Positions 1 through 64,000 of a stretch of 64,000 nucleotides of DNA are shown here, piece by piece. Below the pieces are notes generated by a model. The model had not been told where the DNA came from. It did no database searches and worked only from the letters and a program-made list of their open reading frames with translations. Both the position numbers and the translations under genes were made by a program. Origin of the DNA: Willaertia magna (lineage: Eukaryota; Heterolobosea; Eutetramitea; Acrasida; Naegleriidae); contig CADWAF010001251.1 of assembly GCA_902984215.1 (NCBI GenBank), positions 113,781 through 177,780 on the forward strand, read 5' to 3'. Each line of letters begins with the position of its first letter. Positions within the stretch are counted from its first letter, which is position 1.

Positions 1-71
1 GCTCACGAATTTATTTTCAACTTTTTAGTTTTGCCAAATGATGAAGTATTGTGTTAAATATTTTCTTTGTT

Positions 72-1479
72 TTATTTGTGCATCATTGAGCCACTGATTA
101 AATATACTGTTGGAAGCTCATCTAACATTTGTTTCGCCTCAGTAGCCTTCAAGTTACTTGGAAGTAACAAAGTAATTGTTTTATTGTTCTCATCAAAAGA
201 CTTTAAAACAACTAACATCATAGTATCAGCGTCTATAACTTCTTTTTCATTAGTAGCTCTAACTATTGAACAAATTCTGTTTAAAGATTTATCAGTAACA
301 TTTAAGTTTCTCTTTTTTGAATTATTATTATTTAATAATTTAAAATTAATAACTTACCACCTTATTATCATTAGTAATCATTGTCACTTTTACTTTTGAT
401 AAATCCAAAGTCAAAGTATTCGTACGTAAATGAAAATGATTATAAATTGATGTCTCCCTTGTATTCTTTCTGTAATCTTTACTTCTTTTCTTAACAAAAG
501 GACTCTTCTCTAAATGAATAACTTTTAAGGAATTTCTATTGATATAATCCTTATTTAATTGATTTGTTGTTGGACTATCTAAACTAATAACATGAGTAAT
601 TTTAAAAGCATCAATTGCATGTTTAATTAATTGATAACCTGTACCCTCTACCCAACCACAAGTATTAACAAGTAACATACTTGAATTATCTAAAGATGTT
701 GAATTATTAGTTAATTCTTCGTTTGTAAATTGTTTCTTTAAAATAGTTTCATAACTATAATTTAATCTATTACATAAATGTTTATAAAAATTAACACTTT
801 TAGGAGAAATATCTCCAAAGAAATAAGAAATCTTATTTTCAATTAAAGATAATGGATTTTCATTAGTAATTGCAAATTTTGAAGTATAAGATTTTAAATC
901 TTCTTCTTTTGTTGTTAAATTATAAACTAAATTCATTGTTCCTGGAATTGATAATTGATTTTGACCAACATCTATATCAATAAAAGAGTAACAAGCCTTT
1001 TTAGAGGTACTATTGTTACCAAACCATGCAAGATGGAATAAGATTTTAGATAGGGTTGACTTGCCAACATCTTGTGGACCAACAATTAATATTCTTGAAT
1101 GTGAACATTCCTTCTTGATATTATTATAAAGTTCATGTACTTGGTTAATAAAAGTACAAGCATTATCCTTAATATTTGAAATCATATCATTGGAATCATG
1201 TTTAACTTTGAGTACTGTAGTTTGATCTTTGTTATTAACTAACAAAACGTAAAAAGGTTTATATTTCGAAAAAGATAAAGTTGTACCTTCTTTCATGTCA
1301 ATTCCGAAACTATGAATAAAACCTTGTTCTACAGTCACTTCAACATCTTGTTTTTCATTTCTAAATAATATACCATCACCATTAGATAAATTAAATGAAG
1401 TTTCTATCATTTCCGATATCTTCTCTAAGCTTTTCTTTTTATTGTTTTTATTATAGTATTCTTCTAGTACGTTTTCCAT
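72..1479 (-). CDS. CLP1: CLP1-type polyribonucleotide kinase / mRNA 3'-end cleavage factor subunit
   Basis: Two exons, complement(358..1479) and complement(72..311), joined by a 46-nt GT-AG intron in phase 0; predicted 453 residues (human CLP1 is about 425). The N-terminal beta domain (residues 1-110) contains the family-like stretch FGIDMKEG. A P-loop GPQDVGKST lies at 134-142 and a Walker B-like FIDIDVGQ at 166-173, followed by the SIPGT segment typical of Clp1. The family acts in the nuclear pre-mRNA 3'-end cleavage complex and, in animals, in tRNA splicing. I chose the ATG at 1477-1479. An in-frame ATG at 1618-1620 would add 47 residues, but these are basic/hydrophobic, have no family counterpart and would push the P-loop too far in. 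The last 79 residues are only reached through the intron. It is divergent from the PUM3-like gene. Confidence 0.88.
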
Positions 1480-1743
1480 TCTCAAAAATTTAGCAAAAGA
1501 AGGAAAGGAAAGAAAAAGTTTTTTTTGAATTTGCATTGTGAAAGAAATAAGCCTTCCTTTCCAATGCTTTCCTATGTAAACTAGGCTACGGATGAGTTGA
1601 GATTTATATCTATGTCCCATTTCATCATCTTACTTGAAATACTTTGTTGTTATTAAATCAATAGATTCCATAAATTATTGAATTTAATAATGTTGTTCAA
1701 CTTTTTCTTCAACAACTTTGTGAAATTTGCGAATTCAAAAAAA

Positions 1744-3597
1744 ATGGAAAACAACAAACAAAAATCTAAGGTTGCTAATAATAAAAATTTTAAGAAGACC
1801 AATGATAAAGGAACAACAGACGGTAATGATAAAAAGAGAAAATTTGATAATGCTAAATTAAATACAAACAATAATAATTATAACAATAATTTTAATAATA
1901 ACAATACCGATAATAAATTCAAAAAGAGAAAAGGAGATGAAGCAACAAAACAAGCTAAGAAATTACTAGATCAATTTTTACAAGTAGCTCCTAAAAAGAG
2001 AAAAACTAAATTAGATATTTTACAAAAAGTAATTGAATTAGTAGAAGGTAGAATGTCAAAACAAGCATTAAAACCTGATATGAGTAGAGTTATTCAAACA
2101 TTATTAAAATATGGAAATGAAAATCAAAGATCTTTAATTTATAAAGAATTAAAAGATGATTTAAAACAATTATCATATAATATTTATGGACATAAATTAG
2201 TAGTTAAAGTTTTAAAATATTATATTTCACGAGAAAAAGATTTTACAACTAGATTAGAATTATATAAAGAAATATTTTTCGGTAATATGAAAGATTTTAT
2301 CTCTTCTAGATTTAGTGGTGAAGTACTTGATTATTGTTATGTTAGATTATGGAACTCTGAAGAACGTAGATATTTCACTCAAGAGTTTTATGGATCTTCA
2401 TTCTTATGGAATAAAGAAAATTCATCTGATTCATTAAAGGATTCTTTAGATAAAAATACAGAAGGAGCTATACCTGTAATTACAAAGAATTTAAATACAA
2501 TTGTCAGTGGTGCTATTAAAAAGGAATGTTATGAGTTAGCACTTGTTCAAAAATTGATAATTGATTTATTCCAATGTGCTGAACCAGATGTTGTTAGATT
2601 TTTAGCTTTTGATTTATGTGAATGTGGTGCTATTCCACGTATTTTACATACTTCAACAGGTTGTAGAATTTCATTGTATTGTATTGCATATGGAGGTGCA
2701 AAGGAGAGAAAGATGATAATTAAATCATTAGGTAGAGCTAGACAAGATGCTGGTAATGTAGAACAATTAGAAGAAGGTGTTAATGCAACTGAAATTAATA
2801 ATGAATTATTAAATGATGATCCACATAATAATTTAGCAGTGTTAGCTGCAGAAAATTCATTTGGTTCAGTTGTCATTTCTTATCTATTTAAAGTAATAGA
2901 TGACACTGTTTTAATGAATGCAAAGATTTTAAAACATTTTCGTAAAATATTATCTGAATTATTAGTTCATCAACATGGAGTTAAACCTATACTATATATT
3001 TTATCTGGTTCATCAAAATTCTTAAATATTAAAGAAGCAATTACAATGTTTGATGAATTAGATTTAAGAACTGAAGTTTTACATGATGGTGTTTTAACAA
3101 AGAAAGGTTCTGACAAGATTAGAGAAGAAATTTTACTTTCATTTGGTCCTTCTATTGCTACTGCTATTACTGAAAACTTTGAGACTCTTATTAGTGATCC
3201 TCATGGTCATTTAGTTGTAAGAGAAGCTGTTTTACAATATCCAACGAATAAGGATTTCGAAAAGGTTGCTAACGCCTTAAAATCTTTATTAGAAAAAGGA
3301 AAGTTTGATCCATCTAATAAGAATATAAGTTCAACATTATCTAGTGCAATTTTAAATAGTAAGGAAGGTGGATTTAGTGACATGGCTTATGAAGTAGTTA
3401 AGGGTAAATGTTCAAAATATATTATTGAGAAAAATCTATCATTTGTTATTTCAGCTCTTTTAAAAACTAGTCACGGATTAAGTGTTTATAATGAAATTAA
3501 AGATTTGCAAATATTAAAGGGAGAAACGACTGATAAAAACATTATTTTCTTACAAAAAGTATTTAAAACAAAAGCTGAAGAATTTAAAGGAAAATAA
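1744..3597 (+). CDS. PUM3: PUM3/Puf6-like pumilio-repeat nucleolar RNA-binding protein
   Basis: Single exon of 617 residues from the ATG at 1744. An upstream in-frame ATG at 1690 would add a hydrophobic leader unlike the family, so I took the internal start that is followed by the Lys/Asn-rich segment MENNKQKSK. The basic, Asn-rich N-terminus (about 1-75) suits nuclear or nucleolar location. The core follows the atypical PUF array of PUM3/Puf6: KKLLDQFLQ, then helical repeats including NIYGHKLVVKVLKYY, HNNLAVLAAENSFGS and SDPHGHLVVREAVLQYP. A CPL-like segment (LSELLVHQHGVKPILYILSG) precedes the last repeats. The family works in ribosome biogenesis and, in yeast, ASH1 mRNA control. It shares a short divergent intergenic region with CLP1. 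Confidence 0.88.
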   Translation: MENNKQKSKVANNKNFKKTNDKGTTDGNDKKRKFDNAKLNTNNNNYNNNFNNNNTDNKFKKRKGDEATKQAKKLLDQFLQVAPKKRKTKLDILQKVIELVEGRMSKQALKPDMSRVIQTLLKYGNENQRSLIYKELKDDLKQLSYNIYGHKLVVKVLKYYISREKDFTTRLELYKEIFFGNMKDFISSRFSGEVLDYCYVRLWNSEERRYFTQEFYGSSFLWNKENSSDSLKDSLDKNTEGAIPVITKNLNTIVSGAIKKECYELALVQKLIIDLFQCAEPDVVRFLAFDLCECGAIPRILHTSTGCRISLYCIAYGGAKERKMIIKSLGRARQDAGNVEQLEEGVNATEINNELLNDDPHNNLAVLAAENSFGSVVISYLFKVIDDTVLMNAKILKHFRKILSELLVHQHGVKPILYILSGSSKFLNIKEAITMFDELDLRTEVLHDGVLTKKGSDKIREEILLSFGPSIATAITENFETLISDPHGHLVVREAVLQYPTNKDFEKVANALKSLLEKGKFDPSNKNISSTLSSAILNSKEGGFSDMAYEVVKGKCSKYIIEKNLSFVISALLKTSHGLSVYNEIKDLQILKGETTDKNIIFLQKVFKTKAEEFKGK

Positions 3598-3648
3598 AAT
3601 TTCATCTTTTTCATCAAATAAATTTATTCAATTAATTATTAATAAAAA

Positions 3649-4902
3649 ATGCAAAAACAACAACCACCTTTACCCTCACATATAAAAAGAACAGAGTTGC
3701 AACTTGTGAAAGCTGCTTCATCAAAGTTATATTACATATGTAAATTTCCAAAACCATTACCATTTAATGAAATGACAGCACCTGTTAAAGTCCGATTGAA
3801 GGGACAAGAAGATGAAGAATTAGATATTTTAGATCGACCAAAAGAAGAAGAAGATCAACCATTAACTGAAGAAGAATTAGCTAAACAAAAAAAAGTTAGA
3901 AGAAAACAAAAGAATGAATATATTTTAGAAGATTCTGCTACACCACGTAAAAAATCATTTGAAGGACAACCAGAAGAAACTCAAGATGCAAAATATGCAT
4001 TATTTATCATTCAAAACAATGCCCTAACAGGACAACAAGAATTTGGAGTATTGCCTGTTAGTAGTCAATGGATTAATTTCAGAACAAGAATAACTAAACC
4101 AGGATTAGGCTTGACAGCAGATGAAGCTGAAAAGTTTATGAAATCAAGAGAAGATGCAATGAATAAAAGATGGCAACATATTAAACCTGAAATAGCTGAA
4201 GAAAATAAAAAGAATAGAAGAGTTAAGAAAGAAAAAGAAGTAAAAGATGAATGGGATTTCGAAGAAGTTGTAGATGACGATGAACAAGGTGAATTTGTTA
4301 AAAAGATTAGTCATGATGCTAGAGTTGAGGCCCAATCAATATTTGGTGAAGATGATGAAGAAGAAGGTTCTTCATCAAGTTCTGAGGATGAAGACGATGA
4401 AAAGAAAAGAGCTAAAGAAGAATTAAAGAAACAAAGAGATGAATATAAAAAATTATTAAAGAAAGAAAAGGGTGAAGCTGTAGATGATGAAGAAGAGAAT
4501 GAAGATTCAATGTTACAAGAAAAGATTAAGAACGCTAAGAAGAGGGCTCAAGAAGAAATTAAAGTGGAGGATCAAGACAATACAAAAAAGGTCAAGACAG
4601 GCACTCCAACAACATCAGCAGCAACTTCTTCCTCCTCTTCACTACCTTCTATTTTACCTATTAATGTTAAACAAGAACCTGGTACTGGTAGTGAATTAGA
4701 AAAATTGAAACAACAAATGTTAAAGTATATTAAGAAGAAAGGTGGTTCAGTTAAAGTTGGAAGATTTAAAAAGAAGTTTTTCAAAGGTTATAAAACAGAT
4801 CAAGAAAAGGAAGCAAGAAAAGATATTGTTTTACAAGCAATGAAAGAAATTGGTGCTAAATCCTTTGAAGAAAATGGAAAGAAAATCGTTAAAATTGAAT
4901 AA
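3649..4902 (+). CDS. GTF2F1: Transcription initiation factor IIF alpha subunit (RAP74)
   Basis: Single exon, 417 residues, 51 nt after the PUM3-like stop on the same strand. The N-terminal dimerisation half contains ALFIIQNN and EFGVLPVSSQWINFRTR, the RAP74 triple-barrel signature. The middle (about 190-350) is highly charged with Glu/Asp and Ser runs, as usual for RAP74. The C-terminus (about 352-417) is a winged helix beginning LKQQMLKYIKKKGGSVKVG and ending GKKIVKIE, the part that binds the CTD phosphatase FCP1 in animals. TFIIF escorts RNA polymerase II into the pre-initiation complex. At 417 residues it is shorter than the human protein (about 517), mainly in the charged linker. Confidence 0.92.
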   Translation: MQKQQPPLPSHIKRTELQLVKAASSKLYYICKFPKPLPFNEMTAPVKVRLKGQEDEELDILDRPKEEEDQPLTEEELAKQKKVRRKQKNEYILEDSATPRKKSFEGQPEETQDAKYALFIIQNNALTGQQEFGVLPVSSQWINFRTRITKPGLGLTADEAEKFMKSREDAMNKRWQHIKPEIAEENKKNRRVKKEKEVKDEWDFEEVVDDDEQGEFVKKISHDARVEAQSIFGEDDEEEGSSSSSEDEDDEKKRAKEELKKQRDEYKKLLKKEKGEAVDDEEENEDSMLQEKIKNAKKRAQEEIKVEDQDNTKKVKTGTPTTSAATSSSSSLPSILPINVKQEPGTGSELEKLKQQMLKYIKKKGGSVKVGRFKKKFFKGYKTDQEKEARKDIVLQAMKEIGAKSFEENGKKIVKIE

Positions 4903-4937
4903 ACTATTGTACAATAAAATTATTAGTCAACTAGGAT

Positions 4938-4982
4938 ATGGCAGATGTAAATAAAAAACTTGGCTCCCAAAATAATTCTTAG
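4938..4982 (+). other. Possible upstream ORF (14 codons) before NDUFA12
   Basis: An ATG at 4938 opens MADVNKKLGSQNNS and stops at TAG 4980-4982, 43 nt before the NDUFA12 start. If the transcript begins upstream of 4938 this would be a short uORF that could dampen translation. Nothing shows it is transcribed, and short ORFs arise by chance. Confidence 0.2.
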
Positions 4983-5025
4983 CCTGTCCGCGTTATTTTG
5001 GTAATTAAAAAATTTATTAAAAAAA

Positions 5026-5535
5026 ATGTCAAAATTTGGATATTTAAAGACATTGATAAATACTAAACTTTCGCTACTAGACGATTTCAAGAAATATGGT
5101 TATTGGGAAACATTAAAAAAACTCTTTATTTTAAGAGAAGTATGGTGGGAAAAACAAAATAAAGTTCTTGTTGGAGTTGATAAATTAGGTAATAAATACT
5201 GGGAAACAACAGAGCCAACTGAACTCCATCGTAATCGTTGGGTAGAATTAGCTAGAAAGGATATAATTTATGATGCTTCTGATGTACCTGCAGAATGGCA
5301 TATGTGGCTTCATAGAGTTAGAGATGAACCTCCAAGTGAAGATGAAATTAATAGAACAATGTTTGCTGTAAAAGGAAAACATCATCCAAACTATACAGGA
5401 GACCCATTAAAAAGATATTATCCTCCAGGACATTTCTTCAATCCTAATCATGTAGATGTTTCAACTATTGATTATGGAAGAAATCCAGAAGAAAAAATAA
5501 AGGAAGAATTAAAGAAGTATCAAGAACAAAAATAA
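5026..5535 (+). CDS. NDUFA12: NADH dehydrogenase (complex I) accessory subunit NDUFA12/B17.2
   Basis: Single exon, 169 residues. The diagnostic block runs LVGVDKLGNKYWE (about 47-59), then RNRWVELA and YDASDVPAEWHMWLHRVRDEPP, which is the B17.2 pattern of Gly-Asn-Lys-Tyr-(Tyr/Trp)-Glu, Arg-Trp-Val and Pro-x-Glu-Trp-His-x-Trp-Leu. It is a supernumerary subunit at the inner mitochondrial membrane. The paralogous assembly factor NDUFAF2 shares part of this block, but the complete PAEWHMWLH motif favours NDUFA12. No clear cleavable presequence is visible; the N-terminus has the helical segment FGYLKTLINTKLSLL. Confidence 0.88.
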   Translation: MSKFGYLKTLINTKLSLLDDFKKYGYWETLKKLFILREVWWEKQNKVLVGVDKLGNKYWETTEPTELHRNRWVELARKDIIYDASDVPAEWHMWLHRVRDEPPSEDEINRTMFAVKGKHHPNYTGDPLKRYYPPGHFFNPNHVDVSTIDYGRNPEEKIKEELKKYQEQK

Positions 5536-5827
5536 GGCTTTTTTCGGAATCGTTTTTTGTAGAAATAATAATATAAAGGATTTGTTTTAATTATATTCAT
5601 TGGGATTGTGTTTGTTACAATAATAAATTATGTACATTTATCAATTCCGATAGTATGATAATAAATTGTGAATAATTTAACACTAATTTACTTGCTTATA
5701 TGCCCACAATAAAAGATTCATGCAACGTTAGCTAACATCCACGTACCTTCCTCAAATTAAATTGCACTAGTGCGTGTTATCCTATTTTCCTCTGCCATTA
5801 ATTGTACATTAAACAAGAGGCTTGAAG

Positions 5828-6607
5828 ATGACAAAAAATAAAATGTCTAAACAACCAAACACAACAACAAGTAACAATTCCGAAAAGAAAAGATATTTCT
5901 TTTTCGATTTAGATGATTGTTTATATCCAAGATCTAGTGGTGTAGATATTTATGTAAGACAAAGAATTAGTCAATATATGAGAGAATTATTAGGAATTGA
6001 AAATGCAGATGAAATGAGTCAAAATCTTTATATTACTCATGGTACAACTGTTAGAGGATTAATTGCAGAAGGATATAAAGTAGATCCACTTGAATTTTAT
6101 CATTATTGTCATTCAGGATTTGATATTGATAAATTATTATTAAAAGATGATTCAGAATTAATTTCATTGTTAACAAAAATTAAAAAGAATGTTGACAAAA
6201 TGATAATCTTTACAAATTCTGATTCACAACATGCAAATAGAGTTTTAACACATTTAGGTATCAAACATTTATTTGATGAATTTGTTTGTTATGAAGATTT
6301 AGAGTTATCTGTTAAACCACATAGACATGCTTTTGAGATTGCTTGTGAGAAAGCTGGATTACCAACTATTTCATCAACTGAGAATCAACACAGTTTAAGT
6401 TGGAGAGAGTTAATTGATGAAGGAAGGTTAGAGATTTATTTTGTTGATGATAATATAAGGAATATTAAAAGTGCAATTGAAATGGGTTGGAATGCTTGTT
6501 GGATTTCAGAAAATGGAGTAAAACCGCTCCCTGAAGATGAAATACCGTTTACAACAACTGTAAAACAGATTCACCATGTTTGGGATCATTTGTTTAATAA
6601 TCAATAA
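5828..6607 (+). CDS. HAD-superfamily pyrimidine 5'-nucleotidase (SDT1/PHM8-like)
   Basis: Single exon, 259 residues from the first ATG at 5828; a second ATG at 5843 is an alternative start. HAD motif I is FFFDLDDCLYP (nucleophile and general-acid Asp near residues 27 and 29), motif II is IIFTNSD, motif III includes the Lys of LSVKPH, and motif IV is YFVDDNIRNI. The short alpha cap between motifs I and II, with GTTVRGLI and HYCH, is the arrangement of the yeast Sdt1/Phm8 and plant pyrimidine 5'-nucleotidase branch. It probably dephosphorylates nucleotide monophosphates in the cytosol; exact substrate is not visible. The 286-nt gap before it shows no gene. Confidence 0.8.
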   Translation: MTKNKMSKQPNTTTSNNSEKKRYFFFDLDDCLYPRSSGVDIYVRQRISQYMRELLGIENADEMSQNLYITHGTTVRGLIAEGYKVDPLEFYHYCHSGFDIDKLLLKDDSELISLLTKIKKNVDKMIIFTNSDSQHANRVLTHLGIKHLFDEFVCYEDLELSVKPHRHAFEIACEKAGLPTISSTENQHSLSWRELIDEGRLEIYFVDDNIRNIKSAIEMGWNACWISENGVKPLPEDEIPFTTTVKQIHHVWDHLFNNQ

Positions 6608-6664
6608 AGTTTAAGCCATATATGATTGTCTGAAATAGAAATTGAGAGTGAATTGTAATTAAAT

Positions 6665-6782
6665 GTCTACGGCCATACCACTGTGAAAGCACCTCATCCC
6701 GTCCGATTTGAGAAGTTAAGCACAGTAGGGCTACATTAGTACTGAGATGGGAGACTTCTCGGGAACCTGTAGTGCTGTAGAT
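6665..6782 (+). rRNA. 5S ribosomal RNA
   Basis: About 118 nt with the canonical eukaryotic order. Helix I pairs TCTACGGC (6666-6673) with GCTGTAGA (6774-6781). The 5' end carries CTACGGCCATACCA and the middle CCCGTCCGAT. The internal pol III promoter elements are present: box A-like AAGTTAAGCA and box C-like GATGGGAGAC. TTAGTACT and the closing GTGCTGTAG are also conserved, and a T-run at 6782-6786 is the expected pol III terminator. It stands alone between protein genes; no second copy or other rRNA gene lies in the window. Confidence 0.96.
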
Positions 6783-7355
6783 TTTTAATTTTCTTTGTTG
6801 TTGAAGTGTTTTATAACAAAATAAACAAAATAAATTGATTATGGATATAATTATTGTTTTGTTGAATTTTATTTTTTACCAATACTCATTAAAATTTCAG
6901 TAAAAAAAAGTGTCAACTTTAAGTAAAAGAAAGTACTTTAGATAACGACAGTTCTGTCTATGAGTTTTGTAAGTTTTGCCTTTTAAGTAACTTAAATAGG
7001 TTAACGTGTTTTCTGATGACAAACTGTGCAATATAACAACAAATCCATGCATGCATGTATATGCAACGTCCATTATACTTTCTTTTAATTTATTTAAAAA
7101 TAATTTGCTCGACATATACAAAATGAAAATTGTTTTAACAATTATGGGTGGTATTTTCACGTTCAGCAAAAATTTGTGCGTCGACCGAATCGAAAAATAT
7201 AAATAAAAAACAGTGTCCAACTATTAATCTAACTCAACAACAACAACAAACAATTTATAAAAATTTGTTTATTTTGTGACGTATTTTATATTGTACAAAT
7301 GGTTATTTAGTTTATAATTGAGTAGAAAATACACTATTTATCAATTATAAAATCT

Positions 7356-7447
7356 AAATAAGGAAATTCAAACATATGATCTTACTAATAGACTTGTTTT
7401 TTATTATATACAAATAAGGAGATTTCAACATATGAATCTTACCAATA
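7356..7447. repeat. Imperfect direct repeat, about 35 nt, two copies
   Basis: Copy one at 7356-7390 and copy two at 7412-7447 share AAATAAGGA, TCAACATATGA and TCTTAC(T/C)AATA in the same order with a few differences. They lie just downstream of the squalene synthase stop (that gene is on the minus strand). The rest of 6783-7481 holds no gene I can support; overlapping ORFs on both strands at 6897-7220 look spurious. Confidence 0.5.
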
Positions 7448-7481
7448 AGTGGGATTGTTTTGTAAAGTACATATTAGTTGA

Positions 7482-8787
7482 TTATTGTGTTGCTGGTGTT
7501 TGTTTGAGACCTAACGAGCTTAAATTGGAAGCCAACCATGACCTGTTACTGACGGCATAATAAACCAATCCACCTATTATACTCATAAGAGCTGTAGTTT
7601 TAAAAACACCAAAACCCTCACTTTCAACTTTATCTTCGCATTTAACTCTAATTTCTTTACAGATTTTTCTCGTTTCTTCAGCAGAAGGGTCATTACAGGG
7701 AATTTTTCTTTCTATTTCTTTGGCAAAATAACAAAACATTGACTTGACCGCATTAATATCCTTAGAGTGTAATAATATTCTACAAGTTAATCCTTTTCTT
7801 ATCTTAACATTTTTCTTCATAACATCTCTATTATTATAAATTTCATTTAAGGTAGCAATAGCCATCACTTGTGGAATAGCACAAAAACTAAAAATCTTTG
7901 GATCTTTAATTTTGGTCATATATTCTAAACTGTCAACAGCCTGGCTTAATGCATTAGTAACTAATGCATTTAAAGTATGAACTGCTGCTTTAATGTTCTT
8001 TGCATCCTTTAATTCTTCTACTTTCTCTATTCCAAAACGTTGAAAAACTTCTGATGGCCAAAAAGCTCTATTTTCATCAATATCTTCCGCTAAATCTCTA
8101 ATAATGTTTGTCTTTTGCAAAAACAAACCCATTAAATTTGATAAACTCTTTCTTTCAGCATCCTTACCAGTTCCACTTTGCCCTTCTTTATTTAATAACT
8201 CAGCCTTCTCACCATACGCAATAAACATGTCTGTTAAACCAATTCCTACTAATCCAGCAACATAGTGACAGTATTCATCAAATTCTTCAATAGAAGTAAC
8301 CCCTTTCATATTAATAGTATCAGCCATTCCTTCACCCATTCTTTTGGTGACATCTTTTATAACTACTTTATATTTCATCTAAAGTGACATAGGCCCTACA
8401 AACATGGTGGAATTTCATCATTAATTCTTCATAATGAGGACAAGCTTTTAATGAAGAACCACAATTGTCTAAATGAAAATTAGAATCTTCTATTCTTTCG
8501 TGGAAAGTTCTTAATAATTCATCCTTTTCTTTTGTTTTATCTTTCAAGTATTCGGTATCGTCTTCAACAGTATCTAGTCCTCTAAGAACTAGATAGAATA
8601 TGCATATCTAATCTGTAAGGCTTCACATTCAACAATAAAAACTTACTGGTTCTTTTAATTCTTCGGGAAGCTCTTGAATAACAACGGCAAAACTGCGAGT
8701 AACTTGGTTTAACTTTTCGTAACAAAAATTCCAATCTTCATTACTAGGGGGAGGTGGCAACATATGGAAAAACTTTAAGTAGAGCAT
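7482..8787 (-). CDS. FDFT1: Squalene synthase (farnesyl-diphosphate farnesyltransferase), with apparent frameshift
   Basis: Condenses two farnesyl diphosphates to squalene, the first committed step to sterols, at the ER. Exon 1 complement(8647..8787) includes NQVTRSFAVVIQELP. A 39-nt intron leads to complement(..8607) with ICIFYLVLRGLDTVEDD, which carries the first Asp-rich motif. Later come RMGEGMAD, CHYVAGLVGIGL and GLFLQKTNIIRD. A C-terminal hydrophobic segment (ALMSIIGGLVYYAVS) fits the usual membrane anchor. The reading frame slips by one base near 8371-8376: upstream it runs FHHVCRAYVTLDEI into TAA, downstream it resumes YKVVIKDVTKRMG. The 5' end is also uncertain: family-like sequence extends upstream of the Met at 8787 but is cut by an in-frame TGA next to an A7 run (8833-8839). 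Confidence 0.85.
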
Positions 8788-8936
8788 GGAACTTAGCTCT
8801 TGAGTCTTTGGAATGGGAGCAATGGCATCTTCTTTTTTTCATAAAGTTTCGGACAGATGCCAGGTAGAAATGGTTTAGAAGGAGAAAGAGTGGCATTGTA
8901 AATTGATAGATTTCTGGCAGGCTAAAGGATTATCAT

Positions 8937-9176
8937 TTATTTCTTACAGTTAGTTAATACAAAAAACAACCCCAATAAAACCCCTGGAAGCCATAAACGC
9001 ACTGTTGCACAACACGTTATTCCCAACCACAAGTACCTTCCAACATATGCACTATCATTATCGTCACTATCTTCGTCTGGCGAAACAAAGAAACTGATAT
9101 AAACAGCGGCTGGTGGAAACACAAACGTCAGCAAGACAAGAAGGAAAGTATAGAGAGGTGTTTGTTCTGTGGTCAT
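8937..9176 (-). CDS. Small two-helix membrane protein, possibly PMP3/UPF0057-like
   Basis: 79 residues. Two hydrophobic helices are visible, LYTFLLVLLTFVFPPAAVY (about 8-26) and WLGITCCATVRLWLPGVLLG (about 50-69), separated by an acidic loop with SPDEDSDDNDS. Size, the FPPAAV turn in helix one and a proline in helix two resemble PMP3/UPF0057 stress-induced membrane proteolipids, but the match is loose and the acidic loop is unusual. It lies upstream of squalene synthase on the same strand; its stop is about 40 nt from the first possible ATG of that gene. Confidence 0.5.
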   Translation of the reverse strand: MTTEQTPLYTFLLVLLTFVFPPAAVYISFFVSPDEDSDDNDSAYVGRYLWLGITCCATVRLWLPGVLLGLFFVLTNCKK

Positions 9177-9271
9177 TTTTAAATCCTTGGTTTTGCTTTT
9201 TAGTTTGTTTCAGAACTCACTAGAAACATACCCCACTAAGGCAAAAAGAAATGATTGTACGGTAAAACCTT

Positions 9272-10215
9272 TTATTTCAATAAATTGCTTACAAGGTCTT
9301 TAAAGCTAGGCAGGGAAAAGGTTGTATTGCCTGTGGTGTTTGTTGTTAGTTGTGGTTGTGTTACTGGACTGTTTTGTACATATAACCCAAAATTCATGTG
9401 AGGAGGGGACATTAAATTGTTTTGAGAATAATACCTGCTTATTCCTGGTTGTTGTGGGGGTATCAGAACAACTGAATTATTATTATAATAATTACTATTA
9501 TTTTGAATGCAATTAGGAGGTATCAGCGAATTCGTGTTATTAGGATTTGAAAAGTGAGAATTGTATATCATCGAGTTAGAATGGTCATCTTGTAATATAT
9601 TACTGTTACTATTATTATTCAAATTATAAGGATAATTATAATATTGTAAATTTGGAGAATATTGAGGAACATATTCTACTTCTTTTTTGATATTACTGTT
9701 ATGATTACTTTTTAGTTGAGGCATGTTATTACTATTGTTGGGTATTAGATTATCTGGTTGAAAAGAGTTTGTAGTGCTGCTTGCATTATCCGAGTTAGAT
9801 GAAGAAATATCTTCTTTTAACAAAGATTTCTTTGGTGGTCTTCCTCTCTTCTTGCCTGTTTCTAAATCTACACACTCAACACCTAACTTTGTACATCTAC
9901 TACATGGACGTTCATGTGAACATCTTTTCTTTGCTTGTCTGCAACCTTTACATGCCTTTATAAATAAATTTATTAAGATTAATGGAAAATGAAATATTTA
10001 ATGTAATTACTTACAATTTTATTTCTCTTGTGTTTCGTTGAATTTTTCTTTGTTTTCTTTTGTTTTGTTATTCCTGAAAAATCTAAACTGTTATCAACCA
10101 AAACAATAGTTGGAGCAATTGTTGAATGATTGTTATTATTACATGTATTGTTATTGCAGCAAGTAGCAGTGTTGAAATTATGACAAACACTTGGGGACAT
10201 GGAGTAAATAAACAA
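9272..10215 (-). CDS. Zn(II)2Cys6 (GAL4-type) transcription factor
   Basis: Two exons, complement(10015..10215) and complement(9272..9955), with a 59-nt phase-0 intron; 294 residues. Splicing places ACKGCRQAKKRC directly after a Lys-rich stretch. The six Cys follow C-x2-C-x6-C-x5-C-x2-C-x6-C (residues about 69, 72, 79, 85, 88, 95), the exact binuclear zinc cluster. An AT-hook-like KKRGRPPK follows. The remaining 180 residues are Asn/Gln/Ser/Pro-rich with no fungal-type middle homology region. This compact zinc-cluster plus RGRP form is known from amoeboid protists. It should bind DNA in the nucleus; target unknown. A second in-frame Met five codons in (10198-10200) is an alternative start. 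Confidence 0.85.
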
Positions 10216-10488
10216 TGAATAGTCTTTTTAATTGCTTTTTTTTGTGGGAATTGGTGGCTACTGGAAAGTACCGCCAAGTAGGCATGAACTACTTTTTTTG
10301 TTGTCGGTTAGCACCCGAATAAATCTTACGTCATTAAAACTTAAATCCGTAAATATAAAACTTTTGTAATTTAGTAAAGCGAATTGTTGATTTTGATGTA
10401 TTCTTCTGGCTATGGTAAGGCGGTTCTTTCAGTTTTTTATGTCCTTGTGAGGGATTTCTACAAAATTTTCTACGATTTCTAACAATTT

Positions 10489-11463
10489 CTAACAGTCTAT
10501 AAAGTCACCAACTGTTTTAATAAAATCTTTTGGGTTATCTACGTGAGTCCAGTGTCCTGCTTTATCTATGGTCTTTAGTGTGTGTTGAGGAAAGAAATGA
10601 TTTGTTGTTTCTTCGTATTTATCTGTTACATACATAGATTTAGATCCCCTCATCACCAATATATTGTCCTTATTGTATTGAACAGTAGGAAATAATTCAG
10701 CTAAATGATTTTCTTGTAATTTGAATGGAAATCCACCAATTTCGATCAAGTATTGTTCAATTATATCCAAATTACATCTCCATTTCCAACCAATTGCTTC
10801 AATATTTGAGTTACTATCTGTTGTTACCCTTGTTAGGTTCATTAATAAAAACCCTCTCACATCACTTGTTATTGTTCCATTGCTTAATTCTTTCAGTTGT
10901 CTATCTGCATCAGCCCTTGTTTTAATTTTACTTAAATTCATTTGTTTCATTGCCTTAACATGATTATGTATTGACCATCTATTATCCCTTGTATAATCAA
11001 CAGGAGAAATATCTACAACTATTGCTTTTTCAATTCTATTTAAAAAACTTGTATTATTATTTAATTTTTCTCTTAATAATAAATTCATTGTAGCCTTTCC
11101 AGACATTGAGTGACCAACTAAATTGACTTTCTCAATATTTAACTCGTCCATTAAGTTCATTATATCATCTGATAGGTCATCATAGGTCATACTATTTACA
11201 TGTTCACTTCTGCCATGATTTCTAACATCAAGTAAGAAAGCTCTTCTATTGTATTTAGACAACAAAGTGGAGCAATAAGTATTCATTAGTGAGATATAAT
11301 TTTGACTACTTCCTAATAAACCATGCATTAAAATTATTGGACTAGCTTCATATTTTTCTTTCATTCCTATTGTACTTATGTACTGTTCCTTTGTTAATAA
11401 GTTTCCGACCTTGTCAATTGTTAAATAAAACAACTCGTTCTTCTTTGCAACGCTTTTTAACAT
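10489..11463 (-). CDS. ABHD11: Alpha/beta hydrolase, ABHD11-like
   Basis: Single exon, 324 residues, ending in TAG. The oxyanion-hole motif MHGLLGSSQNY is near 46-56, the FLLDVRNHGRSEH block near 77-88, the nucleophile elbow GHSMSG has Ser near 119, and the catalytic His sits in AGHWTHVDNP near 304. This combination, and especially the DVRNHG(R/x)S block, is typical of mitochondrial ABHD11 hydrolases. A weak Lys-containing N-terminus (MLKSVAKKNE) could be a short presequence. The 273-nt stretch before the neighbouring zinc-cluster gene shows no gene. Confidence 0.8.
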   Translation of the reverse strand: MLKSVAKKNELFYLTIDKVGNLLTKEQYISTIGMKEKYEASPIILMHGLLGSSQNYISLMNTYCSTLLSKYNRRAFLLDVRNHGRSEHVNSMTYDDLSDDIMNLMDELNIEKVNLVGHSMSGKATMNLLLREKLNNNTSFLNRIEKAIVVDISPVDYTRDNRWSIHNHVKAMKQMNLSKIKTRADADRQLKELSNGTITSDVRGFLLMNLTRVTTDSNSNIEAIGWKWRCNLDIIEQYLIEIGGFPFKLQENHLAELFPTVQYNKDNILVMRGSKSMYVTDKYEETTNHFFPQHTLKTIDKAGHWTHVDNPKDFIKTVGDFIDC

Positions 11464-11623
11464 TTTTTAAAGACAATTTTTACAAAACAAGCCTTCAAAG
11501 ATGATGGCAATTTATTTTAGGCGGGATTCTTCCCTTCTTTTAAAAAAAATTGAATAAACAACAGAACATTACTCTATTGTTACTTTATGTCAATTAAAAG
11601 GTACAGTCATAATTAATACCAAA

Positions 11624-13495
11624 ATGAAAGAGGATATAGATACGAATGTAAAAAACGAAAATAAATTAATTATTCCAAAATCACCTAGTGTATCATTTAG
11701 AAAAGAAGTTAATGATTCAAATGATATAGTATTTACAAAAATATTAATGATTTACACAGGTGGTACAATTGGTATGAAGAAAAGTAATGAAGGATATGTT
11801 CCTGCAAAAGGTTATTTAAAAAAGAAATTATCACAATTGTCACAATTTAATGATGAAAAACATCGTAAAATTTATTTAAAATCTGTTGGAATTATAACAA
11901 ATGAAGATACTCCACAAACTGAACAAGTTAAATTAGAACAATGGTTTGCTACACCAAGAAGTGATGAAGGAACTGTTGCTTTATATCAGTTACTTGAATT
12001 TGATCCAATTTTAGATTCTAGTAATATGGGTAATTATTTTTAAAATTAAATATAAGTTTATTAATATTTATTAAATTGTAGGATATAAAGATTGGGTTAA
12101 AATTGCAGAATGTATTTCAGATCATTACAATTTATTTGATGTTGTAAGTTTTATATTAAGATATTATTAATTTACAAAAATATATTTTAAAAATAGTTTA
12201 TTGTTTTACATGGAACAGATACAATGTGTTATACATCATCTGCTTTAAGTTTTATGTTTAGAAATTTAGCAAAGTTTGTAATATTGACAGGAAGTCAAAT
12301 CCCAATTTCACAAACTAGAAATGATGGATTTGATAATTTATTAGGTGCAATAACAATTGCTAAACGTTTATATATTCCAGAAGTTTGTGTTTTCTTTCAT
12401 AATAAATTATTTAGAGGAAATAGATGTACAAAAGTAGATGCTTCTGATTTATCAGCATTTGACTGTCCAAATATTCAACCAATTGCTAAATTTGGTATAG
12501 AATTAGAGGTCAATTGGTCTTTAATTAGGAGACCACCATTAATGAATCAACAATTTAAACTTATTCCTATAACAAATAGTAATGTTGGAGTGTTAAGAAT
12601 ATTTCCTGGTATTAGTACACAAGTATTAGAGAATTTCTTTAGACCACCTGTAAGTGTTTAATAGACTAATTTTTTAATTTTTTTAAGATGGAAGGTGTAG
12701 TTTTATTGACATATGGTGCTGGAAATGTACCTTCTGTAAGAAAAGATTTTTTAGAGGCAATTAAAAAGGCATCTGATAGAGGTGTTGTAATAATCAATTG
12801 TACACAATGTCACAAAGGTACAGTAAGTGCAAGTTATAAAACAGGTTCTGTTTTATATGATGAATGTGGAGTAGTAAGTGGCAGTGATATGACAACTGAG
12901 GCTGCTGTAACAAAATTAAGTAAGTAGCTCAAACATGTTGAATTGTCTTTACCATTTTGTAAAGTGTATTTATTAAGCTGTGATTATGAACCTGAAGAAA
13001 TTAAAAGAATGATTACTGTAGATTTAAGAGGCGAATTAACTCCTCAACAAAAAGCTTCTAGATATTCACTTAGAGATCACGGATTTGTTTCAGCTGTTTG
13101 TAGAGCTTTAAATACTAATTCAAGTAATGCCGCAGAAACAGATGAAGTGACTAAAGCCTTACTTCCAGTTATTCTTCTAAGTGTTAGTGCAATTGGAGAT
13201 TTAGATGAAATGAATAGATTAGTTGAAGTTGACGGAGCAGATGTAAACGCATACGATTACGATAAAAGAACGGCACTTCATATAGCAGCTTCTGAAGGTC
13301 AATTAGAGATGACAAAATATTTAGTCAGTGTTGGTGCAAATATTAATGCTAGAGATAGGTAAGTAGTATTGTTTATTGTTTTGAGATAATAATGAATAAT
13401 AATATAGATGGGGACATACTCCTTATAGTGAGGCTAAAAGATTTGAACAATATGATGTAAAAGAATATTTAGAAAGTTTAGATGCTGAAGAATAA
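11624..13495 (+). CDS. ASPG: L-asparaginase with C-terminal ankyrin repeats (ASPG-like)
   Basis: Six exons: 11624..12029, 12082..12143, 12197..12649, 12688..12919, 12965..13358, 13408..13495; all junctions keep frame and give 544 residues. The first catalytic Thr lies in YTGGTIGM (about 44-51) and the second in HGTDTM (about 161-166). LTGSQIP and LLTYGAGNVPS are also asparaginase motifs. After GSDMTTEAA and VDLRGELTPQQ come ankyrin repeats (AYDYDKRTALHIAASEGQ, then WGHTPYSEA). Human ASPG has the same asparaginase-ankyrin order. It hydrolyses Asn to Asp and ammonia in the cytosol. Exon junctions were chosen from GTAAGT-like donors and family continuity. Its stop is 2 bases from the stop of the convergent PDI-like gene. 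Confidence 0.9.
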
Positions 13496-13497
13496 AA

Positions 13498-14058
13498 CTA
13501 TTTTCTTCTTTTCATTACAAAAGTCACAACCAAAAATAATACACAAATAATTATAATAATAGAATATAAACCAAATAATGACCTTGAAGTTTTTTCATTT
13601 CTTTCAATTGTAGTTGTTTCTACAATAGATGTTGGTTTATCATTACTTCCTGTTTTTTGATTTAAAAAATTAACAATATTATCAATAGTTCTACGTTGAT
13701 TAAAATCTTCTACTTTTCCATCTTTCTCTGGGGGAAACCATTTTAATGATGGATATGAATTTATAGAATATTTATTACAAATACTTGTCTGAACTACACA
13801 ATTAACTTTTGCTAATTGTATATCTTTATGGTTGTGATAAATTTCTCCTAATTTTGCCATCTCAGCTGCAAATACTTGACAGTGACCACACCACGGAGCA
13901 TAAAATTCAACAAATGTTCCTTTTATTCTATTTTCTATTAAATCAACATTATCTACATCTAACACTCCTTTCATTCCTTCTTCTGGGGATTTTGAAATAA
14001 TTCCATTAACAAAAAAAACAATTAAAAAAAAGTATCCTATCCATAGAATTTGTCTCAT
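13498..14058 (-). CDS. Membrane-anchored thioredoxin/PDI-family protein
   Basis: Single exon, 186 residues, stop TAG. A signal peptide is visible at 1-21 (ILWIGYFFLIVFFVNG). One thioredoxin domain follows, with the active site FYAPWCGHC (Cys near 57 and 60), the AKVNC strand, and a cis-Pro in SINSYPSLKWF. A Thr/Ser linker leads to a C-terminal transmembrane helix (YSIIIIICVLFLVVTFVM) and a basic KRRK tail. This is the single-domain, TMX-like layout of an ER oxidoreductase facing the lumen. Confidence 0.85.
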   Translation of the reverse strand: MRQILWIGYFFLIVFFVNGIISKSPEEGMKGVLDVDNVDLIENRIKGTFVEFYAPWCGHCQVFAAEMAKLGEIYHNHKDIQLAKVNCVVQTSICNKYSINSYPSLKWFPPEKDGKVEDFNQRRTIDNIVNFLNQKTGSNDKPTSIVETTTIERNEKTSRSLFGLYSIIIIICVLFLVVTFVMKRRK

Positions 14059-14131
14059 TTTTTTTGTAAAATATTAAGTTAATTCTGAATTTGCAAATTC
14101 GGAACTCTCAATTAACTTCATTCAAAAAAAA

Positions 14132-16567
14132 ATGTCATCCAGTGAAAATCCATTTATTAATCTTCCAGATGAAGTGATCCATTTGATTGCAAGTTTTTTA
14201 ATTGACAACTTTTCGTTAGACTCCACTTGTAGAAAGAGAATTAATTCTTTAGAACCTTTATCTCTTAATTCAAGTAAAAAAACTTATTACTATTATTATT
14301 ACCGCCGCTCAACAGAAAAATTGCCATTTTCTCAACCAACACCAATTTCAAGTTCTTTTATTTATTTTCATTTAATTGGAAGACTTTCAAAAAGTCTTTA
14401 TATCAGAATGCATCAACCAATGTTTTGGCGGGAACATGTTTTTCCAATATTACTGAAAAATAATGCACTTTTACAGATTGAAGAAGAACATTTAAATGAT
14501 AATAAGAATAATAAGGCTTGTAATAAGGAGGAGAATAACATAATTGGGAACAACAATAAAGAAATAGAAAATGAAGAAGAACAAAAAGAAGATGAGGGAA
14601 TATTACAAAATGTTTCATTCTTAATGAATTATTGTAATTTTCCAAAATTATTAATTAAAGGATTCTATCACGTCAAATTTTTACGTCATTTATTTAAACA
14701 ATTTGAAAATACATTAAATAACTATTCAATGAATCATTTAAAAGTTTTGAATATAAATATTGAAACATTTATCGTTAGTGAAATTATTCCAAACATAATC
14801 AACAATTGTAATGTTTTAGAAAATTTAACAATTTATTCCAAAAAGTTTAAATGGGATCATTATAAATTCAACAATGTTGTCCTAAAACAATTAAATTCTT
14901 TGAAACACTTTGAGTATCATATTTTAGAATCAAAAAATAATTTGTTTGATAATTTTTTTATTAGAACCATAAATGATTTTTACAATTTATTAATACCATT
15001 TATTCCAAATTTAAATTATATTCATGTTCCTATAATTAGCCCAGCACTCATGATTAGTTTATCAATTTATTGTAAACAATTAGAAAGTATGGTATGTGGT
15101 GGGATTGTTTATTTAAGTGATAAATTAACATTAGATAAAAATTTAATTGAAACCATTTACAATAATAATTTAACAAATTTAAAAGTATTTGTTTTAAAAA
15201 ACATTTCTCAATGTAATTGGTACGATGCACAATCATTCCACATTATTGAATTGATTGCATCATTATGTGAATTATATCAAAATACTTTACAAACATTAAT
15301 AATAACATCTCAAGTTGAATGTATAAATGAACCTTTCCAAACAAATTTACCTAAAACATTGAAATATTTAAATTTAGCATTTCCAGATATTAGTAATATT
15401 GAGTTTGTTAATTCAATGTTTGAAAATAATTATTATAATTTAGAAACAATAATATTGGAAAAAAAAAGCTTCTGTTTTAAAATAAAGGAACTAAATAAGT
15501 TAACTAAATTAAAAAATTTAAAGTTGCGTGTAACCAATATAAATGATTTTATAAAAGATTTGGTGAAATTAAAACCAAATATTCCATTAGAGAAGATTGA
15601 ATTGCTTACAGATAATCAAGTTTTTGATAGTGAAAATTTAATTGAACTTTTAAATAATTATCATACAGTTAAACATTTAAGTGTTTATTCTTGTGATAAA
15701 GAACAAATTAAGGAAAGAGACATTCCAAAATTATTATCATATAATAATTTAAGCAGTTTTCATAATTTTGATATTGAATCAGTACTAATTCGTTCTTATT
15801 TTATTCCATACTATTATTGGAAAGATATTTCATTAAATAGTCAATTATTTAAACATTTGAATGAAATATCTATTATGATTTATCGTTTTAATTTACCTCA
15901 ACTAATTACAAATATAGATAATGTTACTGTATTAAATTTATTTATAATGGAATCTGACAAGGATAAAAGTATTAAGATAATTGATAATTTAGAATTATTG
16001 GTATTAGTAACTAATTTTTGTAAAAAATTACAATTTTTAACGATTAATAGTGAGTTTTACACAAGTAACGATAAACAATTAATTGATAGTGAATTTAAAT
16101 TATTTGGTAATCCCCTTTCTTTACAACATTTTTCATTTACACATTTGTCATCATCCTTAAGTGAAGGTAACGAAGATAATAGACTAACAGCTTATTTAAA
16201 AACATTATCAATGTGTTATATTTTATTTAGAACATCTTTAGAAAATTCAATTAGTGAAGCATCGTATTTTGTTACTTCAATTGACGAAATATGTGACAAT
16301 TATGATTTAAATACTATTACCGAAACAGAAATATTTGAAAATCTCGTAATGCACAATTTTTCTATTATTATAAATAATTACTTTACAAACGAATTAGATA
16401 TTGATACCATTAGAAATGAATTCAAAAATACGTTTGTGGATAGAACAATTGAATTGAAAGAAAATAGTAGTAAATTGAAAAGAACGACATTGTTGAGTCC
16501 AGTATTCAAGGAAATAAGGGGTCACATCAATGAAGCTAGAATGCAAGAAACTTTCAATTTGTTTTAA
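14132..16567 (+). CDS. F-box/LRR-like protein, copy 1 of tandem pair
   Basis: Single exon, 811 residues. An F-box-like segment starts at residue 9 (INLPDEVIHLIASFL) and continues through FHLIGRLSKSLYIRMHQPMFWREH. The long C-terminal part is Leu/Asn-rich with irregular repeated units of the kind LNSLKHFEYH, LTNLKVFVLKN, LKYLNLAF and LKNLKLRV, consistent with degenerate leucine-rich repeats. Such proteins usually serve as substrate adaptors of SCF ubiquitin ligases. A short Tyr run (about 51-56) and an acidic Asn-rich insert (about 120-155) vary between the copies. The neighbouring 16722-19163 gene is a clear paralogue. Confidence 0.7.
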   Translation: MSSSENPFINLPDEVIHLIASFLIDNFSLDSTCRKRINSLEPLSLNSSKKTYYYYYYRRSTEKLPFSQPTPISSSFIYFHLIGRLSKSLYIRMHQPMFWREHVFPILLKNNALLQIEEEHLNDNKNNKACNKEENNIIGNNNKEIENEEEQKEDEGILQNVSFLMNYCNFPKLLIKGFYHVKFLRHLFKQFENTLNNYSMNHLKVLNINIETFIVSEIIPNIINNCNVLENLTIYSKKFKWDHYKFNNVVLKQLNSLKHFEYHILESKNNLFDNFFIRTINDFYNLLIPFIPNLNYIHVPIISPALMISLSIYCKQLESMVCGGIVYLSDKLTLDKNLIETIYNNNLTNLKVFVLKNISQCNWYDAQSFHIIELIASLCELYQNTLQTLIITSQVECINEPFQTNLPKTLKYLNLAFPDISNIEFVNSMFENNYYNLETIILEKKSFCFKIKELNKLTKLKNLKLRVTNINDFIKDLVKLKPNIPLEKIELLTDNQVFDSENLIELLNNYHTVKHLSVYSCDKEQIKERDIPKLLSYNNLSSFHNFDIESVLIRSYFIPYYYWKDISLNSQLFKHLNEISIMIYRFNLPQLITNIDNVTVLNLFIMESDKDKSIKIIDNLELLVLVTNFCKKLQFLTINSEFYTSNDKQLIDSEFKLFGNPLSLQHFSFTHLSSSLSEGNEDNRLTAYLKTLSMCYILFRTSLENSISEASYFVTSIDEICDNYDLNTITETEIFENLVMHNFSIIINNYFTNELDIDTIRNEFKNTFVDRTIELKENSSKLKRTTLLSPVFKEIRGHINEARMQETFNLF

Positions 16568-16721
16568 AACATTTATTGCATGAAACGTTTTTTGATAAAA
16601 TTTTTAGAATGCAATACCAACTTATACAAAGTAAATAAGCTTATTAGCCAATAAAAATCACCGTTATATCTTTTGTAAACTGTCAATTCTGCGTTTTCTC
16701 AATTAACTTCATTCAAAAAAA

Positions 16722-19163
16722 ATGTCATCCAGTGAAAATCCATTTATTAATCTTCCAGATGAAGTGATCCATTTGATTGCAAGTTTTTTAATTGACAACT
16801 TTTCGTTAGACTCCACTTATAGAAAAAGAATTAATTCTTTAGAACCTTTATCTTTTAATTCAACCACCGCAAAAAAAACTTATAACCAAAGACAATTTCC
16901 ACAGTCACCATTTTCTCAACCAACACCAATTTCAAGTTCTTTTATTTATTTTCATTTAATTGGAAGACTTTCAAAAAGTCTTTATATCAGAATGCATCAA
17001 CCAATGTTTTGGCGGGAACATGTTTTTCCAATTTTACTGAAAAATAATGCACTTTTACAGATTGAAGAAGAACATTTGAATGATAATAAGAATAATAAGG
17101 CTTGTAATAAAGAACAACTTAATGTAGTTGAGGATGATAATGAAAAAGATGATGATGAGGGAATATTACAAAATGTTTCATTCTTAATGAACTATTGTAA
17201 ATTTCCAAAATTATTAATTAAAGGATTCTATCATATTAAATTTTTACGCCATTTATTTAAACAATTTGAAAATACATTAAATAACTATTCAATGAATCAT
17301 TTAAAAGTTTTGAATATAAATATTGAAACATTTATAGTTAATGAAATTATTCCAAACATATTCAACAATTGTAATGTTTTAGAAAATTTAATAATTTATT
17401 CAAATAGGGTGAGATGGGATAAAGATAAATTTAAAACTAGTATAAAAAACCAAAGTTTAAATTCTTTAAAACAATTTGAATATCACCTTATGATATTAAA
17501 TCAAAATAGTATATTTGATGACGGTTACGATAGAGAAATTTTTGAATTTTACAATTTATTAATACCATTTATTCCAAATTTAAATTATATTCATATTCCT
17601 ATAATTAACTCTGAAATTATGGTCAATCTATCAATTTATTGTAAACAATTAGAAAGTATGGTTCTTGGTGGAAGAGTTTATTCAACAGAAAACTTGGCAT
17701 TCGATAAAAATTTGATTGAAACCATTTACAATAATAATTTAACAAATTTAAAAGTATTTGTTTTAAAAGATATATATGTTAGAAATTATGATTTAAAATC
17801 TTTCAATTTTAAAGAAACGTTCACATCATTATGTGAATTATATCAAAATACTTTACAAACAATAGTTATGACATCTGTAGTTGAAAGGGATGAAAGCACT
17901 TATTTTTCAGAATTAACACAACAAGTATATTTACCTAAAAAATTAAAACATTTAAATTTAACATTTTATGACCAAAATAATTATGATTTTATTAAATCTA
18001 TGATTAAAAAAGAAAATGAATTAGAAAATCTTATTTTAGACATAAAATGTTTAGATTTTACAATTAATGAATTAAATAAATTAACTAAATTAAAATATTT
18101 AAAACTAAAAACGTTAACAATGAACCAATTTATTAAAGATATGGTACAATTAAAACCAAATATTCCTTTCTTAGAAAGAATTGAACTACAATTAAAGAAT
18201 AATATACAATTTAATAGTGAAAATTTAATTGAACTTTTAAATAATTATAATACTATAAAACATTTAGGTATTTATTCATATAGTAATGAACAAATTAAGG
18301 AAAGTGATATTACAAAATTATTATTATATAATAATTTAAAAACTTTTCATACATTTGATGTTGAGCAATCAATGAATACTGTTTATTATTTTAATTTCTA
18401 TTATTGGAAAGATATTTCATTAAATAATCAATTGTTTAAACATTTAAATGAAATATCTATTGTTATATGCCGTTCTAATTTACCTCAATTAATTACAAAT
18501 ATAGATAATATTACTGTATTAAATTTAAAGATATTAGAGTTTAAAAATGGAGAAGATAAAAGTATTAAGATAATTGATAATTTAGAATTATTGGTATTAA
18601 TCTCTAATTTTTGTAAAAAATTACAATCTTTAACGATTAATAGTATTTTTTACACAAGTAATGATAAACAATTAATTGATAGTGAATTTAAATTATTTGG
18701 TAATCCCCTTTCTTTACAACATTTTTCATTTACATATTCCACATCATTTGCACTTCCTGAGAACAATTTAGATAAAGACTTAATAGCTTACTTAAAAACA
18801 TTATCAATGTGTTATATTTTATTTGGAACATCTTTAGATAATTCAATTACCAGCCCATTGCGTTATGCCACAAATAATATTGGCAAGATATGTGACAATT
18901 ATGATTTATTGAGTGTTTCCGAAACAGAAGTATTTGAAAATCTTGTGATGGACACTTTTTCTGCTATTGTGAATTCTTACTTTACAAAAGATTTTGATGT
19001 TGCAGCCATTAGAAATGAATTTAAAAGTATTTTCGTGGATAAAACAGTAGAATTGAAAGAAAACAACAAATTGAAGAGATTAACTCTATTATCTCCTTTC
19101 TTCAAGGAAATAAGGGCTCAAGTAAGCGATGCCAAACTGCAAGAGAATTTCAATTTCTTCTAA
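16722..19163 (+). CDS. F-box/LRR-like protein, copy 2 of tandem pair
   Basis: Single exon, 813 residues, same layout as copy 1: F-box-like INLPDEVIHLIASFL at residue 9, the MFWREHVFPILLKNN segment, then irregular Leu/Asn-rich repeats. The N-terminal 45 residues differ from copy 1 by only a few positions. The Tyr-rich run of copy 1 is replaced here by Thr/Lys/Gln-rich sequence, and the acidic insert differs. Ligand-facing repeats (about 230-520) differ most, as expected if the copies recognise different substrates. The frame is intact in both, so neither looks like a pseudogene. The F-box assignment rests on motif reading only. Confidence 0.7.
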   Translation: MSSSENPFINLPDEVIHLIASFLIDNFSLDSTYRKRINSLEPLSFNSTTAKKTYNQRQFPQSPFSQPTPISSSFIYFHLIGRLSKSLYIRMHQPMFWREHVFPILLKNNALLQIEEEHLNDNKNNKACNKEQLNVVEDDNEKDDDEGILQNVSFLMNYCKFPKLLIKGFYHIKFLRHLFKQFENTLNNYSMNHLKVLNINIETFIVNEIIPNIFNNCNVLENLIIYSNRVRWDKDKFKTSIKNQSLNSLKQFEYHLMILNQNSIFDDGYDREIFEFYNLLIPFIPNLNYIHIPIINSEIMVNLSIYCKQLESMVLGGRVYSTENLAFDKNLIETIYNNNLTNLKVFVLKDIYVRNYDLKSFNFKETFTSLCELYQNTLQTIVMTSVVERDESTYFSELTQQVYLPKKLKHLNLTFYDQNNYDFIKSMIKKENELENLILDIKCLDFTINELNKLTKLKYLKLKTLTMNQFIKDMVQLKPNIPFLERIELQLKNNIQFNSENLIELLNNYNTIKHLGIYSYSNEQIKESDITKLLLYNNLKTFHTFDVEQSMNTVYYFNFYYWKDISLNNQLFKHLNEISIVICRSNLPQLITNIDNITVLNLKILEFKNGEDKSIKIIDNLELLVLISNFCKKLQSLTINSIFYTSNDKQLIDSEFKLFGNPLSLQHFSFTYSTSFALPENNLDKDLIAYLKTLSMCYILFGTSLDNSITSPLRYATNNIGKICDNYDLLSVSETEVFENLVMDTFSAIVNSYFTKDFDVAAIRNEFKSIFVDKTVELKENNKLKRLTLLSPFFKEIRAQVSDAKLQENFNFF

Positions 19164-19341
19164 ACTTTAGTTCTGTGAAAAGCTAAAAAATTAGGCATAT
19201 CTAAAACTTTATGCAATGACTAGAATTAATTTCAGCAACAAATAAATCGGAATGTGTTACATTATTATTTTTATATAAAGTTTTTTATTCGGGGATTTCT
19301 TCTGATTGAGAGGAAAAATTTTATACATATAATTAAAAAGC

Positions 19342-19743
19342 TTATTTCTTTGATGCACCCAAAGCCTTGGTCTTTTCCTTTCCACGGAATTTCTTTGCTC
19401 TGTTCTTCTTTTCTTTCTTTAATCTTCTTCCGTCTTTCTTAACTTCAACAATCTTGTTTCTAGCTAATCTGAACTTTGGTTCAATCTTCTTAGCATCAGT
19501 TAAAGTATCATAGATTGCACAGAATCCAGTTGTTTTACCACCACCGAATTTTGTCTTGAAACCAGTTAAGAAAATTTTTTGTTGATCGGTAACTTTATAG
19601 ACTTCACTTAACTTTTCTTTTAATTGAGCACCAGAAAGTTGTGCTTGACCTGGATGGAGGATATCAACAACAAATTGCTTTCTAGCTAATAATCTGTTTG
19701 TGAAGTATTTTCTAGTTTTGATGGTGACTTTTCCCTTTGTCAT
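19342..19743 (-). CDS. RPS24: 40S ribosomal protein eS24
   Basis: Single exon, 133 residues, the normal family length. Recognised from VTIKTRKYFTNRLLARKQFVVDILHPGQA at the N-terminus, the core FKTKFGGGKTTGFCAIYD, and the basic C-terminal tail. Part of the small ribosomal subunit. No intron is evident. It is tail-to-tail with the F-box/LRR copy 2 and tandem with the bromodomain gene upstream. Confidence 0.95.
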   Translation of the reverse strand: MTKGKVTIKTRKYFTNRLLARKQFVVDILHPGQAQLSGAQLKEKLSEVYKVTDQQKIFLTGFKTKFGGGKTTGFCAIYDTLTDAKKIEPKFRLARNKIVEVKKDGRRLKKEKKNRAKKFRGKEKTKALGASKK

Positions 19744-19837
19744 GTTTTGGCGATGGTGTTGGATGTATTTTTTTTCAACAAAAACATTAAATTTTTTGAA
19801 TAATCAACCACCTTGTATAGTTTACAACAATTCATTT

Positions 19838-22800
19838 TTATTCTTCATCAGAGTCAGGGAATAGCTTTAGACCTTCTTCTCTCAAGGCTTGTTTCACCTT
19901 CTTGAACATTTCTTCGGGAGTGCTTCTTCTTGAGCTTGGGAAAGTAACTGTTTCTAAATCATTTAGTACTTGTTCTAATATATCATTTTCACTATAATCT
20001 TCATCATCATCTTCGTCATCTTCAGTGAAACGGCTTTTCTTTTTATTATTATCATCATCTTCAAGAAAGTCTTCAATATCCGACATTTCATTCTCTTCTT
20101 CATCTTCCATAATATTCCCCTCTTCATCTACTGTGAATGCCTTTTCATCGAAACTTATGGATTTAGATGGTCTAGACCTTTCCTTTTCCTCACTCTTTGC
20201 TGCTATGGACATTACTCTCTTAGTTAGTTCATCATTTTCATCATCCTGTATTTCCTCAAAACCGTGTAAACCAGCAGAAAGATTGCTTGTTGAAATAGTT
20301 GGAGGTTTTTGTTTGAATACCTTAGAAATTTCTTCTATACTTCTGTCATCATAAGAGAAAAGTTTAAGGCAATCGCCAATTGACATCTTTTCAATTACTG
20401 ATAATTCTTCTTGTTTCATTTTGTAGTTTACTTTTTGTTTATACTTCTTAATTAAATAGGAATATCTTGGAGTTCTAGTTTCTAGAATAGATGGTGGTAT
20501 ATGAAGAGGAAGACTTGCAAGGGATTGTATATTATTAGGTAAGGGAGTAGATAAAGTTCCATTTGTTTGTGAGGTTAGATTAACTGGGGTTTTAGGTGAT
20601 AAAAGTGTTCCTAGGATGGAGTTGTTTGAAGGGTTGGGTGTTGTAGGATTAATTGGAGTGTGACTGACATCTTTAGTTTTTGGGGTTTTTGGAGTTACTG
20701 GGGTAGTAAATTCTTCCTTTTGGGTTTTAGTTTTGTCTTTCTTATTACTTTCTTTCTTTTTCTCATTCTTCTTTTCTTTCTTGTTATCTTTCTTTTTAGG
20801 TGTTGTTGAGCTCATACTGGCTTCTGAATTGACAGATTCATCATCTCTAGCAAATGTTGAAGATGACAAAACGCTTGGATCAATAAATGACTGTGCCTCA
20901 TGATTTGATTCAATCGGTTTAGGTCTATTTTCAGGATTAGGGTCAGGGGTGTAAGTTGGAAATTGCCAATAAGAGCAAGGTTGTATTGGAGGGACCCATC
21001 CCAATTCAATATTCTTGTGATAATAGTTAGGTTCTTCAAAAGTTTGAGGAATATCTTCTTTTTCTTTCTTTTGAGGCTTCTTTTTTCTTTTACTTCTATC
21101 TTTCTTATCGTCTTCTATAAAATCATCATCAATCATTGACACTTGGGAATCTCTTCTCGTTTCTCTTCTAGGAGTTGAAACATCTTTAAATGTTTTTGTT
21201 CTAAGAGGTTGTATTTTCTCTTTAGACAAAGAAAGTAATCTTTTAGCCTCTTTTGCTTGTAAAGAATTAATTGAATAAAAACTGACAGCATTGTTCGCCA
21301 TTAATTCAATATCATTAATAAATTGTTCAATTGATTTGTATTGATTATTTACGCAATTATCTATAACTACAGATAGGTCCATAGGATGTTTCACAATATC
21401 TTTATAGTTAGGATGCATACTTTCATCTACAGGTTTGTGGAAAAATTGATTTTTATCTTCATTCTTTAAATCTTCTGCAATCTTTTGTAAATGATAACCT
21501 AATGAATTCTTAGGCAAAGTTGATTTCTCAACCTTTTCATATTCAAAGTCTGAAGGATCGTATTTTGGAGCTGGTGTTTTAACAACTGACATTTCCTTGA
21601 AGAAATCTAATACAAAATCAGTTGTTAATGTTTGTTTATCTTGCTTACCAAAGTGGACAACCATATCTTTCTTCCACTTTCTAAACCATCTATGTTGACG
21701 ATTAGATTCTTTATAATAAGGGGTATCAGGGGGATTAAATTTTTTACAATTATCATACATTAAATCAACATCGTCCTCAAAATCTCTCCATGTAGTATAA
21801 GAATGTTTTTCAATTTTATCTCTTATAGTCTTCATATCCATTGGTTCCGTTATTACTGAATAATATTCTGGAACTGTATCAGGTACTGGTTCTGAAAACA
21901 CTTGATAAGTATCAATCTCTGTTAAACGTTTATGAACATTTTCAATTAAGGCTTGTAATGGTTCAATTTCTAATTCTGGAAAATCAAGATCAGTAATTCT
22001 AACTCTATCTCTTCTAGAAGGTGTTTTAGATTTAGAAGAAGATGGTTTCTTTTTCTCAGACTTTGGTGTTTCTTTTGGTGTTTCCACAGTTGCAACAACT
22101 TCTTTCTTTGGCGTCTCTTTCGGTGTTTCAACAGTAGTCTCTTTCGTTGGTTCTGGTTGTTTCTTAGGTGTTTTTGGAGTTTTAGGAGTCTTTGGTGTAG
22201 GTGGTTCTTTTTTAATTTCCTTTTCTTCTTTCTTTTCTTTCTTTTCCTTTTTAGGAGTTTCAATTTCTTTCTCTTTCTTTTTCTTTGAACTACTTTTCTT
22301 TTTATCAGATTTTGATGAAGATTTCTTTGGTGTTTTCACTTCTACTTCTTCTTCTCCTTCATCTTTCATAGCATTATCATTATTATTTGAAGTAACTTTT
22401 CCTGAATAATGTTCTGGAAATTTTTCAATTAATAATGTAAGTAAGGTATTCGATGCTTCCTTAAGTCTTAATGCTTCTTTGTGATAAATTGTATCTTTAG
22501 AATTAAAAATTGTTGCATTATCAAATATTAAATGTAAATTCTCTTTAAAATCATTTATAGTAGAAGTTTCATTCTTTTTAACCTTTTTAGTTAATGTTGA
22601 AAAATCCATTGGTTTTTTAATTACATCTTTATAACCCTTAATAGATGAAGGTACAGGATCATGAAATATTATAAATCCATCATCAAATCTTAAAGTTTCA
22701 ATTATGTAAAGCATAGAATCTTTAAAATTTAATTCTCCACAAATTAAAGGCGTGTCAATTGATGAAGAAGTGTCAATTGATTTTAATTCTTTTTTTGTTA

Positions 22801-23470
22801 ATTCTTGTAAACGATTGGCTTCTTTATAATAAATAGTATCTGAATCATTATAACTTTTAGCATTTTCAAATATTAAATTTAAATCACTTTTAAATTGATC
22901 AACAGTTAAATATTTTCCATGAAGTAAATTCGCTTTTAAACGTGATAAATCCATTGGGTGTTTTATAACTTTATAATATTCTGGAACTTCATCTGGTGAA
23001 ACAGGAGACCAAAATATCTTTTGTTTATCGGACTTAAATAATTTATCAATAAAAGAACTTAATTGTTTAAAAATTTGTAAATGTTCCGAGTTTTGTGATG
23101 ATCCCTTAGATTTTCTTCTTGATGGTGTTGAAGGTTCTGGAATAATAGTAGTTGCCTCAGTTTTATCTCCAACTTTTATTTTAACTTTCATATGTTTTTT
23201 AGGAGGTTCAGGTTCTGATTTACTACTTGATGGTAAAGAAGTTGATTGTTGTTCATTATTTTCTTCCTCATTATCTTCTTCATCCTTGTTGAGGAATGAA
23301 TCTTCAATTACTTCATCATCTGAAAACTTTTTTCTTTTTCTAATTCTTTTTTCTCTTTTATTTACTAATGAATCGGATGTTTCATCTATCATTGTATTTT
23401 CATCATCATTATTAATCTCATCACTTTTTACTATACTTGTTTTCTTCTTTCTCTTCGAAGAGTTCGTCAT
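19838..23470 (-). CDS. Four-bromodomain chromatin protein
   Basis: Single exon, 1210 residues. Four bromodomains are visible at about 130-230, 250-345, 505-600 and 655-750, each with the ZA-loop PxxYxxVIxxPMD pattern (EYYKVIKHPMDL, GYKDVIKKPMDF, EYYSVITEPMDM, NYKDIVKHPMDL). The acetyl-lysine-binding Asn is present in the first three (YNDSD, FNSKD, FNPPD), but the equivalent position of the fourth appears to be Tyr (FYSINS). A Lys-rich linker with repeated PKTPKTPKTP separates domains two and three. The C-terminal third is charged and acidic with no domain I recognise. The array recalls polybromo/RSC-type remodeller subunits, but no BAH domain or HMG box is visible. Confidence 0.85.
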   Translation of the reverse strand: MTNSSKRKKKTSIVKSDEINNDDENTMIDETSDSLVNKREKRIRKRKKFSDDEVIEDSFLNKDEEDNEEENNEQQSTSLPSSSKSEPEPPKKHMKVKIKVGDKTEATTIIPEPSTPSRRKSKGSSQNSEHLQIFKQLSSFIDKLFKSDKQKIFWSPVSPDEVPEYYKVIKHPMDLSRLKANLLHGKYLTVDQFKSDLNLIFENAKSYNDSDTIYYKEANRLQELTKKELKSIDTSSSIDTPLICGELNFKDSMLYIIETLRFDDGFIIFHDPVPSSIKGYKDVIKKPMDFSTLTKKVKKNETSTINDFKENLHLIFDNATIFNSKDTIYHKEALRLKEASNTLLTLLIEKFPEHYSGKVTSNNNDNAMKDEGEEEVEVKTPKKSSSKSDKKKSSSKKKKEKEIETPKKEKKEKKEEKEIKKEPPTPKTPKTPKTPKKQPEPTKETTVETPKETPKKEVVATVETPKETPKSEKKKPSSSKSKTPSRRDRVRITDLDFPELEIEPLQALIENVHKRLTEIDTYQVFSEPVPDTVPEYYSVITEPMDMKTIRDKIEKHSYTTWRDFEDDVDLMYDNCKKFNPPDTPYYKESNRQHRWFRKWKKDMVVHFGKQDKQTLTTDFVLDFFKEMSVVKTPAPKYDPSDFEYEKVEKSTLPKNSLGYHLQKIAEDLKNEDKNQFFHKPVDESMHPNYKDIVKHPMDLSVVIDNCVNNQYKSIEQFINDIELMANNAVSFYSINSLQAKEAKRLLSLSKEKIQPLRTKTFKDVSTPRRETRRDSQVSMIDDDFIEDDKKDRSKRKKKPQKKEKEDIPQTFEEPNYYHKNIELGWVPPIQPCSYWQFPTYTPDPNPENRPKPIESNHEAQSFIDPSVLSSSTFARDDESVNSEASMSSTTPKKKDNKKEKKNEKKKESNKKDKTKTQKEEFTTPVTPKTPKTKDVSHTPINPTTPNPSNNSILGTLLSPKTPVNLTSQTNGTLSTPLPNNIQSLASLPLHIPPSILETRTPRYSYLIKKYKQKVNYKMKQEELSVIEKMSIGDCLKLFSYDDRSIEEISKVFKQKPPTISTSNLSAGLHGFEEIQDDENDELTKRVMSIAAKSEEKERSRPSKSISFDEKAFTVDEEGNIMEDEEENEMSDIEDFLEDDDNNKKKSRFTEDDEDDDEDYSENDILEQVLNDLETVTFPSSRRSTPEEMFKKVKQALREEGLKLFPDSDEE

Positions 23471-24167
23471 TTAATTTTTTTATTTTAAAAAATTATAAAA
23501 TCGTTAAATTTTGGGAAAAAGAGAGCAAAGGCTTTGGTAAAGTAGTTCAGGCGCGGAATGATTAAAAAAATAAGATGGTTTTTGTTGTTGCTAAATGATC
23601 AAGGTTGATAATGCGTTGGTAATAGAGTGGTAGATGGGGTAGTAGATAAAAATTTCCGTTGGTTTTGTTTTTCGTTGGTTTAAGAAAGGGTTAGAATGTA
23701 ACGCAACTTTTTCGCGATGAATACCAAATTTACCAACCAATCGGTTCCTTGAAGTTTACAACGTAAATTTTGGTTACTTTGGTTGAATGAATGTCGTATT
23801 AGTTCATATTATCTGATGTAGTGTTCCAATTTATTAAATTAGAGAAAGAATTAAAGAAGAATATTTTACTTTTTGTTCTTTAGAAAGTCTCTTCTCTTGT
23901 TGTGATGGTGGTTGAAAGAGGATTGAATTCTTATCATTTTTAAAATATAAAGCAACAAGCGTAACAAAGGCAATGAAAATTAAATAATAACAAACCAAAA
24001 TAAAATAATAATGATAAATAAAATCTAATTGTTCACCTCTTTAATAACAATACTTGCTTGATATCCCTGTTGGTTTTTAGTGGCATTGCTTGGGAAATGT
24101 GTTGTCTAATGAAAATTTGCGAAATTAATTTTTGAAAAAAAAAATAAAAATTTTTAAAATAAAAAAA
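23471..24167. other. Intergenic stretch, no gene seen
   Basis: About 700 bases between the divergent bromodomain gene and acyl-CoA-synthetase-like gene. No ORF of note, and I could not fold a tRNA or recognise an snRNA. A GTTGGTTT motif recurs near 23660-23680. It presumably contains both promoters. Confidence 0.6.
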
Positions 24168-25685
24168 ATGCTATCAAGAAGAGTATTGAGGTCACTCGCC
24201 AAAGGTTTGTTTCACAAAACATTTCAAAAAATTTAACTTTCTTCTAAAGGAAATAAAAATAGTACCTTATCTTTATTGTATGTATTTATTATTTAAAATA
24301 ATATATTTAAATATATTTTAAAATAGAGGAAACAATTTATTCAATAATCAAAGATTCAATGCATCTTCCTATTTAAAAGGAGAACAAACTCAAGCAATTG
24401 ATAACACTATTGGATATGTTCTTTCTAAAAACGCTAGAACAAGTCCTTATGCCAATGCTTTAAAATGTTCTTTCCAAGATGTTAATTGGAATTATGCAAC
24501 TTTAAAAGTTAGTATTAATTAATTAATTTAAATAATTAAATTTTAAAATAGAAACATGTAGAAGCCTTAGCTTGTGGATTAATAGAAATGGGTGTTAGAC
24601 CAGGTGATAGATTAGCTTTAATTCAAGGAATGACTGCTGAAACATTTGTTACTTTATTAGCTTGTGCTAAGATTGGAGCTATTCTTAGTCCAATTCCAGA
24701 AGTAAAGACAGCTAAAGATTTAACAAGATTCATAGAGTTATTGAGACCAAGAGTAATTATTACATCAACCAAGATAGGAAATAGAAATTACTTTAAAATG
24801 ATTAAAGAAGTTGTTCCTGAATTGAGTTTATCCGATTTACACTTACCATTTAAGTCTAAAAAGTTCCCATACTGTAAACAAATATTATTTACAGATAATA
24901 GAGAGAAACCAAAAGATGGAACTTATCAATTAAGAGATGTTTTAGTTTATGGTCCATTCGGTTATTATGAAACACCTTTACGTAGAATTGCAATGCAATT
25001 GGAACCAACTAATCCTGGATTAGTTTTATTTAATGATAAGAATCCAGAGAAGGCTACTTCAACAATCTACACACATAAGAATTTACTTAATGCAGGTAAT
25101 TTAGTTGCAAAAGAATTGGGATTACAACATGGTGAACGTGTTATGATTCCAAAGTATTCTACTACACCTTCAGGTGCAATTTTAGGTAATTTTACTGCAT
25201 TTGTTACTGGTGGTGTTGTTGTTTATCCATCTGAAGAATTTAATACTGCAACTACTTTATCTCAATTATCATTAGAAAATTGTTCTACTCTCTTTGTTGA
25301 ATCTCAAGAATTAGAAGATTTATTGAATCATGCAGATTTAGGAAAACATACATTTGATAGTCTTAAGAATATTGTTATTTGTGTTCCTCTTGGTGTTGAT
25401 ACTACTGCAACAATTGCAACTGTTAAACAAAAGTTACCAAATGTTAAAGTTACTGTTGTTAGTGGACTTGAAGAAACATCTGGAATTTTAACTGTTAATG
25501 GAAAAGTTGTTGATAATACAGAAGTTAAAGTTGTTGATGGTACTCTCCATGTGAAAGGTACAACTGTTGCTGCAGGTAAATGGCAAGATATAGGTCAAGT
25601 TGGTTATGATATTAATGAAGATGGTTGGGTGAATACTAAAAATACTAAAGTTAAAATTGAAGGAGAAAAATTAGTTTTGGCTTAA
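24168..25685 (+). CDS. Degenerate acyl-CoA synthetase-like protein (ANL fold, lacking C-terminal domain)
   Basis: Three exons, 24168..24204, 24329..24507 and 24552..25685 (introns of 124 and 44 nt); 449 residues. The start MLSRRVLRSLAK looks like a mitochondrial presequence. The middle matches acyl-CoA synthetases: MGVRPGDRLALIQGM, LLACAKIGAILSPI, then TIYTHKNLLNAGN, where a TH-x-N-L normally follows the ATP-binding loop. That loop, usually YTSGTTGxPKG, is replaced by FNDKNPEKATS (about 232-242). A GxTE-like GLEETSG is present, but the TGD motif is TKN (about 434-436) and the protein ends about 14 residues later, so the catalytic C-terminal lid is absent. It probably cannot adenylate a substrate; a binding or regulatory role is a guess. 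Confidence 0.75.
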
Positions 25686-25749
25686 GAGGGTTTAAATTGT
25701 GTAATTCAATAATGGAATTTTATAAATTTTATTTGACAAATTATTCTTT

Positions 25750-27021
25750 TTAGAAACCATAAAATCCGACATCTTTCATAATTTCCCTTAAAGCGTTTTG
25801 TGTAAATTCATTTGCATTATCTGCCCCATCTTTAATGATTTGATTGATGTAATCTTTCTCTTTTAATAATTTAAAATAGTTTTCTCTTATTGGTCTAATA
25901 TGATTTACAATAATTTCACTCAAATCTTTTTTAAATTTATTATTATCTAGATTTGGATATAATCTTTGTAAATCTTCCATTTTTAATTTCCCACTTTCCT
26001 CTAGAGAAACATAAATTTCCATTAAATTTGATATTTCAGGTCTTTTCTCTTTATCATAATAAATAGGTTCTTGTAAAATATCAGTTTTAGCTTTTTTAAT
26101 TTTATTTATAATCATATCATCAGTATCAATTAAATTAATTCTTGTTAAATCACTTGGATCAGATTTAGACATTTTCTTTGTACCATCACGTAAATTCATA
26201 ATTCTATTACAATGTAAAGGATAAATACCTTTTGGAATATTAAAAATATTCTTTTTAAATTTATAATTAAATTGATGTGCAACTTCTTGTGATAATTCTA
26301 AATGTTGTTTTTGATCATCACCAACAGGAATATAAACTTCATGATTATAAGAATGATCTTTAATATGTGAATATAATAAAATATCAGATGCCATTAAAAT
26401 TGGATAAGAAACTAATCCAATACTTGTATTTTCATTCTTTTTATCTTTATAATGATGCATACGTTTTAATCTATTTTCACTTACATTACATCCAAATATC
26501 CAACTTAATTGTGAATGAGCTGGAATATGTGATTGTAAAAATAAATGACATCCATCATTATTATTTACGATTGGATTTAAACCACATGCAATTAACATAC
26601 ATATTAATTCAAATGATGATTTCTTTAATTCAATTGGATCTTGTGGCATTGTAATTGCATGTAAATCAACTACACAAAAGAATTTCTTATGAAATAGTAT
26701 ATCATCTTCTTTAATATGTAATAAACTACAATTATTATTTTTAATTTCTATATTTTCATCTTCTTTATGAATTAATGATTTAATTTTGTTTCTTTCTTCT
26801 TCTGTATGTCCTTTATTTTTAGTATTACTTAAAATTACCCAATTTTTAATTGCTCCTAAATAATTTCCTAAATGAAGATTACCTGTCGGTTGAATACCTG
26901 AAAATACAATACGTTGTTTATCTTTGTTATCAATTGTTAAATTTCTTAATTGTAGAGAGATACCGGAAGATAATGAATGTTTCTTCTTGTGAAATGTTTG
27001 TTGTTGAAATAGTCTTTTCAT
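25750..27021 (-). CDS. WARS2: Tryptophanyl-tRNA synthetase, bacterial/mitochondrial type
   Basis: Single exon, 423 residues. The class I HIGH motif is in SGIQPTGNLHLGNYLGA (about 41-57) and the KMSKS motif in DGTKKMSKSDPSD (283-287). IPVGDDQKQHLELSQEVA is a TrpRS hallmark. The N-terminus (MKRLFQQQTFHKKKHSLSSG) is basic and hydroxylated, consistent with mitochondrial targeting. A Lys/Asn-rich insertion (about 66-100) lies between the first two core blocks; it remains in frame. It charges mitochondrial tRNA-Trp. Confidence 0.93.
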   Translation of the reverse strand: MKRLFQQQTFHKKKHSLSSGISLQLRNLTIDNKDKQRIVFSGIQPTGNLHLGNYLGAIKNWVILSNTKNKGHTEEERNKIKSLIHKEDENIEIKNNNCSLLHIKEDDILFHKKFFCVVDLHAITMPQDPIELKKSSFELICMLIACGLNPIVNNNDGCHLFLQSHIPAHSQLSWIFGCNVSENRLKRMHHYKDKKNENTSIGLVSYPILMASDILLYSHIKDHSYNHEVYIPVGDDQKQHLELSQEVAHQFNYKFKKNIFNIPKGIYPLHCNRIMNLRDGTKKMSKSDPSDLTRINLIDTDDMIINKIKKAKTDILQEPIYYDKEKRPEISNLMEIYVSLEESGKLKMEDLQRLYPNLDNNKFKKDLSEIIVNHIRPIRENYFKLLKEKDYINQIIKDGADNANEFTQNALREIMKDVGFYGF

Positions 27022-27108
27022 TTTTTTTAAATATTTCTTACAAAGTCACCAAGGAGTAGTTGCTAGCCTTTCATATGTTAAATTTCACAATGCAATATTG
27101 TTTTGATC

Positions 27109-28344
27109 CTAAAATTCTGCACAATTTCCCATTCTATCAAAAAATCTAATCTTTCTTGTAGATTTAATGAAAAAACAAGAAATGACACATGTAGGGAGGG
27201 CTCTTTCAATTCTTGATTTTTCTTTAAATGGTAAGATTTGAACCATTTCCTCTTTTAAAAACAATTCTCTTAAAATTTTAGTTCTATATAAATTACCATA
27301 ATTATCGCCATAAAATAACATTAAATCTTGATTATCTTCCTCTCCATATTTTGTTGCACAAATACATGATATCATTATCTTAGAAACTATTAATTCTGAA
27401 ATTCCAAAATTAATAATTTTCTTTGCTGTTTTGAAATTATCTTTTGAAAATAAAATTACAATTTTCTTTTCTCCACAAACAATTACATGATCAATATAAT
27501 TCATTCTAATCATTTTCATCATTGTAGGGGAACCATCAATAATAGAGTACTTTTCAGTTTCCCTACAGTTCAATACAATTTGCATTCTTACATTATTATT
27601 AGCTAAAACCTCTATTGAAATGTCAAATACTTCAAGAGTTCCAATTGACCTTAAAACAAAGAGATTTATAGAGAAAAGTTTATGACAGCAACGAACTTCA
27701 GCCTCAGGAGATTCTTGAAATAAGGATTGACCATTAACAGCATCAGTGGTAATATTATTGCTGGTAGTACTACTCTTCATCATTAATCCTAAACTTGTTA
27801 TTGATGGAAATCTTACTTCATTTCCCTTCGTTAAGGATAGAAATTTATCTTGAACAATATTTAGAGAGTTGTTCGTTTCATACAAAACTTTATAGAGAAG
27901 GATAGAACCATCATAAAAGCCTAATGCTAACACTCCACACCAACCAATTAATGAAGTATACTTTGTTAGAGCGTAAATACAGGTTACAGTTGAGCGGGAA
28001 GGGATATCAAGCCTTAAAACTTCAAGTAAAGGGTTAAATACAACTAGTTGACCAGTGTTTGTAATAATTACCGGGAAGATGGTTGAATCGAACCTAAGGA
28101 TTGCACTTGTTACTATTTGGTTTTCTACATTAATTGAAATACTATTACTTTTATGTTTGGTTATATCTTCAATGAGTAACGAAGGTTCTGAAGTTGCCTT
28201 TATTAAATACTCTGTAGATTTTATAGCTTGTTCCTTTTTAACTACATTTTCAATGCATTCTTCATTTGAGATACAACAACTAGTTAGAAATGTAAATACT
28301 TCGTTATTAATACTTTTCTCAAGAAAAAGAGATTCCTCTTCCAT
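27109..28344 (-). CDS. Unrecognised protein, possible beta-propeller
   Basis: Single exon, 411 residues, stop TAG. I do not recognise the family. The sequence alternates short beta-rich runs with turns, such as VIITNTGQLVVFNP, CGVLALGFYDGSILLYK, VLRSIGTLEVFDIS and DHVIVCGEKKIVILFS, spaced roughly like blades of a WD40 propeller but without WD dipeptides. No signal peptide or membrane helix is evident. It could be a divergent WD-repeat subunit of a larger complex, for instance of cilia or nuclear pores; that is speculation. Neighbours (TrpRS downstream) give no clue. Confidence 0.6.
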   Translation of the reverse strand: MEEESLFLEKSINNEVFTFLTSCCISNEECIENVVKKEQAIKSTEYLIKATSEPSLLIEDITKHKSNSISINVENQIVTSAILRFDSTIFPVIITNTGQLVVFNPLLEVLRLDIPSRSTVTCIYALTKYTSLIGWCGVLALGFYDGSILLYKVLYETNNSLNIVQDKFLSLTKGNEVRFPSITSLGLMMKSSTTSNNITTDAVNGQSLFQESPEAEVRCCHKLFSINLFVLRSIGTLEVFDISIEVLANNNVRMQIVLNCRETEKYSIIDGSPTMMKMIRMNYIDHVIVCGEKKIVILFSKDNFKTAKKIINFGISELIVSKIMISCICATKYGEEDNQDLMLFYGDNYGNLYRTKILRELFLKEEMVQILPFKEKSRIERALPTCVISCFFIKSTRKIRFFDRMGNCAEF

Positions 28345-28659
28345 CTTTTTTTTTGTAATTTATTACCAATGTAGCAGTTGTAAATATTTTTGTTTTTAAA
28401 ATGATGAATTTTATCTACTTTGTAGAATTATCATTGTTATTAATAAATTGTTAATTTGTTATAAAACTAAATAATGAGTCAAAGAAATAATTACTTTTTA
28501 ATTCAAATTATAAAATGAATTAAAGATTGACAAATTTCTAAATAATCTCAATTGTTTAAATAACTTATTTCAATATTTTTTAAACTTTCATATTTTTTAA
28601 ATTTTATCAATTTAATAATTTTATTTTTTATATCTTTGTTTTTATAAAAATATTTATTA

Positions 28660-28932
28660 ATGCAAAAAATTACTTTCTTTTATAAAAATTTGAAAACGTA
28701 TAAATATTTTGTTGGACTACCATATTTAGATAGTTTAACAAAAATTTGGGAAATACGTGTTGTAAAAACACTTACCATAACAAGAAACAAAAGACCCTAC
28801 TATAAAAAGAAAGAAACAAAAAAGGAAAGTAATATTATAAAAAGAGGATTTATTTATTACAAAAACAACACCACAACACAACAACAAACAACAACCGTCC
28901 AATCAATAAAACAAATAAAAACCTTTAAATAA
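28660..28932 (+). CDS. Short ORF of doubtful status
   Basis: Encodes 90 residues with a first half of mixed composition (FVGLPYLDSLTKIWEIRVVK) and a Lys/Thr/Gln-rich second half. It has an A/T-rich upstream context like real starts in this window, but no recognisable domain and a low-complexity tail that runs into an A/T repeat tract. It may be a small gene or noise. The bases 28345-28659 before it contain no gene. Confidence 0.25.
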   Translation: MQKITFFYKNLKTYKYFVGLPYLDSLTKIWEIRVVKTLTITRNKRPYYKKKETKKESNIIKRGFIYYKNNTTTQQQTTTVQSIKQIKTFK

Positions 28933-29165
28933 ATAAATAAATATTTAAAAATTAAATAAAATAAATATAAAAATATAAATAAAATAAATATAAATATAAA
29001 AAATATTAATTATAATTAAATATAAAAAATAAATATAAATAAAAAATATAAATAAAATAAATATAAATATAAAATATAAATAAAATATAAATAAAAAATA
29101 TAAATAAAAAATATAAATAATATAAAAAAACAAGTAAAATTAAAAAAATTAATTTAAATATAATA
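28933..29165. repeat. A/T low-complexity tract
   Basis: Runs of AAATATAAATAAA-like units with slight variation over about 230 bases and almost no G or C. It separates the doubtful ORF from the decayed transposon region. Confidence 0.8.
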
Positions 29166-29169
29166 TAAA

Positions 29170-30362
29170 TTATTTCTTTTTAAAGTTATTTAACTGTTTT
29201 TGTAACAAATTAACTGATTTTATCAGGTTATTCATTATTGTAAAAATATTTAAAGGAGTATTTACTTCTACTTTTACTTCTTTTTCTTTATCATCAGAAA
29301 CAAATATAATATTATCTTCCTTTTCTTCCTCATTAAAAAGATCTCTATTATAAAGTTCGTTATTATTTTTGTAAAACAACATCTGTGTTGCTGATAAATT
29401 AGAAAGATATTGAGGAGAGGAAGAAGATTCCAACACTTGTTTTTCTTCTGATTTTTGTTGTTCTTCTGTTTATTGTTGTTCTTCTGTTTATTGTTATTGT
29501 TGTTCTTCTTCTACTACTTGTTGTTGTTGTTGTTATTTTGGTATTTGTTGTTGTGGTAGTGATTGATACTGTTCTACTTGGGGTTGTTGGTTAGTATTGT
29601 TATTAGTGGAATTATCTCAAGGAGTAATATGTGCGGAATTTTTGTTGAAGATTTCTTTACAAACTTCCACAAGCCCATTTTGATTTACAAAATCCCGCAT
29701 TACTCCCATTAATGCTGTTCTCTGAATGTTTGATAGGAGAGAGTCAAGAGTAAGAGAACAACTTCTCTTTTTCTTTTTTACTTCATCTTTCTTCTGTTGC
29801 TCTTTCTTTTTTGCTTTCTTTCTGAACTGTTTTAAACAATTCTTTTCTGCACAAGCTTTTTGTATGCTTTCATTTTTCACTCTTCTTTGCTGCTCCTTTA
29901 CTTTCTTAATTATTTTTACCTTTTCAGAGCAGTACCTTGATTGTGAGTCGCAAGTGCCATTACATTCAAAACCATTACATTAGTCACGTCTATGACCTAA
30001 CTTATATCATTTACCACACTTTTTCTTCAAAACAGCCTATGATACAACTTTTTGTTTTTTTCTTTTTTTCACAGAACTTAAGCAGACATTCTTTAAATTC
30101 TCTTCACGACGTATTTAGGAAGAATATACTTAACAAATTTTTTTGTTTTTGGGGTATAGTTGGAGTATCTTTTACTACTCCATATTTTTAGTCTAAATGT
30201 ATGGTAAAATGCCTTTTTCTTCCAATATCTCACAACACCCTCTGTCTTTCCAATACAAGCAGCTATTTGCTTGTTAGAGAGGCACTGTTGATTAGAGATT
30301 ATTATCATCATCCCGTATACATACGCTGCTAAACATTCTACCATAAGTTTAAATGATTTCAA
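29170..30362 (-). pseudogene. Decayed transposon-associated ORF (HTH, zinc-knuckle-like, coiled coil, poly-Q)
   Basis: On the minus strand a helix-turn-helix segment (CLSNKQIAACIGKTEGVVRYW) starts near 30280. After frame breaks comes a Cys-rich part with in-frame TGA and TAA (CGK, GHRRD, then CNGFECNGTCDSQ near 29930-29990). A basic coiled coil follows (ending NKNSAHITP at 29617), then a Gln/Glu-rich stretch interrupted by TGA and several TAA codons (29440-29616), and finally an 88-codon tail in the same frame. The interruptions fall mostly where Gln or Trp would be expected, so C-to-T and G-to-A transitions explain them. It looks like one former gene of a mobile element, now broken. Confidence 0.6.
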
Positions 30363-30491
30363 AGGAATGTTAGCAACTATTGGAGTTCATTACTTTAAAA
30401 TAACTATCCGCGACATATTCCTTTTCCATAGTTAAGATTACAAAAGATTCAGTTACAAACACTGCTTTAAATTTAGAACAAACAACATTCT

Positions 30492-31185
30492 GAAATATTT
30501 GGAGTACACACAAGTAATGTATGTACTAACTCTCTATATAAATTGATTCAAGCTCAAATATGTAGACAAAAATTATTTTATCAATCGTAATCTCTTTAGA
30601 AAGTTTGCTATTGGACCAAAGGGAAGAAGAATTATTGTTATAAACAACACTAATGATTTAAATCTTTCAACCACCATGACTTTACTTATCGACTTTGGTG
30701 GTTCTTCTCCAGTATATTACAAATTATGTAAAAGTTTCAATACCCAAAAAGACTTCTTACAGTTTATTAAGAACGCGTTATCCAATAAGAGATTAATATG
30801 AAGCGATTACTTCATAATAAATAATGCTAGTGTTCATGAAGGCTATTCAACATTCGAAAAATTGTTAGAATTATTAGATAAAGAAAGAGTAAGGTTAATC
30901 TTCTTGCCAGCATATTCCTTTGAACTTAATTCATGTAAATCCTTATTTCACACAATTAAAGCAAAATTGAAGAACATAAAACAACATAAAAGTACAACAG
31001 CATTTACTCAATTAATTCATCTTTCAGCAGCTTCTATTACTGCTAAAATTATTAGAAACTTTTATCGCCACTGCATCTTCAACTTTAAGAAGGAATTAGG
31101 TAAAGATATTACAAACCACAACTTCAATGATGAAGTAAGTCGTTGGTGTTCATTTGAAGAGATCATTCAAAATAAAGTAGTTTAA
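30492..31185 (+). pseudogene. Decayed Tc1/mariner-like DDE transposase
   Basis: On the plus strand, FGVHTSNVCTNSLYKLI (near 30500) resembles the second HTH of Tc1/mariner transposases. After a frame break come IGPKGRRIIVINN, a strand with LIDFGGSS, YFIINNASVHEG (the DNAxxH-like second Asp region, here INNA), and IFLPAYSFELNSCKSLFHTIK, equivalent to LPPYSPxLNPIExxW. A TGA interrupts at 30799-30801, and both the second Asp (Asn here) and the final Glu/Asp (Cys-Lys here) look lost. The last 108 codons (30862-31185) are open. It is divergent from the HTH relic, so they may be two ORFs of one element or two different elements. Confidence 0.7.
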
Positions 31186-31221
31186 TAAATTAAATCAAAT
31201 TTAATTACTTACATCTTTAAA

Positions 31222-31338
31222 CACTCAACACAACTACACCAAACACTACACTCAACACAACTCTACCAAACACTACAAACGCTGCTATACACACTCAACA
31301 CAAACTCAATACAACACTACAAACACTACTATACACTA
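31222..31338. repeat. Degenerate tandem repeat (minisatellite-like)
   Basis: Three to four imperfect units built on CACTCAACACAACT, ACCAAACACTAC and AAACACTACTATACA, 29-45 bases long, immediately after the DDE relic. Almost no G on this strand. Confidence 0.7.
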
Positions 31339-31903
31339 TGTTACAACGGCTTTACTTTACATGGTGAAAGTATTTTAAATTAACGGCTGTTGTCTCTTAG
31401 GCTTAGCTGCTTTAGCCATATTTAGTGATTTTTTTTATTTCACCGACAGATCTTCTGCATTAGTGAAGGAAATTTCTTTTGCGGGACGTTCTAAAAAAAA
31501 GGTTTAAGGTTGCGTAAATTAGAACCAAATCAACTGTATAAAATGTAAATAAATTTCCATCTAAATAATCCAACAATAAATCAAAATATCGTATTTTAAT
31601 TTCATTTTGAATTGTGAATGTTGTGTAATGTTTGAATAATTATTTCTCGTACTGACATTTTTTGAAGAAAATCCATCTAATATTTTCAGTTGCAAAAGAT
31701 TGTTATATTATTCAAACAACACAAAATAAAATTGGTTTTGTTTTGTTATTCATAAGGTCCACAAAAGAAATAACCATCATTAATCTCAACCTTTTTGCTT
31801 TTAAACAACTTTTTAAATTCCAATTCTTGGTTGAACTTAAAAAATACTTCAATAGTCACTTGGCGGCAGTGAAACCGTTTTCCAATTTGAAATTTTAAAA
31901 AAA
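31339..31903. other. Intergenic stretch, no supported gene
   Basis: About 560 bases upstream of TOP1. A 78-codon plus-strand ORF at 31662-31898 has no recognisable content and ends against the TOP1 start. On the minus strand at 31378-31423 an ATG opens a 14-codon Ala/Lys/Gln-rich peptide that stops at once; I cannot tie it to a gene. Confidence 0.5.
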
Positions 31904-34059
31904 ATGGGTAGTGTAAGTAGGACATTATTTTTTCAATTTTTTTAATTTAAATTCCGTTACGCTAGCGTAGGGTTGTGGAAGACGATGATGCAGAGAACTC
32001 TGCTGCAGAAGAAAATGGAAGAAGTGAATCAGAAGACACTGAAATGAAAGAAAAGAAAACTACAAAGAAAAATCCATCAACAAAAAGAAAGAAATCAGCA
32101 ATAATTGATGACGAAAGTGAAGAAGAAACAAAGAAAGAAACTAAAAAATCCAATGGAAAAAAAGAAGATAAAAAAAAGAAAGTAAAGAAAGAAGAAGAAG
32201 ATGAAAATGTTTACAAATGGTGGAAAGAAAGTGACGAAAAAATTGAAGAAATGATTACAAGTGATCAAAAGTGGACTACCTTAAAACATAATGGAATGTT
32301 ATTCGCACCAGAATATGAACCACATGGTATTCCTCTTTATTATGATGGTAAACCTGTAAAACTAACAGTTGAACAAGAGGAAGTAGCAACAATGTATGCA
32401 GCTTGTACAACGAGTGAAGTTTTTGAGAAGAAGACATTTAAAGATAATTTTTGGAAACAATTTAAAGAAGTTTTAGGTAAAGGACATTTAATTAAAGATT
32501 TTAGTAAATGTGATTTTAGTAAGATATGGGAACATATTTTAACTCAAAGAGAAATTAATAATAATAGACCAAGTGAAGAGAAGAAATTAGATAGAGAATT
32601 AAGAGCAAAGAAAGAACATCCATTTCAATATGCATATGTTGATGGAAGGAAAGAAAAGGTTGTTGCTTTTAAAGCTGAACCTCCTGGACTATTTAGAGGA
32701 AGAGGTAATCATCCAAAGATGGGTTTAATTAAGGGTCGTGTTAAACCTGAAGATGTCACTATTAACATAGGAAGATTAGAAGATTGTCCACCACCTCCAC
32801 CTGGACATAAATGGAAAGAGGTGATAACAAATAATAAAGTATTATGGTTAGCTGCATATAAGGATTCATTAAGTGGTAGACTGAAGTATGTTCAATTCTC
32901 TGCAACATCAAGTTTAAAATCAGTTAAGGATTATATGAAATATCAAACTGCAAGAAAGTTAAAAGATATTATTGAAAAGATTAGAAAGAATTATAAAAAA
33001 CTTTGGGATTCAGAGTTGACAGCAGATAAACAATTAGGTGTTTGTATTTATTTCATTGATAAATTAGCACTTAGAGTTGGTAATGAAAAGGATGATGATG
33101 AGGCTGATACAGTTGGTTGTTGTACTTTAAGAAAAGAACATATAGAATTAGTAGAACCATCTACACTTAAATTTGATTTCCTTGGTAAAGATTCTATTAG
33201 ATATATTAATACAGTTGAAGTTGAAAAGAAAGTATTCTCAGTTGTAAAAGAGTTACTTAAAGGAAAGAAGAAAGACTCAATGCTATTTGATGAGATTAAT
33301 GCAACAAAAGTAAATAGTCACTTAAAATCATATTATGAGAAACTTTCAGCTAAAGTATTTCGTACTTTTAATGCTTCAACAACATTAGATAGAGAATTAA
33401 AACGTTTAGAAAAGGATATTACAGATGATATGTCTGTAGATGAGAAGATTGCAGTGTATAATAATGCTAATAGAGAAGTTGCTATTTTGTGTAACCATCA
33501 ACGTGCAGTTCCAAAAACTTTTGAACAATCTGTTGGAACGATGGATAAAAACATTGAAGATTTGGAAAATTTTATAAAGAGATTACAAAAAGCAGCAAAA
33601 GATATGAATAAACTAGGTCAAGAAGAGGTAGAACGTAAATGGCAAGCTGAAAATGAAAAGATTGAAAAGAAATATGAACAGGATTTGGAAGAATATGAGA
33701 AGAAAGTTAAAGAAATTGAACAAAAAGCAAAAGAAGCAGGTAAATCTGTGGCAGCTTACCTTGGTACAACAAAGAAAGAAAAACCACCAAAGAAACCATC
33801 AATTAAGAAAATACCTAAAAATATTGAAAAAGAAATTGAAAAATCAAAAGAAAGATTAAAGAAATTAACTAATCAAAAACAAATGAAATGTGAAAATAAG
33901 GCTGTTTCTTTACATACTTCTAAAATGAATTATATGGATCCTAGAATTAGTATTTCATGGTGTAAGAGAAATTCTGTACCAGTTGAGAAGATATTTTCAA
34001 AAACTATTAGAGAGAAATTCCCTTGGGCTATGGATGCTGAAGAAGATTATACATTTTAA
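31904..34059 (+). CDS. TOP1: DNA topoisomerase IB
   Basis: Exon 1 is only 9 nt (ATG GGT AGT, 31904..31912); a 53-nt intron leads to 31966..34059, giving 700 residues starting MGSRRVVEDDD. The N-terminal 85 residues are a charged, Lys-rich nuclear domain. The core starts YKWWKESDEKI and contains EPHGIPLYYDGK, FRGRGNHPKMGL(I/K)KGR and LRVGNEKDDDEADTVG. A charged linker follows. The C-terminal domain has SKMNYMDPRISISWCKR, with the active-site Tyr near 659. It relaxes supercoils by a 3'-phosphotyrosyl intermediate in the nucleus. The start is inferred: without the micro-exon there is no suitable ATG before the charged domain. Confidence 0.92.
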
Positions 34060-35785
34060 TTTATTTATTGTTGTTTTTGTTCCAGCATTAATTGCTTCTT
34101 AGGTTGTAAATCAACTAACTTAAACAATGACTTGGGCGTGTCAATGAATTTATAATTATACATTTATCCAAGTATTTTATAATTTACTATACAAAAAGAA
34201 AGTAATAATATATGTTGCAAAAAGACATTGTTAATTTATTTATTATTTTTAGTAATAAAAATAGATAGTGAAATATTTTTTTGGGTGTTTGTTATAATAA
34301 ATTAATTTAATAAAATTACTAATCTTTTTATTTAATTTTAGTTATTTTATTTATATATATTTAAATAAACTATTCTTAGTCAATAATTTTTTTGTGTATT
34401 TTAATTATATAAACAATGTTTTAATTTATTTATATAAATTTACTTTTAAATTTATTATAATATATAACATTTTATAATAATTCATATTAAATCTAAAATA
34501 ATTATCATTTTATTAATTTTTTATACAAAATAAAAAAAAAGATATTTTTATAATAATTTTTTATTTTTTAATTAATAATAAAAATTAAAATTATTTAAAA
34601 AAAAATGATAACAATTATTAATTAAATTATTAATTAAATTTATTATTTAAAAAAATATTATTTATGTTTAACTTAAATATATAAAATTTATTATAAAAAA
34701 ATCTTTTCTTATTATTTATAATACTAATATCTAAATTTAAATATACTATCTAAATTGTAAGATTATAATAATGATATGTGTGATTTAATTAATATAATAA
34801 AAATTTAGTTTTTATAATTAAAAATATTTAATAAAAATACATATTTTTTATTTTATTATAAAGATTATTTATTATATTTATAAAATAATAAAATAAATAA
34901 TTTACAAAATAAAATAAATAATAATATAAATAATTTACAAAATAAAATGAATAATAATTTATGTTAAATTAATAATTTATTATAAAATAAAATAAAATTT
35001 ATTATAAAAAAAAATAAATTATTATATAATGAAACCATTTTATAATTTATTAAAATAATAATAATAATAATTAAAATAATAATTTATTTTTAAGTAATAA
35101 AATAATTTTTAAAAAAAAAGAAAATTCAGTAAAAGATAATATAAATATTAATATTGTATAATTTATAATGTTTAAAAAAAAATTATAAAAATTAATAGTT
35201 TAAATTATTAAAATTAAAATTTATTAAAACAATTAAAAATTATTTATAAATATATAAAACATTATTAATAATAATAATTAGTCATAATAATAATTTAATA
35301 AAAATTTTATAACTAATAATTAAATAATTAAACTCAAGTAGCATCTAATTAATTAAATATTTTATACTTTTTCATCTAATAATATATGAAAAATATATAA
35401 TATTATTTTTTTAATTTAAATTTTATTTTTTAATTTATTAAATTTTTTATAATTTAATATTTTTTTTATTTTAAAAATTTTAATGAATTATAAAAAATAA
35501 AATTATTAACACTTAAAAAATTTAGAAATAAAATAATTTAAAATTTAAATAGATATTCATAAATTATTTATTAAAAAATATTAAAGATTTATTAAATAAT
35601 GATAAGTTATTATTTGTTAAAATTTTTAATTAAAATATAATTATTTGTTATTGTAATATATTATTTATTTAATTAAATCTTTTAGATTTATTATTTTAAA
35701 ATCAGTTATTTTTTTGAATTATTTATTATAATAGTATTAATTTAAAAAAATAAAAAGATATTTTATTATTTTTTGTGGTAGAAAT
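34060..35785. other. Extremely AT-rich gene desert
   Basis: About 1.7 kb with almost no G or C; sampled 60-base lines carry two to four G/C. No ORF with recognisable content on either strand. It follows TOP1 and runs into a truncated transporter pseudogene. Confidence 0.8.
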
Positions 35786-35819
35786 GTATAATAACTAACC
35801 TATAGTTGAAACAGATGTT

Positions 35820-36127
35820 TTAATACCACCTTAATGCAACTAAAATTAAACCAATAATTGCTCCCCACCAATGTGGTAGATCTCCTGTTAATTTATCAAT
35901 TGCTGTAATACTAACAATTATTTGTCCAACACAATAAATACCTAATTAATTACAAATAAATAATATTAAATAAACAGTTAAATAAAATAATACCTACTTC
36001 CTAATCCAACAATAGTCCAATACTTTCCAATTAAAGCATCAGCTAAAAATCCACCAATTAAAGGTGTGAGATAAGCAAAAAACATAAAAGCATGATTAAT
36101 AGCTGTAGCAGTTTTTTTTTTATTCAT
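35820..36127 (-). pseudogene. Truncated proton-coupled peptide transporter (POT/SLC15/PTR2-like)
   Basis: On the minus strand complement(35998..36127) reads FMFFAYLTPLIGGFLADALIG, KYWTIVGLG; a 56-nt GT-AG intron follows, then SIYCVGQIIVSITAI and LPHWWGAIIGLILVAL. These match the POT-family region around TM2-TM4. The next family motif (GTGGIKPxVSxFG) is present but out of frame: GGIKTSVSTIG is read in the +1 frame after VAL, with the equivalent of a few bases missing. Everything after that is lost in AT-rich DNA, and no N-terminal exon is visible. So about 80 codons remain of a protein that normally exceeds 450. In life the family imports di- and tripeptides. Confidence 0.75.
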
Positions 36128-36292
36128 TATAATAAATTATTTATAATTGTTATTAGAATAATAATAATCAACAAGTTATTTCAAGTAATAAACAAATTTA
36201 AGAATTAATATGATTGTTTTCCTTAATTAAAGGAAGGAAGAATAAGGATTTTTTATTAAATGAAATTAGATTTCCTCCATTTTTTATCAACT

Positions 36293-38794
36293 TTACAATG
36301 TAATTATTCCAACAAATTCATTTGGCCTATTCTCAAATTGCTTACATCTATTCTTTACAAATAACAAAGATTTATCTTTTTCAAATCCTTTCATTTTCAT
36401 AGCGATATCAATACAGTTTAGACATTCTTTTAAATTATTTTCCAACAACGCATCCCTTAATAATAATGTTATCATTTCAATCTCAATTAATAGTTTATCA
36501 TTTTCTGTTTGTTCTTCTTTTCTTTCTTTTAATAATTCGTAAACTTCAATTGCTTTTGAACTTCCCTTTACAATAACAATATCTACAAATTTACAATAAA
36601 ATTTAAATTTAATATTTCTATAAACTGACCCACTTATTAAATTATTTAAACCATATAATTTACATAGAGGTTCAATACTTGCTGCCAAATTAACATTCTT
36701 CCCCAAAGCTGTATAATTTAATCTCTTAGTACTACCAAAATTACCCAACAATACTTTACCACAATGTAATCCTATTCTACATTGTAATGTTGGTAGCTTC
36801 CTTTTATTCCAATTAGTGTTAGATTCTATTTGTAATTTATTTATACATTTTAAAGTGGCGTGACACGCATGCTCTGAATTAGAGTCTGAATAATTAAATA
36901 ACGCCATAATCGCATCTCCTAAATTTTAAATAATAAAATAAATAATAAATATTTACCTATATATTTATCTATAATTCCACCTTGTTCTTCAATTATTAAA
37001 GTCATTTCTTCTAATGCTTCTCCAACTAATTCAACTAATTGAATTGGTGTTAATTTTTCTGTCAATTCAGTAAAACCAACAAAATCTAAAAATAAAATAC
37101 AAATCTTTCTTTCATTTAAAAACATTTCAGCAACTTGTTTCTTTCTTAAACTTCTTTTAATTATATATTCTGGAACATATTTTCTAAAAGATTGTAATGC
37201 ATAAACCATTGAATAAAAAGTTTGTTGTATAGAAGTTAGTTCAAATAAAAAGAAATTATTTTTGTAAAAATTATGACCATTATTGATTTTTTGTAAAATT
37301 TGTTCTAAATTTAAATCTTTTACTAATTGCAATTCTTTTTGTAATTTTCGTAAAGGTATTGTAATAAAACACCCAAGTGTTAAGGTCAAAATAAAAGAAG
37401 TAATTATCATAAATACTGCAATTGTAACTACTATTATGTATCCTCTATCTATAATTGATAAATATTCCAAATGTGGAAAAATTATAAATACTAACCAATC
37501 TAAATTATTATCTTTAAATGGTGACACATAAACAATCTATTTATATATTAATTTTTAGCATAATAGTTATAAACTTACATATCTTTTCGTACCAATAAAC
37601 ACTCTACTTAGCTTTGTAGTTTGAATCTCTTTAAAAGTATTATTTTTATCAAGAAATGTTCCAACCAATCGAGCTATTTTACTACTATTTAACACATGTT
37701 CTCTTGTTTTAATTAAATTATTTGATGTTAAAGAAGATGCAATAATATCCCCACTACGCTCTGTTACAAGTGCAAATCCAGTTTTTCCAACTTTTACTGT
37801 TTTTAATAACTTATTTAGATCTGAAATGGAGTATCCACTTGAAACCATTCCAATAATGTCTTCTTTTTCAAATTGATCATTGTAACTATTATTAAAAAGG
37901 GAACGATACACCAAACTACATCTACTAATAATATATTCATTATTATGAAAATAAGGTTGTTCAAAGGGTGTCCAAAAATCAACAAATTCATCTTGTCTCA
38001 AATACTGATTTAATCTTAAATAAGTTGTTGTATAATTTCTTGTCACAATTATAGGAACCCCTTCTTTTATATTTTCTAAAACATCAATAGATTTCGCCAG
38101 ATATATTCTCAAATTAGTATCATTTGAATCTTTAAATCCTTGTAAAATCGTTCCATTTGGTAATCTTTCAAAAAACACTTCATTTCCACCAGTATTAGAT
38201 AAACTAACTAAAGACACCTCAGGAAATATTATTTTCATTTTCGATAAATAATGTAAATTACTATCTCTTGTTATTAAAATATTTGGATAATTAGTACTAT
38301 ATAATTCTTGAATAAAACTATTTAATTTTGAGGCAATACTTGTATAAAAAGCTAGATTTTCTCTTACGTTTTTATGTTCTTCTTCTATTAATCTTGTATT
38401 AAAATCTTTACCTAACACAAAAGTTGTCATAACGTTGATTAGAAATATAGAAAGAAAAGTAAACAGAGCAATTGAGATTAATACTGTCGGAAGTATAATT
38501 GCTATTCTGCAACAATACTTTTTGAAATTGCAACATTTTGTTTTCTCTTTAAAATTTCTATTTTGTTCGTAATGTTTATCATTAAAAAGATTATATTCTT
38601 CATTATTATCTTCATCCTCTTTTGTTTTTTTAATAATTAAAACAAAAATTGTGTGACTTACTTAATATTATGTTTGGTCTTGTTAAATGATTGTCTTCTC
38701 CTGAAGAAGTCATATTAGGAGAGTTATTGTTGCAATTATCATGATTATTGTCACTTGCATTATTATCACTACTGCCACTAGGCACTTCAAGCAT
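36293..38794 (-). CDS. Membrane class III nucleotidyl (adenylyl-type) cyclase with extracellular sensor domain
   Basis: Four exons, complement of 38662..38794, 37579..38618, 36957..37536 and 36293..36918; 792 residues. Layout: Asn-rich cytoplasmic N-terminus, TM1 (about 82-105), an extracellular loop of some 310 residues with dCache-like features (MVSSGYSISDLNKLL, GFALVTERSGDIIASS), TM2 (about 424-449), a HAMP-like linker and a cyclase domain from about 525. Metal-binding Asp occur in FLDFVGFTE and YIGDAIMAL. The adenine-specifying pair is present (Lys of DKYIGDA and Thr of NYTALG). The transition-state Asn is there (NVNLAA), but the Arg of the usual VNxAxRLE is Ser (NLAASIE). This is the bacterial-like receptor-cyclase design common in protists. 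Confidence 0.82.
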
Positions 38795-39052
38795 TTATTT
38801 TTATTTTCCTTTTAAATGATAGTTGGGTCTTAGTTATAAATAAACCTTAGATGAGCTTTTAATTTTAGCTGTACTAATTAGTACTAATTATTATTGACAT
38901 TTCCTTTATTGGTAAAGAAATACCCTTCACGTGTATAATATATAATATATATATTTAAGTAGAAATCTATTACAATAAATTGCAAAAAAAGTAAATTAGA
39001 TAAATCTTCATTGATAAGTACTATTTAAATATATAGTCAACTGTGATAATGT

Positions 39053-41476
39053 TTATTTTCTTTTCTTTTCTTTACGTATAGATATCATACGTTTAGCTCT
39101 ATCCAATTGCTGTTCATTTCCTCCCAAAAGAATATTAACATATTTATCAGAACTATCTTCTTCTGAAATTCTAAATAATTCACATCCACTTTCTCTTTTC
39201 ATTGTTTTAATAAAATTAATTGTAAATGTTTGATTTACTAAATTTTTATCAATATTTACATTAAATTTAATTTCTCTATATAAATTTGTATGAATTTCTT
39301 CAATTTCTTTTAATGTTCCAATTACAATAAATGCACCATGAGTACTTTCTTGTTGAACAAACATTTCACAAGTTGGGAATTTAGTTATAATTTCAGTTAT
39401 TGTTTTACCTTTACTTCCAATAACTTTACCCAAAGGAATAGTTGAAAGTGGTATTTTAACATTAAATACTTCAGAATTATTAGAGATTAGGTTATTTTTA
39501 CTTTCTTCAATTGTTGTATTAAATGGTTGTTGTTGATTAAAGAAATAAATTCTTAAATATTGTTTATCTTTAAATTCATTAACATGTAATAAATTATCAT
39601 CTCTTAAATCTAAATAAAAGTATCCATTCTTTTCTTTTCCAAAATCATTTAAAATATTTAAAATTTCTTGTCTAATAAATGGATATTCAAAATCTCTTAA
39701 TGTTTTACTATACAATTGACTTCTTTCAATAATTAAATTATTTAAATTATTATTTAAAAATAAATTTATAAATAATTGTTGAGATTCATATAAATATAAT
39801 AAATGTAAAACATCCATTGATGCTCCTTCAATCTTTTCACTTGTCAATGGTCTTTCTTTCCAATAATATTCTTGTTGATTAAAATCTATTTGTCTATTAT
39901 ATTTTAATGAATAATCAATTGAACAATATTCATGTAAACAAGAAACTAATCCTTTAATTCTAAATAATGATCTAATTAAAGTATGTGAAATTATAGTTTC
40001 ATAATTATTTATTTCTAATAATTCATTTGTATTATCTATTATAATGTCATTATTTGATAATAATGGTTTATATAATTGTAAAGTCCATTTGTTATTAATT
40101 TTAGTTAAATTTAAATGAAATATTTCTAAATTAACATTTTGATTGATGCTATTATTTATTGCTGACATTTCTAATAATTTGAATAAATTATCTTTTGAAA
40201 ATGTTAAGGTTTGATTATATTTAATTAATAAAATATTAAATAAATAATTTAATTTTAATTCATTTAATTCATTTAAATTTTCAAATAAAGGTAAAATAAT
40301 TAATTCTTTTAAATCTTTCTTGTTAATTAAATCAAAATAAATTAATTGTGAAATAAATATAAAATTTAAAACATTAAATTTTTCAAATAATTTATTTTTC
40401 ATTTCCTTTTCAATTAAATTATTTTCATTTATATTATTTTTTGTAAACAATCGCTTATTATTATTTAAATTATAAATTTTAAAATTATTAAATAATAAAA
40501 TATTTAATTGATTTTTAAATTCTTCACTAAAATAATCTGTAAATTTATTTACTTCATCTTTTGTTAAATTTAATTCAACATTTAAAATATTTATTTGTTT
40601 AAAATGAAGATAAATATCTTTACAAATTATTGAAAGAATTTGTATATCATTTAGATTTTTAGTTTTTAAATAATGTGATTGTAAATTTATAAAATTTAAG
40701 ATAATTAAAATAATTTCTTTAATATTTAATTCAATATCTGATTTAATATTTATTTTCTTTTTATTTCTAGAAAATGATAAATTATGTTTAAATACTTTTT
40801 GTAAAATATTTTTAATTTCATCAAAAATAAAATTAATTATTGTATTGTAATTATTAGTATCATAATTATAAACTAAATGATCTAAATAACCATAAATATT
40901 TAAAAAATATTCTTTACAAAATTGATATAAATATGATTTTTCATTTAATACTTTTTGTAAAGTATTTAAAAATAAAAACTTCTTAATACAATTATTCGCA
41001 ATTTGTGTGTCGTAAATACAATTTAATTTTGTATTAAAACATTGATAAAATAAAACATCATTATCTCTTCTACAGTCATGAATAATTTTTACAATGTTAT
41101 TTGATTCTAATAAATTTTTTAAATTTGTACTTTTCATTAATTCTATTCCACCAATTGTAAATACATCAATTAAATAAATAGTTATTCCATCATCATTATA
41201 TTCTTGATTTAATTCATAATTATTTAAAATTTTATTATAAATAAGTTTATATCTATTTGGAATGGATAATTGTAAAATACATAATGTTCCTTTTAATTTA
41301 GATAAATCAGGTGATCCTTCACCATCAACACCAATGTGAGGTAAATTGGTATAGAAATCATTTTTAAAATAATTTCCTAAATATAATAATTGATTAATTA
41401 TTTCACTTAAATGTAAATTATATTCCTCTATTGATGAAATAATTTGAACGGAATAATTTAATTCATGATTTTCCAT
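39053..41476 (-). CDS. 3'-5' exonuclease (DEDD, EXD-like) fused to a C-terminal KH domain
   Basis: Single exon, 807 residues. The DnaQ-like exonuclease has GVDGEGSP (Asp51, Glu53), LCILQLS, IIHDCRRDNDVL (Asp134, Asp140) and YDTQIAN (Asp156), the order found in EXD1/Egalitarian-type proteins. A long Asn/Leu-rich middle (about 200-640) has no clear domain. The KH domain near 680-750 has VKIPLSTIPLGKVIGSKGKT, with the GxxG loop as GSKG, and FIVIGTLKEIEEIHTNL. Predicted to bind and possibly trim RNA. The catalytic Asp/Glu set appears complete. The fusion of these two domains is the unusual point. Confidence 0.75.
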   Translation of the reverse strand: MENHELNYSVQIISSIEEYNLHLSEIINQLLYLGNYFKNDFYTNLPHIGVDGEGSPDLSKLKGTLCILQLSIPNRYKLIYNKILNNYELNQEYNDDGITIYLIDVFTIGGIELMKSTNLKNLLESNNIVKIIHDCRRDNDVLFYQCFNTKLNCIYDTQIANNCIKKFLFLNTLQKVLNEKSYLYQFCKEYFLNIYGYLDHLVYNYDTNNYNTIINFIFDEIKNILQKVFKHNLSFSRNKKKINIKSDIELNIKEIILIILNFINLQSHYLKTKNLNDIQILSIICKDIYLHFKQINILNVELNLTKDEVNKFTDYFSEEFKNQLNILLFNNFKIYNLNNNKRLFTKNNINENNLIEKEMKNKLFEKFNVLNFIFISQLIYFDLINKKDLKELIILPLFENLNELNELKLNYLFNILLIKYNQTLTFSKDNLFKLLEMSAINNSINQNVNLEIFHLNLTKINNKWTLQLYKPLLSNNDIIIDNTNELLEINNYETIISHTLIRSLFRIKGLVSCLHEYCSIDYSLKYNRQIDFNQQEYYWKERPLTSEKIEGASMDVLHLLYLYESQQLFINLFLNNNLNNLIIERSQLYSKTLRDFEYPFIRQEILNILNDFGKEKNGYFYLDLRDDNLLHVNEFKDKQYLRIYFFNQQQPFNTTIEESKNNLISNNSEVFNVKIPLSTIPLGKVIGSKGKTITEIITKFPTCEMFVQQESTHGAFIVIGTLKEIEEIHTNLYREIKFNVNIDKNLVNQTFTINFIKTMKRESGCELFRISEEDSSDKYVNILLGGNEQQLDRAKRMISIRKEKKRK

Positions 41477-41606
41477 TTCGGTGTGACGATATTTTTTAAA
41501 AATTAAAAATAATTATCTTTTATTCAAAACAAAATTAGTTTCCTTTCAGGATTGAATGTGATTGTGAACTACTAGTATTACACGTGTCTTTGTATTACCA
41601 TGGTCA

Positions 41607-43327
41607 CTACCACCAATTAGCAATTCTCATAGTATCCTTTTCTTTCAAATTTTTGTACATTTTGAAAGCTACCTCTAAATCATGTGGAATATGGCCACTT
41701 CCATTTTGTAAACATTTACGTTTACAATTTTCAAAATAATCTAATAAAATTGGTCTATATTCTGGATGAGCACAATTATTAATAATAACCTTAGCTCTAT
41801 CTCTTGGACATAATCCTCTAACATCAGCATAACCATATTCTGTAACAAAAACATCTAAATCATGTTCTGTATGATCTATGTGACTACAAAATGGAACAAT
41901 ACATGAAATACCAATAGGATCTGTTTTTGTTGGACGTACAGAAGGTGTGTGCATAATACTTAGTTTTGCATTTCTTAAGAAATCTCCAGATCCTCCCAAA
42001 CCATTAATCATTTTAGAACCATTTACACAAGTTGAGTTAGCGTGACCATAAATATCAATTTCAACAGGCTATTATTTATAAACGTAAATAAATGAACACT
42101 AAGATAACTTACTGTATTCATTGCAATAACACCTAATCTTCTAATTACTTCAGGGGCATTAGAGATGGATTGAGGTCTCAACACTATTTTCTTGGAATAA
42201 TTATCCCAATCTTTGTAAAATCTATCAAATCCTTCATTTGATAAACGAATTGAGGTAGCAGATGCAAAATCGAGCTTTCCCTTATCAAATAAATTCAAAA
42301 AGCAATCTTGTAAAACTTCTGAATAAACAGTTAAGTTCTTAAAGTTTGAATTACCTAAACCCATAATTACACTATTAGCAATATTTCCAATACCTGATTG
42401 TAATGGTAATAATTGAGGTGGTAATCTTCCTGATTTAACCTCTTCCTCTAAAAATTGTATTAAATTATTTGCAATTTTCTGACTAATCTCGTCATCTGGG
42501 CTGTTTCCTCCAGTATTGTCTGGATGATCACTTTCAATTATGGCTATAACCTTAGATGCATCAATTGGTAAAGAAGTACCACCTATTCTATCCTTAACAG
42601 AATTTATCATTATTGGAGTTCTGTAAGGAGGCAATTCATTAACACAACTTATTGGAATATCATGGATAGAATCATAACTAGGAATAGAGGTATTCACTTC
42701 TAATATTATCTTATCTGCCATTGCTAAGATTTCTGGGGTACTACCGACAGCAGCTGCCAATACAACACTTCCATCTTCTTTAATTTCAGAAACTTCTACA
42801 ACAGCAACATTAATAGGTTTCTGTTGATTTTCAACATGTTTTGTATAGAAACCATATAACAAGTTTTGTGGAAAGACTGAAAGATGTTGATCGGAAAACC
42901 TAATACGACCTTCATTAATTCCCTTTTAAATTATTAGTAAAACAAAATGTTAAAATATACAATACCTTTTGTATGTTTTTTCCTACTTGATGTGGGTATC
43001 TAATGTCTATCATATCTAGCTTTGCCATTCTGTCTTCTACTTCGGCTCCTAATGATGCACCAACTAACAAATTAAACTTTAATTTGCCATTCAATTTATT
43101 TTGTTCTACATGATCTGCTAATAACTGTTTGCATACAAAAAGTCAAAAACAGTAAAAACAGTAAAATTACTTACCTGCGGTAATTTCTTAGGATATCCCA
43201 CACCTGTGAAACCACTCATTCCTATATAATCTCCATGTTTAAATAATGGAATGAGATCTCTAGGATCCTTAACCAATTTCTTTAATAAATTTGCATTCTT
43301 TACTCTTTCTTTCAATAAGTAAGACAT
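41607..43327 (-). CDS. ACH1: Acetyl-CoA hydrolase / succinyl-CoA:acetate CoA-transferase (ACH1 type)
   Basis: Four exons, complement of 43175..43327, 42966..43124, 42113..42922 and 41607..42068, all in frame; 527 residues, close to the roughly 526 of yeast Ach1. Recognised by [75 protein letters not shown], and [20 protein letters not shown], which carries the acyl-CoA-forming Glu region. The family moves CoA between acetate and succinate or hydrolyses acetyl-CoA, usually in mitochondria or hydrogenosomes. The N-terminus ([18 protein letters not shown]) is basic and amphipathic but not a clear presequence. Stop is TAG. Confidence 0.93.
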
Positions 43328-43480
43328 TCTTTTCTTCTTTTCTTGTAAATAACGCGTAGGATCAAATTATTTAAAATTTGTTATCTTTTTCAATTCAAAG
43401 TGGTAAAATGGAAACTTCACAGTGAGGTAACGTTCAAAAATGCAAGCGCCAAACAGAAATTTCATGATAAGGATTTAAGA

Positions 43481-44895
43481 TTACAATTTGCAGTCTTGTT
43501 GCTTTGAAGAGTATTCTTTTTGTGCTTCATCATCTTCGCCAAAAGCCAATTTGTTGTGATACCCAAAAGTGTCTATTTCCTTTCTGTATGATAATCTTCC
43601 AAACTTTATGTCATCATTATTATCAAGTGTATTGTTCATAGAGAGTTGAGTGAATTTATCATTTGCTTTTCTACAGTATTGACATGTCAGTAATGCAAGT
43701 AAAGAATTTCTTACAGAAGGTAGGCCGAATCCATAAACACAACAATTTAAAAATCCTTGCAGGGGAGCAAAAACGCTAAAGAAGAATGTGTAAAACACAA
43801 ATTCAAAGTTAGGACTGGTTCTATTAAGCAGTGTACTAAAACCTAAATAATAGAACCAAATAGCTTGACAGCTTCCTGAAATCAAACTAAATAATAATTA
43901 GAAATACCATTAAAGAAATAACTTACAATGGAAGCAAATAAAGGCTTAATTTTCTTACAATATTATATCTAGCTCTCTTTGTTTCTTCTTTGGGAACTAT
44001 TCTAATCTGGGTAGCAGATAAAACATTTCCAACATATCTCCAAATAATAATTAATATACACAAATTAACAACTCCTGCCTTAATGATTTTGAATTAATTT
44101 AAGAATGTTTAAATTATTACTTACCATTGTTAAATATAATGCTCCAAACAAATAACAACTAAACGCAATATACTTATCAACACCAGGATTATTTTCTCTA
44201 AATCCTGTCAAATAAGTGGTCATTCCGTATACAAATAAAAACAAGAAAGTAACAATAGCTACGCTCCAAGCTATAATATGGAAAATAATGTCATACTTTT
44301 TGTTTGTTTCTATCCAATTAACTCGCTTAATAGTAGTATAAATTGCAATAGCTATGAAAACTGACCAAGTTGCAGAACAAAGACAAAAACTATAATTTCC
44401 TTGAGCAAAAGTATGTTGAATAATCCATGAAATTTCCTTAAACTTTCCCTCACTTGGATTAAAATCCGGAATATAAGTAGAACACCAAACCCAAACGGTA
44501 AACAAAATATTACAAGAACTAAACATAAAATCCGAAAAACAAAGCATTATCATTGTTCTTCTAATAAACTGTCTTTTGTTTTGGTGAATTACATCAGTTG
44601 TACTCTTCTTTTTCAATTTACTTTTATCAGAATTATTAACTAATAAATGTTGAGTTTCTTCGGCATCTTCATGAGATAAATGAATCAATGAATCGGCGAA
44701 AAACATAATAAAAACAATAATCGATCCAACAATACTTAGAAGATTGCCTAAAACGAAAATTATTTGAAAAGATAAGTTTATGATATCGGAGTTACTTTCG
44801 ATCGGAGTGGTTTGGTTATTATTTACAAAAGGTGGTCGAAACGAAAATAATTCCAAGTGTTTTCCACCCACAAAATCTCTTTGAAATTGAAACAT
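43481..44895 (-). CDS. Seven-transmembrane GPCR, cAMP-receptor-like
   Basis: Three exons, complement of 44125..44895, 43927..44078 and 43481..43886; 442 residues. Hydrophobic helices: IIFVLGNLLSIVGSIIVFIM, MIMLCFSDFMFSSCNILFTV, FCLCSATWSVFIAIAIY, IIAWSVAIVTFLFLFVYG, YIAFSCYLFGALYLT, then VVNLCILIIIWRYV and later helices in exon 3. The CFSDF in helix two and the SATWS...IAIAIYTT in helix three resemble the slime-mould CAR / secretin-like receptors. A Cys in the first extracellular loop could pair with another. It is divergent from a Galpha gene with only 204 bases between start codons, so shared regulation is plausible. Ligand unknown. Confidence 0.72.
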
Positions 44896-45099
44896 TTGTT
44901 TTTGCTTTTGTTTCTAATTCTATTGTTTTGCTTGTTCCAATTAGCTTGTAAATTATGTTTGTTTAATATCAAAAATTAGGCATTGTTTGGACGTTTTTTT
45001 TAATTTTGGCCAGAAAAATAATTTGTGGAAAGTATTTTGTAACAACTTACGATAAATGAAATTTGTAAAGATAATTTACAAAAGTAAAGTATAATAAAA

Positions 45100-46406
45100 A
45101 TGGGTCAAAGCCCTGGAATGCCTATAGAAAGAAGGATAATGATATTAGGGACTGGTGAGTGTAAGTACTTAACCTTATTTCATGGTTAAACCTAAAAAAC
45201 TTCAGCCGGTAAAACAACACTATCCAAATGTTTTAAGATTATGTCTGGTGTTAAAGTATTAGAAGAACGGTCAAATATTAAGGCTGTTCTCAACTATAAT
45301 ATTTGTTATTGCATTCATGCAATATTATCGTTTGAAGGGCTTACAGATTTCAAGGAATGCGCAACTTCCTATGAAACAATTACAAACTTTTCTAAGTTGT
45401 TCTCCAATTCAGTTTCCCTACAACAGGCTTACAAACAAAGACATTTATACCATCATCCTTTGGAGGCATTCACCAACTTACTCAATAGAATTGATGATAT
45501 TAACAAGTTGAAAATTAGCCTTCAAGATTTCCTTAGTAGTTATGTCAAAACATGCGGTATTATCAGAAGTGCAAATTTGAATATCAATAATATAATCTTT
45601 CATATTTACGATACCGGTAAGTAATTTTAAAATTAATGTCTACTAACTTTCAATAAGGAGGACAAAGGTGTGAAAGAAAGAAGTGGAAGCTGGAATATGG
45701 AAATACAGATGCCTTTCTCTATTTGATCTCACTATCAGAATTTAATCAAATTATGTACGAAGCAAATGAAAATAGAATGTTAGATTCGTTACAACACTTT
45801 GAAAGTATAATGAACGACAAAAATTTCCCCAAATCAAAACCTTTCTACTTAATTTTTACTAAGGCAGATGTCCTTAAAGAAAAGATTAAAGAAATGAAGT
45901 TTGATCTAACAAATACCTTAAGTCATATTCCTAAATACTTTAAAGTGTTTAAACAAAACCAATCTAATCAATTTGAAAATACAGATAACTCTAAATTGGA
46001 GCAAATAACTAAACTTTCAGAAGACGAGTTTTGTGAAATAATTAGTTTTCTTTCAATTAAGGATTTGTATAGTATCATGTTGTCATGTAAATATATGTAC
46101 CAATTAATTAACTTGGACAGAGTTTGGTACTCTTTATGTAAAACTCAACACCGTGATATTACTAGTGAACATGTAAATGCATGCATAGACAAATATAGCT
46201 CTTCTACAGATTACAATGAATCTAGATTTAAGTATTATTATAAAAATCAGGGATATGTATTTGAAAAAACTCTAGATTACATTAAAGATATGTACATTAG
46301 TAAAATATCCAAAGAAACAAATTTAAAAGGTGTAAAAGTAATTTGCACAGTTGACCTGGAAAACACAACAAAAACTATTTCTTCAATTTTAGAACAATTA
46401 AAATAA
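45100..46406 (+). CDS. Heterotrimeric G-protein alpha subunit with an inserted F-box
   Basis: Three exons, 45100..45160, 45206..45616 and 45658..46406, in frame; 406 residues (usual Galpha about 350). P-loop ILGTGESGKTT (Gly17-Thr24), switch I VKTCGI (134-139), switch II DTGGQRCERKKW (156-167) with the catalytic Gln160, and a guanine-specificity FTKADVL (224-230, TKAD for NKxD). The C-terminal beta6/alpha5 reads VKVICTVDLENTTKTIS (384-399), corresponding to TCATDT. Between TKAD and this end lies about 100 extra residues with an F-box at 274-320 (LSEDEFCEIISFLSIKDLYSIMLSCKYMY...VWYSLC). The switch I Arg used in GTP hydrolysis is Tyr133 here. MGQ start may be myristoylated, weakly. Both domains lie in one continuous exon, so the fusion is not a splicing artefact. 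Confidence 0.85.
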
Positions 46407-46422
46407 ACTTAATTATTTTAAT

Positions 46423-47133
46423 TTAAAGCTCTTCAATATCAGAATCTATTATTGCTTCTTCTTCTTCTTCTTCTGCAGAAGAAAGAACTATTTCTTCAGA
46501 TTCACTGTCGTCAACTAAAATAAGATCGTCTTCTTTTTTCTTTTTAAAGCTTAAAGTTGTTTGTTTTTCAGTTTTCTTTTTTTTACTATCTTTTGTTTTA
46601 TCTTCAGATTTCTTTCTCTTTGTTGTTTCTTTTTTTGTTTTCTTTTTTTTAGGTTTTTCTTCATCAGATGGAATATAATCACCATCCACATCTTTATTTT
46701 CTTCAGTCGAGGAATCTTCTTCTTGTAAGGCTTTCCATTTATTGTATAAAGAATAAGCACTTTTCCCTTGAACTTTTCTATTATTATATACTAATGTTCT
46801 TCTTCCATTAACAGTTATCCAACTAACTCTATCAGTTTTCTTAACTTCAGTTCGTTTTCTAGTTTTCTTTTCTTTTTTATCACTTTCATCTTTTTTTCTT
46901 TTTGTAGTTGACGTCTTTTTTGTTGATTTGCGCTTAGTAGAAGTTTCAACTTTATCTTCTTTTTTACTCTTACTACTTGTCGTAGTTGATGAACTACTAC
47001 TAGTTGTTTTGCGACTGCTACTAGTTGTTCTCTTTTTAAATTGATTTTTAAAATCTATTCCTCCTTCGGCAGGTTGCAAAGAACTGATTTTTGTATAATT
47101 AAACTGAAAGTTGTCTTCTTCTTTTAGAGACAT
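46423..47133 (-). CDS. Lys/Ser-rich nuclear-type protein, unrecognised
   Basis: Single exon, 236 residues. Dominated by Lys, Ser and Thr with an acidic C-terminus (SSAEEEEEEAIIDSDIEEL). The only ordered-looking part is about residues 100-135, with WITVNGRRTLVYNN and KVQGKSAYSLYNKWKA, which may be a small conserved domain I cannot name. Several KKxK clusters would act as nuclear localisation signals. Tail-to-tail with the Galpha gene, 16 bases between stops. Confidence 0.65.
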   Translation of the reverse strand: MSLKEEDNFQFNYTKISSLQPAEGGIDFKNQFKKRTTSSSRKTTSSSSSTTTSSKSKKEDKVETSTKRKSTKKTSTTKRKKDESDKKEKKTRKRTEVKKTDRVSWITVNGRRTLVYNNRKVQGKSAYSLYNKWKALQEEDSSTEENKDVDGDYIPSDEEKPKKKKTKKETTKRKKSEDKTKDSKKKKTEKQTTLSFKKKKEDDLILVDDSESEEIVLSSAEEEEEEAIIDSDIEEL

Positions 47134-47231
47134 TTTGTTTAGTTCCAGTTAAAAATATATTTTATTTTAAAAAATTTAAAAAAAATCAATTATTTTTGGC
47201 GGGATGATGTTTTGTGAAATTCAAAAAAAAA

Positions 47232-48188
47232 ATGTGGTCAACTATTGAAAGAAAATTTAAAACCTTTATTGTAATTGCTGAAAATTTAATAATGTATTTC
47301 TTTTTAATTCCTTGGTACATTAAATTACATTTAAATTATAAATTCAATAAAAATGATAAATTTTACAAAGACGTTTGTTACTCTTCTAAAAGAAAGAGAA
47401 ACTTAATGAATATTTATCCAGCATCTCATTTAGATAATAATTCAACACATAAAGTAATTTTATTTATTCATGGTGGTGCTTGGAATTCCGGAGATAAATT
47501 TCTTTATCATAATGTTGGATTAAATTTACAAAAACATTTACCAAATTGTACAACCATTGTTTGTAATTACACATTAAGTCCTGAAGGTTTTATTGAAGAT
47601 CAAGTTGAAGATATTTGTAATTGTGTTGAATGGATTCATAAAGATTTAATTAAATTTATGAAAGAAAATTCTTCTTTATTTGATAATATAAAGAATATTG
47701 AATTAACAGTTTGTGGACATTCAGCTGGTGGACATTTGACATTTCTATCTTGTTTATTTTCACCGAAAACTTTACAAAAAATTACAAATATTATATCATT
47801 TGCCAGTGTTTTTGATATAGTTAACCAATACGAAAGAGAATTAGAGAGATGTGTTGAAAATATCTCTGGCTTAAGGAAAGTAATGCATGGTGAAGAAAAT
47901 TTAGTAAAATATTCACCTTATCAATTATTAAAGTCAGGAAATTATGATTTCTTCTTTAAAACAAAAGCAAACATTTATTTATTACAAGGGAAGAAAGATT
48001 TTACAATTCCAAAAATTCAAATTGAAACTTTCACTCAATTGTTAAAAGACAAGGGAATGAATGTTTTTCATGAAATGTTAGATGACGTAGATCATTCTTT
48101 AGTTGTAAAATCGTTAATGAATATTGACACGAGAAAAGAAATTAATAAAACAATAATAAATATATTTTCAAAAGTAATATTACAATAA
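47232..48188 (+). CDS. Carboxylesterase-like alpha/beta hydrolase (prenylcysteine methylesterase type)
   Basis: Single exon, 318 residues from the ATG at 47232. The HGG motif is LFIHGGAWNSGDK (about 77-89), the nucleophile elbow is CGHSAGGH (Ser near 164) and the C-terminal acid/His region has LQGKKDFTIP and VDHSLVVKS. A hydrophobic N-terminal helix (IVIAENLIMYFFLIPWYI) would anchor it to a membrane. HGGAW plus GHSAGGH and the N-terminal anchor recall plant isoprenylcysteine methylesterases and arylformamidase-like enzymes. Exact substrate is not visible. Confidence 0.75.
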   Translation: MWSTIERKFKTFIVIAENLIMYFFLIPWYIKLHLNYKFNKNDKFYKDVCYSSKRKRNLMNIYPASHLDNNSTHKVILFIHGGAWNSGDKFLYHNVGLNLQKHLPNCTTIVCNYTLSPEGFIEDQVEDICNCVEWIHKDLIKFMKENSSLFDNIKNIELTVCGHSAGGHLTFLSCLFSPKTLQKITNIISFASVFDIVNQYERELERCVENISGLRKVMHGEENLVKYSPYQLLKSGNYDFFFKTKANIYLLQGKKDFTIPKIQIETFTQLLKDKGMNVFHEMLDDVDHSLVVKSLMNIDTRKEINKTIINIFSKVILQ

Positions 48189-48375
48189 AATTAATAAAAA
48201 ACACTATTAAATAATAACACATACCATTTTCAAATTGTTTCTATTCTATTTATTTTATAAATTCATTTACAAATGAATAAACATTAGATTTTGGCAAGTT
48301 TCTAAAGCTGACTAACCTGAAACTTGCAAAATTTAATTTGGCTAAACTCCAAGTTAGAAACGATATCATTAAAAA

Positions 48376-49987
48376 ATGGCCAAATTATCATCTCCTTTAA
48401 TTTTAATATTTTGTTTTTTACTTTTTATTGGATTTATCAACGCTTTTAATATCTCTATTAGAAAAGACAAAAGATTAAAAGCTAAAGATGTTTTACCTGC
48501 CGCTTTAATGACAATCCAACAAAATTCATTAAATTACATGTCCCAACAATTAACTCCTCTAATTAAACAACAATTATTAAATAATTTTCAAATACCAGAT
48601 ATTGATTCCGATATTGATACACCAATTGGACAAGTACTATTTCAATTATCTAATATTCATATCAATAACTTTGAAATTACAGTTCCTACCGTTCAAGTTG
48701 CTTCACAAGGCTTAAATGTTTTAATCCAAAACTCTCAAGCATCTTTAACTGCAGTAAGTATTATTATTTTACAATTATTAAAATCATTAAAATAATTAAA
48801 ATAATTATTAAAAAAGGATTGGCATTATAAAAAGAAGCATTGGCCACATTTGGCTGATCATGGAAGTGCAGATGCAAGTATTGGACGTAAGTTTTTATTA
48901 AGCTTTGTTGTTTTAAATATTATTAATGTTAAAAGTTCAAATTTCTTTTCTTTTACAAATTAGTACATCTAATCCTTCAGGTATTTCAATTAGTGTAACT
49001 AACTTTAATGCTATCTTTACACAATTTAATTTAAAACTTCATGGTGGTGAATCATGGTTATATGATTTGATAATTAAGAATTTTAGAAAAGATATTGAAA
49101 AATCAGTTCAATCAGCTTTAAATAATAATCTTACTTCTGTTGTAAATAATTTATTACAAAAACAATTATCAAGTTTAAATTTAGTTGTTCCAATTGGTCC
49201 AGCTGAATATAATTTATTTGTTGATTTTACAATTTTATCAAATAGTTATAATGTTAGTAATTCATTAACTGCAGGTACTAATGGTAGAGTTTTACAAAAG
49301 AATGCACCAATTTATTCTGGAATGCCACCTGTCATGCCATCAACATTAGGAAGTGGTAAGATGATTGAATTTTTTATGAGTGATACAACTTTTAATAGTG
49401 GATTGTATTCTTTCGCACAAGCTGGTTTATTAAATGTAATGATTACTCAAAGTGATATACCTCAAGCATATAATTGGATATTTAATACAAGTAGTTTACA
49501 ATTTATTATTCCAGGAATTTATACAAAATATCCAAATTGTATCATTCAAGTTAAATTAACACCAAAAGAAGTTCCAACTTCATCTATTAATTCAACAAAT
49601 GGAATTGGAGTAAGTGTGGTTGAAGAGGCAATCTTTCAAGTAATTTTAAAGAATGGAACAATAGTTGATGCATTTGGATTAGATATTAATCTTATTTTAA
49701 ATTTAATTGCAACTATTAATGGTAATACTATGACTGGAAATGTATCTTACAAAACTGCAAGCATCACAGTTGACTTTTCTACTATTGGTAATTTAAATGT
49801 TGATATATTGTCAACTATTGTTAATTTATTATTTGAGTATGGTTTAATTCCTATTGCAAATATTTTATTACAAAAAGGATTTGAAATTCCAACTTTAGAA
49901 GGTTTAACTTTACAAAATCCACAAATTGTTTATGGAAATAGATTTTTAGCTGTACGTTCTAATTTCAATTATCAACCACAACAATAA
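48376..49987 (+). CDS. BPI/LBP/PLTP-family lipid-binding protein
   Basis: Three exons, 48376..48753, 48817..48886, 48981..49987; 484 residues, close to animal BPI and LBP (about 480-487). A signal peptide is clear (LILIFCFLLFIGFINA). The N-terminal barrel contains DWHYKKKHWPHLADHGSADAS then ISISVTNF after splicing, matching the family's gx(W)xY...GxxxxSxxGxxIS pattern, and the LKPLHx-like GPAEYNLFVD begins the second barrel. The third exon acceptor was set after CTTCAG (48980), because the nearer AG breaks frame. Secreted or phagosomal binding of lipids or bacterial lipopolysaccharide is the family role. Plausibly antibacterial in a bacteria-eating amoeba; that is inference. Confidence 0.82.
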
Positions 49988-50007
49988 ATTACATTTATTT
50001 AACAATC

Positions 50008-52588
50008 TTAGACTGGACCATAAATACCTCTAAGAAGTGGAGCCATGACTAGAGAGATAATTGTCATTAACTTGATTAAAATATTGAGAGCTGGACCAGA
50101 AGTATCTTTGAATGGATCACCAACAGTGTCACCAACAACAGCTGCTCTGTGAGCTTCACTTCCCTTACCAAACTTCTCACCTGATTCTGGATCAATTAAA
50201 GCACCACTTTCAATATATTTCTTAGCATTATCCCAAGCACCACCTGCATTAGCCATTGTTACAGCAAGTAAGAAACCAGAAGATAAACTACCCATCAACA
50301 AACCTGCCAACATCTTTTGTCTTCCAGCAAAACCAACAATAATTGGAATTACAACAGTAAGTAAACCAGGAAGAATCATTTGTTTCAATGCACTCTTAGT
50401 GGAAATATCAACACATCTAGCATAATCAGCCTTAACACCAGGTCTACCTTCCAATAAACCATCAATTTCTTTGAATTGTCTTCTAACTTCAACGATAATA
50501 GCCATAGCAGAATCACCAACTGCAGTCATTGTTAAAGCAGCAAAAACGAATGGTAGACATGCACCAATTAAAAGACCAGAAATGACTTCCTTTTCCATAA
50601 CATTGACACCTGTCACAATACCAGCTTCAGCAGTGTAAGCTTGCATTAAAGCTAAAGCAGTTAAAATAGCACTACCAATAGCAAAACCTTTACCAGTTGC
50701 AGCAGTGGTATTACCAAGAGCATCAAGTGCATCTGTTCTTTCTCTTACCTCAGGTGGTAATTCACTAAGTTCAGCAATACCTCCAGCATTGTCAGCAATT
50801 GGACCATATGCATCAGTTGCTAATGTGACACCTAATGTTGATAACATACCAACAGCTGAAATAGCAATACCATAAATTCCAGCATCCTTAATACCTTGAC
50901 CAGCAAAGTCACCTAATAAAACTGCTAAAATAATTGCCACAACAACAATTAAAACTGGAGCACAGGTTGACAACATACCAATAGCCAAACCCTTAATAAT
51001 AACTGGAGCTGCACCAGTTAAACCTGATTCTGCAATTGATTTTGTTGGTCTATAAGCAAAACTAGTACAATACTCAGTTGCCAAACCAATTAAGACACCA
51101 GCAATCAAACCAACAACGAAACATAAAAAGATTGCCCAAGCTTGAGTAACAGGATCAAATAATAAGAAGATAATAGCACCACCTAAAATAATATTAGCTG
51201 CACTAGCACCGAAAATACCTTTACGAATAGCAAATAATAAACGACTTTGAACATCACCTTCAGTAGAATCTTTTGTACTAACTAATGAAGTACCAACAAT
51301 AGAACATAAAATACCTGCTGCAGATAAATAGAAAGGTAATGCAACACCAACTGCACCATAGAATTGAGCACCTAAGGTTGAAGCTGCGATAATAGAACCA
51401 ACATAAGATTCAAACAAATCTGCACCCATACCAGCAACATCACCCACGTTATCACCTACATTGTCAGCAATAACAGCAGGATTACGTGGATCATCTTCTG
51501 GAATACCAGCTTCTACTTTACCTACAAGATCAGCACCAACATCAGCAGCTTTACAAAAAAATTAAAAACGTACTTGGTCAACCAAGAAAAAACGTAAAAA
51601 TTTTAAACTTACCTTTAGTGTAGATACCACCACCAACTCTAGCGAATAATGCAATAGAAGATGCACCGAAACCAAAACCTGCTAATGCAGTTAGGTTTCT
51701 GAAGGCTAAATAACAAACGCTTAACATGACTAAACCTAAACCAACTACGGATAAACCCATGACAGATCCAGCGCCGAAAGCAACTTTTAAGGCTTGATTT
51801 AATGAAGTTCTTGCTGCATTAGTTGTTCTTACATTTGCTCTAGTTGCAATTAACATACCAATAATTGAAGTACCAGCAGAGGTTAAAGCACCAATTAAAA
51901 AACAAGCAGGTGTTGGAATGTAAATACCTGATTTATCAACACCGAATAGAAGACCAAAAACTACAAAAACAAATACTATTATCATTATAGATTAATATTT
52001 TGATCATCGGAAATTAGAAAATAGCTTACCTGCTAATACTTGGAATTCTCTAACTAAGAAAGCACGAGCTCCTTCTGCAATATATAAAGATATTTGATAA
52101 CTGCAATCCATTAAGATTAGATTACAAGATTGAATGAATAATAATTATTACTTACGTTCTTCCGCCATGAATTTCATAAACACCTGTTGGAGATTTTAAC
52201 ACACGTAAAGCTAAGAAAACAACAACGAAAATTGCTAAAAATCCACTAGCCAATGAAATTAAAATACTTTCCATTGGTAAATTGAATAAACCGCGAAGCG
52301 TACCTCCAGTTGGTTGTTCAAAAGGTGTGTCATCAGGGACTTTAATATCAACAAAAGTAAAGATGAAAGCTGCCACAATCGCAACTATTGTTAAGGCTAA
52401 GAAAACAACTAAAGTTAAATAGAAAAGAAGAGTATTTTGTTTTGGTTCGTCAAATTGTGGTTCATCACCTACAACTTGTTCACTCATATCATTCATCTCT
52501 TCGGCAGTTTCCTCTGTTTTCATAAATCAAATCAATCGTTACGATCATGATTAAGATCATCTAATTTTAACATACCTAGCGAAGCCAT
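50008..52588 (-). CDS. Membrane H+-translocating pyrophosphatase, K+-dependent type I
   Basis: Five exons, complement of 52576..52588 (13 nt, MASL), 52156..52513, 52030..52100, 51613..51975 and 50008..51548; 781 residues. The signature [11 protein letters not shown] lies near 271-281, followed by [19 protein letters not shown], the PPi/Mg-binding Asp cluster, and a second acidic motif DNAKKYIE...[25 protein letters not shown]. Some 15-16 hydrophobic helices are visible. [10 protein letters not shown] carries Ala where type II enzymes have Lys, which predicts K+ dependence. It pumps protons into acidocalcisomes or vacuoles using PPi. This enzyme is found in Naegleria, plants and several protists but not in animals or fungi. 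Confidence 0.95.
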
Positions 52589-52727
52589 GGTTTAATTTTT
52601 TTCTCTAAATTTTTAATCAAATAAAGAAGAACCTTAAAATATATTTTTGATTGGCACTTTTATTACAAACGTTTTAACCATTCTTTTAGTTTTTACCCTT
52701 AATGATTAGTTAAATAATTCTTGATAT

Positions 52728-53795
52728 TTACTGACTTAATACTTCATCAATGGTCATAGTACCACAATTGACAATTTTAACTTGATCAATTGGTCTATCA
52801 CGTAAATCAGTTCTAACTTTTTGTAAATCATCAATTAATTGCATTCCATAAAGTACTTTACCAAATACAACATGTTTATTATCTAAATGTGGTGTTTTTT
52901 CAGTTGTAATATAAAATTGACTTCCATTTGTATTTGGTCCTTTGTTTGCCATACAAATAAGATAAGGTTCAGAATGTTTTAATTCAAAATTTTCATCTTT
53001 AAATGAAATTGCATTTCCAATAGTATCTCTAATCACTAAATTATTTATCTTTTCTTTCATGTCATCTGTTAAATTATCTTTAACTTTATCAAATACTGGA
53101 ATACTACTCATTCCAGTACCTTGTTTAATATCACCTCCTTGAAGCATAAATTTATTTATAACACGATGGAAAATAGTACCTTTTAAATCACCTGCTTCAC
53201 ATAATTTTAAAAAGTTAAATGCAGTAACAGGTACAACTTTATCATATAATCCAATAATGATACGTCCTTTATTAGAAGTATCTTTAAAACGTGAATCAAC
53301 ATGTTCTACATCAAGATAAACAAATTGTCTCATTCTTGCTGGATCTATACGTTCTACAATAAATTCTCTTTCATCAATTTTAACACCACTTGCTTTTTCT
53401 TCTTGTTTTTTAGGAGTTTCAGGTGTTTGTTTCTTACTACCACCAAGTATCATCTTTTGAATTCCTTCAATTATAGAATAATCTCCTTTAGTTCTCATAT
53501 AGAGATATTGTCCTATACATACTAAAACTATTAAAAATAGATAAGTACTTCTTCTAATATTTCTAAATCTAAAATTTACAATTGATTCTAAAAATTTTTT
53601 AGGTAAATCTTTACGTAATTGTTTTGTTGCTTCAATTCTAGCTTTATGTCTCCTTTCAAATTCTGTTTCACGATCAAAATGATTTGAAATTAAAGAACTA
53701 TGAAATTTATAATTTAATAAAGGTTGTTTAATAAGCAAAGATAATTGATTATTGGAGTGTTGAACAATATTTTTTCTTAAAGTACGTTTTAACAT
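52728..53795 (-). CDS. Membrane-anchored cyclophilin-type peptidyl-prolyl isomerase
   Basis: Single exon, 355 residues. Basic N-terminus, then a transmembrane helix at about 83-100 (STYLFLIVLVCIGQYLYM). The cyclophilin domain is at about 165-350: TAFNFLKLCEAG, IFHRVINKFMLQGGDI (with the catalytic Arg and Gln), NTNGSQFYITT and HLDNKHVVFGKV. The Trp that binds cyclosporin in human CypA is His here (HLDNKHVVFG), as in many large cyclophilins. An insert with DDMKEKINNLVIRDT lies between the GGD and the substrate-binding strand. N-terminal basic region plus one TM could mean mitochondrial inner membrane or ER. Confidence 0.85.
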   Translation of the reverse strand: MLKRTLRKNIVQHSNNQLSLLIKQPLLNYKFHSSLISNHFDRETEFERRHKARIEATKQLRKDLPKKFLESIVNFRFRNIRRSTYLFLIVLVCIGQYLYMRTKGDYSIIEGIQKMILGGSKKQTPETPKKQEEKASGVKIDEREFIVERIDPARMRQFVYLDVEHVDSRFKDTSNKGRIIIGLYDKVVPVTAFNFLKLCEAGDLKGTIFHRVINKFMLQGGDIKQGTGMSSIPVFDKVKDNLTDDMKEKINNLVIRDTIGNAISFKDENFELKHSEPYLICMANKGPNTNGSQFYITTEKTPHLDNKHVVFGKVLYGMQLIDDLQKVRTDLRDRPIDQVKIVNCGTMTIDEVLSQ

Positions 53796-53812
53796 TTTTT
53801 TTTTTATTTTTT

Positions 53813-54196
53813 TTATTCTTCTTCGTTTTCTTCATTTCCGTCATTCTCTTCTTCTTCGAATGGGTTGGCAATTTCTTCAGTGTTATCTAGGGGACATAGA
53901 TGCATTAAAGAGGTACCTCTACAAACAACTATACCTAATTTACGAATATATTGTTTATTATTATCATCGGTTTTACGTTTGTGATGATCTTCATTATCTC
54001 TAATAAATTCACTACAATCATCCAGAACTACATTCATCATTGTATCAAATCCTCTTAGAGTTCCAAATACTTCTCTTCCTCCTATAAATTTTATTATCAC
54101 AGCTTTCCCTAAATATTGATTTAAATCTAAAATATTTTCCCGAGGTTTTCTTGTTGAAGTTGCGTTGGTGTCTTCGTGTTGTGTTGTTTTACTCAT
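53813..54196 (-). CDS. LSM7: U6 snRNA-associated Sm-like protein LSm7
   Basis: Single exon, 127 residues. Sm1 reads ILDLNQYLGKAVIIKFIGGR, then VFGTLRGFDTMMNVVLDDCSE; Sm2 is LGIVVCRGTSLMHLCPLD. This matches LSm7, a subunit of the LSm1-7 (decay) and LSm2-8 (U6) rings. The C-terminus is a Glu/Asn-rich tail slightly longer than usual. It is 17 bases downstream of nothing else on this strand except the cyclophilin gene, with which it is tandem. Confidence 0.93.
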   Translation of the reverse strand: MSKTTQHEDTNATSTRKPRENILDLNQYLGKAVIIKFIGGREVFGTLRGFDTMMNVVLDDCSEFIRDNEDHHKRKTDDNNKQYIRKLGIVVCRGTSLMHLCPLDNTEEIANPFEEEENDGNEENEEE

Positions 54197-54247
54197 TTTT
54201 AAATAATTATTGATTTGTCAATTATTTTATTAATTCTTTACAAAATT

Positions 54248-57200
54248 TTATTTGTTTGAAGTGATGTATGGGAATTCTGTATTGGGCAGAGGTATGTTAG
54301 AAAGTATTAAAAACTCTAAATTAAAAAGTGGAATGGTTTCTCTAACGTGATGTTTTCCAGCTGAATTCATATCAAGTTTTGGATGTGTAATGTATTTTCT
54401 GTTTTCCATTTGCCTTAATTTTTCTTTTCTCATGTTTTTATTGTGCTCGAGGCTTTTTCCTGGATAATATTCAAAGCAACATTTTTCATTGTCACTTACA
54501 ACCCAAATAACATCTCTATTTTCAGTTACACAATTAAAAGGTTCATGTGTGTTTATACCACCCCCAGCAATATCGTCGATGTTCATCCAACCAGTTTTAT
54601 TTTGTCCAAAATATTCTAATTTACTGTTAATTAATTCTCTTTTGGCACTACTATCGTTTGAAGACAGAGAGTTTAAGGTATTGAAGTCGTTAGGACTAAC
54701 TAATAATAACTCACATTCTCCACCAGCTATACCACCAAATTCAGTGAAAGTATTGATGCCACTTTCATAAAGTTCTTTCACTTTGTCTACAGTTAATTCA
54801 TCTTCACAAAAGTCACTAGGTTGTGTTAATTTTTCATACTCTTCCTCTTTACCTTTATAAAAGACAGGTTTTTCATTTAGATAGTTAGCTTCTGCCTCAG
54901 TAATGAAGTGACTGTGGTATTTATCATCATATACATTATTTAAGAGTTTTGCTTTTCCATAGCTTAATATATAAGAGTAATCAGTCGATGGAATAGTTAA
55001 TGAATTTCTAATTTGTAATTGTTTTGAAATATATATTGAAAGATAAGATTGAACTTGTTCTTTTGGTACTTCTATTTTTTGTTTATCTTTTTTCTTCAAA
55101 TAAAGAAAATCTAATTCATTTTGTTCATTCTGGATAATTAAAGATGCTCTATTCATGGTTATATCATTTTCTAAAAATGGTATTAGAGATAGTAATTCGT
55201 TGTTTTTAAGAGTATCTCTATATTGTTTATCTGGTGTATTTGACTTACTGCTTGGTTGTAATAAATCTAGTTCTGTGTTAGATGTAACTTTTTGGGTTGC
55301 TTCGAAAGAAATAATTCGTGATTTTTCATAGGTTCCAATCATTTCTAAAAGGGTTTGTAGATTGGATTGCAGAGTAAAGTATTTGTTTTTATCATTTCCC
55401 CAATTACTTAAATTAGCTTTTATAAAGGTTGAAATTTTTGTAATGAAAGAATTTTTACTTTCTATTAATTGATTGGTATTTGAAATAATATTTGTTATAT
55501 GTTGTTCTATTTCTTGTTTGGATTCATTTGAGGTAATATTAATATTTGTTTCTATACGATTTAATATATCTTTTGTTGTTGAAAATCTATTCAAAATTCT
55601 TAAAATTCTCTTTGTGAATAATTTCATTTTCAGTATTTTATCCCAAGTGTCATTTGTAGATTTTTCAGTTTTTTCAATTTCTGGGCAAGAGTCTAAAATG
55701 TTATTTAAATTGGTTTCACCACTTATGAAAGGGTGAATGAACCCAAACCGCTTGTGATATCTTTTTTCATTGCGTTTTGAATTAGGGGAGTGTAATCCAA
55801 AGAAATTAATTTTGTTTGAGTTTTCTAGTGGTCGAGTGATATCTATAAAATTTAAAGAATCATTCAAAAGTAAATAAGAAGGTAATTCACAATAATCAAT
55901 TACATTTAAAAACATTTCCATAATATTAGTTCTATTAGTCTTTAATTCTGTGTCAATTAATTCTAATAGTTCTTGGTGAGGAATATGTTCTCTAGGAGAA
56001 ATAAAAGTGTTTGAGGTAGATTTAGGGAAAATTGAAAGTAATGGAGGAATGATTTTATAAGATCCTATTTGAGATTTCAAAACTTTCTCAATATTAGAAT
56101 TAATTTCATTGTTAATATATTTCCATTCTTGCTCTTCTTCCTTATTTATCTTAATTGGAAAGAAACTTGTAGTGTAAGACTTAATATTGAAAAGTGAAAT
56201 TAAGTCAAATTCTTCTTCCAATGGATTAAACCAAATAAAATTATTTTTCTTTTCTAATGGATGAATTAATAAAGAGGTTGGATGAACAATTTTAAACGCT
56301 TCAGTATTACTGAGGGATTCTCTGATCATTTGTAATATTTCACCTAAATTTTTGGAATAATGTCTCCATATATTTCTAAATCTATTGTTAATAGGTCTGT
56401 ATTCAATAATTAAATTATTGTCATTATGCGTTTGTTTGGTATTCAAACTATTTGATATTCTCCACCTTAAATACGTCCTAATGATTCTATTATAAAGTGT
56501 AGGTAAAGATATAATATTGTCAGTAGGGGGTGACGCTAAAAATCCTACTACAATAGTTTGTAAAGTAGCTGATAGCTTTAAATCAGCTAGTGTTTTTTTG
56601 TTTTGGACTTCTATTTCAATAGTAAATAAATATTCTGTAATAAATAATAATACAATTTGTATTTTTCTAAAAAAAGGTTGACTGTCAAATTTTTTATCTT
56701 TGTAAAATGGTATTAAGGATTTTGCAATTCCAGGTATAGGAGCTATTTGACGATTAGGTTGATTTTTATAGTTTTCTATAGAATCAAATATAATCTTATG
56801 AAGTTGTTGATGCACTTGATCATCTAAATTAATAAAGTCATTTAGATGAGGAATAGACATGTTCGTTGTAGCTGAGTCAAGTAAGCCTTTGTTTATATCG
56901 AATAAGTGAAGTAAAGGAGAATAATATGTTTTTACGAATTTATAAAGAACTTCAGAAGTTGTAGGCGTCATCACCCTTAAATAAGAAAGAGGTCTTTTCC
57001 ACTTTAAATTCATGAATCTAGACAACAAAGTGATATTCTCATAAAGAAAAGTAATATTTTCTTTCTCTACGGAATTGAATCTTTTGTTTAGTTCATCCTT
57101 ATTTTCGTTAGTTGAAATAGCTTTTATATGTCTAAGAAATTGTTTCACTTTATGTTTTATGTAGTCTCTGTGAAGTATTGGATTTTCTGGTATGTATATT

Positions 57201-59410
57201 CCCCGTAAATATAATTTAAAGTAAAAGTTATTTCTCCTTAGAATTTTTATATTTTCTCTTATTGCCTCTATTGCAAAAGGTAAATAAAAAAGCAAGGTGT
57301 TTGGTTGACCATTGTTGTTCATGGTTAGTTCTTTAAACGGAAGTTTATAAAAAAATGGATTGTATAACAAATTATGGAATTGTTTTTCCTCCAATAATAG
57401 TGTTACAATGTCAATATTTACATTATTGTGGTATATATTATACAAAGGATATGATATTATAGAAGATAATTGTTCATATTTTAATTCTTGTAAAAATTCA
57501 CATAGTTGAAATAATTCAAGGTCAGTATAATTTTCAAATTGTGACATTTCATTAAATATTGTACCAAACTCGGATTTTATCTTGTTTATATATGAATTAT
57601 AATTAATAAACATTTCATAATTATTTCTTTCAAAATGAATTCCATTCTTATCATTAAAATATAAAGGCGAGATAATAAAAGACAAAGAATTCACACCAAT
57701 ATCCCTAAATTCGTTCTTAATATTATATTTCATATGTTCTATTGAAATTTGTTTTTCATTGGAAGAGCTATCGCTATTATATGGATTTAAAGGTTTGAGA
57801 AGAGTAGTCAACAAAGAATTTAACTTTAGGTCATTTAACTCAGACAATAAAGAAGTAGGATGTATTTTAACCAATAACTCTAATATACTAGATCTTCCTT
57901 CCATAACTCCTTGAAATTCCTCAAAAGATAAATTATTTTGTGGAATGATTGCTTCAAATATCCAATTTCTTAGAGGAGGATAAATTGGAAATCTATATCT
58001 TTCATTAAGCACATTTCGTTGTTCAATTTTCCTTTTTAAAATCATCTGAAGATTGTCATCATTATTTTGTTCATTTAGAGGAATAGTTGTTATACATTCT
58101 TTTCCAGTATCTTTTAAAAAGTAAGGAAAATTATTAAAGTGCTCTATATTAGTTTCAGTACCATAAAGACCTCTTTTTTTAAAATTGTTCAATAAATTAT
58201 CACGGTTGGAGGTCTTCCATCTAATACCATAAATTAACATGTATTGACTATTCCTCTTAATTAAAATAGGATATTGAGTTAATATACAATTACTCCATTT
58301 CTTTTGTGCATTATTTGTCATTTTCTCACTCGTATATTTACTTATATCAGCCAGTTTTGTAAAGTATTGTAACAAAGTGTAAATAAGTTTTCCTCTATCA
58401 TTTAAACTATTCTTCCATTCAATTTTATATCTATACATATTAGAGAGATATTTATTACACAACCATTCAACTTGATTCATTGAAATATCTCTAATACCTT
58501 TCTCAATTGGTCTCTTACTAAATGAAAATAAATCATCTGGAGGAGGAGTTGGTACTAAGTTTTTTCTCAACAAACAATCTTTTAAACCACTGTATAACAT
58601 TGTAAATTATTATGATTTTTAAATAAATCTTACCTTAGCTCAATATCCTTTTCTAATTCATAAATTAAAGGCAAATAGGCTGTATCTTTTCTCATTATTT
58701 TAGCGTGTCCATTTAAACTTAAAATTATTGACAATTTGTCACAAAGAAATGTTATTAAAAACTTACATAACTTGTAAACATTTAAGAGAAGTATTATTAT
58801 GAAATTCTAATTCATATGGAGTAAATAAATTTAAAGTAATAATTAGTCTATGTATTTCATATTGTTCACCCTCTAATGGACTATTCGGTTTATATAATAA
58901 AGGAGAAGATAAAATATTGGACTCAAAATAATCATATTGTAAATTTCCTTTTCGTTTAAATTTACTTAATCTTTTTAAAGCTTTTTTTAAAATCTCTTTA
59001 TCATTTTGTCCTTTTATTAATTCTTCATTATGTTCTATTACTTGTTGTTGTTCTGTTAAAAATGTTAAAGCAAAGGGATTTTTACGAGATAGTGCATTAT
59101 CTTTGTAGGTTTGTAAAAATCTATTTATTCTAGAGATATCTGGTATTGTAGAAAAGATAGTTGAAGGTTTTATTGGAATATTATCTGTTTTGTTTTTTAT
59201 TCCAAATGCTGATTTAAGTTGTTGAAAGAGTTGATTATCAATTTCTTGTTCCGATGATTGTTTATTGGATTTTTTGGATTGAGTATCTGTTGTGAAATTA
59301 TCTAAATAATTAGAAAAATAAATTAATGTATTGTTTATTTTATTTTGTTGTTTTTCTATTTGATTTAAATACTCGAATAGATTTTCTGTTGATTTGCTAT
59401 CGTTATTCAT
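54248..59410 (-). CDS. Orphan 1689-residue protein
   Basis: Three exons, complement of 58767..59410, 58634..58717 and 54248..58589, with 49- and 44-nt introns that keep frame. I do not recognise the family. The sequence is Asn/Ile/Leu/Lys-rich and mostly helical looking, with no signal peptide, membrane helix, zinc motif or nucleotide-binding loop. Slightly more conserved-looking parts: GIRWKTSNRDNLL and LRNWIFEAIIP near the start of exon 3, and near the C-terminus a block with FYKGKEEEYEKLTQPSDF, TFTEFGGIAGGECELLLVS and GWMNIDDIAGGGINTHEPF. The start MNNDSKSTENLF was chosen because upstream in-frame sequence (to 59539) overlaps a MITE arm. It could be a large structural or cytoskeletal protein; that is a guess. 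Confidence 0.7.
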
Positions 59411-59504
59411 GTTTGTTGCATTTTTTTTTAATATTTTGTAAACTGTAGAAAAAAAATTACAAGGGAAAAACAAGTATTTTGATACTTGGGCTTCTTGTTT
59501 AAAG

Positions 59505-59877
59505 TAGCATTTTTGATTTTCTATTAAATTTTTAGTCAAAAAAACACTAGGAAATTTGTCAATCTAAAAGTGAGTAAAATGTGGTTGTAGACTTTTTGCT
59601 GTAAAGTGGAATTGGTACGCACGCTTTCACAAATAAATATAGGTTTACAATGTGTGTTTGTACAAAAAAAGATGTGTTGGTCTCGGATTGGGACCTTTAG
59701 TATGATCTCAAGAGAATGAGATACAATCCAGCACTTTATTAGTTAATTGCGTGCGTATTATTTCATAAACTACAACAAAGTCTACCACCACATTTTTCAA
59801 TTTTAATGCTGACTCAACATTGACAAATTTCCTAGTGTTTTTTTGACTAAAAATTTAATAGAAAATCAAAAATGCTA
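59505..59877. mobile_element. Non-autonomous DNA transposon (MITE) with perfect terminal inverted repeats
   Basis: 373 bp. The two ends (59505-59561 and 59821-59877) are perfect 57-bp inverted repeats beginning TAGCATTTTTGATTTTCTAT. They are flanked by an identical 8-bp direct repeat GTTTAAAG at 59497-59504 and 59878-59885, the expected target-site duplication. A weaker inverted similarity continues inward (AAAATGTGG...GTAGACTTT...ACGCACGC against its complement near 59743-59805). No ORF inside. An 8-bp duplication points to hAT- or KDZ-type transposase. The perfect arms suggest recent insertion. The left arm supplies a spurious N-terminal extension to the neighbouring orphan gene. Confidence 0.9.
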
Positions 59878-59885
59878 GTTTAAAG

Positions 59886-62800
59886 TCTTGTGTTTAACAA
59901 GTTTTTTTAATAAGCATTTTGATTTGTTGCTTGAAAAAATGCTTGTAGCAATGAAAATTGCTTTGAAACAATATGTGAATGCGGAAAGGAAGTTTTAAAT
60001 TTGAATTTATTGAAAATAAAATATAATCAAACAAATAAAGAAGAAAAATTCATTAAATTTACTTGTTCATATTGTAAAAAAACATTTTATGTTTTTTTTT
60101 GTTGTATTATTTATAAAAAAACAGAACAGCTTAAAAATTATTTTAAAAAACATTTATGTAATATAACAATAAATTAATTTATAGATAATCTATTAAATAA
60201 ATATATATTCGTTAATACAAAAAGAAAAAGAGAAAAAATAAATAAAGAAAAAATTACTAATTATAAAATTAAAGAAAATATTAATAATGAATTTGATAGA
60301 ATAAAAATTAATTTAATAACTAAAAAATTAATTATTGACAAAAAAATTTAAGAAATTTAAGAAAATATTATAGAGAATAAAGAAAATAATGAAAAAAAAA
60401 TGAAAATAATGATAATAAAAATTATGAGTTACAAATAAAGGATTTTGAAGAATAAATATTAAATAAAAGTAATATTTTTATAATACTATATAAAATAAAT
60501 AAAAATTATTCTATTAATGCAATAGAAATTAATAAAAATGATGATTTTTCATTATTTAAAAATTATTAAAAACTTTATTTTACATATAAATATTTAATAT
60601 AAAATAAAGTTTTATATATGGTTTTTGATATATTTAAAAATATAAATAATAAATTTTATTGTAATGAGTTTAAATTAAATAATAATTTATATTATATTAA
60701 AAAGGCTTTACAAATAATTAATAATAATATACCAATATTTAAATTATATCACACTTTTTATATAAAAATAAAATTAAAAGCAAAATTTTTTATTCAAATA
60801 ATTTTTAAAAATACAATAATGATTTAAAAGAAAAATTTAATGAAAAAAATGTTAAACTTATTGTTATAGATGTTTATTATGATGAATTTTTAAAATATAA
60901 ATTTAGTAGTTGCAAATATGATGGTTTATATTTAATAGTTTATATTAAAAGATATTTATTATTAAAAATTTATAATTTATTTTGTTTAAGAATAAGTAAA
61001 TAATAAAAAAAACTTATTTAAATTATTAAATATTATTTGTAAAAAATTAATTAATTTTTATAAAACTTAAAAAGTAAAAATAATAGCTAATAATATAATT
61101 ATAAATGTTTATTTTAGTTTATTATTAGAAAATTTGACTATAAGATATGATAATTTTAATGTTAAAAAATTTAATGCAATAAAATTTTGTCATAAATATA
61201 ATTTATTAAAAAATTAATTATTATTTTATAATTTAGAATTTTTAGATTTTTTATTAAATAAAAAATTTATTACTAAAAATATGTATGAAAAATATAAAAA
61301 ATTGAGTTATATTAATAATGAATTAATTAAAAATACAAAAAAAAGTAAAAAATTTTTATGAATAATGAAAATTAATAAATAAAAAAATAAAAAAGAAAAA
61401 ATTTAAAAAAGAAAATGATGTTAAATTTAAATATAATGAAAATCTATTTTGAAAAATTTATGATTTATATAGATTTATAAATAGAATAGCAATTTTTGAT
61501 TTGTATAGAGATTTTATTATTAATATATTTCATGTTACATTATTAAAAACAATTTTTGTACATATAAAATTAATTTATAATTTTTTATCATCAAAAGATA
61601 AAAAAAATTAAGTGAAAAAAAATTAAATATAAATAAATTCATACAATTTAAAGCTATGAAATAAAACATTTATGAATGGGAGAAATCTTGTAAAATTTTT
61701 TAAATATAATGCTATTTGTTTATAGATTTTTATATAAAAAAGAAGAAACTGTTTATAAAATAATTTATAAAAACATTTTAAGTCGTTGTAATTTTGTTAT
61801 AAAATTATTAGAAAAAAAAATTAATTCTGAAATAATTGATAAAATAAAATATTTTTTTTCAATTTAAATTAGATATAATAAATTTTTTTTTAAAAATAAA
61901 AGATAAAAATCTAAATAATTCATTAAATATTCATTCTTTAATTCATTTTTTTAAGGATGTTGATAGAATAAAGTCTATTATTTTATATTAAACTAAAAAT
62001 TTGGAAGCAAAATATAAAATTATAAGATAGTTTATAATAAAAAAATAATAAGTAAGAAAATAGATTTAAAGTAGTTAAAAAAATTAACGTTTAAATATTT
62101 AAATTTAAATATCTATTTTTTAAAAATAAAAACATTACAAAATTAATATTAAAGGATAAAAAAATAGTAATATTTTATAAAATTAATTTATTAATAAAAT
62201 ATTATAGAAAAATTATAAATATCTAGAATATATTGAATAATAGTTTAAAAATTAATAAATTAAATATAAGTAATATAAACATTATAACTAAGTGCTTATT
62301 ATTTAATAATATATTTACTGGTATTGTTATTGTTTTTATAGATTTATATATAGGTGAGGCATTTATTATTAGTGAATATATTAATTTATTTTTAATATTA
62401 AATTTAATAAAAATCTAAATGATGAACAGAAAATTTGTTTATTTTTTTCAAACAAAATAATAACACTATTGAAAAAAATTAATAATAAATAATAATTGAT
62501 TTTTAAATAATAATTAATTAATTCTAGTATTTATTATATTATAATGGAGCTAATATGTATATATTATTTTTTTATAATTTTTTGTAATCATAATGGATAA
62601 GATAATGTAGTATTAGATATTTTAAAAATTTAATTGAATGAAAATAATATTTATTAATTAATATTAATAATAATAATAAAAAAAATTTATTATAAACATT
62701 ACAAATTTCTCTTATAATTAGACTCATTCTGTTTGTATTTTAGAAAATAGAAAATTATTTTATTATATTAATTCCTCAGCTAATATGTTAAAAAGATATA

Positions 62801-64000
62801 ATAGAAAATTATTTTAAAAAATTAATAATTTAACTTCTTTAACAGAAAATCAAATTTATACAAAAATAATTTCTAGTGATCATTTATTTTCAATTATAAT
62901 TAATAATCATTTAATTTATTATATGAATTATATAATGCAATAATTTAGGTTACAAAAATATTAAAATATTTAGAACTATAATTAAAAAAGCAATATTAAA
63001 TACTACATATTAACTAAAGGAACTAAAAAATTTAATAGAATGTATATTTTAGATTAATAAAATGAAATGCAAAGTTTATTTAGTAATAAATTTTTATAAA
63101 TATATAATAATGTAAATAAAATAAAAGATGTCATTTGTTAAGAAAAATTAAAAACAAATAATACAGTTAAATATATGAATAATGTATTAAATTTAGTTTT
63201 CAATAATCAAACTTGTATTAAATTTACAAAATTAATAAATAGAAATACTTTAAAATTTAATTTTTATAATTTATTAATGGACTAATTTAATAAAATTTTA
63301 ATTTCAGTAATTTTATATAGATTAAATAAATATAATCTATATACTGAAATATTAATATCAATATTATAATATTATGTCGATTTTAGTGAATTTTGAGATA
63401 ATTTAAAAAATTTAATAAAAATTACAACTGAATTCAATGAAAAAATCATTATAGAAACTAAAAATTTAATTATAATGACTGAAAAATATGAAATTTCTGA
63501 TTGGTCAGTTTATAAATTAGATTTTTATTTTTATAATGAAATCTTTATTATATAGGTTTTTGTTTTATTAATGAATAGCAATTTAGATCTTATTATATTT
63601 TTATGGTCGAATTATTTAATTTATATAAAGATTTAATAAGATTACATTAAAAACAAAATGAAAATATTAAAAACAAGTAATAATTACATAATTTAATTAT
63701 TGTTTTCTATTTAATACATACTATAATTTTAAATTCACTAACCAATTATAGTTCTATATCTTGTAAAGTGGAGTTAATTATAAATTTTATTACAATAAAT
63801 AGCCTTAAAAAAATCTGATCATTAATTAATAAAATAGTTGCTATTTATAATAGATTTTTATTAATAAATCAAAAAAGTAAACTGTTTGTATTTAACTTAG
63901 CAGTTCTATAGTGAAATTTCTTAAAATCATATACAATTTTCCGATTATTTATGCAAAAATAGAACAAAAAAAGACCTCAATAAAATATCTTTCAAAACAA
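59886..64000 (+). mobile_element. Relic of a large AT-rich transposon, possibly KDZ/Plavaka-type
   Basis: Extremely AT-rich, with conserved-looking protein fragments on the plus strand interrupted by many TAA and a few TGA codons and frame shifts. From left to right: a zinc-finger-like CSYCKKTF...LKNYFKKHLC near 60064-60160; VYYDEFLKYKFSSCKYDGLY near 60872-60930; ENLTIRYDNF near 61130; IFHVTLLKTIF near 61530; FKAMK..IYEWEKSC near 61648-61690; and NIHSLIHFFKDVDRIKS near 61926-61976. The Asp-containing YxDxF...GLY, the FKAxEW and the NxHxLxH blocks occur in this order in KDZ/Plavaka transposases. Family assignment is tentative. The element runs off the window; no right end was found. Confidence 0.45.

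Follow-up and report, generated by a model that had tools for sequence, protein, structure and literature searches.

A gene of Willaertia magna encodes a 406-residue protein in which an F-box lies inside the GTPase domain of a divergent Galpha, with recognisable Galpha sequence on both sides. The gene is located in the window, the 64,000-nucleotide stretch of DNA that was analysed. The best explanation, to which we give about an even chance, is that a Galpha-type GTPase has taken an F-box into its alphaG-alpha4 loop and acts as a nucleotide-gated SCF adaptor.

Results

Gene structure. The gene splices to 406 residues from three exons (45100-45160, 45206-45616 and 45658-46406) separated by GT-AG introns, and the product and the NCBI record ABK040_000147 (hypothetical protein, Willaertia magna; P0001 below) agree at every residue from end to end. 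The annotation of the W. magna T5(S)44 genome is described, in the accessible text of its report, as RNA-seq-supported in general (PMC11702301). The features are as follows, all on the + strand:

45100..45160, +: exon 1, with the start codon, 8 residues ahead of beta1, beta1 and the first half of the P-loop (splice model; predicted secondary structure)
45161..45205, +: intron 1 (GT-AG), interrupting the P-loop (splicing product matches ABK040_000147 exactly)
45206..45616, +: exon 2, with the remaining P-loop, the helical domain and switch I, Tyr133 being at 45541-45543 (splice model, alignment, structure model)
45617..45657, +: intron 2 (GT-AG), within switch II (splice model)
45658..46406, +: exon 3, a single open frame with GGQR, TKAD, the entire insert with the F-box, Galpha alpha4-beta6-alpha5 and the stop
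45858..45869, +: TKAD, the G4 guanine-binding motif, residues 225-228 (sequence)
45918..46238, +: insert in the alphaG-alpha4 loop, residues 245-351 (profile break; low-confidence model segment)
46008..46142, +: F-box, residues 275-319 (PF00646 and PF12937 over cutoff)
46239..46403, +: Galpha C-terminus (alpha4, beta6, alpha5), residues 352-406 (profile shuffles; structure model)

The initial annotation had proposed one 406-residue protein with P-loop, switch II and TKAD, and an insertion in frame within one exon with Galpha on both sides; the identity to ABK040_000147 and the single open frame of exon 3 bear this out. One detail is corrected: intron 2 splits a switch II codon.

A three-exon gene on the minus strand (43481-44895, splice model) lies next to the Galpha gene in head-to-head orientation, the two start codons being 204 bases apart, and probably encodes a membrane protein with seven helices. 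Its last helix carries the receptor-like motif PLQGFLNCCVYG; no Pfam receptor family was matched by the protein up to E 1.

The Galpha core and its C-terminus. The P-loop GTGESGKT (residues 17-24) fits GxxxxGK[ST] and switch II DTGGQR (residues 156-161) fits DxGGQ, while the guanine motif reads TKAD in place of an exact NKxD, with TKxD also found in several other Willaertia Galphas. Pfam G-alpha (PF00503) scored 149.8 bits (curated cutoff 48.8), the best stretch in the whole protein being residues 71-287, which extends into the F-box; among other GTPase families, Arf scored over its cutoff (40.8) and Roc under it (19.7).

The 63-residue C-terminal piece alone matched no Pfam family up to E 10. 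It was compared with a profile built from 30 further Galphas, which included neither P0001 nor P0007 (a second protein, described below). Residues 345-406 scored 22.8 bits against the C-terminal part of this profile, a score reached by 0 of 2000 shuffles, and residues 352-405 aligned to positions 292-344; for a control stretch (residues 239-330) against the same profile part, 1404 of 2000 shuffles reached the score. The profile alignment breaks from HMM position 288 (residue 244) to 292 (residue 352), so that the insert occupies the alphaG-alpha4 loop, from about residue 245 to residue 351. Removal of the insert raised the whole-profile score from 160.8 to 165.6 bits, and the Galpha end is still recognisable past these 107 residues.

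In the predicted structure the Galpha fold was recovered with its C-terminal end included, with a pLDDT of 88-92 from residue 361 on and alignment to Gi1 as far as residue 344. The Foldseek and VIA rows shown were Galphas and are uninformative on the F-box. The placement of the C-terminus depended on the alignment method: MAFFT in automatic mode frequently set it ahead of the insert, and the long-gap mode (E-INS-i) placed it at about residues 352-406 among the rows listed. Each of 390 alignment subsets (30 single-row, 360 random) was aligned both with P0007 and without it; at least 19 matched E-INS-i at 70% or more in at least one variant, counting among the best 30 of the 390. Since the alignment used, A3, was picked for its subset's agreement with E-INS-i, the structure model is not independent evidence for the C-terminus. 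The profile shuffle test is independent evidence, and the Galpha end after the F-box is real, though shorter than usual. The beta6/alpha5 equivalents claimed beyond the F-box were thus recovered by the 30-Galpha profile (0 of 2000 shuffles) and not by Pfam, while the F-box itself stands over two Pfam cutoffs.

The F-box insert. F-box (PF00646) matched residues 275-314 with 23.0 bits against a curated cutoff of 20.5, and F-box-like (PF12937) matched residues 284-319 with 27.3 bits against 24.3; when residues 262-345 were scanned alone, the scores were 27.7 and 30.6 bits, respectively. The full F-box proposed earlier at residues 274-320, between TKAD and the C-terminal helices, is therefore placed by Pfam at 275-319. 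Helices are predicted at residues 279-286, 291-303 and 308-319, with the insert at pLDDT 33-55 in the whole-protein model and the F-box piece at a mean pLDDT of 51.8 when modelled alone. A search by sequence with this piece returned no solved structure up to E 1. The F-box starts with LS, where the usual consensus is LP.

This start and the low-confidence model would fit a role as scaffold only: the insert would hold Skp1 or some other partner but no cullin, or would no longer bind Skp1 at all, with the Galpha working or idling on its own. We consider this unlikely, as the F-box core lies over two curated cutoffs and the F-box-like match of P0007 is still over its cutoff.

Departures from heterotrimeric alpha subunits. 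With only 8 residues before beta1, the protein is without the alphaN helix for Gbetagamma. By structure alignment its last residue, 406, corresponds to Gi1 residue 344, so that there is no C-terminal receptor-coupling tail; full-length Gi1 has 354 residues, and the protein ends ten short. Tyr133 occupies the position of the catalytic switch-I Arg in the alignment, and Gln160 of switch II is kept. Lacking alphaN helix, receptor tail and catalytic Arg, the protein is not an ordinary heterotrimeric subunit, an absence that the initial annotation missed. Coupling to Gbetagamma and receptors is unlikely given the missing alphaN helix and receptor tail, and the loss of Arg with retention of Gln160 would predict that the protein, if unaided by an RGS protein or other GAP, turns over GTP slowly.

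A lost catalytic Arg could make another route for ending the signal useful, and this bears on the main rival explanation, a self-limiting switch in which the F-box recruits SCF to the Galpha itself for quick turnover, with no separate substrate. A possible coupling of an F-box to rapid proteolysis has also been suggested by the authors of TbFRP, in the accessible part of their paper (PMC3593210). The adaptor GTPases Rab40 and RhoBTB are, however, described as acting on other proteins in the portions of the literature consulted, and we regard self-turnover as unlikely.

Tyr in place of Arg is not a mark of the F-box-insert architecture, since P0005, for which no F-box insert is shown, also has it. 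Switch residues were counted by eye in 18 distinct W. magna Galpha open frames matching D[VTAI][GA]G, the window gene not included. The switch-II Gln was kept in 9 of the 18 and the switch-I Arg in 15 of the 18; the other nine carry Met, His, Ala, Glu or Asp at the Gln position. Judged from these sequences, loss of switch residues appears common within the expanded W. magna Galpha family.

A second protein of this architecture. P0007, a 621-residue protein on a 5334-base NCBI contig, has G-alpha at 134.7 bits and F-box-like at 30.3 bits (residues 445-486, over cutoff), with PF00646 at 17.7, below the cutoff of 20.5. Beyond its F-box the alpha4-beta6 region of Galpha was matched (0 of 2000 shuffles reach it) and alpha5 was unmatched. 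It has Tyr at the switch-I Arg position and lacks the switch-II Gln; GTP switching may therefore not be conserved. The initial annotation had called for a search for homologues with both domains. P0007 has the same domain order, and no protein bearing the name of Naegleria, to which W. magna is related, was among those returned by a shared-word protein search, in which many rows were nameless.

The F-boxes of P0001 and P0007 align better than any of 2000 shuffles, by a margin of one point. From the end of the F-box into alpha4 the two also align, interrupted by just one gap of one residue (a score reached by 16 of 2000 shuffles). Scores no better than chance were obtained for the linker that precedes the F-box (1937 of 2000) and for a direct comparison of the C-terminal ends (263 of 2000). 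In a tree of 43 rows, from which 7 of the 30 database Galphas had been excluded beforehand (P0024-P0027, P0029, P0031, P0032), P0001 joins P0004 (95/82) and P0007 joins P0005 (88/91), with long branches and a bootstrap that had not settled. Holding P0001 and P0007 together gave a p-AU of 0.343; the tree does not group the two, yet their grouping is not rejected. With inserts removed, P0001 is the tree row most similar to P0007 (28% identity). One inherited insertion is favoured over two independent ones.

P0004 (423 aa, source lgn) matches F-box-like at its C-terminal end, over profile positions 2-16 only and with an E-value of 0.17; by this partial match it is possibly a second kind of Galpha-F-box fusion, and is a lead only.

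The shared order of P0001 and P0007 speaks against a freak gene model. A decaying paralogue or gene-model artefact within the expanded Galpha family would agree with the frequent absence of switch residues in W. magna Galphas, and with the G+C content of the Galpha C-terminal part (0.236), which is near that of the upstream intergenic stretch (0.225). Against this, the frame is intact across three exons and matches an NCBI protein record exactly, the Galpha end is recognisable past the insert, and P0007 has the same order; we consider decay or artefact very unlikely.

F-box and GTPase fusions in the genome. The genome copy surveyed comprises 19.2 Mb in 894 contigs, and the counts are exon-level matches, not genes: 55 Galpha, 79 RGS, 3 Skp1, 7 cullin, at least 104 F-box-like (150 of 201 candidates scored) and at least 84 F-box (150 of 183 scored). 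Fusions were sought by comparing the listed F-box and Ras places, followed by a Pfam check. In at least five single open frames an F-box precedes a Ras-like GTPase, with both domains above their Pfam cutoffs:

L033:817-1902: F-box + Ras-like frame
L054:228-1382: F-box + Ras-like frame
L055:332-1396: F-box + Ras-like frame
L056:412-1599: F-box + Ras-like frame
L057:328-1446: F-box + Ras-like frame

In L058 the F-box and GTPase share one exon with lower scores, and in L059 and L060 they lie in adjoining frames that splicing would need to join. By eye, L033, L054 and L056 start with MGQ, as does the window protein, and in L058 related pieces are arrayed in tandem, several of them with a CaaX-like KCILM end. 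Elsewhere on L033 (3973-5280), one open frame joins a Galpha (profile 6-237, 71.8 bits) to a following RCC1 repeat (47.9 bits), a further Galpha fusion of an unusual kind.

The window gene is the only one, among the matches listed for Galpha and F-box, that has both in one frame. Two other places have a Galpha and an F-box within 3 kb among the matches listed, and each pair appears to be two separate genes. On contig C744 the Galpha frame is complete up to the normal end and a stop, and the F-box, with leucine-rich-looking sequence downstream (by eye), is in another reading frame; on contig C311 the F-box is part of a separate F-box and Ras-like protein and not of the nearby Galpha. The recurrence of F-box and GTPase fusions in W. 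magna, together with TbFRP in trypanosomes, suggests that such fusions may have arisen more than once in their lineages.

Discussion

We favour a nucleotide-gated SCF adaptor. The F-box would dock on Skp1-Cul1, as its domain membership suggests (the genome has the 3 Skp1 and 7 cullin matches), and the Galpha core, with P-loop, switch II and TKAD intact, would bind GTP. The Galpha switch face would select the partner for ubiquitylation, and the nucleotide state would set whether the SCF ligase carries substrate. On the sequence, the name of GTP-switched ubiquitin adaptor given initially is plausible.

We counted several points against the SCF adaptor: LS at the F-box, the low pLDDT, the lack of a solved-structure match up to E 1, the PF00646 score of P0007 under cutoff and its Gln loss, the C-terminal comparison (263/2000), the Tyr of P0005, and the tree not joining P0001 and P0007.

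More tentatively, and with the balance somewhat against it, we propose a class of SCF ligases with a Galpha as substrate receptor. Since the F-box is inside the GTPase fold, the nucleotide state would in that case shift the Skp1-Cul1 arm with respect to the switch face, and GTP would directly govern which signalling proteins are destroyed, free of receptors and Gbetagamma. As a rule, switches of the heterotrimeric type and cullin ligases form separate layers; if the proposal is true, a Galpha with an internal Skp1-docking module joins both in one chain and offers a simple system for testing GTP-gated protein destruction.

Compared with heterotrimeric alpha subunits (PF00503, Gi1), the window protein has an F-box in the alphaG-alpha4 loop, is without the alphaN helix, ends at Gi1 residue 344 and has Tyr133 for the catalytic Arg. 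Rab40 (SOCS box, Cul5) and RhoBTB (BTB, Cul3), as described in the material consulted, are GTPases carrying cullin-ligase adaptors, and resemble the window protein, by its domain names, in joining a GTPase and a cullin-adaptor domain in one chain; they differ in GTPase family and cullin. The adaptor part of RhoBTB is described there as a C-terminal extension. That of Rab40 is also a C-terminal extension. The five W. magna frames above likewise combine an F-box and a GTPase in one open frame in the same organism, but their F-box is N-terminal, outside the GTPase domain, and the GTPase is a small GTPase, not a Galpha.

TbFRP of trypanosomes and euglenids carries a FYVE domain, an F-box and a Ras-like GTPase in one chain, according to the accessible part of PMC3593210, whose authors regard the F-box role as unclear and found no orthologue in Naegleria gruberi. 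As described there, TbFRP shares with the window protein a GTPase and an F-box in one chain, but its F-box precedes the Ras-like GTPase, outside the GTPase fold, and a FYVE domain is present. Neither FYVE nor Ras is among the five Pfam families matched by the window protein up to E 1, its top GTPase family being G-alpha.

The initial annotation knew of no described protein of this design. A literature search over titles and the starts of abstracts found no study of an F-box-bearing Galpha; the term "F-box" is absent from the text of PMC5784254 and occurs in PMC8296547 in the reference list only. The claim holds to that extent, and gives way in that an F-box and GTPase chain is published (TbFRP) and others are present in the same genome. 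The joining of a GTPase to a ligase adaptor is known; what is new is the Galpha as the GTPase and the position of the F-box inside its fold.
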